From Leptolyngbyaceae cyanobacterium M33_DOE_097 (GTDB lineage Bacteria > Cyanobacteriota > Cyanobacteriia > Leptolyngbyales > Leptolyngbyaceae): a stretch of 34,435 bases of DNA. Shown here piece by piece: positions 1 through 34,435 of this stretch (the stretch's first letter is position 1; each line of letters begins with the position of its first letter). The DNA is taken from assembly GCA_015296075.1 (NCBI GenBank), contig DVDV01000146.1, positions 1 through 34,435 on the forward strand, written 5' to 3'. The notes below the pieces were generated by a model. It had not been told where the DNA came from. It saw only the letters and a list, made by a program, of their open reading frames with translations, and ran no database searches. A program made the position numbers and the translations under genes.

Positions 1-543
1 CTGAAAGGAGAAGGTGCCCAAGTTCCACACGCCATTGCCAGGGTCTACATGACCACGATAGGCACGGGTATACCCCCCAGCCGCGGTGCGAGTGCCTTCG
101 GCGTGTCCTACGGTGCGAGCTACCACGGACTGCGAGCCACCTTTGAACAGGGTATCCAGTCGGCGGACGCTAGGGGCGGCTGGTTCAGGGGCGGAAGGAA
201 TGTCAACGGGTTGATTTGAGGTCACAGGAGCGGGGGGTGAGGCAGGTGTGGGCGCTTGGGCAGCAGGAGGCGGAGTGACCGGAGCGGGATCCGGAGTGAC
301 CGGGGCAGGTTGAACAACCGGAGCTATAGCCGGAGCTTCCGGGATAGGTGCTTGAGCAACTGGGGCAGGCTCAGCGATCGCCGCAGGAATTGCAACCGGA
401 GCCGCAGGTGTTTCGGTGGCAGCAGGTGTAGCTGGAACATCGAAGCTAACGGCAACATTATCAATATCAGCGGCAAACGCCGATTCGAGGTGAGTGAGGA
501 GACTAGCGAAGAGGATGAGGGGGAAAAGGAGAAGACGAGACAT
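1..543 (-). CDS. Secreted Pro/Ala-rich protein, C-terminus cut off by the window edge
   Basis: Reading the minus strand from an ATG at 543 gives 181 codons with no stop, running off the left edge. The first 24 or so residues are a signal peptide (MSRLLLFPLILFASLL, cleavage near AFA-AD). Residues about 35-120 are a low-complexity Pro/Ala linker with APV and TPP runs, typical of an extended periplasmic or wall-spanning segment. After it comes a conserved-looking block with the pattern G-x-AEGTRT-x-x-GGYTRAY-x-GH-x-DPGNG. I recall this pattern from uncharacterised secreted cyanobacterial proteins but can give no function. It lies 128 bp downstream of the lipoprotein gene on the same strand and could share its transcript. 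Confidence that this is a gene is good; function is unknown. Confidence 0.72.
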   Translation of the reverse strand, partial: MSRLLLFPLILFASLLTHLESAFAADIDNVAVSFDVPATPAATETPAAPVAIPAAIAEPAPVAQAPIPEAPAIAPVVQPAPVTPDPAPVTPPPAAQAPTPASPPAPVTSNQPVDIPSAPEPAAPSVRRLDTLFKGGSQSVVARTVGHAEGTRTAAGGYTRAYRGHVDPGNGVWNLGTFSFQ

Positions 544-671
544 AGGGCAAAAGGGAAAGAACGTAGAAGGCAAGAAGATCAGGGAAAAAGAAGCCACTTT
601 TAGGAGATAGCCACGAAAAAATGACCGTCTGGTGCTAGACGAGTTTGTGGTTAAGCGATGGTTGCTAAGGG

Positions 672-1151
672 TTAGGGCTGTTTGAGCGTCCGTTCTAGAA
701 TTTGGCGACTTGGCTCAACGATCGCCCAGGTGCCGTTCGGTTGCTTACGCAGGGCGGCAAACTCTAAGGTAGTGGCGCGACCAATGCGATCGCCTGCGTT
801 GAGGGTGCCCACACGCGGATCTTCCAAACCGCAAAGGCGAAATAGGTAAGCGGGTACATCCGGGCTAGAGAAGACGATGCAGTTACGACTATCTTTCTGA
901 GTACGACCATTAAAAGGGGCGTAGACAGCCGCGCGATTTAGACCGATGGTGATGTCACCCAATCCACCTAAAACGGCATATCCTGCCACTCGATCCCCCG
1001 GTTGCAACTGCCATTTTTGATGCAATTTCAGTTGTAGACGAGTCGAAGGATTTGAGGTCGGCATGCAACTGGTCAGCAGCAAACAGCTAACGACAGCCAG
1101 CCAGCTATAGAGAGAAACACGTCGAAGGCACAAGTGATGCAACAAAGTCAT
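672..1151 (-). CDS. Lipoprotein with a degenerate M23-peptidase-like fold
   Basis: This is a 159-residue protein. Starting at the ATG at 1151 gives a lipoprotein signal with lipobox LTSC (Cys29), and a GAGG ribosome-binding site that overlaps the stop codon of the upstream gene, so translational coupling is likely. A longer frame back to 1223 exists but runs into the upstream gene and spoils the signal peptide. After Cys29 the pattern resembles the beta-roll of lysostaphin-type M23 peptidases: AVYAPFNG (about 75-82), AYLFRLCGL (about 101-109), AGDRIG (119-124), then LEFAALR and NGTWAIVEP (about 129-147). The HxxxD and HxH zinc ligands of active M23 enzymes are absent. I infer a non-catalytic, membrane-anchored wall or envelope factor; the fold assignment rests on pattern recognition only. 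Confidence 0.75.
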   Translation of the reverse strand: MTLLHHLCLRRVSLYSWLAVVSCLLLTSCMPTSNPSTRLQLKLHQKWQLQPGDRVAGYAVLGGLGDITIGLNRAAVYAPFNGRTQKDSRNCIVFSSPDVPAYLFRLCGLEDPRVGTLNAGDRIGRATTLEFAALRKQPNGTWAIVEPSRQILERTLKQP

Positions 1152-1159
1152 GGGGTGCC

Positions 1160-1549
1160 TCAATGACGAAAACTGAAGGAATATCCGGCGTATTCTTCGC
1201 CTTCGTACAGCACAACCAGCCATGTACTGGGGTCAAACTCTAATGGGTAGGCTTCCCGTCGAGAAGTGGCACCGACTCGCAGTTGCAGATTCTTTAAATT
1301 GCAGTAGGGCTGAGCGACAACCTGCCGAACCTGGTTTTGGTGCGATCGCTCAGGAATTGCCAATAAACGAGTTAAGGCATCGCGGGAAAGTTTTGCTTGC
1401 GGTTGCACAATTTCCTGGCAAACATCCTTAACTGGATACTGCCCCGGCAGAAGCTTTGCCGGATCAACTAGCAAACCGAGGGCTGCTACAACAGACCCAC
1501 CTGCTAGCATGTATTTCACACCTGTTCCACGTGAATATTGTTGAGCCAT
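1160..1549 (-). CDS. Small conserved protein with one N-terminal hydrophobic segment
   Basis: This is a 129-residue protein starting at the ATG at 1549. Residues about 12-28 (KYMLAGGSVVAALGLLVD) form a hydrophobic segment that is either an uncleaved anchor or a signal peptide. The rest is predicted soluble, with two Cys residues (in VKDVCQEIV and QPYCNLK) and a C-terminal block rich in aromatics (DPSTWLVVLYEGEEYAGYSF). I recognise no family. The gene is followed after 8 bp by the lipoprotein start, with the ribosome-binding site of the second gene overlapping this stop, so the two are probably co-translated. An envelope role is inferred from that partner only. Confidence 0.72.
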   Translation of the reverse strand: MAQQYSRGTGVKYMLAGGSVVAALGLLVDPAKLLPGQYPVKDVCQEIVQPQAKLSRDALTRLLAIPERSHQNQVRQVVAQPYCNLKNLQLRVGATSRREAYPLEFDPSTWLVVLYEGEEYAGYSFSFRH

Positions 1550-1720
1550 TTCTCAACCCTCAAACAATCAGACGACAAAAAATTAAACAGCGACAAATTA
1601 ACGGCCATTGATACGATCGCCCTGCTACTTGGGATAACAAGTCAGAAGGAGGAGTTATAGAACCCTCAATCCTTACCACATTAGCGATGACGATAGAAGC
1701 CGTTTCTGGATATTGGTATA

Positions 1721-1763
1721 TTTGTACTATATATCCTGGAATAGATCAATACTTTTGTACTAT
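1721..1763 (-). promoter_or_regulatory. Direct repeat TTTGTACTAT x2 in the promoter region of the 1549 gene
   Basis: The ten-base word TTTGTACTAT occurs at 1721-1730 and again at 1754-1763, 33 bp apart, in AT-rich DNA. It lies between the terminator at 1784-1807 and the minus-strand start at 1549. On the minus strand the word reads ATAGTACAAA, with TATATAG and TATACC nearby that could serve as a -10 element. The spacing is about three helical turns, which would suit a regulator binding twice to one face. The function is inferred; only the repeat is seen. Confidence 0.35.
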
Positions 1764-1783
1764 TTAATATTTTTCGACGATGT

Positions 1784-1809
1784 AAAAAAGCCTCGTTCTG
1801 AGGCTTTGA
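1784..1809 (-). terminator. Rho-independent terminator of the CmpX/MscS-like gene
   Basis: The stem AAAGCCTC (1787-1794) pairs with GAGGCTTT (1800-1807) around a five-base loop. Read on the minus strand it ends in GGCTTTTTTAC, a clear U-tract. It sits about 40 bp past the stop codon at 1846. Confidence 0.85.
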
Positions 1810-1845
1810 GTCGCTATTTCAAGAGTTGAAGCTTTGTCGAGTTGA

Positions 1846-3492
1846 CTAGTTGCGCTTAAAAGTGTCGAGCCATTCTCGTAATTGTTCGCCTGCCACGTCA
1901 CGCCCACCTAGACCAAAAGCAAGGGCAATAGCTACGGCGATCGCCCCTAAAAGCAGGCCAAATGCCAAATTAACGATATTTGAGGCAACCCCGATCTGTT
2001 GTAGTGCCATTGCAGACACTAGCGCAATAATTGCAATCCGAGCGGTTTGTGCCAAAATTCGAGACTGTCTAGTGTTAGAACTGTCGATTAAATTAAAGGC
2101 CAGGTTTGCCAGATAAAGACCGACAGCAAAAACAATTAGCCCCACCAAAATTCGCCCAAACACTACAAGCAGTCCGGTTGTGATGTTTTGGATGGCTGGC
2201 AAATTCAGCACATCTAAAGCCGCAATCGCTGCAAACAGCATAATGCCAATCAGCACAACCACCCCAGCAATCTCTGAAGGAGTGCGAGTACGAGTTGGCA
2301 GATTTACATTAGTCTCTGCCGGAGTGCTATCCACAGGCTGAACAGAAGCCGCGCTTGTTTGAATGCCTAGCCAGTGGTAGAGGTTATCAAACCCGATGCT
2401 AGCTAATAGATTGCGCACAAAATCGGCTAAAAAACGACCTAAAACGTAAGCTGCAATGAGAATTAAGACGGCTGTAAATATCTGCGGTAGGGTCGTGAGA
2501 ATTTGGTTTAACATCGCGATCGCAGGCACAGAAATTGCCGGAATTTGAAGCGCATCCAGAGCTGCGATCGCTGCTGGCAACAATACAAGAACGTAAATTA
2601 TTGTTCCAATAATGTAAGACAAAGATTGTGAGGGCTTGTTGCGTGTCATGCCAAACTGCTCACCAATTCGGTCAACGCCTGTTGCTGCTAGCAAATTGGT
2701 GACAATATTGCGAACAATACGAGCAATAAACCAACCTGCAACCGCGATTACAACCGCCTTAATAATGTTAGGCAAAGCCTGCAGCAAGTCATTCAACAAA
2801 TTCTGGACGGGTTGCAAAGGCCCACGTAGATCTAAAACATCCAAAATCGTTGGCAGGAAGAACAGTAAAACGAACCAGTACAGAGCATTTCCTAGGGTAT
2901 CGCTCAACAGGTAGGGGCTTCGAGTCGTTGGTTCACCATCTTGAAAAAATCGTTCATCCAGTGAAAATGACTTTGCTGTTCGGGTTACGATGGCCCTTGC
3001 TAACGTCGCAACAACCCACGCAATAAAAGCTAAGAAAGCGGCCGCACCAAGTTTAGGTAGAAATGCAAAAATTTGGTTCAAAAAATTGTTAAGCGGTTGC
3101 GAAACGGTTGTTAGGTTCAAAACGTTGAGAGCTGCAACAATCGCCAGCGTCAAAATCACCCAAAAAACAACCGATGCAAAAATTCCTTCAACTTGAGAAG
3201 ATTGACTGGCAGAAGGCTGATTACCTGTTGTCCAAGCGATAAAGCGCTCATCAAGATTCGTTTTTTTCAGTCCTTTGCGCAATATTGAAGAAACTAAACC
3301 AGCAACGAGCCAGCCTAGCAAAAGAATTGCGATCGCCCCAAGCAGATTTAGAAGAGTGGGTCCTAAACTTCCACTCGTTTGCTGAAAAAAGCGATTCCAA
3401 GCATCTAAGGATGTCGCATCTGTTGAAGGGGCAGGGGCTTGTACCTGTGCAAATGAAAAATTCCCAGTTAAAGGGAGAGAGAAATTCAACAT
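1846..3492 (-). CDS. CmpX/MscS-type membrane protein with repeated TM-helix modules
   Basis: This is a 548-residue integral membrane protein. I chose the ATG at 3492 because AGAGGGG precedes it at good distance; the longer start at 3519 has no such site. It contains about five copies of one module: an amphipathic stretch (LLN-LL-ALP), a 20-residue membrane helix with GW or AY near its centre, then a basic R-N-L-L or R-x-I-V segment and often a DERF or D-R-I-G-x-x-F motif. Copies fall near residues 45-90, 130-190, 235-290, 320-375 and 430-480. This is the TM_helix repeat of CmpX-like proteins. The end, FGLGGRDVAGEQLREWL, is the junction that leads into the beta domain in true MscS channels, but here the protein stops. 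It is probably an inner-membrane protein, mechanosensitive by family name only; channel activity is not shown by the sequence. Confidence 0.88.
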   Translation of the reverse strand: MLNFSLPLTGNFSFAQVQAPAPSTDATSLDAWNRFFQQTSGSLGPTLLNLLGAIAILLLGWLVAGLVSSILRKGLKKTNLDERFIAWTTGNQPSASQSSQVEGIFASVVFWVILTLAIVAALNVLNLTTVSQPLNNFLNQIFAFLPKLGAAAFLAFIAWVVATLARAIVTRTAKSFSLDERFFQDGEPTTRSPYLLSDTLGNALYWFVLLFFLPTILDVLDLRGPLQPVQNLLNDLLQALPNIIKAVVIAVAGWFIARIVRNIVTNLLAATGVDRIGEQFGMTRNKPSQSLSYIIGTIIYVLVLLPAAIAALDALQIPAISVPAIAMLNQILTTLPQIFTAVLILIAAYVLGRFLADFVRNLLASIGFDNLYHWLGIQTSAASVQPVDSTPAETNVNLPTRTRTPSEIAGVVVLIGIMLFAAIAALDVLNLPAIQNITTGLLVVFGRILVGLIVFAVGLYLANLAFNLIDSSNTRQSRILAQTARIAIIALVSAMALQQIGVASNIVNLAFGLLLGAIAVAIALAFGLGGRDVAGEQLREWLDTFKRN

Positions 3493-4075
3493 TTCCCGCC
3501 CCTCTAAAAATCTATACATAACTTTTGGTTAACCTCTTCTGATGTATGAACTTGGCATTCTTCCCAGAAGACAACTCATTTCAGCAACTTCAAGCCGTTA
3601 GTGATCAACCCTTTTAAGCTGATGACTGAATACTCACACCAATCTTCTCAACTCAGTCTGTGAAAGCCTTGACATAGCAGCACGAATTGGTCTGTAAGCA
3701 AAATACTCTCGCCAGAGGAAAAAAGTTGCAATTTCTTAGTCGAAATAAGATCGCTACCTCAAATTTTCACGAAACACTTCTAGCGATACAGGCACTTTAG
3801 AGGATAAATTGCGCCCCACTAGTTCGGCTACGCTGAAGTAGGTACTGAATTGTCAAGGTGTAGGAGTTGCCTTTGACCATAGGATACTGCGGATCTCTCA
3901 TATAGGGAAGGATCAATGAATACAACCAGACAATCTCTATGGTTGTTTGTTGCATTTTTATGTTTTTGCAAGGGTGCCTTCTTTGAAGCCTTACTATAAA
4001 CAGTAGAAAATAATCGATTTCTCTACAGAGGCTTTTCTACCTGAGTTGAGAGCCTACCTGACTTGATTGGTAGCT
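3493..4075. other. Intergenic region between divergent genes
   Basis: About 580 bp separate the CmpX-like gene (minus) from the SRPBCC gene (plus) and must hold both promoters. I see no tRNA or mobile element. The short stretch around 3820-3841 (TAGTTCGGCTACGCTGAAGTA) looks like dispersed intergenic repeat sequence seen in cyanobacteria. A small possible reading frame at 3916-3999 is listed separately. Confidence 0.5.
3916..3999 (+). CDS. Possible 27-residue hydrophobic small protein
   Basis: An ATG at 3916 is preceded by GGAAGGATCA, a plausible ribosome-binding site, and opens 27 codons ending in TAA at 3997-3999. The peptide begins MNTTRQSLW, continues with a single hydrophobic segment rich in Phe, Leu and Val with two Cys, and ends GAFFEALL. 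This is the layout of a one-pass membrane micropeptide. It does not match PsbT, PetN, PetL or other photosystem micropeptides that I know. It could equally be chance; no conservation information is available here. Confidence 0.25.
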   Translation: MNTTRQSLWLFVAFLCFCKGAFFEALL

Positions 4076-4528
4076 ATGAATGAAGCTCAAGTTTTTGAAC
4101 AAACAGTCCAAATTAACGCCAGTGCTACGGCTGTTGAGCAGTGCATTACAGATTTAGGATTGATGCACCAGTGGCTCAATCCCGCTTTGCGTTGCGAACC
4201 TGTTGGAGAATGGTCAACTGCCCTGGGTGGCAAAAGTCGCTTCCTGATTCAAATGCCGCTGGTTCAACCGTGCCTAGAGAGTACGGTGGTTGAACGAGAG
4301 CCGGGGCTGATTGTTTGGGAGTTTAATGGTTTTTTTCGGGGGCGCGATCGCTGGGAATGCCAGCCAAACAACAATGGCACCCTGCTGCTCAATCGCTTTG
4401 ATTTTGTGATCCCCAACCCAATTGTCGCGTTTGGGTTTAAACAGTTTGCTGCTAAGTGGACTCAAGCCGACATGCAGGCTCAACTACAGCGGCTGAAGCG
4501 TGTCGCTGAGAGAAGCTATCAGGCTTAG
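4076..4528 (+). CDS. SRPBCC-superfamily (polyketide cyclase/START-like) protein
   Basis: This is a 150-residue protein. The ATG at 4076 is preferred over an in-frame TTG at 4067. The N-terminus (QVFEQTVQINASATAVEQCI) followed by a D-L-x-x-M-x-x-WL-x-P pattern is the usual first strand and helices of the SRPBCC helix-grip fold. The later strands include PGLIVWEFNGFF, RDRWECQP and GTLLLNRFDFVIPNP, and the long C-terminal helix is FAAKWTQADMQAQLQRLKRVAER. Members bind hydrophobic ligands or act as cyclases and aromatase-like enzymes; the substrate cannot be read from sequence. The zinc-ribbon gene follows after 32 bp on the same strand, so the two are probably co-transcribed. Confidence 0.85.
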   Translation: MNEAQVFEQTVQINASATAVEQCITDLGLMHQWLNPALRCEPVGEWSTALGGKSRFLIQMPLVQPCLESTVVEREPGLIVWEFNGFFRGRDRWECQPNNNGTLLLNRFDFVIPNPIVAFGFKQFAAKWTQADMQAQLQRLKRVAERSYQA

Positions 4529-4560
4529 GTAGACACACCACACATAAACAGGTACCCTCT

Positions 4561-4764
4561 ATGGCTTCTGACCAGCCTCCGGCACTCACGCCTCAAGAAC
4601 TTGCCAAGTGGCAGTTTCACCTGCGGCAGGCAAACGACAATAACATCTGGTGCCATTGCCGCCAGTGTGAGTATGAGTGGGTCGCTTCCGATTTTGTTGC
4701 CTGCGATCGCTGCGGTAGCCGTAATGTGCAGCATATTCCTTGCTGGCAATTCCCTGACGACTAG
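4561..4764 (+). CDS. Small zinc-ribbon-like protein
   Basis: This is a 67-residue protein starting at the ATG at 4561. Its core has paired cysteines, CHCRQC (about residues 31-36) and CDRC (about 49-52), followed by a further Cys near 61. The CxxC pairs about 15 residues apart, with W and aromatic residues between them, fit a single zinc ribbon. It has no signal peptide or membrane segment, so it is probably cytosolic. Similar small ribbons occur in cyanobacteria without a known role. It lies just downstream of the SRPBCC gene and converges tail to tail on the next gene with a 16 bp gap. Confidence 0.75.
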   Translation: MASDQPPALTPQELAKWQFHLRQANDNNIWCHCRQCEYEWVASDFVACDRCGSRNVQHIPCWQFPDD

Positions 4765-4780
4765 GCGATCGCAAGAGTCC

Positions 4781-5569
4781 CTAAGCTTTGGCAGGTGCCA
4801 TCCGAGTGGTTCTGAAGGTGACGTTTGCGCCTTCTTGGGTTTGCTCTAGCACCAACAGAGGGGTGGGTTTTGCTTTTTGATCCCAGTGCATGTTAGCAAT
4901 CCGCCCTTGAATGGTTGGTTGCCAGGTATCATGCTCCGCCGCCGGACTCAAGAAGGTTTCCATGCAGTCAATGATTTGATTGATGGTAACGGAGGTTGGC
5001 TGGGTTGGCAGCTTATTGATTTTGATTTCAATGCGGAACAGAACTCGCTTGCTGCCCTTGGGGAGATCGCCGGGTTCGTACTCCACATCAAAGGTTTCGT
5101 CAATTTGACGACCTGTGCTAGCAATCCCAATTTCGCCTTGGTTCGCTTGTGTGGGACGTAAGGCGACACTAATTTTTTCTTTAACACGAATCTTAATCTG
5201 GTTCAGAATGGCGAAGTGGAAGACCTCTTCATCCATCCGCATGCGCAAGTAATCGAGATTGAACTCACGCGAGTGAATTAAATCGGGGTTGCGCTCCATT
5301 TTGCCGATGGTTTCGACCGCATATTTCAGCTTCTTCTGAAGTTCGCGGTTCTTTAAAGTTTCAAATTTAACTTGCTTTTTCAGCTTTTTCGCATGGAGCC
5401 ACGAGACAAAGCCCAGTGCTAGCAAAGCAACGGCCAACCCACCGGAGGTGTACATCCAAATGGGTGGAGCAGCAGACGCGGCTGTTTGGCTGGCAGGTTG
5501 CTCTGTCTTGGGCTTGGGTTTGGTTGTTTGAGCGAGAATGGAGGTTGTGATGAATGGTGAGACAGTCAT
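4781..5569 (-). CDS. Membrane-anchored protein with coiled coil, conserved in cyanobacteria, function unknown
   Basis: This is a 262-residue protein starting at the ATG at 5569; no clear ribosome-binding site is visible. The N-terminus (residues 1-36) is polar and rich in Thr, Pro and Lys. One membrane helix follows at about 38-58 (YTSGGLAVALLALGFVSWL), then the basic stop-transfer HAKKLKKQ. Residues about 60-95 are a charged helix or short coiled coil (LKNRELQKKLKYAVETIGKMERNPDLI). The C-terminal domain is soluble, mixed alpha/beta and includes FNLDYLRMRMDEEVFHFAI. I recall close relatives in cyanobacteria annotated only as hypothetical. The topology suggests the soluble domain is cytosolic, but orientation is uncertain. 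Confidence 0.75.
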   Translation of the reverse strand: MTVSPFITTSILAQTTKPKPKTEQPASQTAASAAPPIWMYTSGGLAVALLALGFVSWLHAKKLKKQVKFETLKNRELQKKLKYAVETIGKMERNPDLIHSREFNLDYLRMRMDEEVFHFAILNQIKIRVKEKISVALRPTQANQGEIGIASTGRQIDETFDVEYEPGDLPKGSKRVLFRIEIKINKLPTQPTSVTINQIIDCMETFLSPAAEHDTWQPTIQGRIANMHWDQKAKPTPLLVLEQTQEGANVTFRTTRMAPAKA

Positions 5570-5687
5570 AGGACAATTTGGACTAGAGTGCTGCTAATAA
5601 TAAAGTTCCCTGGATGAGAAAGATGTCATCAATCAATTGGCATAAACCGGAATCTTCTTCAGCTCTTTACACAAGCACCAACAAAGT

Positions 5688-7325
5688 TTAGTGGTCTAAG
5701 TACCAACGCGCACGATACGAACGATTATCGATAAAGCACAGGTAAGGAAACTGCTGACTATACCCCAACCCGCCAAGCCACCAGGCATCCAGGAACCAAT
5801 ACAGTTGAGCCGCTGTATAACCAGGACAGTAGAAGGCGATCGCATCACCCAGAGCAAAGTAATCAGCCAAGCCTCTCCCCAACCCTTCGATGACTGGACA
5901 ATACCAGTAAAGAATGCGGAGCGATCGCTCCAACCGATCCTGCACGGACTGAAAAGCACCTGCCATTTCTATAATTGCATCCACACTTGCCTGATTGGTT
6001 GGCAGAAAAACGCCAACTTGCGTGGCATCAGCCCACAAAAAATCGCCTCCCGGCACAATTGGGACATCGAGTTGTAGATTCGTGGGTGTCCAGTTTGAAG
6101 GGCGCGTCAGGCGTGACTGTTCGGGGGGCCGCAACGGTGGCAAATCAGGGTGCTGTGTGGTTGCCTGCTGATTCAACTCGCGCGCCAAGAACCAAATTGT
6201 TTGCTCGCGATCGAGAAGCTGATACCACCGTTGCGCCAGCTGAAACAGGGCAGAGCGTTGCTGCTCTGTTCCTTGATAGGTCGCAGGTAAGCGGGCAAAA
6301 AAGTCGAGTAGTGCCCGATCCACTAAATTTGCCGCTGCCGCTAGCTCGTCGGGGTCTGGGGTCTCAGTGGCAAACAGTGCGGGGTTTACCCCCAACACAA
6401 TCATGGCATCCCCGCGAGTCTCAAGCTGTTGCCACTGCTGAAAGCTTTCTAACAAAGCTGACCGCTGCTCTGACTTCTTTTCGTAGCGGTAAGGGATCTG
6501 CTGTATGAGTGTCATCAGAGCGGCGTCAAAGGTTTTGGGTGAAACGGCAGGTGAGCGGTCAACGGCCAAAGTCGCGATCGCTTGTTCTCGTGTGGCTAGT
6601 TGCCGCCAGCGTTGCACCAGTAGCAGTAGTGCCTCTCGCTGATGTGGATACCCAGCATACTCCTCAGCAAAAGGTTGAATGGCCCGTAGCAAAGCGCGAT
6701 CGCCTTCAAAATCATCCACCGGAGCGGTTGCATTGGGCAGCAGGATTGCCAGGGCTTGCGCGCGATCGTCCTGCTTAAACCAAAGTCGCACTGCCTCTAA
6801 CAGCGCAGCCTGCTGAGGGGGCAATGAGAGATAATGCACCGGAACCTGAGCGACAAACTCTAACAACACAGTTTCTAAAAAGCTTTGGTCGAGGGGCAAC
6901 TCTGGCATCTGGCATTCTTGCCGATAAGCATCCAACAGTTTATTGGCATGACAGGACTCAAGTCGTGCGGCTGTCACATCATTTGCAGGTGCTAAGAAAC
7001 CCTGAGCTACTGTTTGAACGAAGGCATCTGTATACGAACCTGTCACACTATCCCAAATCTCTTTGCCCTTCCAGCCTGCAACCGTCAATTGGCTGGTCAA
7101 AGCGCGCAAGGTGCTAGCAGCCACCTCTACCTGCTGCTTAAACGTCATAATCTGCTGGAGCGCAATTTGGTGGGCAGGTGAAATCCCCAAACCCGTTTCA
7201 CCATCTGCTAACCGGGGTTTACACTGTACCCGATACAAGGCAGTCAACAGAGGGGAATGAATGCCCGTCCGCTCGGCTGCTCGCCGATAAATCCTATGGC
7301 GTTGGTTGAGCGTCAGGGTTCCCAT
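5688..7325 (-). CDS. Helical-repeat protein with a degenerate M15-type carboxypeptidase domain
   Basis: This is a 545-residue protein starting at the ATG at 7325. Residues about 10-110 form a helical domain (GIHSPLLTALY, GETGLGI, FKQQVEVAAS, WDSVTGSYTDAF) that recalls lysozyme-like or muramidase modules. Four copies of a roughly 35-residue helical unit follow at about 162-196, 224-256, 278-312 and 347-382; each has QQ-x-x-LL, W-x-QL and R-x-x-AI-x-x-L. From about 410 the pattern matches peptidase M15 (family 3, D,D-carboxypeptidase-like): NWTPTNLQLD, TNQASVDAI, ALGDAIAF, GGLG, FIDNRSYRARW. The zinc ligands are lost: SRH is replaced by DYF (490), the Asp of GDAID by Ala497, and the His of HID by Phe531. 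It has no signal peptide. I infer a non-catalytic wall-related or regulatory protein. Confidence 0.78.
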   Translation of the reverse strand: MGTLTLNQRHRIYRRAAERTGIHSPLLTALYRVQCKPRLADGETGLGISPAHQIALQQIMTFKQQVEVAASTLRALTSQLTVAGWKGKEIWDSVTGSYTDAFVQTVAQGFLAPANDVTAARLESCHANKLLDAYRQECQMPELPLDQSFLETVLLEFVAQVPVHYLSLPPQQAALLEAVRLWFKQDDRAQALAILLPNATAPVDDFEGDRALLRAIQPFAEEYAGYPHQREALLLLVQRWRQLATREQAIATLAVDRSPAVSPKTFDAALMTLIQQIPYRYEKKSEQRSALLESFQQWQQLETRGDAMIVLGVNPALFATETPDPDELAAAANLVDRALLDFFARLPATYQGTEQQRSALFQLAQRWYQLLDREQTIWFLARELNQQATTQHPDLPPLRPPEQSRLTRPSNWTPTNLQLDVPIVPGGDFLWADATQVGVFLPTNQASVDAIIEMAGAFQSVQDRLERSLRILYWYCPVIEGLGRGLADYFALGDAIAFYCPGYTAAQLYWFLDAWWLGGLGYSQQFPYLCFIDNRSYRARWYLDH

Positions 7326-7367
7326 CGTAGGCTAATAATTAAACCATTTCTAATTGCTTTGTTGATT

Positions 7368-8162
7368 ATGCCGCCTCAGCCCCTTTCTCACGCGATCTCC
7401 GCCTCCAGCTTTAGGGATATTCGCCTGATTGCGACCGATATGGATGGCACCCTGACTATTACTGAAAAATTTACAGCGCAACTCCTGCAAACATTCAATG
7501 ACCTATCAGATGCAGGCATCGCTGTTCTCATCGTAACCGGACGCTCAGCGGGTTGGGTGAGTGGGTTAGTCCAGTATTTGCCAATTTGGGGGGCGATCGC
7601 CGAAAACGGAGGCACACTACATCGCGCCTTTACCGCCCAGACGTTTTTACCCGAAATTCCAGACATTGAGCCGCATCGGCAGCAACTCGCGCGGATGTTT
7701 CAAAAGCTGCGGATGCAGTTTCCTAGTCTACACCCCTCCTTTGACAACAGCTTTCGCCTCACCGATTGGACGTTTGATATTGCCGATCTGTCCTTAACAG
7801 AGTTATGCCAAATGCAAACCCTCTGCGCCGCAGCCGGATGGGGCTTTACCTACAGCACTGTGCAGTGCCACATTAAACTGCCCTGGCAAGAGAAAGCGAT
7901 CGCCCTGCAAGCGGTTGTAGAAAGCTATTTCAATGATTTATCTCCCAAACAGATTGTCACGATTGGCGATAGTCCTAACGATGAGAGTCTCTTTGACCAC
8001 ACCCGCTTTCCCCTATCGGTCGGAGTCGCCAACTTGCACCGCTACTGCGATCGCCTGACCCACCAACCCACCTACATCACTGAAGCCTCAGAAGGACTCG
8101 GCTTTATCGAACTCGCCCAACTGATCCTCAACCAACGCCCAACTCCTGACTCACAGTTATAG
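7368..8162 (+). CDS. HAD-superfamily phosphatase, Cof/sucrose-phosphatase type (subclass IIB)
   Basis: This is a 264-residue protein when started at the ATG at 7368. The open frame extends to 7257, but that would overlap the divergent gene starting at 7325. All four HAD motifs are present: DMDGTL (nucleophile Asp24, acid/base Asp26), VTGRS with the motif II Thr, Lys in LPWQEKAIAL, and GDSPNDESLF with the metal-binding Asp pair. The large insert between motifs II and III is the C2B-type cap of Cof-like, sucrose-phosphate and mannosyl-3-phosphoglycerate phosphatases. The substrate is probably a sugar phosphate but cannot be fixed. The 42 bp to the divergent gene must carry both promoters. The 235 bp downstream is pyrimidine-rich and holds no gene. 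Confidence 0.85.
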   Translation: MPPQPLSHAISASSFRDIRLIATDMDGTLTITEKFTAQLLQTFNDLSDAGIAVLIVTGRSAGWVSGLVQYLPIWGAIAENGGTLHRAFTAQTFLPEIPDIEPHRQQLARMFQKLRMQFPSLHPSFDNSFRLTDWTFDIADLSLTELCQMQTLCAAAGWGFTYSTVQCHIKLPWQEKAIALQAVVESYFNDLSPKQIVTIGDSPNDESLFDHTRFPLSVGVANLHRYCDRLTHQPTYITEASEGLGFIELAQLILNQRPTPDSQL

Positions 8163-8397
8163 CTATGGTCATCTTAGTTAGGACAGAGGACAGAGGCTTC
8201 GATTAAACATCAGCCGAACGGTAGAACCCCTTTAGCTTAAGCGGTCAGACCGAAAGCCCACACTCCCCACTCCTACACCCCCACCCCCTCACTAATGTCC
8301 CAATCCCCCAACGACAGCCATAACACGCACCCGTCTCCCTCCGCCCCCTGGAATCACGGTATGATAAACGACTTGGCAACTTCTTTCAGCACGTTTT

Positions 8398-9483
8398 ATG
8401 GCGCAGCAGTACACAATTACCCTTCTTCCTGGCGATGGCATTGGCCCTGAGATCATGGCGGTTGCCCGCCGAGTTTTAGAGGTCGTGGGGCAAAAGTTTG
8501 ACCTCGGTTTTACGTTTCAAGAGGCTTTGGTCGGGGGAGCCGCGATCGACCAAAAAGGCGAACCTCTGCCTGCTGAAACCCTGGAAACCTGTAAAAACAG
8601 TGATGCCGTGTTGCTGGCGGCGATCGGAGGGCCGCAATACGACACCTTGCCACGCCATTTGCGCCCTGAAACGGGTTTGTTAGCTCTGCGGGCTGGCCTT
8701 GGTCTGTTTGCTAACTTACGCCCGGCTAAAATCCTGCCCCAGTTACTCGATGCTTCGTCACTCAAGCGTGAGGTGGTCGAAGGGGTCGATATTATGGTTG
8801 TGCGAGAACTCACTGGGGGCATCTATTTCGGACAGCCCAGAGGTGTTTTTGAAACAGAGACGGGTGAAAAGCGTGGTGTGAACACAATGGCTTACACCGT
8901 TTCCGAGATCGATCGCATTGGCCGTGTCGCCTTTGAAACCGCCCAAAAGCGTAGCAAACGCCTATGTTCCGTTGACAAAGCAAATGTGTTAGAGGTGTCT
9001 CAACTGTGGCGCGATCGCATCACAGCCCTGGCGGTTGAGTACCCCGACGTTGAGTTAACCCACATGTATGTGGATAACGCCGCCATGCAGTTACTCCGCT
9101 GGCCCAAGCAATTTGACACGATTGTGACAGGCAACCTGTTTGGCGACATTCTTTCAGATGCAGCCGCCATGCTTACAGGCAGTATTGGGATGCTGCCCTC
9201 AGCTAGTCTTGGCTCTGCTGCCCCTGGCTTGTACGAACCTGTACATGGCTCTGCCCCCGACATCGCCGGACAAGATAAAGCAAATCCGTTAGCGCAGGTG
9301 CTTAGTGCCGCAATGATGCTACGCTATGGGCTATCTCAACCCACTGCTGCCGACTGCATTGAGCAAGCTGTTTTACAAGTTCTTGATCGCAATTTCCGAA
9401 CTGCGGATATTATGTCTGACAATATGACACTCCTCGGCTGCCACGCCATGGGAGACGCTATCGTAGATGCGATACGAAATTAG
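8398..9483 (+). CDS. leuB: 3-isopropylmalate dehydrogenase
   Basis: LeuB oxidatively decarboxylates 3-isopropylmalate to 2-ketoisocaproate with NAD, the third step of leucine synthesis. The 361-residue length is typical. It starts [11 protein letters not shown], the phosphate-binding N-terminus. It has GGP near 78, the substrate-binding segment [15 protein letters not shown] with the Arg residues that hold the malate moiety, [10 protein letters not shown], the catalytic Tyr in NTMAYT, Lys in VDKANVLE, and the metal-binding Asp in [35 protein letters not shown] is the NAD loop that distinguishes LeuB from isocitrate dehydrogenase. TATGAT at 8360-8365 may be the -10 element. The gene appears to stand alone, which is common in cyanobacteria. 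Confidence 0.97.
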
Positions 9484-9566
9484 CAGGGTAACTGACTGTA
9501 AAGCTGCCCTTGCGACTTCCGTACAAATGTACTAAATTCAAGCAAAGCATTAGGGGTAGATTAACA

Positions 9567-9848
9567 GTGGCATACGCAACACAAACCCAGATGAACCGAT
9601 CTGCTGCACCAGCAAATCACATGGATGATCCCGACTTCACTACGCTGCTCGACCCAGCGTTGGTGCGCTCAGCCCGGCAGATCTATGTGACTTATTACGA
9701 AGCCCATCCCAACTTAGTCCAACGCCCCATTGGTGTGGCAATTAATCGCTTTACCCATCGCGGCAAGCTGATTTTTAACGTCAAGCCAATTTTGTTACCG
9801 CAAGAATGCTTTGTACCGTTCAGTCAAATTGAGTCTGATATCTATTAG
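9567..9848 (+). CDS. Small conserved protein of unknown function
   Basis: This is a 93-residue protein if started at the GTG at 9567, which has AGGGG about ten bases upstream. The ATG at 9591 (MNRSAAP) is the alternative, and the open frame extends back to 9510. The C-terminal two thirds look well structured, with DPALVRSARQIYVTYYEAHP, then GVAINRFTHRGKLIFNVKP and a QECFVPFSQIESD tail, suggesting a compact helix-plus-strand domain. It has no signal peptide or membrane segment. I do not recognise the family. It follows leuB by about 80 bp on the same strand and may be read from the leuB promoter. Confidence 0.62.
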   Translation: MAYATQTQMNRSAAPANHMDDPDFTTLLDPALVRSARQIYVTYYEAHPNLVQRPIGVAINRFTHRGKLIFNVKPILLPQECFVPFSQIESDIY

Positions 9849-10486
9849 GTAAGCCGCTGGTGCTTCCTCGCGCCCCGTTGCTGATTGTCAAACCCGCAAT
9901 TAGCGTTTGCTTTGCCATAGGTACATATCTGTTGAATGGCTTCTACAAAGATGAGCGATCGCCAGGTGCTAAAACCCGCGATCGCTTTTGCCTTTTTAGA
10001 CGGTTTTTGCTCGTTCAGGTTCCCCCTCGTTTTGCATTCAATCCACCTACTCTGCGCCTCATTTCCCAGTAGATATACAGAGACAAACCCCTCACATTAC
10101 CGATTCAGTTTGCTTTGCTCCCCGGATTTAAACCCCAGAAGACACTCAACTTAGGTGACTGGCAGATTTTCCCCGACCTAACACAAATTTGGACTTTAGA
10201 TTAAATGCCATTTCCCACTATGTGTAAGGGCGAACGGCCGTTCGCCCCTTCTAAATGTGGTGTGTTTTCTGAAATAGTCCAAACTCCAGACAAATAAAGG
10301 TCGCTCAAAAAGTAACGGTAAATTTCTTAACGAAATGTTTGTGAATCTGGAATTGCCCCAGGGAACTCTGAAAGTAGACCATATCAGCTAATTTTTGCTG
10401 AGACAAAATCCGCTTCAGTGTGTATCTGACTTCTTTTAACCGTTTAGGTGGGAATCCCTGCTGTCTACCAAAAGAGGGCCTTTAAT
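9849..10486. other. Long gene-free region upstream of the M48 protease gene
   Basis: About 640 bp carry no convincing gene. Reading frames at 9860-10072 and 9936-10154 have no ribosome-binding site and look like chance. The palindromic element at 10188-10283 is described separately. The last 100 bp presumably hold the promoter of the protease gene, whose ATG at 10487 is preceded by AAAGAGGG. Confidence 0.5.
10188..10283. repeat. Palindromic dispersed repeat within an imperfect inverted repeat
   Basis: The 20-base perfect palindrome GGGCGAACGGCCGTTCGCCC lies at 10228-10247, extended to AAGGG...CCCTT on the flanks. Around it, TTTGGACTTTAGA (10188-10200) is an imperfect inverted match to TCTGAAATAGTCCAAA (10268-10283). 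The inner palindrome is, from memory, a very common intergenic word in cyanobacteria. The nested symmetry suggests a small non-coding element, possibly MITE-like, but there is no visible target-site duplication. Confidence 0.6.
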
Positions 10487-12922
10487 ATGACCGCTTCAGG
10501 AAATTTGCTTCAGCAAGGGGTGGCGGCAATTCAGCAAAAGCGTTACCCAGAGGCGATCGGAGCATTACAACGATTTTGTCGGGGGGAAGCACCCCCAGAA
10601 TCGAAAGAGTTTTATCAGGCGCAGATGTGGCTCGTGCGAGCCTATCAGGAAAACGGCCAATTGAAGGATGCGATCGCCCTGTGTGAGCGAATGATGCAAT
10701 CCCCGGTGCCGCAAGTACGTGCCTGGGCCGAAAAAATTCTCCCCACATTGGGAGGAACGGCTCAACCCGATGCCGTCACTTCTCAAGCTGCTGCGCCCGT
10801 TGCTTCCCAAAAACAACTGCCACCAGAAGAATCGGCGGCACTATTGATGCAGGGCAACCAGGCGTTGAAGATGCAGCGGTTTGGGGAAGCGGTTACCGCC
10901 TTGGAAAGCTACTGTGCAGGCACCGACCCCAATGCCAAAGACTATGCTCAGGCGCAAATGTGGTTGGTTAAGGCGTATAACGGCAACGAGCAAAAAGACG
11001 CCGCGATCGCCCTTTGTCAGCAGTTGTTAAACCATGACAAAGAATACGTTCGGATCTGGGCCAAAGAGTTTCTCAACAAAATCGCCCCTGAAATTGTGGC
11101 GCAAGCTGCCACCGCTGAAGCGGCTGAAGTCGAAGCTACTACTAGCGATGCCCCCAGCCCAGCTAGCGGAAAAGCTACCAAAGGCAAAGCTCCTGTCAAA
11201 GCAGGCAAGTCGATTCCCAAAGCAGGGCGATCGCCGCGTAAAGGCGTCAAACTGACGATGAAAGGGGTCGCATCCAGTCTATCTCTCGCTTCTGGAGTCA
11301 CCATCTCGCTGTTGTTTGGCATGGTGCTGGTGTTGTCGCTGGCGCTGATGTTGATTGTTGAGAATGACAATCCAACCATTGGTTTGGCGATCGCGGTTGG
11401 CATTACCATCGCCTTTAATCTAGCCACCTTCTTTATTGCCCCCTTCATTATGGATTTGGTGCAGGGTTGGCTCTACGGCACCCGCTGGATCGATATTGCC
11501 GAAATTAATCGCCATAGCCCTGAAACCGCGCGCATTATTCAAGAAGTCTGTAGCCAGAAAAAGATTTCGCAACCACGTCTAGGTTTGATTGAAGACAACA
11601 ACCCAACAGCGTTTACTTATGGCTCTCTCCCCAATAGCGCCCGCTTAGTGGTCAGTCGCGGTCTGCTGAAATATTTGGATGACGACGAAATTGCCACGGT
11701 TTACGCCCACGAATTAGGGCACATCGTGCATTGGGATTTTGCGGTGATGACCCTGGCCGCAACCCTTGTGCAAGTCACCTATCTGCTTTATATCTGGATC
11801 CGTGAACTCGCTAGCGCGATCGACAACGATAACTTTAAGAATGGTGCCCGCACCGCTGCAATCACCGCCTACATTTTCTACATTGTGGGTGAGTACCTGT
11901 TGCTCTATCTCTCTCGCACGCGCGAATACTACGCCGATCATTTCGCCGCAGAAGTAACAGGTAACCCTAATGGCTTGTCGCGATCGCTCGTCAAAATCGC
12001 CTACGGCATCATGGAAGAAGGCAAGCGTAATACTGAACCCAGCAAAGTTTTACAAGGGACTCGTGCCCTCGGCATTGCAGACCCGCGATCGGCCACGTTA
12101 ACGGGTACGGCTTACCGGGTTGCAGCTGAGCCTCAAAAGGTTGGTCGTGTGTTTCTCTGGGATATGTTTAACCCCTGGGCCTGGTGGATGGAGCTAAACT
12201 CAACCCATCCCCTCACAGGAAAACGTGTGCGTGCCCTCAGTACCTACGCTGAGCAACTGGGTATTGATGCCGAGTTTGATATGGCGAACGTGATTCGCGA
12301 AGGCAAAAAGCTCAACAAGAAAAAGCTCTATAGCAACTTCACGCTGGATGTCTTTCTCCTCTGGGCTGACTGGATTTGCTTGGGGATTGGCTTATTAGTC
12401 GGCTTTAGCTTAGTTGCTGTTGGGATTAACCCTGTGCAGGCGATCGCCGCTGGTCTGTTGGGCTTAGGGATTGGCACCTTACTCAAAATGGTGTTTATGT
12501 ATCCTGACTTTAACCGTGCCCCTGCAACGGATGTGTTGTCGCTCATGTCTGATCCCTATGCCAGCCCGTTACGGGGTCGTCCAGTAAAGCTGGATGGCGA
12601 AGTGATTGGGCGCGGTGATGCCGGATATCTGGCAGGTTCTGACCTCAAGATGCAAGACAACACAGGCATGATTTATCTGCGTTACGCTTCTCGGTTCGGG
12701 CCACTGGGCAATTTCCTGTTTGGCTGGAGTCAGGCAGGCAGCTTCGTCAACCAAGAAGTATCGGTTGTGGGCTGGTTTCGCCGGGGGGTGATGCCCTGGG
12801 TTGACCTGGTCAAACTCGATTGCCCTGACAAGTGGAATATTACCAGCCATCCCCGTTTTTGGCTGCTGGTGAAGGGTTTGCTCTGCATTGTCGCGGCGAT
12901 CGCCCTGCCTTTCTTTTTCTAA
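10487..12922 (+). CDS. TPR-containing M48 (HtpX-type) membrane metalloprotease
   Basis: This is an 811-residue protein from the ATG at 10487, with AAAGAGGG six bases upstream; the GTG at 10448 is less likely. Residues about 5-80 and 120-195 are two similar TPR-like units (AIQQKRYPEAIGAL and ALKMQRFGEAVTAL, then MWLV-x-AY and IALC). A Lys/Ala-rich linker (about 215-260) leads to two membrane helices (about 265-287 and 295-317). The M48 core has AHELGHIVHW with zinc ligands His408 and His412, and the third ligand Glu480 in TREYYADHFAAE. Two more membrane segments follow the HELGH motif, another pair lies near 618-670 and one is at the C-terminus. A soluble domain at about 680-780 (VIGRGDAGYLAGSDLKMQD) is beta-rich and possibly OB-like. 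Family members degrade damaged membrane proteins. The TPRs and C-terminal domain make it about 2.8 times the length of HtpX. Confidence 0.92.
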   Translation: MTASGNLLQQGVAAIQQKRYPEAIGALQRFCRGEAPPESKEFYQAQMWLVRAYQENGQLKDAIALCERMMQSPVPQVRAWAEKILPTLGGTAQPDAVTSQAAAPVASQKQLPPEESAALLMQGNQALKMQRFGEAVTALESYCAGTDPNAKDYAQAQMWLVKAYNGNEQKDAAIALCQQLLNHDKEYVRIWAKEFLNKIAPEIVAQAATAEAAEVEATTSDAPSPASGKATKGKAPVKAGKSIPKAGRSPRKGVKLTMKGVASSLSLASGVTISLLFGMVLVLSLALMLIVENDNPTIGLAIAVGITIAFNLATFFIAPFIMDLVQGWLYGTRWIDIAEINRHSPETARIIQEVCSQKKISQPRLGLIEDNNPTAFTYGSLPNSARLVVSRGLLKYLDDDEIATVYAHELGHIVHWDFAVMTLAATLVQVTYLLYIWIRELASAIDNDNFKNGARTAAITAYIFYIVGEYLLLYLSRTREYYADHFAAEVTGNPNGLSRSLVKIAYGIMEEGKRNTEPSKVLQGTRALGIADPRSATLTGTAYRVAAEPQKVGRVFLWDMFNPWAWWMELNSTHPLTGKRVRALSTYAEQLGIDAEFDMANVIREGKKLNKKKLYSNFTLDVFLLWADWICLGIGLLVGFSLVAVGINPVQAIAAGLLGLGIGTLLKMVFMYPDFNRAPATDVLSLMSDPYASPLRGRPVKLDGEVIGRGDAGYLAGSDLKMQDNTGMIYLRYASRFGPLGNFLFGWSQAGSFVNQEVSVVGWFRRGVMPWVDLVKLDCPDKWNITSHPRFWLLVKGLLCIVAAIALPFFF

Positions 12923-13310
12923 TCGCCTCTCACCGTCCTCACTGCCTTAAGGAACGAGAATTAAATAACTTCGACAATTCCTTGCACGGGCGTTAGCGCA
13001 GCATGCCTTCAGGCTATACAGTCTTTCGCCCTTTTGGACGGTAAAATGTTCGATCTTATTTAAGCCATGATCCTTGGGATCGCGAATTGCATCAATCCGA
13101 AAACTGCATGGGCGGGTTTAGCAGACCCATCTGCACCCAGCAGCCAAATAATTCTTCTAGTGGGTCAAACTTTGGATCCATTATCTGAAGGCTACTGCAA
13201 TTTCCGATTTACTGAGAAAAAGGTTTCTAATCTTTCGGGGTGCCCCGGTTGGGAACCTTCTTCTCTGTGTGTCAGAATGAAGGTCATTTGGTACGCGAGT
13301 TTTAGCATTT
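12923..13310. other. Intergenic region
   Basis: About 390 bp contain no supported gene. A frame at 13067-13318 overlaps the next gene, has unusual composition and lacks a ribosome-binding site. I see no terminator with a clear U-tract after the protease gene. Confidence 0.45.
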
Positions 13311-14849
13311 GTGATTGAGGTAGAAGTTCACCAACGACTCCGCGCCTTTTTGCGTGAGCAGGGCAAGCCTTACTGGTCGCACCACTTAACAATGGCGCGA
13401 TTGGTGGCGCGTGCTTTGCGGTTAGGGCGTAGCGCCTTACTCCAGACCGATGCTCTATCGCGTTACCAGGGGCGGTATCGGCTCAGCTACCTGGTGCCAG
13501 TGCTGTTATGGCAAGAACCCGTAATTTTGGTTGTGCCAGAAGATGTGCAGCAACGCCTGCTGATGGTCGAAATTCCTCAGTTGCGGCAATGGGTTGAGAC
13601 AAGCAAGCCCATCTATACGGGCGATCGCGTGCCTGCCGAAGATTTTAATGGTCTGCTGTTGACCACGCCCGAAAGTTGGTTGCGCGATCGCCTCCATCAA
13701 GAAGGTCGCTTTCCGCCTGGTATTCCAACCATTTTGGATGGCGTTGACGACTTGGAGCAGTGGGTGCAGTCTGTCCTCACGGTGAACCTCCAGCCTTCTG
13801 ACTGGGAAGACCTGATGCTAGCCTGTCCGGCGCACGGAGATGCGATTCGTGATGCACGCGTACAGCTCACCAAAACAATTTTTCAGCGTCCGGTGAACCC
13901 CTACGACTGCTGCCTGCTAGAACCCTACGAGCAGCGGATTCTAGAATGTTTGTTTGAGTTTTTAGGAGCTACAGCGCCCCTGCCTCTGCTGCCACCGCGC
14001 TGGCAACAGTTTCAAAAGGCGTATACGCAGCCAGGGCAGATGCTCTGGGCTGACATTTCACGTCAATTGGGGCAATTTAGCCTCAACAGTAGCCCAATTG
14101 AAGTCTCCTCTGTCTTACGCGAGGTGTGGGAGCAGCAGCCTGTGATTTTAGTGGGGGGCGCCCTCGACCTCGATGCCGAAGCAGCCGTGTATCGTCAACG
14201 GTTAGGACTGGATGATGTCACCTCGGTCAAATTCACCCCCGATCGCTCCGATGAGCTGATCCACCTTTACCTGCCTGAGCGCATTCCAATGCCTAACACC
14301 GAGTGGTTTCAGTCAGCGCTGATGCAAGAAATGCACACCCTGCTGCGTTTAAGTGCAGGCGGTCAGGGTTTGACTGTGCTAATTGTGGGTGACACTCCGC
14401 TCAAAGCGCAGGTTGGCTCACTCCTCGCTGCCGAATTTGGCTCACGGGTGCAGGTTGAGCGTACCTGTCTGGATGAGAATGGCGTTTTGGTCACAGGGTG
14501 GGAGTTTTGGCAGACCTATCAAAAAGTTTTGCCGATTCCTCAGACGATCGCGATCGCGACGCTCCCCATTCCTTCGCTCGAAGACCCTTTAATTGCAGGC
14601 AAAGTGGCTTACTACAAACAGCACCGGCTCGATTGGTTCCGGTTGTTCCTCTTCCCTGAAGCGTTGAATAAATTACAACGGGCGATCGCGCCTGTGCGTG
14701 AGCGTCAAGGAGTTGTTGCGCTGTTTGACAGCCGAGTAGTTCATCGTAGCTATGGTCAGCAAGTCTTAACTGCTCTCAATCCCTTTGCGCGAGTTAGTTA
14801 TTTAGAGGCTGGGTTGTTTAATCAAACTGACTGTTCTTTCTTTGAGTAA
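13311..14849 (+). CDS. DinG-like helicase relative lacking ATPase motifs
   Basis: This is a 512-residue protein. The GTG at 13311 is the first possible start after an in-frame stop at 13278. The overall plan follows DinG/XPD-family superfamily 2 helicases. SALLQTDALSRYQGRYRLSYLVP (41-63) takes the place of motif I. GLLLTTPESWL (114-124) and ILDGVDDLEQW (141-151) match the region before and at motif II. PVILVGGALDLD (near 275) starts the second RecA-like domain. LQRAIAPVRERQGVVALFDSRVVHRSYG near the C-terminus matches motif VI. However, Gly-Lys-Thr/Ser is missing from motif I, DEAH is replaced by DGVD (143-146), and no Fe-S cysteine cluster is visible. ATP hydrolysis is therefore unlikely. I recall cyanobacterial proteins of this type annotated as helicases. 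A non-catalytic nucleic-acid or partner-binding role is inferred. Confidence 0.8.
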   Translation: MIEVEVHQRLRAFLREQGKPYWSHHLTMARLVARALRLGRSALLQTDALSRYQGRYRLSYLVPVLLWQEPVILVVPEDVQQRLLMVEIPQLRQWVETSKPIYTGDRVPAEDFNGLLLTTPESWLRDRLHQEGRFPPGIPTILDGVDDLEQWVQSVLTVNLQPSDWEDLMLACPAHGDAIRDARVQLTKTIFQRPVNPYDCCLLEPYEQRILECLFEFLGATAPLPLLPPRWQQFQKAYTQPGQMLWADISRQLGQFSLNSSPIEVSSVLREVWEQQPVILVGGALDLDAEAAVYRQRLGLDDVTSVKFTPDRSDELIHLYLPERIPMPNTEWFQSALMQEMHTLLRLSAGGQGLTVLIVGDTPLKAQVGSLLAAEFGSRVQVERTCLDENGVLVTGWEFWQTYQKVLPIPQTIAIATLPIPSLEDPLIAGKVAYYKQHRLDWFRLFLFPEALNKLQRAIAPVRERQGVVALFDSRVVHRSYGQQVLTALNPFARVSYLEAGLFNQTDCSFFE

Positions 14850-14919
14850 CAGTTTCGCGATTTTTTTTAGAGAGCGATTATGCTAGAGCAGCAATTACTG
14901 ATGCATAACGAGACTGCCT

Positions 14920-16200
14920 ATGCGATCGCTCCTCTGGTTCATTCCCTCCCTGTGTTTACTGAGCTTTGCAGCAGCAGCAGAGGCTGCAAATCCTGATCAT
15001 GTCAAGCGCTTACTCCGCACTAATCAGTGCGCCCGTTGTGATCTGAGTGAAGCTAATTTAAAGACTGCAAACTTGTTTGGGGCCAACCTCGTTGGGGCTA
15101 ACCTGCAAGGAGCCGATTTGAGCGGAGCCAATCTAGGTTCTGCAAACTTAACCGATGCCAACCTGAGTGGAGCCAATTTAACCCAGGCCTACCTGTTTGG
15201 GGCGGTTTTAGACAGCACCAATTTGAGTAATGCCAATCTTCAGTCGGCTTACCTGCGGGATGCAACGTTGGTAAACGTCAATATCTCAGGAGCCAATCTG
15301 ACAAAGGTGAACCTGAGTCGCACGAATCTAGGCAGCGTTCAGCTAGCGGGCGCAGATTTAAGCGGGGCAAATCTGAGTGACACCAGCTTTGTGGATGTGC
15401 GCATTTCTGGCGCGAGTCCCAATAATAATTTGCGCGATTTAGCCCCTGCCCTTTTTACCCAAAGTTTCTGTTTAACAGATACCCGCAGCAACTCGGGCAT
15501 GGATGAGTTTTTTAGGTCGTTAAAGTCATCAGGGATCACCTTACTGCGCGGCGATCTGACAGGCACCAATCTCAGCAACGCCAATCTTCAGAATGCGATG
15601 ATGGCGAACTTGTCACTTGACAACGCCGACCTGACAAACGCAAATATGAATGGCACGATCTTACGGTGCAGTAGCTTAAAGAATGCCAAGCTTGACGGAG
15701 CCGATCTCAAAGATGCAGTGCTAGAAGCGGCTGTGTTAGAAGGTGCCAGCACAACGGGCATTCAAAATGCCAGCCTTGAAAATGTTTCTCCAGGCGTGAC
15801 CGAGCAGCAAATGCGAGCTTACCAGGCTGAAGGGAGAACTTACGTTGGCTCAATGAGTCGGGCACAGCAGGCGTATTTTCTGGAAAGAGAGCGCTTTGCC
15901 AGCACCATCAAAGAACTTCAGATTGGCATTTCTGAAAATACTGAGCGTTACCAATACCGGATATTCAGTTACCCTCAGCGAAACCGCGCCGTAATGGTTG
16001 CTGGAATTCCTAAAAATAAGGGGTTCAAGACCTACATCGGGCTAATTAGCGTTGGCGGTGCAAGCCCTAACGAGCTGCGGACGTTCTCAACGATATGTGA
16101 AAGTGAAGTGGCAAAACCGCTGCTACCAAAACTACCGCCAATGCCTACGGGACGAGAGACGCAAGCAATGGTGTGCCCAGACGGGTTCAAAAAACTCTAG
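14920..16200 (+). CDS. Secreted pentapeptide-repeat protein with C-terminal PilA-like G/H domain
   Basis: This is a 426-residue protein. The start at 14920 gives a clean Sec signal peptide (MRSLLWFIPSLCLLSFAAAAEA, cleaved before ANPD). A CARC pair follows at about 37-40. Pentapeptide repeats of the A(D/N)Lxx type fill about 43-165, are broken by a non-repeat insert (about 165-210, including FTQSFCLTDTRSN), and resume to about 285. The C-terminal 130 residues (YVGSMSRAQQAYFLERERFASTI, then a beta region and a Cys pair, ICES...MVCPDG) match the type IV pilin-like G and H domain of cyanobacteria. The hydrophobic pilin helix and prepilin peptidase site are absent; the pentapeptide solenoid stands in their place. 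It is probably periplasmic or exported. The 3' end faces the next gene with 12 bp between stops. Confidence 0.86.
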   Translation: MRSLLWFIPSLCLLSFAAAAEAANPDHVKRLLRTNQCARCDLSEANLKTANLFGANLVGANLQGADLSGANLGSANLTDANLSGANLTQAYLFGAVLDSTNLSNANLQSAYLRDATLVNVNISGANLTKVNLSRTNLGSVQLAGADLSGANLSDTSFVDVRISGASPNNNLRDLAPALFTQSFCLTDTRSNSGMDEFFRSLKSSGITLLRGDLTGTNLSNANLQNAMMANLSLDNADLTNANMNGTILRCSSLKNAKLDGADLKDAVLEAAVLEGASTTGIQNASLENVSPGVTEQQMRAYQAEGRTYVGSMSRAQQAYFLERERFASTIKELQIGISENTERYQYRIFSYPQRNRAVMVAGIPKNKGFKTYIGLISVGGASPNELRTFSTICESEVAKPLLPKLPPMPTGRETQAMVCPDGFKKL

Positions 16201-16212
16201 GAAACTGCCGAA

Positions 16213-16914
16213 TTATGGGTGGCGCAGACAAATAACAACCGTTTGCTTGCCACCCGGACCAGGCTGACAGCTAATTTCACCGCCCTGCACCTCAATTCGC
16301 CGACAACACAAAACAATTTCAGTGGCAAAGTCACGATTGCCTGGAGGTGCAAATCTCTGGGCAGTCACTTTAATCAGGATGCGATCGCCCATTAACTCAG
16401 CCCCTAAAATAACCGGACTGGTCAACTCTGAGTAACGGGTGCCACGGGCAAGTAGATCGGTAATGACCGCTTCTAACAGCTCGCGATCAGCAATCACACT
16501 GGGCAAAAAGTCGGCTAACTCTAAGATGAGACGACAAATACTGCCATGCGTAGGAGCTTGCAGATGACGGCTAACCGACAACAAAAGAGTGCGTAATTCA
16601 ATCGTCTCTAGCCGAACCTCGACTTTACCAGCTTCTAATTTTTGTAACAGCATTGTGTCAGCGAGCAGATCAGTCAGGCTATCAACCTCGTGTTGCAACT
16701 TAGCCAAATGTTCTCGCCACTCTGGCAATTCTGAAACAGCTTGCAGTCGATCAGAATGCACACCCATCGAATCTAGTGATTTACCAATGCGCCGCTCTAG
16801 AGAAGTGACCACTGCACGCTGAGCTGCTAAGTAGCGCCGCAGCTCCTCATTTTGGCTTTGCAGATGGTGTAGCTCGCTCCGAACAGAGGGAGTCGTTGCT
16901 AATGGCTGAGACAT
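16213..16914 (-). CDS. Degenerate histidine-kinase-like protein
   Basis: This is a 233-residue protein from the ATG at 16914; the open frame also has a TTG at 16926. An N-terminal coiled coil (about residues 8-50, LHHLQSQNEELRRYLAAQRA) leads into helices that resemble a DHp domain, ending in LLADTMLLQKLEAGKVEV and ELRTLLLSVSRHLQ, a typical link from DHp to the ATPase domain. The ATPase half is short. Where the N box NLLxNAxKYS is expected it has DLLARGTRYS, so both Asn are lost. No G1 (DxGxG) or GLGL box is visible, although IVLCCRRIEVQGGEISCQPGPGGKQT resembles the end of the domain. No phosphorylatable His stands in an H-E/D-L-R/K context. I infer a pseudo-kinase that may dimerise or bind another regulator. 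Confidence 0.75.
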   Translation of the reverse strand: MSQPLATTPSVRSELHHLQSQNEELRRYLAAQRAVVTSLERRIGKSLDSMGVHSDRLQAVSELPEWREHLAKLQHEVDSLTDLLADTMLLQKLEAGKVEVRLETIELRTLLLSVSRHLQAPTHGSICRLILELADFLPSVIADRELLEAVITDLLARGTRYSELTSPVILGAELMGDRILIKVTAQRFAPPGNRDFATEIVLCCRRIEVQGGEISCQPGPGGKQTVVICLRHP

Positions 16915-17359
16915 TGTATTAAACAACTTTTATTCTTAAGTTAGTTATAGCGCACTCTATTAAGGAAAGTAACAAATTATCAGCTTTATCTTAAAAAACT
17001 TTGATTGTCTTTAGATTCTTCTGCGTTTTGGGGATCTTGCACGTCGCTTTATGTGGAAAACGATCGCCTGGCGGTGAAGCTATAGGGAGGCAAAGTCCTT
17101 TTAAGGGGCGTTTCCAGAGTGTCATCTCTCTATAGGAGTTGCTTACCCATGCTGAGATTTGCTTTCTGTAAGCTTTAAGAAGAGGCTTGGGAAGCAGAAA
17201 GTTCCTGATTTGCAGTGTGCATCCCGTGAAATGGAGTGAACCGGGGTTGAAAGCTGATCTCCAATCAAAAGCAGTTTAACCCGGCACTTCTAACATCCTT
17301 GCGATCGCCAATCAAGCGGCTGAAACGTACATCTACTCATCCTCACCCCCAGGTTTGCT
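16915..17359. other. Intergenic region between divergent genes
   Basis: About 445 bp hold the presumed promoters of the kinase-like gene (minus) and the lipoxygenase gene (plus). I find no reading frame with a ribosome-binding site, no RNA gene and no strong repeat. The lipoxygenase start has no evident Shine-Dalgarno sequence. Confidence 0.45.
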
Positions 17360-19300
17360 ATGGAGTTTTACTACCCCCCTCAAGAGTCAAAAGGGCGTTA
17401 CCGTTATGACCCGACGAGCCTCAAGCAGCAAGGGCCAGCACGCCTGTTTGGCTACATTGGTGAAGACAGCCTAGTGGCTTATATTGCAGAGCGTTTACAA
17501 GCTAATGCCTTAAATCAAGGGCAGCTCTCTCAGCCAATTAGTCTTTTTTTACAAAAAACTGAAGAAAATCAACTCAAGCTTAAAAATTCTTGGGTACAGC
17601 TTAATAATTTACTGTCTAGCACTAATTTCATTCCCGATTGGTTAGAGTTCAGCCTGCCACCCGGTGAAAGCTTCAGCCGAGACTTTATCCAAGACCGTCG
17701 AGATATGACGCTGACGCTTACCCTGGCAAAGCTCGCGGCTCAGATGAATGCCCGATTTAGCTTCGGTTCACCCACCGAAACCGCAAAAAAGCAGCGGCAG
17801 GCGTTTTACCAGACATTAGAAGGGTTGGGCCGCTCGCGCCCAGTTGTTAGCTTGATTCACGAACGCGAAGGCGAATTGAGCGATCGCGAATTTGCACGTC
17901 AACGGTTGGCTGGTTGTAACCCTACCGTGATTCGGAGTTTACAAGCCAGTGATCAGCCAATTTTGCAGAGTGTGGGCGGGCGATCGCTAACTTTAGCCAA
18001 CGCAACAGAGGTTGATTTAGCAGATGCAGCGGCAGCCAACCGCCTGTTTGTCGCCGATTATTCCTTCTTAAAAGACTTGACTGCGGCAGAGCTGCAACCC
18101 GGTCGATATGTGGGTCGCCCCACTGCGGTGTTTTATCGCGGTGACTCCGGTTTAGAGCCTGCGTTGATCCGTCTGTCATCGGGCAGGGTACTGTTCCCCC
18201 CACAGATGGGTACAGCCAAAGATGATTGGATGCGAGCCAAGCTGATGGTGCAATGCGCTGACCTGACGCAACACGAGTTAATTGCTCATCTGGGCGATAC
18301 CCATTTAGCCATGGAAGCCTTTGCGATCGCCACACCGCGCCAACTCCCCCAAAACCACCCGCTTTATCGCCTGTTGAAACCCCACTTCCGGTTTTTGCTA
18401 GCAATCAACCAACGGGGCAACCAACTGTTATTAGGTGAAGGAGCGGCGATCGAAAACTTGTTAGCCCCCACCCGCGAGGCTTCGATTGATTTAATTAACC
18501 GAGCTTACCGAGAGAAGTCGTTTGCCAGTTACGCCCTGCCCACCCAGTTAAAACAACGCGGCGTTGGGGTTGACTCTGGCATCGCCGATTTTCCCTATCG
18601 AGATGATGCGCTGTTGCTGTGGGAGGCGATCGCCCGTTACGTGGAGCAATTTTTGGGTCGCTACTATCCCGATGATGTGGCTGTTCAGCAAGACCCGTAC
18701 CTGCAAGCCTGGGCCGCTGAGCTGGGCGCACCCCTATCGCACGATCTCGCCGATGCATTTCCCCAAGCACCGAGTTGGTTACCCTCTGAGCTTGCCACTC
18801 AGGTAGACCTCGATTTGCAGGATCTGCCAAATTACCCGCGCGTGCCCGATTTTCCTACGGCTGAAGCACCCGGCAGACTGACGACAGTACAGCAGCTTCT
18901 CGACGTGGCAACACAGCTTATCTTTACCTGCACGGCCCAACACGCTGCCGTTAACTTTAGCCAGTTTGACTACGGTGGGTTTGTTTCCAACGCGCCGATG
19001 TCGCTGCAACAGCCACCAGAACAAGCAGATTCGATCGCGACGTTGTTGCCCTCACCTGAGCAAGAACTCGCCCAGATGGAGCTAACGTTTGCTTTAAGTG
19101 GCATCCGTTGGGGTCAAATTGGGTTTCCTGATCAAGCACCGAGCGATCGCGGCGACCTCAAACTTTTGCAAGCCTTGCGGCAAGAGTTGAGTGCTATCGA
19201 GCGGTGCATCAATAGTCGTAATCAGAAACGGCTACAACGCTGGGGCGTCGATTACCCTTATTTGTTACCATCGCGGATCCCAAACAGCATCAATATCTAG
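17360..19300 (+). CDS. Lipoxygenase
   Basis: This 646-residue non-haem iron dioxygenase adds O2 to polyunsaturated fatty acids such as linoleate or linolenate. All five iron ligands can be placed: His310 and His315 (HLGDTHLAMEAF), His528 and Asn532 (QHAAVNFSQFDYGG), and the C-terminal carboxylate of Ile646 (PNSINI at the very end). PRQLPQNHPLYRLLKPHFRF is the usual conserved segment after the first ligands. Aligning it with soybean LOX-1 places Gly353 (INQRGNQLLL) at the Coffa site, where Ala usually gives S and Gly gives R products. There is no PLAT/C2 domain at the N-terminus, as in other bacterial forms, and no signal peptide. It sits alone between a kinase-like gene and plmA; no hydroperoxide lyase or allene oxide synthase is beside it. 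Confidence 0.95.
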   Translation: MEFYYPPQESKGRYRYDPTSLKQQGPARLFGYIGEDSLVAYIAERLQANALNQGQLSQPISLFLQKTEENQLKLKNSWVQLNNLLSSTNFIPDWLEFSLPPGESFSRDFIQDRRDMTLTLTLAKLAAQMNARFSFGSPTETAKKQRQAFYQTLEGLGRSRPVVSLIHEREGELSDREFARQRLAGCNPTVIRSLQASDQPILQSVGGRSLTLANATEVDLADAAAANRLFVADYSFLKDLTAAELQPGRYVGRPTAVFYRGDSGLEPALIRLSSGRVLFPPQMGTAKDDWMRAKLMVQCADLTQHELIAHLGDTHLAMEAFAIATPRQLPQNHPLYRLLKPHFRFLLAINQRGNQLLLGEGAAIENLLAPTREASIDLINRAYREKSFASYALPTQLKQRGVGVDSGIADFPYRDDALLLWEAIARYVEQFLGRYYPDDVAVQQDPYLQAWAAELGAPLSHDLADAFPQAPSWLPSELATQVDLDLQDLPNYPRVPDFPTAEAPGRLTTVQQLLDVATQLIFTCTAQHAAVNFSQFDYGGFVSNAPMSLQQPPEQADSIATLLPSPEQELAQMELTFALSGIRWGQIGFPDQAPSDRGDLKLLQALRQELSAIERCINSRNQKRLQRWGVDYPYLLPSRIPNSINI

Positions 19301-19803
19301 AGGCGACAGGCAGGGATACAAGTTTCTGTTATTGGAGTTTGTTTGAAGCGAGATGGAATATAGACAGCAGAAAAGGTGTTGTCTGTTAGTTTGTCTTCGT
19401 GAAAATTACTGATCAATCGGCAGAAATATCAATTTTCAAACAAAGCAATTGTTGAAGAGTTGGTGTTTTTCTCTGCTAGGAAAGAACTGGCTTCAAATAC
19501 CTGTTCGTATAGTTGCAGAATAATTGCGATCGCAGTGAGTAAGGCTTTATAAGCTTGTTGTAAATAAATTGTGAAATCACTGAGGTTTCGTGCAGAAAAG
19601 CTGTCACTCTGAACTGTCACAAACTAGCATAGTGATAGATCGATTCGTTTTGGTTGAGTGTGATTTCTAACAAAAAAGAAGGCGCAAAACTGACCAGAAG
19701 GAAGATAATTCAAAGGGCAAAGGTGCGTCGCTAAGATAGATCTAGCTCAAAAGATAGAGATTTCTATCCAATAGCATCGTTAGGGTAGCTGAGGAGCCTG
19801 CTC
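19301..19803. other. Intergenic region upstream of plmA
   Basis: About 500 bp lie between the lipoxygenase stop and plmA. A 63-codon minus-strand frame at 19429-19620 with a GTG start has a plausible hydrophobic helix but no ribosome-binding site; I leave it uncalled. The second half has three GATAGA words (19634, 19735, 19753), described under the candidate operator. Confidence 0.45.
19753..19768. promoter_or_regulatory. Candidate operator: near-palindrome GATAGAGATTTCTATC
   Basis: The 16 bases at 19753-19768 are symmetric except for the central pair of positions. They lie 35 bp before the plmA start. GATAGA also occurs at 19634 and 19735 in the same leader. GntR-family regulators usually bind such palindromes and often their own promoters, so autoregulation is a reasonable guess; nothing else supports it. 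Confidence 0.3.
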
Positions 19804-20787
19804 ATGGTTCAATTCCACATCCAGCAAGATAGTGACATTCCCGCATCAACGCAGCTTTACAACCAAATTTTGTTTGCGATCGCCTCGCGACAGTATCCAC
19901 CGGGGCATCGGTTGCCCAGTACTCGCCAATTAGCGATGCAAACTGGGTTACACCGCAACACCATCAGTAAGGTTTATCGACAGCTAGAAGATGCAGGGGT
20001 TGTCGATGCTCATGCGGGTTCTGGAATCTACGTGCGCGACCAGGTGCAAGACAGTGGTTCAAAGGTTAAGTCGCCGATTTTAGAGCAGTTTCCCACAGCT
20101 TATAAGGTGGTGCAGGGCAGCATTGACGAACTTCTAAAGCAGGGCTGCTCACTCAATCAAGCTCGCGAACTGTTTTTGGCGGAAATCGACTGGCGACTAC
20201 GGTGTAGCGCACAAGTGCTGGTAACGGCTCCTTCGCACGATATTGGGGCAGGTGAAGTAATTGTCAGAGAGCTAGAGCGAGCGCTGAATATCCCTGTGCA
20301 ACTGGTGCCATTAGAAGAGTTGGGCCAGATTCTTGACCAAACGCGCTCTGGAACGGTGGTGACTAGCCGTTACTTTATAGCGCAAGCCGAGGCGATCGCG
20401 GGGCCGAAGTCTGTCCGCGTGATCCCGATCGACATTTATGACTTTGATGAAGAAATTAAACTCATCAAAAAATTAGCCAAAGGAAGCTGCCTGGGCGTTG
20501 TTAGCCTCAGCTCTGGCACGGTTGGCGTAGCTGAAGTGATCATTCACAGTCTGCGCGGCGAAGATCTGCTAGTCATGACGTGCCAGCTCGGCGATAATTA
20601 CAAACTCAATGCCGTCGTGCGAAGTGCCCAGACCATCATCGCTGACCAGGCAAGCTGTCAAACGGTCAAAGCCGCTATTTCGGCAGCTCGCGAAGATATC
20701 ATTCGTCCGCCTCAGCTTGTTTGCTGCGAAAACTTTGTGATTGGCAAATCCATTGACCTACTCAAACGCGAATTAGGCTTAGAGTAA
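19804..20787 (+). CDS. plmA: GntR-family transcription regulator PlmA
   Basis: This is a 327-residue protein from the ATG at 19804, with GAGGAG at 19791-19796. Residues about 8-78 are a GntR winged helix-turn-helix (STQLYNQILFAIASRQYPPG, LPSTRQLAMQTGLHRNTISK, then the wing AGSGIYV). The rest is not an aminotransferase, FadR or UTRA domain. It is the cyanobacterial PlmA effector domain, with an alpha/beta pattern (VLVTAPSHDIGAGEVIVREL, VVTSRYFIAQAEAI, LGVVSLSSGTVGVAEVII) and several Cys residues. From the literature, PlmA was found through plasmid maintenance in Anabaena and later shown to bind the PII-PipX complex, linking it to nitrogen and carbon signalling. It stands alone here. The family assignment rests on length, domain order and the distinctive wing and C-terminal sequence. 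Confidence 0.92.
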   Translation: MVQFHIQQDSDIPASTQLYNQILFAIASRQYPPGHRLPSTRQLAMQTGLHRNTISKVYRQLEDAGVVDAHAGSGIYVRDQVQDSGSKVKSPILEQFPTAYKVVQGSIDELLKQGCSLNQARELFLAEIDWRLRCSAQVLVTAPSHDIGAGEVIVRELERALNIPVQLVPLEELGQILDQTRSGTVVTSRYFIAQAEAIAGPKSVRVIPIDIYDFDEEIKLIKKLAKGSCLGVVSLSSGTVGVAEVIIHSLRGEDLLVMTCQLGDNYKLNAVVRSAQTIIADQASCQTVKAAISAAREDIIRPPQLVCCENFVIGKSIDLLKRELGLE

Positions 20788-20972
20788 CGCGATCGCCCCG
20801 ATTAACTAGAACTCTTCCATCCGTCTACTCGAATCGTCTGATAAAGCAGCTGGTGGTCTGCCAAGCCAACTTTGCCAGGTAGAGAAAACGAATGTCCAAT
20901 GACGCATGGCTTAGTTATTATCGACCCTGCAAAGTTCTTTTGGTGAACGACTAGAGCCTCATGGCTTAACCT

Positions 20973-20998
20973 CCCCTTATCCCCTATCCCCTATCCCC
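20973..20998 (-). repeat. CCCCTAT heptamer repeat; G-quadruplex-type motif on the minus strand
   Basis: Four C4 tracts at 20973, 20981, 20988 and 20995 are separated by TTAT, TAT and TAT, so the minus strand carries four G4 runs with 3-4 base loops. The run ends 28 bp before the ketoacyl synthase start and is followed by more pyrimidine tract. It resembles the short tandem heptamer repeats (STRR) of cyanobacteria. Confidence 0.7.
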
Positions 20999-21025
20999 TT
21001 ATCTCCCTTTCCCCTGCCACCCTTA

Positions 21026-22189
21026 ATGGAGATTGTCGTTACTGGAATCGGCTTACTTACGGCTTTCGGCCCCCGCGACTCTACCTGGAAGCAGTTACTC
21101 GCTGGTCAAACTGCCATTCGCCTCAGTCAGCCCTATTCCGAATTACCAGCCAAACCCCTGGCCCTAATTCACGCAACCCCGATCGCCCTCGAAACTCTCA
21201 CTCAAGCTGTCATCCAAGCTGCGTTAGAAGATGCTGGATTAACCCCTCCATTAGTGGATTGTGGCGTGGTGATCGGGTCGAGTCGTGGCAATCAAGCCAG
21301 GTGGGAGCAGCTCGCTCGCCAATCTTGGACTGAAACACAAGAAACGAGCCAACCACCTGAGTATCCCCTGCAAAACTGGCTGAGTACGTTTCCCAACACA
21401 GCCGCTGTACAAGCTGCGAGGAGCATTCAAACACAGGCCCCCGTTTTGTCCCCAATGGCAGCGTGTGCGACTGGTATCTGGTCGATCATGCAGGGAACGG
21501 AGCTGATCCGCACAGGGCAGTGCGATCGCGTCTTAGCGGGAGCCGTCGAAGCACCGATTACACCGCTGACTCTAGCCGGGTTTGACCGGATGGGGGCACT
21601 GGCACCCACCGGAGCCTTTCCGTTTGACTGCGATCGCGAGGGCATGGTTTTAGGTGAAGGGGGAGCCGTCTTTGTCCTCGAAACAGCCGAACTTGCACAG
21701 CAGCGTCAGGCAAAGGTTTACGGACAGATTCTTAGGGCGGGACTCTCCGCTGATGGATTTCATGTCAGCGCCCCTGAAATTGGGAGTCAGGCTGCGATCG
21801 CTGCCGTCAAGCAGTGCCTAAACCGCAGTGGACTAACTGCAACCGATATTGACTTTATCCACACTCACGGCACCGCGACCCAACTCAACGATCGCAACGA
21901 AGCATACCTGATCCAGCACTTGCTTCCCCAAGCCGCCGTGTTAGCTACCAAAGGCGCAACGGGGCATACGATTGGCGCATCCGGGGCATTGGGAGTGGCT
22001 TTTTCGCTATTAGCCCTGCAACAACAGCTTTTACCCCCCTGTGTTGGGTTGCGGCACCCCGCCTTTGAGCTGGATTTTGTCAGAACCACACGCCCAACTC
22101 CGGTTAACGTTGCGCTGTGTTTAAGCTTTGGCTTTGGCGGTCAAAACGGCGCGCTCGCCCTTGCGCGTCACGAATGCTTAGCTAACTGA
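21026..22189 (+). CDS. Beta-ketoacyl-ACP synthase (KAS II/FabF-like)
   Basis: This is a 387-residue protein. It has the thiolase-fold KAS signature: IVVTGIGLLTAFGP at the N-terminus, nucleophile Cys147 in MAACATG, His281 in HTHGTAT, Lys309 and His314 in TKGATGHTIGASGA, and the closing FGFGGQNGAL. All active-site residues are intact, so condensation of acyl and malonyl-ACP is expected. It is about 25 residues shorter than typical FabF and more divergent (VEAPITPLTLAGFDRMGALA is clear, but the region before Cys147 is unusual). It may therefore be a secondary KAS rather than the main FabF; no acpP, fabD or fabG is next to it. No Shine-Dalgarno is seen; a CCCCTAT repeat tract lies just upstream. 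The last 12 bp overlap the convergent pentapeptide gene. Confidence 0.9.
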   Translation: MEIVVTGIGLLTAFGPRDSTWKQLLAGQTAIRLSQPYSELPAKPLALIHATPIALETLTQAVIQAALEDAGLTPPLVDCGVVIGSSRGNQARWEQLARQSWTETQETSQPPEYPLQNWLSTFPNTAAVQAARSIQTQAPVLSPMAACATGIWSIMQGTELIRTGQCDRVLAGAVEAPITPLTLAGFDRMGALAPTGAFPFDCDREGMVLGEGGAVFVLETAELAQQRQAKVYGQILRAGLSADGFHVSAPEIGSQAAIAAVKQCLNRSGLTATDIDFIHTHGTATQLNDRNEAYLIQHLLPQAAVLATKGATGHTIGASGALGVAFSLLALQQQLLPPCVGLRHPAFELDFVRTTRPTPVNVALCLSFGFGGQNGALALARHECLAN

Positions 22190-23749
22190 ACGTTGAGGCG
22201 GGTCGTTGGTAAAGTCAAACGCCTGGATAAACTCCATCAACTGCCCAAACTCAGGTAGGGGAGTGGGGCGATCGCTCAGCAACGTGTTGGGAATCACCCC
22301 ATCATTCTCTTGAATCAAGCGGCTACCAAAACGCGGATGATGGTGAATTTTTAACACCTTACCGCTTGAACTGAGCAAACTCAGGCGACTGGGTGCTTTA
22401 AAGAATTTCGACCTGCCTAATCGTGCCAACACCTCATCCGGCAACGCACAGGCATGGATACTACTCAAAAACATCTCTCGCATTGAGGCAACCAGGCGAT
22501 ACCCCTCAGAATGAAAATAATTGGCAACTTCTTTTGCTTGCAAAAATTCGACAATTTTTGATAATTGGGCTTGCACCTGAGCCGCATCCTTAAATGGCAG
22601 AATGACGATGTAAGCCGCCAAAAATAGCCAGTTATCGCCCATCATTTCAAACGTCAAAGTAGTGCGGCGACGACCCAATTGAAGGTTTGGTGGCAGAAAG
22701 CTGAGCTTACTCTGATTCATCAGTTGCCGATAGGTCGCGGCTAGCAACATGTTGGTGTCGTGATCTAACGCAGCATCCACCTGAATGTTGACAGTTGGTG
22801 GTGCTTCTCGAAAGAAAACATGGGTATGGTCAGACCCAATTCGCTGCACAACACTCTGGTCTCCGTTAGGGCTTAAGTCTACCCACTCGCAAATCACGCC
22901 ATCTGTCTTAATGCCAAACCGAGGAACATTGTGGAGCTTTGTGCCTGTCAGGGTTGCCCCACTCAGGTCAGCTCCTACCCAATCGGCCCCAATTAGGTTG
23001 GCCCGCGTTAAATCAACGTGTACCAGACTCGTGTCGTTGAGATTGGCGTAACTCAAGTTTGCTCCGGTCAGGTTTGCCCCACTCAACTTTGCCCCGCTCA
23101 AGTCAGCCCAGCGTAGATCTGCCCCGCTCAAGTCAGCCCAGCGCAAATTAGCCCCACTTAAGTTAGCTCCCTGCAAATTGACACGGCTTAAATTGGCCTG
23201 TCGCAACTCGGTATTGCTCAGGTCAGCACTGCTCAGGTCAGCACTGCTTAAATCAGTGCCATGTAAGTTCGCTCCACTCAGCGTTGCGGCTGTAAACACT
23301 GCCCACTTTAGATCTGTGCGGCTCAGGTTGGCATTGCTTAGCACAGCTCCCCGCAGCTTGGCATCCTTTAAATCGGCACCACTGAGATTGGCTCGATTGA
23401 GGTTGGCTCCACTCAGGTCAGTGCGAGTCAGTTCTGCCCTCACAAGTGAGGCATTTGACATTTCAGCGTAGCTTAAATCAGCCATTGCCAGGTTTGCCAC
23501 ATTCAAAATGGCGTCTGTCAAATTTGCGTGGCTTAAGTTTGCCCCGCTCAGTTTTGTCACATTAAGCTTTGCCCCGCTAAGATTTGCGTGGCTCAAATTG
23601 CTGCCACTCAGATTTGCAACGCTTAAATTAGCCTGACTCAGCTCTGCGTGGCTCAAGTTGGCTCCACTTAAGTTTGCCTCGTTTAGGTTGACGCCAGCAA
23701 AGGTGCGTTCTCCGGTGGCGTACTTTTTAAGAATTTCCTCGGCATTCAT
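22178..23749 (-). CDS. Long pentapeptide-repeat protein with an uncharacterised C-terminal domain
   Basis: This is a 523-residue protein from the ATG at 23749. After a short helical cap (MNAEEILKKYATGERTF), A(N/D)LSx-type pentapeptides run from about residue 18 to 270, around 50 units, which would form a right-handed beta-solenoid of about 12 coils. Residues about 280-523 are a separate mixed domain (VNIQVDAALDHDTNMLLAATY, RRRTTLTFEMMGDNWLFLAAYIVILPF, then FLQAKEVANYF) that I do not recognise. It has no signal peptide, so it is probably cytosolic. Exact DNA duplications inside the repeat array (15 bp at 23216-23245 and a 23 bp word 30 bp apart at 23091-23143) show recent growth. It overlaps the convergent ketoacyl synthase by 12 bp and diverges from tyrA, with 86 bp for both promoters. 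Confidence 0.88.
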   Translation of the reverse strand: MNAEEILKKYATGERTFAGVNLNEANLSGANLSHAELSQANLSVANLSGSNLSHANLSGAKLNVTKLSGANLSHANLTDAILNVANLAMADLSYAEMSNASLVRAELTRTDLSGANLNRANLSGADLKDAKLRGAVLSNANLSRTDLKWAVFTAATLSGANLHGTDLSSADLSSADLSNTELRQANLSRVNLQGANLSGANLRWADLSGADLRWADLSGAKLSGANLTGANLSYANLNDTSLVHVDLTRANLIGADWVGADLSGATLTGTKLHNVPRFGIKTDGVICEWVDLSPNGDQSVVQRIGSDHTHVFFREAPPTVNIQVDAALDHDTNMLLAATYRQLMNQSKLSFLPPNLQLGRRRTTLTFEMMGDNWLFLAAYIVILPFKDAAQVQAQLSKIVEFLQAKEVANYFHSEGYRLVASMREMFLSSIHACALPDEVLARLGRSKFFKAPSRLSLLSSSGKVLKIHHHPRFGSRLIQENDGVIPNTLLSDRPTPLPEFGQLMEFIQAFDFTNDPPQRSVS

Positions 23750-23835
23750 GGGAGCGTAGGCGGAAGATGCGACTAGGTGAGTGAATCCAGCCCGGAATCT
23801 AGAATGGGCTAGGAGTTGTTAGCAGCATACCAAGA

Positions 23836-24678
23836 ATGAATATCGGCATCGTCGGTTTAGGGTTAATTGGGGGTTCCCTTGGGTTGGAATTCAAAGCACA
23901 GGGACATCGTGTTCTGGGAGTTAGCCGTAAATCGGCAACTTGCGAACGGGCGATCGCCTTGGGTGCGGTTGATCAAGCAAGTACGAAAGCAGACGTGTTA
24001 AGAGATGCCGACCTTGTTTTTCTTTGTACCCCATTAGGAGTGATGGAAGCCACAACTAAAGAAATCATTCCCTATTTAGCGCCAGAAACAACGCTAACCG
24101 ATGTGGGTTCTGTAAAAGCATGGGTTGTCAAAACTCTGGAACCCCTGTGGCCTAACTTTATTGGCGGTCACCCAATGGCGGGTACGGCTGAGAGTGGCAT
24201 CGACGCGGCGCACCTGGGTTTATTTCACCAGGCTCCCTACGTTCTAACGCCAACCCGCACGACTCCGTCTGTAGCAGTGCAACAGGTGGAAGCCGTTGTC
24301 TCGACGCTACAGGTGCGGGTACACCACTGCACCCCCGATGAACACGATCGCGCCGTTGCCTGGATTTCTCACCTCCCCGTCATGGTCAGCGCTAGCCTGA
24401 TTGCTGTCGCCACCAACGAAACCGACTCCACTGTTTTAAAGCTGGCACACGCCCTGGCTAGCTCTGGTTTTCGCGATACGAGCCGAGTTGGGGGTGGCAA
24501 TCCTGAGTTGGGCATGATGATGGCGCAATACAACCAGGCGTCGTTGCTGCGATCGCTCCTGGCTTACCGAACTCAGATCGATCACGTCATTGATGCTGTG
24601 CAAAACGAAGACTGGTCAACTATTGCTGATCTCCTGCAGCAAACGCACCAGGCAAGACCCTCGTTTGTGGAGCCATAA
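23836..24678 (+). CDS. tyrA: Arogenate/prephenate dehydrogenase
   Basis: This 280-residue protein starts MNIGIVGLGLIGGSLG, the Gly-rich dinucleotide fold. VSRKSATCERA follows strand 2 and could set NADP preference. It has DADLVFLCTPLG, LTDVGSVK, the family signature IGGHPMAGTAESGIDAA with the catalytic His in GGHPMAG, and the helical dimerisation half with SHLPVMVSASLI and ASSGFRDTSRVGGGNPELG. Its length matches the monofunctional TyrA of cyanobacteria, which oxidatively decarboxylates arogenate to tyrosine with NADP. There is no ACT or chorismate mutase domain. It appears to be a single gene. Confidence 0.94.
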   Translation: MNIGIVGLGLIGGSLGLEFKAQGHRVLGVSRKSATCERAIALGAVDQASTKADVLRDADLVFLCTPLGVMEATTKEIIPYLAPETTLTDVGSVKAWVVKTLEPLWPNFIGGHPMAGTAESGIDAAHLGLFHQAPYVLTPTRTTPSVAVQQVEAVVSTLQVRVHHCTPDEHDRAVAWISHLPVMVSASLIAVATNETDSTVLKLAHALASSGFRDTSRVGGGNPELGMMMAQYNQASLLRSLLAYRTQIDHVIDAVQNEDWSTIADLLQQTHQARPSFVEP

Positions 24679-24773
24679 ATTGCTTATCAGCAAAGTGTAG
24701 CGGCACTAGATGAACTAAACTTAGCTCCAGCAGATTGCCATGCAGATCGAGCGACCAACAAAACCGCTGCATA

Positions 24774-25619
24774 TTAATGCATCACTTGTTCAACAAACTG
24801 GTTAAAGCGCCGCTTGTATTGCTTTGATAAGTGGTTATCATGTCCTCCACCTTGAACGACAATCAGTTGCTTGAATTCAGGTGCAGCTTCGTATAGACGC
24901 TCTCCCATTGCAACAGGGATTTGTAAGTCCTCAGTTCCTGTGATGATAAGAACTGGCATTCTGACAGATTTCATCTTCTCTAATGATTCAAAGTGTTGTC
25001 TCAGTAGGAATTCAACTGGAAACAGCCAGTACAATCCGAATCGCTTGGTCATGTCACGCATACTCGTAAACGAACTTTGCACAACTAACGCCCCGGCTTC
25101 TGGATGTTTAGCAGCAAGATCAATGGCGATCGCCCCACCAACTGAATGGCCATAAATAATAATTTGATTTGGCGGAATTCTACGCTCTTGAACCAAGTAA
25201 TTCCAAGCTGCTTGAGCATCTTCATACACTTGAGATTCCGTAGGAAAGGCCCCTTCACTTTGACCAAAACCTCGGTAATCAAATAGAAAAATTGAGTAGC
25301 CTAACTTATGAAATTGAAGTGCTTGGCTCACATTGGCGCCAATATTGATTGCATTGTGATGAAAATACAGCATGACGGGTGCATCAGGCTGTTTCGCAGG
25401 AATCCACCAACCATGCAGGCGCTCTTTTTGTGAGGCAGTAAGCCAAACGTCTTGATACTTCAAGCCATATAGCGAAGGGGTACGTTCAAGCTGCCGAGTG
25501 GGAAAGAAAATCAGTCGTTGTTGCTGGGTGTAGAGAAGGAGACATACCAAGCCGTAGCCGATCGCAAATCGTTGTACGAAGGGCCGCCATTGTTTCCAAG
25601 CTCTCTTCCTGATGGACAT
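24774..25619 (-). CDS. Alpha/beta hydrolase, ABHD13/Bem46 type, membrane-anchored
   Basis: This is a 281-residue protein from the ATG at 25619. A basic N-terminus (MSIRKRAWKQW) precedes one hydrophobic segment at about 18-30 (AIGYGLVCLLLY), so it is probably tethered to the plasma membrane. QRLIFFPTRQLERTP is typical of the Bem46/ABHD13 group. The catalytic triad can be placed: Ser159 in YGHSVGGAIA, Asp231 in GTEDLQIP and His260 in GGGHDN. LFDYRGFGQSEG carries the strand 4 motif, and LYFHHNA provides the oxyanion region. The substrate is unknown (serine esterase, thioesterase or lipase-like). Confidence 0.92.
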   Translation of the reverse strand: MSIRKRAWKQWRPFVQRFAIGYGLVCLLLYTQQQRLIFFPTRQLERTPSLYGLKYQDVWLTASQKERLHGWWIPAKQPDAPVMLYFHHNAINIGANVSQALQFHKLGYSIFLFDYRGFGQSEGAFPTESQVYEDAQAAWNYLVQERRIPPNQIIIYGHSVGGAIAIDLAAKHPEAGALVVQSSFTSMRDMTKRFGLYWLFPVEFLLRQHFESLEKMKSVRMPVLIITGTEDLQIPVAMGERLYEAAPEFKQLIVVQGGGHDNHLSKQYKRRFNQFVEQVMH

Positions 25620-25786
25620 CGCGCCAACGACCCCAAAGCATTATTTCATCCATAACTTTACGGTATTCCCCTATCAACGCTGGCAGATCAATTCTAGGCT
25701 GCGCTATCACTGAGGACGACCATGCCCAACAAACGCTTGGTCTCAAGCGGGAACTTTTACAGGCTGAAAAACTTCTTCCACACAAG

Positions 25787-26308
25787 ATGTTTCACAGTGT
25801 TTTTATGCGGTTTCTTGCGATTGGATTCATCAGTCTCGTTGCCGTTGGGAGCCTCTTGCCACAAGCGATCGGAGCATCTCCGACTGCGTCTACAGGGGCA
25901 AACCTGGCAAAAGAAATGGTCACCGCGCATAACCAGTGGCGATCGAAAGTCGGTGTTAAACCCTTACGATGGTCACCTCAACTAGCTGCCTACGCTCAAC
26001 AGTGGGCTAATAGCCTCGCGGCTTCTGGCAAGTTTGAACATCGCAAACCCAACAAATATGGCGAGAACCTGTTTTGGGGCAGTGGGCGGCGCTGGAGCCC
26101 GACGGAAGTGGTCAATAGTTGGGGTAGCGAAGTGAAAGACTACAACTATTCCAAAAATACCTGCCGGGGCGTCTGCGGACACTACACCCAAATCGTCTGG
26201 AAGAACACCACCGAAGTTGGGTGTGCTGTCGCTCGCAAGGGTAACCAGGAATATTGGGTGTGCAACTACAACCCACCCGGCAATTACATTGGGCAGCGCC
26301 CTTACTAG
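25787..26308 (+). CDS. Secreted CAP-domain (SCP/PR-1-like) protein
   Basis: This is a 173-residue protein. The ATG at 25787 or the one at 25805 (MRFLAIGFISL) could be the start; both give a signal peptide cleaved near AIGA-SPT. The CAP domain follows: AHNQWRSKVGVKPLRWSPQL, AQQWANSL, FEHRKPNKYGENLFWGSG with the conserved His and Glu, then CGHYTQIVWKNTTEVGC and YWVCNYNPPGNYIG, the two family signatures. All four cavity residues (two His, two Glu) appear present, and four Cys can form two disulphides. It is exported to the periplasm or outside. Bacterial CAP proteins are mostly uncharacterised. Its stop codon overlaps the stop of cobA in the palindrome CTAG (26305-26308). Confidence 0.93.
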   Translation: MFHSVFMRFLAIGFISLVAVGSLLPQAIGASPTASTGANLAKEMVTAHNQWRSKVGVKPLRWSPQLAAYAQQWANSLAASGKFEHRKPNKYGENLFWGSGRRWSPTEVVNSWGSEVKDYNYSKNTCRGVCGHYTQIVWKNTTEVGCAVARKGNQEYWVCNYNPPGNYIGQRPY

Positions 26309-27084
26309 ACCCCTTGCGTATCTAAAACGGTAGGACGAGAGGCGGCCAGCAACGTATGCAAATTCACAACGTTGCCAATCACCACGATCGCAGGGGCTTT
26401 AAACTGAGTCGCCTCCACCTGCTCCACAATATTTCCCAGAGTGCCAATCAATTCTTCTTGCTCAGGTCGGGTTCCCCAACGGACGAGCGCTACCGGGGTT
26501 TCATTGGTCAAACCTGCATCAAGCAGTTGCGCCACGATGGAACCGAGTTGGTGAATGCCCATGTAAATCACGATTGTTTCAGAGCCGTGCGCGATCGCTG
26601 ACCAATTCACTGTCGGGCGGTACTTTCCGGCCCCTTCATGGCCCGTCACAAACGTTACCGAGGAACTGTAATTGCGATGGGTGAGCGGAATGCCTGCATA
26701 GGCCGAGGCCGCAGTTCCGGCGGTGATCCCTGGTACCACTTCAACCGCGATCCCAGCCTTAACCAGGTCTTCCATCTCTTCGCCACCCCGACCAAACACA
26801 AACGGATCTCCCCCCTTGAGCCGCACTACAATCGTTGCTTCGCTGGCTTTTGCAATCAAGAGTTCCGTAATTTCGCTTTGCACCAGCGAGTGCATCCCCC
26901 GCCGTTTACCTGCATTGATGCACTCTGCCTGGGGACGAATCATCGCTAAGATAGCTGGACTGACCAGCGCATCGTAGACTACTACATCCGCACTTTCTAA
27001 AAGCGCTTTGCCCTTGAGCGTCATTAAGCCGGGATCACCAGGACCCGCACCCACGAGATAAACTTTGCCGAGGCTTTTTTCCAT
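26305..27084 (-). CDS. cobA: Uroporphyrinogen-III C-methyltransferase
   Basis: This enzyme adds two methyl groups from S-adenosylmethionine to uroporphyrinogen III, giving precorrin-2 for siroheme and cobalamin. It is a 259-residue single-domain form from the ATG at 27084; a TTG at 27093 is also open. It has KVYLVGAGPGDPGLMTLKG, VVVYDALVSP, GKRRGMHS, RLKGGDPFVFGRGGEE, EVVPGITAGTAASAYAGIPLTHR and a late ALVRWGTRPEQ, all standard for SUMT. It has no CysG dehydrogenase/ferrochelatase fusion and no HemD domain. It lies 50 bp downstream of the sirohydrochlorin chelatase gene on the same strand, a functional pair. The gene ends in a shared CTAG with the CAP gene. Confidence 0.95.
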   Translation of the reverse strand: MEKSLGKVYLVGAGPGDPGLMTLKGKALLESADVVVYDALVSPAILAMIRPQAECINAGKRRGMHSLVQSEITELLIAKASEATIVVRLKGGDPFVFGRGGEEMEDLVKAGIAVEVVPGITAGTAASAYAGIPLTHRNYSSSVTFVTGHEGAGKYRPTVNWSAIAHGSETIVIYMGIHQLGSIVAQLLDAGLTNETPVALVRWGTRPEQEELIGTLGNIVEQVEATQFKAPAIVVIGNVVNLHTLLAASRPTVLDTQGV

Positions 27085-27134
27085 AGAACACAACTCAGAA
27101 TTGAGGAGAGAAAACTTGTAACGTCTGTCAGTCT

Positions 27135-27947
27135 TTAAACAGCCGTCACTTGATCAACAATCAGGTCGGCAATTTCGGGGGTGGCGTTGAGCAACGCCGC
27201 TTGATGCAGCTGAATGCCCGGAAATTGCTGTGAGAAAGTCTCTAGCTGTTGCGCGATCGCATCGGTGATCCCTCCAGGGAAAAGGAAGTAAGGCAACACG
27301 CCAATCTTGCGAAAGCCAGCCTGAATCAACGCTTTTAATTGAGTTTCCAGGCTGGGAGGGGTTGACCAGTAAGCCGCGATCGCCCCCAAATGATCGGCCA
27401 ATGCTTCAACCTGTTGGTTTGCCCCAACGCGCCGACTGCCATGAGCCAACAAGACCCACGCTTCAGCTGCGATCGGCGACATGCGCTCAGTCAGCACTCG
27501 CCGCAAGCGGGGCACTGCTCCTAAATGGGCCATGACTTCAATCTGAACGGCATCGCCCAACTTTGCCTGCGCCAGCGCCACCATTTCGGGAATGTCCTCT
27601 GCTACATGCACCCCAGCCAACAAAAACAGCGGCACCAGCTTAATCACCCGCTGACCTGCTGACCCTGAAATGGCCTCTAAATGTTGCCCCAGGCGAACAA
27701 TCTGCTGATCTAGTGGCACCACACCGCTTTCTAACGCCCCAACTTCAACCAGGGGTTTCAGTGCTTGCGTGGCGATCGCTGGCGATTCACCTCTCAATAA
27801 AGCATCTAGTGACTTCTGTTTCAGAGGCAACCGATCGCAATTTACAATGCGCTCGCTAAAAAGAACCGCTAACCGTTGTGCGGCGATCGCCGAGCGGGGG
27901 TCAGTGCTACCGTGAAAGACCAGTAAGTATGCTAGTGAATTAGACAA
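27135..27947 (-). CDS. sirB: Sirohydrochlorin ferrochelatase (SirB/CbiX family)
   Basis: This 270-residue protein inserts Fe2+ into sirohydrochlorin to make siroheme, the cofactor of nitrite and sulphite reductases. It is the long form, made of two similar halves. The first half has LLVFHGSTDPRS and LVPLFLLAGVHVAEDIPEM, giving both metal-binding His. The second half has LLAHGSRRVGANQQ and LPYFLFPGGITDAI, where the second His is replaced. The only start that fits is TTG at 27947; no ATG occurs before the HGS motif. Cobalt chelation (CbiX) cannot be excluded from sequence, but pairing with cobA and the absence of cobalamin genes nearby favour siroheme. Confidence 0.9.
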   Translation of the reverse strand: MSNSLAYLLVFHGSTDPRSAIAAQRLAVLFSERIVNCDRLPLKQKSLDALLRGESPAIATQALKPLVEVGALESGVVPLDQQIVRLGQHLEAISGSAGQRVIKLVPLFLLAGVHVAEDIPEMVALAQAKLGDAVQIEVMAHLGAVPRLRRVLTERMSPIAAEAWVLLAHGSRRVGANQQVEALADHLGAIAAYWSTPPSLETQLKALIQAGFRKIGVLPYFLFPGGITDAIAQQLETFSQQFPGIQLHQAALLNATPEIADLIVDQVTAV

Positions 27948-28357
27948 TGCAAGAAATCGTGTGAGGTGGACACAAATTTAAGCGAACTTAGTTAAACCAG
28001 CGTGAAAGCTCAGCATCTGGGGAACTGCCTCAAACTAGCCATTGACCCATGGAGAAAGTAAAAAATCCGCCAAAATTGAGTTGTGGGTTGATGGTAGGAA
28101 GGACGCCGATGTAACGCTGTTAAGTTTGCAACAAAATTTTGTAAATCTATCCTAATCGAAAACCAGAACGGTTTATTTGCGGCTCAAAAAATATCTCTGC
28201 AGGCCAATAGCAACCTGTGCAAGTTAGAAACTCTGATTGAAGCGAAGGTAGCCAATTTCTACTTTTGAAAATTGAGTGACTGACAACGAATGGCTAGAGT
28301 TCTTGTTGTGTTCAAGACCACTCTAGCCATTTATAGCTTTAATAGGCGATCGCTCAA
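27948..28357. other. Intergenic region upstream of sirB and downstream of dps
   Basis: About 410 bp hold no gene. A 12-base palindrome ACAAAATTTTGT lies at 28131-28142. The hairpin at 28289-28331 belongs with the dps end. No canonical NtcA site (GTA-N8-TAC) is found for the cobA-sirB operon; GTA-N9-TAC at 28248-28262 has the wrong spacing. Confidence 0.45.
28289..28331 (-). terminator. Long hairpin past the dps stop codon
   Basis: AATGGCTAGAGT (28289-28300) pairs perfectly with ACTCTAGCCATT (28320-28331), and TCTTG/CAAGA can extend the stem inside. It begins 27 bp beyond the stop at 28358. No U-tract follows on either strand, so it may protect the 3' end or act as a weak terminator. Confidence 0.5.
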
Positions 28358-28909
28358 TTAGTTAGCCGATTGAACAAAGGCCAGGGTCAAACTGTCGTGT
28401 GCCAAGAAGTGCGCTAAGTGAAACGCACGATCTTCGGTTTCGAGCAGCATTTCCTCATACATCAGACGGGTGGCGCGATCGCCTAAGCTCTCAGCTTGCG
28501 CTGCTTGCCGACGTAATACGCCAATCACAGCTTGTTCTGCCTGCAAATCATGCTCTAGCATTTGGCGGCAGTGAAAAATACCATCTGATTCTGGGGTGAA
28601 GCAGCACAACTCAGCCAACTTAGTAAAACTGGCAGCGGGTACGCCACCTAAACCGTTCAATCTTTCGCCCAACTTGTGAACGTAACCTTTCGCTGCATCA
28701 GCACTGTCATTGAAAAATTCATGTAGAGAGTAAAACTCAGCACCTTCGACCACAAAATGATGTTTTTGATACTGCAAATACAATGCTTGAAAGCTTGCCA
28801 GCAAAATGTTCATGCCTTCACAAATGGGTGTTGCGACAGAAGCATCAAACATTACTGGATTGTCGCCAACTTGCTCAAAAGCTCTTACCAAACCTTGAAT
28901 TTCAGCCAT
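28358..28909 (-). CDS. dps: Dps-family ferritin-like protein with altered ferroxidase site
   Basis: This is a 183-residue protein from the ATG at 28909, preceded by GAGGAAAGG. Dps proteins form 12-subunit shells that oxidise and store iron and protect [23 protein letters not shown] is the Dps signature. By chance its numbering matches E. coli Dps, so the ferroxidase residues can be read directly: His51, His63 and Glu82 are kept, but Asp67 is Asn67 and Asp78 is His78; Trp52 is Phe52. I recall a cyanobacterial Nostoc Dps (Dps4) described with a His-type centre, and this may be its orthologue. The N-terminus is not Lys-rich, so DNA binding is doubtful. It is a single gene followed by a hairpin. 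Confidence 0.9.
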
Positions 28910-29489
28910 AACCTTTCCTCAATGATGACATGCCATTTAGCAGACCAACGATAGATACCTCATGGATAAACGACTCAGAAGCCACTGGCTCAGCATTTAG
29001 AGACAGCAATTTGTTCTGCATTCGTCTTATAAAAACCATCTTCTCCTATCACTATAAAGAAAATTGCTTTTAACGCAATGCCCTAACTGAAAGTCAACGT
29101 CATACCTGAGAACCTATCAGATTTTACTGCTCCGGAAATGCGTGTTAACTAATGCAAATAATTCTGATTAAGTAGCTCAGTGTTGAAATCAATCTGGTCA
29201 TCAAAAGCAATTAGAACAAAAGTAACTGTAGAGGCTTCACGCTATTGGAGAGCTTATTTAATTATGACTATTTCTCAAATTAAAAAACTAGGAGGCATTG
29301 CAAGATGAAAAGACCGCAAAAGAAATAATTGCATATCTTCTTTCATCAAAAGGAAAATGTAAGTTGAATGTTTTCTTGATAGAAATAACAGTTCCAAAAT
29401 ATTTGTAAAAAATTAAAGCTTTCTACAAAGGTTTAGTAAGTTTTTGAAGGACTGTTTAGAGAATATTGCTGCACAACAGGTTGTTTTCT
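28910..29489. other. Intergenic region upstream of dps
   Basis: About 580 bp of AT-rich DNA hold no convincing gene. The reading frames starting at 29264 (14 codons) and at the ATG after CTAGGAGGCATTGCAAG (7 codons) are very short; the second has a good ribosome-binding site but no meaningful product. The dps promoter is expected near 28920-29100. Confidence 0.4.
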
Positions 29490-29858
29490 CTAGGCTTCTT
29501 GAGCTTGAACGATATAGAACTTTTTAAACACACCAATTGTCCTAAACTCGTAGGCAGGCAAGTAGGGTGAAAAGGATAAGTCGGTCACATAAATGCTCAA
29601 CAGTAATAAATTGATGCGGGTTGTTTTACTGCTGATCACTTGCTGAATCTGCTGTTGATTGGACTGGACTAGCATTTCGCATCGACCCGCTAAAAAGATT
29701 GGCGCTTTTGCACAAACTCTCGTCGTGGCGTAACCGACCACCTGTTCTGCGGCAAACTCTTCGTAAGCTTCGTCATCAGGATTTGTCAGCATTAAAACAG
29801 CGCTAATGCTACTGACAACAACAGCTCCTGCGATCGCAGCTAGTTTCCACTTTTGCAT
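29490..29858 (-). CDS. DUF4359 family protein
   Basis: This is a 122-residue protein from the ATG at 29858, which has the strong site GAGGTGAGG five bases upstream; the longer frame to 29891 overlaps the previous gene. An N-terminal membrane anchor or signal (MQKWKLAAIAGAVVVSSISAVLML) is followed by NPDDEAYEEFAAEQVV. Cys residues occur in VCAKAP and GRCEML, then TTRINLLLLSIYVTDLSFSP and a C-terminal FRTIGVFKKFYI. This order matches DUF4359, a family found mostly in cyanobacteria with no known function. The ribosome-binding site overlaps the stop of the HAD phosphatase gene, so the two are translationally coupled. Confidence 0.82.
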   Translation of the reverse strand: MQKWKLAAIAGAVVVSSISAVLMLTNPDDEAYEEFAAEQVVGYATTRVCAKAPIFLAGRCEMLVQSNQQQIQQVISSKTTRINLLLLSIYVTDLSFSPYLPAYEFRTIGVFKKFYIVQAQEA

Positions 29859-29865
29859 CCTCACC

Positions 29866-30498
29866 TCAAACAAAGCTTTCAATTGCTTCAATCAACTCTT
29901 TCGGATGGTGCACCAAAAAATCTGGGCTTTGACGCGCCAAAACTTCGTCTGAGCTGAATCCCCAACTGACAGAAATAGCTGACACACCTACTCTACGGGC
30001 TGCTTCGATATCGCGGGTTTCATCACCGACATAGATGATATCAGCCGGGTTAAGGCGATTTTGTTGAATGACGCGCCCAATAATTTTGCCTTTGCCAAAT
30101 AAGGTCAACCCAGAAACGACGAGTTCAAATAAATCTTGCATTTGATTTTGACGTAAAAACGCTTCTACGTTTTCGGTTGAATTAGAGGTGACAATTCCCA
30201 GCTTGTAACCTTTTTGCTTCAGCTGCATTAAACTCTCACGAATATAAGGAAATGGCTGGAGGTTGACGATTTCCTTATTTAGCTCACGACGCAGACGACG
30301 CAACAAAAAGAGCAGCCGCCAAATCGAGATTCCAGAACGCTGCACAACTTCGCGAGATGTGAGTCTCTGAAGCTGGTGGATATCTTCTCGCTCAACCCGT
30401 GGGTAGCCATACTCAGCTGCAAGCCGATTGGCAATGCTCAAAATCACCTCAAATGAGTCAGCGATCGTCCCATCAAAATCAAAAAGAATGACCTTCAC
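29866..30498 (-). CDS. HAD-IA family phosphatase (phosphoglycolate-phosphatase-like)
   Basis: This is a 210-residue protein from a GTG at 30498. Motif I is LFDFDGTIADS (nucleophile Asp7, Asp9). A small helical cap follows (about 16-80, including a basic FLLRRLRRELNKE). Motif II is VTSNST, motif III is the Lys of FGKGKII, and motif IV is VGDETRDIEAARRVG. All catalytic residues are present. The group includes phosphoglycolate phosphatase (Gph) and beta-phosphoglucomutase-like enzymes; the substrate is uncertain, and PGP activity relevant to photorespiration is only one option. It is the first gene of a coupled pair with the DUF4359 gene. Confidence 0.88.
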   Translation of the reverse strand: MKVILFDFDGTIADSFEVILSIANRLAAEYGYPRVEREDIHQLQRLTSREVVQRSGISIWRLLFLLRRLRRELNKEIVNLQPFPYIRESLMQLKQKGYKLGIVTSNSTENVEAFLRQNQMQDLFELVVSGLTLFGKGKIIGRVIQQNRLNPADIIYVGDETRDIEAARRVGVSAISVSWGFSSDEVLARQSPDFLVHHPKELIEAIESFV

Positions 30499-31328
30499 AG
30501 TTTATGCACTAAGTCGGTTGAACAAGATTCTTTCAAGGGGTGAACGCTTCGGAATAGGGATTCAATAAAATCGAATATTTTGCTATCTAAAGAAGCAAGC
30601 GGCTTAACAGCCTTTTGATACGACTGCGCTAACGCTTGTTCAGCAAAAGATCGAAATTATTTAATTTTTGTTCCCTAAAGTGAAACCACAAACCGAGTTT
30701 TCTCAAATGAAACAAATAGGTAGACCTGGTAAACGAACGCCAATATTGGACGCACCCGCTTTAATCATGGTGCCCAGTATGGGCTAAGTCTAGCAGTACA
30801 ACCCTTTACCCTTTCAGATAAACATGACATCTCTTGAGTATTCCAGATAATTGCCTTTGTCCGAGCAAAAGAACAGAATTTGCACCTGCCGGAAAAACTG
30901 CTTGTTGCCCAGCGCGATCGCCCCTTAAAACACCTCCAAACCAGAGTGAATCATTAAGTTAAACATTTGCCTGCCAGGATTCTTTTGCAAAAGCTTTACA
31001 TTATAAGTGCCTTTGTCAGCGAACCAGCCCAAACCGACGCTTTTCTCTAAAATTCGCTTCTAGTCAGCCTTTCAGCCTGGCTTCGCATCAAGAAAGGACT
31101 CTGAAATAAGGCTTAGAGGGCTAGTCATGTCAGCCTTTGATGATAAATCTTTCTTAAGAGATAGGAAATCTAAAAAACCGTATAATAAGATACAGATATA
31201 AATAAATCGTTCATCTTGTCGCGGTGCTGCTGTTAGGTGCTTTTGGCAAGACGGAAGTAGGGTCATCCCGAAGGAACGCGCCTCATCTCTACCACCCACT
31301 CACTCCACTAAATGAAGAGGCGAATCAT
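30499..31328. other. Long gene-free region
   Basis: About 830 bp lie between divergent genes. I find no tRNA, structured RNA or reading frame with a ribosome-binding site. The minus-strand frame at 31072-31299 has low-complexity, repeat-like content (GGATGACCCTACTTCCGTC region) and is not called. A perfect TATAAT is at 31181-31186. Confidence 0.45.
31181..31186 (+). promoter_or_regulatory. Possible -10 element TATAAT of the DUF4278 gene
   Basis: A consensus TATAAT lies 143 bp before the DUF4278 start in AT-rich DNA. No good -35 box is seen 17 bp upstream. If used, the leader would be about 135 nt, long enough for regulation. Confidence 0.3.
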
Positions 31329-31733
31329 ATGAAACTCTCCTATCGCGGCAAAGCTTACGACTATAACCAGCCTACTTTAGAAGTGACCGAAGGCGAAATT
31401 TTAGGAAGATACCGTGGCTCTTTTTGGCGCTGCCACACCCTCTCAGAACTGCCAGTGCCCCAAGCTAGCCACAACCTAAAATATCGTGGCGTTAACTATA
31501 CATCTAACCCTACAACTGGTGTTTCTCCTCGTTCCTATACCTATGCGGTTACGGCTCGACCCGGTAATGTTGTTAAACAAGGTCAAATGCTGCCCGCAGC
31601 AAACGAGCTAGCGAAGATCCACCGCATGAATCTGCAAGAACGGTTGGAGCGGCGCTTAAAAGCAGCCCGTGAGCGTGGTGATGTAGCGCTAATTAACCTT
31701 TTAGAAGCAGAGCGTAAGGAACTTGCTCTCTAG
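31329..31733 (+). CDS. DUF4278 domain protein
   Basis: This is a 134-residue protein from the ATG at 31329, preceded by GAAGAGGCG. It begins with MKLSYRGKAYDYNQPTLEVT and repeats the motif as LKYRGVNYTSNP near residue 52. The double YRG-x-x-Y pattern with GRYRGSFWRC between is the DUF4278 signature, a cyanobacterial family of unknown role. The C-terminal third is a charged helix (MNLQERLERRLKAARERGDV, then LLEAERKEL). It is predicted cytosolic. The upstream frame to 31224 lacks support. It is followed by a strong terminator. Confidence 0.88.
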   Translation: MKLSYRGKAYDYNQPTLEVTEGEILGRYRGSFWRCHTLSELPVPQASHNLKYRGVNYTSNPTTGVSPRSYTYAVTARPGNVVKQGQMLPAANELAKIHRMNLQERLERRLKAARERGDVALINLLEAERKELAL

Positions 31734-31775
31734 TTTGTTTCTCACAATGACTTCTCCGCATCGAAATATGTGAAC

Positions 31776-31813
31776 AATCCCTCTTAAGTCCCCCTTTTTA
31801 AGAGGGATTTTTT
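31776..31813 (+). terminator. Rho-independent terminator of the DUF4278 gene
   Basis: AATCCCTCTTA (31776-31786) pairs with TAAGAGGGATT (31799-31809), followed by a run of six T. It starts 43 bp after the stop codon. Confidence 0.88.
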
Positions 31814-31884
31814 GTGGCTCTGTTTGGCGGGAGTCATCCTCGGTGTTGGCCTCCTTGGGAGAAGTGATGTGCCTTTTGAGCCAC

Positions 31885-32853
31885 TTACGACTCTGACAAT
31901 GAAGGCAGCTCTGGATTCTGGCTGAGCGATCGCATCGCCACCGCTACCTGCTCAGAAATAAAAGGCAGCAACACCTCGTTGTTACTATGCTCTTTGCCTT
32001 CAGTAAAGACCACAAGCAAATAAGGATGCGCATCAGGTAGCTCGATATAGGCAGCATCATGACGCACACGGCTCATCAAGCCAGCTTTTGACCAGATGCG
32101 AGCCTGCAAGGGTAGACCAGCTCCTAAGAAGCCTGTGACCTGATTTTCGGGATCGGCCTTCAAATCTTCGGGATGCAGCGATCGCTGCATCAACGCCATC
32201 ATGATCTGCGATCGCTTAGCTGAGACTGCAACGCCACCTACAATGCTATGCAGCAACCGCGCCGTTGCATCGGTCGTTAACCTGTTGCGGTTGTCGTAGT
32301 GTTCGCCCAAAAACATGCGCTCACGCCCATACGCCCCATCACACCAAGTCTTTTGGTTCACATTGATGGTTTGCAACTCATTCCAGTTCAGCGATTGGTA
32401 ATAACGGTTGATAATATTGCGCTGATATTGCCAGGTTTCAAAGGGTTCAGGAGGTAGCTCTGGCCCGCTAGTTGTGCCCGTCAATACATCAACTACTAAA
32501 CTGGTCGCGTCATTGCCAGAGTCAATAATCATGTCGGCGATCGCGCGCTCAAGCTCAGGCGTTGACTGCACCATACCCTTCTCAAACCATTCGTGAATGG
32601 CAACCAGGTAAAACAGCTTCACGACACTCGCCGGATAAATACATTCAACCCCGCGATAGCTAAAGCCCGCCGGAGCATACTGCCAAAATTCTGTGGGTGT
32701 AATGGCTCCCCCAATATTGACCCGATAAGGCGGCTCATAAGCCAGCCAAGTCATCGCGATTTGGTTACGCGCCAGAGTCGGAAAAGCAGCCCAAGTGTTT
32801 TCAAGAATGCGATCGCCCCACGCTTGCAACTGCTCGTCTCGCCGGAAGAACAT
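31885..32853 (-). CDS. Class A beta-lactamase-like serine hydrolase
   Basis: This is a 322-residue protein from the ATG at 32853, preceded by AAGG. The penicillin-recognising fold is shown by Ser76-V-V-Lys79 (YPASVVKLF), SGNDATS with the SxN motif at 112-114, and SKAG as the KTG-like triad, followed by a strand and YLLVVFTEGKEHSN. There is no signal peptide: the N-terminus is MFFRRDEQLQAWGDRI. The protein is therefore probably cytosolic, unlike true beta-lactamases. No Glu166-type omega loop is evident. The function may be as an esterase, amidase or peptidase; beta-lactam resistance should not be assumed. Confidence 0.86.
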   Translation of the reverse strand: MFFRRDEQLQAWGDRILENTWAAFPTLARNQIAMTWLAYEPPYRVNIGGAITPTEFWQYAPAGFSYRGVECIYPASVVKLFYLVAIHEWFEKGMVQSTPELERAIADMIIDSGNDATSLVVDVLTGTTSGPELPPEPFETWQYQRNIINRYYQSLNWNELQTINVNQKTWCDGAYGRERMFLGEHYDNRNRLTTDATARLLHSIVGGVAVSAKRSQIMMALMQRSLHPEDLKADPENQVTGFLGAGLPLQARIWSKAGLMSRVRHDAAYIELPDAHPYLLVVFTEGKEHSNNEVLLPFISEQVAVAMRSLSQNPELPSLSES

Positions 32854-33111
32854 AATGACTGCCTTAAAAATACCTTCCCAATCTTACGGGATTGGTTTCC
32901 TCCCTGAGTCATCTGCGCTGACGGATTCGGCCCCCAAATCAGAAGTGCGTCGCGATTGACCAGAATGCTTTCAACCCAAATATCTGGCAAAGCCAATCTC
33001 ATCCGTACTACTGAATGTGAATCTCACGGTGTCAATTGCTAAAAAATAACGGCATACTGGAGAAGCAAACCTGCATTCTGCAAATCTGCCATTTAGCGTT
33101 CCACAGGTTCT

Positions 33112-33729
33112 ATGAAACGAAAGCCCAGAAACTCTAATTATGCGTACGATCGTGACTACAACCGCGATCGAGATCGCGATTATGAAGACTTTGCAACCCC
33201 AGAGCCAGCCGCCCCCAAGCGGAAGAACCCATTGCTGGCGTTTGGCGCAACTTCGTTAGCAGTGCTGGCAGGCATCTTTATTTTGGGAATCGGTGTTGGT
33301 ATTGGTTTCTACTCGGTGGCGAGTAACTCAACCGCCGGAAACCAAATTGACAACAGCATTCAGCTTGAGAGCAAATTAGACGACCCACAAACCTGCGTAC
33401 AGTTTGGGGCAGCGGCGATCGTCATGGATACGCGCGTCTTTGTCACACTCAAGCCACTCAACGTCTACGTTTCTCAGCCGACTACCCGACCCGGTTGTGT
33501 CTTACGGAGTAGTAACTGGTCAGTGCTTGAGCAACGTGGGTTGGTTAAGGGTGATCAGGTTCGTGATTGTAAGAACCGCCTCAATACCTTTGGCTTTACA
33601 GGTGCCCTCGACAACAATGGGCAGACACCCCAGATTGACTGTATTTACCAAAACGACGCGGCGAAAAACCTGTTTCTCAATCAGCCGGGATCAGGTGGCA
33701 GCATCGCTCCTGAAAACGAAAAATTCTAA
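33112..33729 (+). CDS. DUF3172 membrane protein
   Basis: This is a 205-residue protein from the ATG at 33112. The N-terminus is a polar Arg/Asp/Tyr tract (DRDYNRDRDRDYEDF) of about 40 residues, then one membrane helix at about 43-68 (LLAFGATSLAVLAGIFILGIGVGIGFY). The C-terminal domain has four or five Cys (QTCVQFG, PGCVLR, RDCKN, IDCIY) that may pair outside the cytoplasm, and the block VFVTLKPLNVYVSQP. These are the features of DUF3172, found in cyanobacteria and chloroplast lineages, with no assigned function. The repetitive GATCG/CGATC bases around 33147-33180 encode the RDRD tract. A strong terminator follows. Confidence 0.88.
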   Translation: MKRKPRNSNYAYDRDYNRDRDRDYEDFATPEPAAPKRKNPLLAFGATSLAVLAGIFILGIGVGIGFYSVASNSTAGNQIDNSIQLESKLDDPQTCVQFGAAAIVMDTRVFVTLKPLNVYVSQPTTRPGCVLRSSNWSVLEQRGLVKGDQVRDCKNRLNTFGFTGALDNNGQTPQIDCIYQNDAAKNLFLNQPGSGGSIAPENEKF

Positions 33730-33746
33730 GCGGTTTGCATAGAACC

Positions 33747-33779
33747 AAAAAGGACTGGCATTGCCAGTCCTTTTTTTTT
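33747..33779 (+). terminator. Rho-independent terminator of the DUF3172 gene
   Basis: AGGACTGGCA (33751-33760) pairs with TGCCAGTCCT (33762-33771), followed by nine T. The A-run before it makes the element usable in both directions. Confidence 0.93.
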
Positions 33780-34039
33780 CGTTTACCTATCTGAAATGTT
33801 CGACCGCTCTGGAAACTCTGCGATCGCGGCTAGCCAGTTTAAATCATTCTGCTCTGCCTCCCCTTCGGAAAGCCGCTTGGCTAATGACCAATGGCGGAGA
33901 AATGCAAAGTGCTTTGGGTGGAACGGGCGATCGCGCTTGTAACCGTCGCCTCACCTCACCCGTCCTCTCTGTAAACGATCAAAGTGTTGCTCTTGTTACC
34001 CGCAACAGATGGCTAGTTGACCATTCAACCCCCATCCGC

Positions 34040-34126
34040 ACGACCTTGCGGGGGTCGTAGGGGAGTGAGTCCCCTACACAGCGGGGGCGCGGGGGGAAAT
34101 CCCCCGATCTTGCGGCTCTGCCGCCC
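34040..34126. repeat. Cluster of GC-rich hairpins (intergenic repeat)
   Basis: Three short inverted repeats stand in a row: ACGACC/GGTCGT (34040-34058), GTAGGGGA/TCCCCTAC (34057-34077) and GCGGC/GCCGC (34112-34124), with a G-run/C-run pair (34091-34105) between. The GTAGGGG...CCCCTAC word is common in cyanobacterial intergenic DNA. No U-tract follows. Confidence 0.6.
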
Positions 34127-34221
34127 CCAAATCTTCGCTTTACTCCAATCCAAAAGGCTTTTTCTAGAGAAGTTTTTTCAACTCCGCTGCGTCCTTTAAT
34201 GCTGCTTAACCCAAAAAGAAG

Positions 34222-34253
34222 GAGTTTGAGGTTTGAGGAGAAACCTCAAACTC
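34222..34253. repeat. Perfect 13-bp inverted repeat
   Basis: GAGTTTGAGGTTT (34222-34234) and AAACCTCAAACTC (34241-34253) form a perfect stem with loop GAGGAG. On the minus strand it is followed by CTTCTTTTTGG, so it could terminate leftward transcription, but no minus-strand gene lies just to its right within the window. Confidence 0.6.
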
Positions 34254-34309
34254 GCCCTGCTCTTATGAAGGAAAGTCAAGGGAATTTGGTTCAGTGCAGC
34301 AATTCTCGA

Positions 34310-34328
34310 TATGAGAATGATTCTCATA
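34310..34328. promoter_or_regulatory. Candidate Fur box
   Basis: TATGAGAATGATTCTCATA is palindromic around one central base. The core TGAGAAT-G-ATTCTCA (34312-34326) matches the 7-1-7 Fur consensus TGATAAT-N-ATTATCA at 12 of 14 arm positions. It is placed in a leader region, so the regulated gene is probably just beyond the right edge. Confidence 0.65.
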
Positions 34329-34435
34329 AAAACGTCCGGTTTTAACGTTTATGAATGGCTGAAACCCGCATTCTGCCGTTTATAACATTGAGTGCACAAG
34401 TCTTTAGACACTCTGGCTACAGTACAAATGTTTCA

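Follow-up and report, generated by a model that had tools for sequence, protein, structure and literature searches.

Two of the described enzymes most comparable with the protein discussed here come from Cyanothece PCC 8801. CspLOX2 (PDB 5MED) is described as a cyanobacterial iron lipoxygenase that lacks a C2-like domain; it has 569 amino acids and makes an 11R product. CspLOX1 (PDB 5EK8) has glycine (Gly401) at the Coffa/Brash stereocontrol position, here called the switch, and its product is 9R (PMC5437038, Table 1). Exchanges at this position have been reported in both enzymes: A300G in CspLOX2 raised 9R-HPODE and lowered 11R, while CspLOX1 gained some 11-HPODE through G401A (PMC5437038). 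R-type activity is also on record for the lipoxygenase of Nostoc sp. SAG 25.82, with a 9R product (PMC4574779), and for a catalase fusion from Acaryochloris marina, which converts linoleate to a 9R and alpha-linolenate to a 12R product (PMC11719350). The enzyme of Pseudomonas aeruginosa, PA-LOX (5IR4), has a helical N-terminal domain. Ala420 stands at its switch and its product is 15S (PMC5437038).

The relationship between the switch and product configuration is commonly stated as a rule in which Gly gives R and Ala gives S. Seven of the eight enzymes in Table 1 of PMC5437038 are given as obeying it, the exception being CspLOX2 (Ala, 11R); M. salvinii Mn-LOX, which has Gly, is 9R in that table but 9S in PMC6587457, and as a 9S enzyme it would reduce the tally to six of eight. 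The cyanobacterial Osc-LOX has Ala and is S-type, as the rule says (PMC7606508). The A410G variant of the Myxococcus fulvus lipoxygenase MF-LOX1 is reported to make a product that is still 12S (PMC6612559), and a recent review allows the rule a few exceptions (PMC13059375).

The window, by which we mean the whole 34,435-nucleotide stretch of contig DVDV01000146.1 of Leptolyngbyaceae cyanobacterium M33_DOE_097 that was analysed, contains a gene of this family that starts with ATG and runs as a single open frame. Its features are given below, where "clade" refers to the set of close relatives described later.

17360 to 19300, plus strand: lipoxygenase open reading frame, 646 amino acids (PF00305, 1.7e-62; CspLOX2, 3e-68; model Z scores 33.8 and 34.7).
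17360 to 17650, plus strand: residues 1-97, an N-terminal extension that the clade conserves, low-confidence helices, no PLAT match (models, Pfam).
18287 to 18304, plus strand: iron ligands His310 and His315, with clamp residue Leu311 (CspLOX2 Leu258) between them (alignment).
18404 to 18406, plus strand: clamp residue Ile349 (CspLOX2 Ile296; alignment).
18413 to 18415, plus strand: Arg352, invariant in the clade, opposite rabbit ALOX15 Arg403 (alignment).
18416 to 18418, plus strand: Gly353 (GGC), Coffa/Brash position (alignment to soybean LOX-1 and CspLOX2).
18428 to 18430, plus strand: Leu357 (CspLOX2 Leu304, soybean Leu546; alignment).
18731 to 18868, plus strand: residues 458-503, a clade-conserved stretch about 35 residues longer than its CspLOX2 counterpart (alignment, clade profile).
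18941 to 18955, plus strand: iron ligands His528 and Asn532 (alignment).
19082 to 19096, plus strand: clamp residues Leu575 and Leu579 (CspLOX2 Leu502 and Leu506; alignment).
19295 to 19297, plus strand: C-terminal Ile646, expected to be an iron ligand through its carboxylate (translation, clade conservation).

Judged from its sequence, the gene encodes an iron lipoxygenase without a detected PLAT domain. Lipoxygenase (PF00305) was the sole Pfam family found in the protein at E ≤ 0.001, and its score of 212.4 bits places the protein in the family, for which the curated cut-off is 23.6 bits; a search of NCBIfam returned no models at 0.001. The top match by sequence in the PDB was CspLOX2 (5med), together with its variants, followed by the Enhygromyxa salina lipoxygenase (8x8f) and an 11R-lipoxygenase (3vf1). 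CspLOX1, by contrast, is distant in sequence (1.4e-12) and has Tyr360 and Ile617 in its clamp. The iron ligands fall exactly at His310, His315, His528, Asn532 and the C-terminal Ile646, and all five are invariant in every one of the 39 clade rows that are at least 500 residues long. A PF00305 search of the organism's own 6.96-Mb genome (E ≤ 0.001) produced two matching stretches that represent one gene, and an additional lipoxygenase copy was rejected at that threshold.

Pfam searches of the full-length protein and of residues 1-97 taken separately detected no PLAT family at E ≤ 0.001, and both AlphaFold models build those residues as helices of low pLDDT and not as a PLAT or C2-like barrel. 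A hidden N-terminal PLAT domain was rejected for these reasons, local confidence in the models being low. The animal and plant chains listed in the structure search align only from their own residue 117 or later, and the match between the clade profile and CspLOX2 begins at profile column 98. Its own N-terminal extension and the longer stretch at residues 458-503 are hallmarks of the clade. The first-pass annotation had described a complete and PLAT-less lipoxygenase with this same set of ligands; the ligands it named are right, and its other points are supported.

The switch was located by alignment. Counted along the HPxYxLL block of a soybean LOX-1 fragment, mapped on PDB chains at 522-571, Ala542 comes 21st; the corresponding block in the window protein spans residues 333-353 and its 21st residue, aligned without a gap, is Gly353. 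The PDB alignment sets Gly353 opposite CspLOX2 Ala300, the same residue as soybean Ala542. The glycine associated with R-lipoxygenases is thus present at the Coffa site, where it had been placed previously. This assignment depends on sequence and not on the AlphaFold models, in which pLDDT is below 50 around residues 350-360, leaving the surroundings of Gly353 poorly defined. Five of the six clamp residues (L311, I349, G353, L357, L575 and L579) are the same as in CspLOX2 (L258, I296, A300, L304, L502 and L506), the sole change being A300 to Gly. The residue just ahead of the switch also distinguishes the two proteins, being Leu in CspLOX2 and Arg352 here. Arginine occupies this position in 39 of 39 clade rows and in none of the 47 from outside the clade (a single one has a gap there). 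By alignment, the counterpart of Arg352 in rabbit ALOX15 is Arg403 (the chain numbering is one lower), a residue that mutagenesis and docking have tied to the substrate carboxylate (PMC12396440, PMC11593649).

The complete ligands, the PLAT domain that was looked for and not found, the glycine at the Coffa position and the cyanobacterial kin make an active R-type enzyme the likeliest reading of the gene. The function that we would predict first is that of a dioxygenase acting on fatty acids with a 1,4-pentadiene unit, with a product that is likely to be R-configured. With moderate confidence we go further and propose an active PLAT-less iron lipoxygenase that makes mainly the 9R-hydroperoxide from C18 polyunsaturated fatty acids; the likeness of the clamp, the behaviour of CspLOX2 A300G, Gly401 of CspLOX1 and the presence of Arg352 all favour methyl-end-first binding and a 9R product. 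In such an enzyme a free C18 polyunsaturated fatty acid would enter methyl end first, with its carboxylate held by Arg352, and iron on H310, H315, H528, N532 and I646 would take hydrogen from C11. Gly353 would leave space for O2 near C9 and Leu357 would shield C13, so that the main product would be the 9R-hydroperoxide of linoleate or alpha-linolenate, accompanied by some 11R or 13S. The activity, substrate, orientation, 9R product and physiological role of the window enzyme are all matters that we infer from these comparisons. Twelve stretches of its own genome match the desaturase family PF00487, making a polyunsaturated substrate plausible; that family also includes enzymes acting on other substrates.

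Relatives of the protein form two sets, one at least about 49% identical over about 640 residues and the other, consisting of further bacterial lipoxygenases, at most about 37% identical. The former makes up the clade, whose 39 rows are set apart from the rest of a 66-row tree by a branch with SH-aLRT support of 100; the program warned of long branches meeting in this tree, and the clade's nearest outside kin are uncertain. Of 42 genomes from the window's family, 26 (the organism's own among them) contain a match at E ≤ 1e-80, as do 36 of 388 genomes sampled from the class; PF00305 of any kind was present in 57 of 386 genomes sampled from the phylum. Named members include Leptolyngbya-like filamentous cyanobacteria, Hormoscilla, Cyanomargarita, Kastovskya, Anabaena and Nostoc. 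Merging of identical rows reduced 111 loci to 43 rows (another alignment merged five), and the counts of switch and ligand residues use the 39 of these with 500 residues or more. The omitted rows are L099, which has Gly at the switch and one in-frame TAG; L017/L104, a gene divided into two rows by a frame change, whose switch-bearing half has Gly; and L070, a fragment that lacks the switch. Cut-short copies in two further genomes (L132 and L133) lie outside the counts. All of these copies look frame-changed, stopped or cut short, which may be due to assembly error.

The switch is variable within the clade: 33 of the 39 rows have Gly, two have Glu, two Ala, one Val and one Asp, a distribution for which the tree requires no fewer than five changes, and the variants retain all five iron ligands. 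Among the 47 outside rows, which are the loci that were fetched and a subset of the PF00305 matches in the phylum sample, there are 40 with Ala, seven with Gly and nothing else; Gly at the switch is therefore not confined to the clade. Those seven (L038, L042, L048, L049, L051, L052 and L055) are all from cyanobacterial genomes. Values of dN/dS were 0.10-0.17 across eight clade pairs, a sign of purifying selection, and were similar by type: 0.10-0.15 in four pairs with a Glu or Asp member, 0.10-0.17 in three Gly-Gly pairs and 0.12 in one Ala-Ala pair. For a ninth pair, the window with L079, dS was saturated. The two Glu rows, L110 and L111 (the same genes are found in L012 and L014), have a four-residue deletion after the switch and Gly in place of Leu311; this last change adjoins an iron ligand, yet dN/dS is 0.10.

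Variation of the switch among Gly, Glu, Ala, Val and Asp under purifying selection weakens the proposition that Gly means R. AnaLOX of Anabaena PCC 7120 makes a 9R product and has Ala at the switch. The first-pass annotation had applied the rule as an established one; seven of the eight tabulated enzymes, CspLOX1 among them, agree with it, but CspLOX2, MF-LOX1 A410G and the changes within the clade do not. This variation, together with the exceptions provided by CspLOX2 and MF-LOX1, leaves an R product likely but not established. The ligands, Arg352 and most clamp residues are fixed in the clade while the switch takes five different residues, and we entertain, tentatively and with some doubt, the possibility that the clade has been released from the Gly/Ala switch: another residue would set the stereochemistry, clade-specific Arg352 being a candidate, or branches with a charged switch would have acquired new chemistry. 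For the window enzyme it is unlikely, in our estimation, that stereochemistry is independent of Gly353, with S or mixed products and with other features of the clamp or of substrate entry dominating the clade. The assortment of residues at the relatives' switch and the failure of the rule for MF-LOX1 A410G and wild-type CspLOX2 speak for such independence, but Gly has been kept in most clade members, and CspLOX2 A300G and CspLOX1 tie it to 9R in cyanobacterial enzymes.

The window protein was modelled with a lipoxygenase fold at a mean pLDDT of 73.1. Foldseek matched this model to CspLOX2 at 9.3e-24, and PA-LOX ranked first by structure (Z 34.7, rmsd 2.7, 504 residues aligned), with CspLOX2 within 1 of that score (Z 33.8, about 505 residues). 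This was the only model used in the structure search; a second, made with 25 rows, had a mean pLDDT of 72.4, with residues 347-363 under 50, and was rejected as a source of better local structure. PA-LOX is described as having a helical N-terminal cap and as oxidising membrane lipids, and the window N-terminus is modelled as helices too. This likeness, and the 12R activity known in the cyanobacterial enzyme of Acaryochloris, would suit an omega-3-directed enzyme making 12R from alpha-linolenate, or one acting on membrane-bound acyl chains with the help of its N-terminal helices; Arg352 suggests instead the binding of a free carboxylate, and we regard both possibilities as improbable. It is likewise improbable that the main product is the bis-allylic 11R-hydroperoxide made by CspLOX2, even though the window enzyme nearly copies the clamp of that protein: the one clamp residue that differs is the switch itself, the same Ala to Gly change lowers 11R in CspLOX2, and it was the opposite exchange, G401A, that created some 11-HPODE in CspLOX1.

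There is no likely partner enzyme beside the gene in the window, as the first-pass annotation had also stated, and a partner gene was rejected because not one neighbour family recurs at every one of the 22 loci compared (L013 and L070 were left out). Protein kinases, the commonest neighbour family, are found at 11 of the 22, at differing distances and on differing strands. Over the stretch compared, a genome of the same genus has upstream pentapeptide-repeat and histidine-kinase-like genes in common with the window. Pentapeptide-repeat proteins are encoded on either side of the region, at 14920-16200 (plus strand) and 22178-23749 (minus strand), the first being conserved in the same genus. The short histidine-kinase-like part protein at 16213-16926 (minus strand) is far under curated cut-offs, has no Pfam matches and is kept beside the lipoxygenase in that genus. 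Scans for promoters and terminators gave no excess over shuffles.

At all nine Nostocaceae loci (L010, L011, L012, L014, L058, L062, L063, L064 and L066) a photolyase FAD-domain gene lies upstream on the opposite strand, no more than about 570 bases away, and the 13 others lack it; its product is about 280 amino acids long with PF03441 alone, as seen in both proteins tested. Photolyase-like matches in the window's own genome fall in open frames of 501 and 574 codons. At six of the 22 loci (L010, L012, L014, L058, L063 and L066) the lipoxygenase is followed, 24 to 1144 bases downstream and in the same orientation, by a gene for an AhpC/TSA redoxin, a possible reductase for lipoxygenase hydroperoxides; the best redoxin match in the window's own genome (51%) is on another contig. 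A lipoxygenase-fold protein shifted to hydroperoxide metabolism or some other role, likeliest in the Nostocaceae branch with Asp or Glu at the switch, would accord with that charged switch, the altered Glu rows with their low dN/dS and the redoxin neighbour, but is highly improbable given the ordinary clamp and full ligand set of the window protein.

We retain the prediction of an active, mainly 9R-forming enzyme. Cyanobacterial R-lipoxygenases have been published, making the gene less novel than had been implied; those of Nostoc SAG 25.82 and Acaryochloris belong to the R-type class predicted for it. The novel aspect that survives is the combination of features, no assayed cyanobacterial enzyme that is both PLAT-less and Gly-bearing having been found in the open-licence literature. 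CspLOX1 presumably keeps a beta-barrel domain and a helical extension, and hence is not a PLAT-less example. In that literature we found no characterised member of the clade, NpLOX1 (630 amino acids), NpLOX2 and NsLOX being outside the sequence comparison, and we found nothing in support of the suggested relevance to oxylipin signalling.

The window gene adds one probable member to the known R-type cyanobacterial lipoxygenases, perhaps uniting the PLAT-less architecture with Gly at the switch. It belongs to a clade that has arginine where mammalian ALOX15 has its carboxylate-binding arginine. The variable switch of this clade is the best lead to come from the analysis and is less usual than the R-type prediction itself: natural variation among Gly, Ala, Val, Asp and Glu amid near-constant active sites makes the Gly/Ala rule of stereocontrol directly testable.
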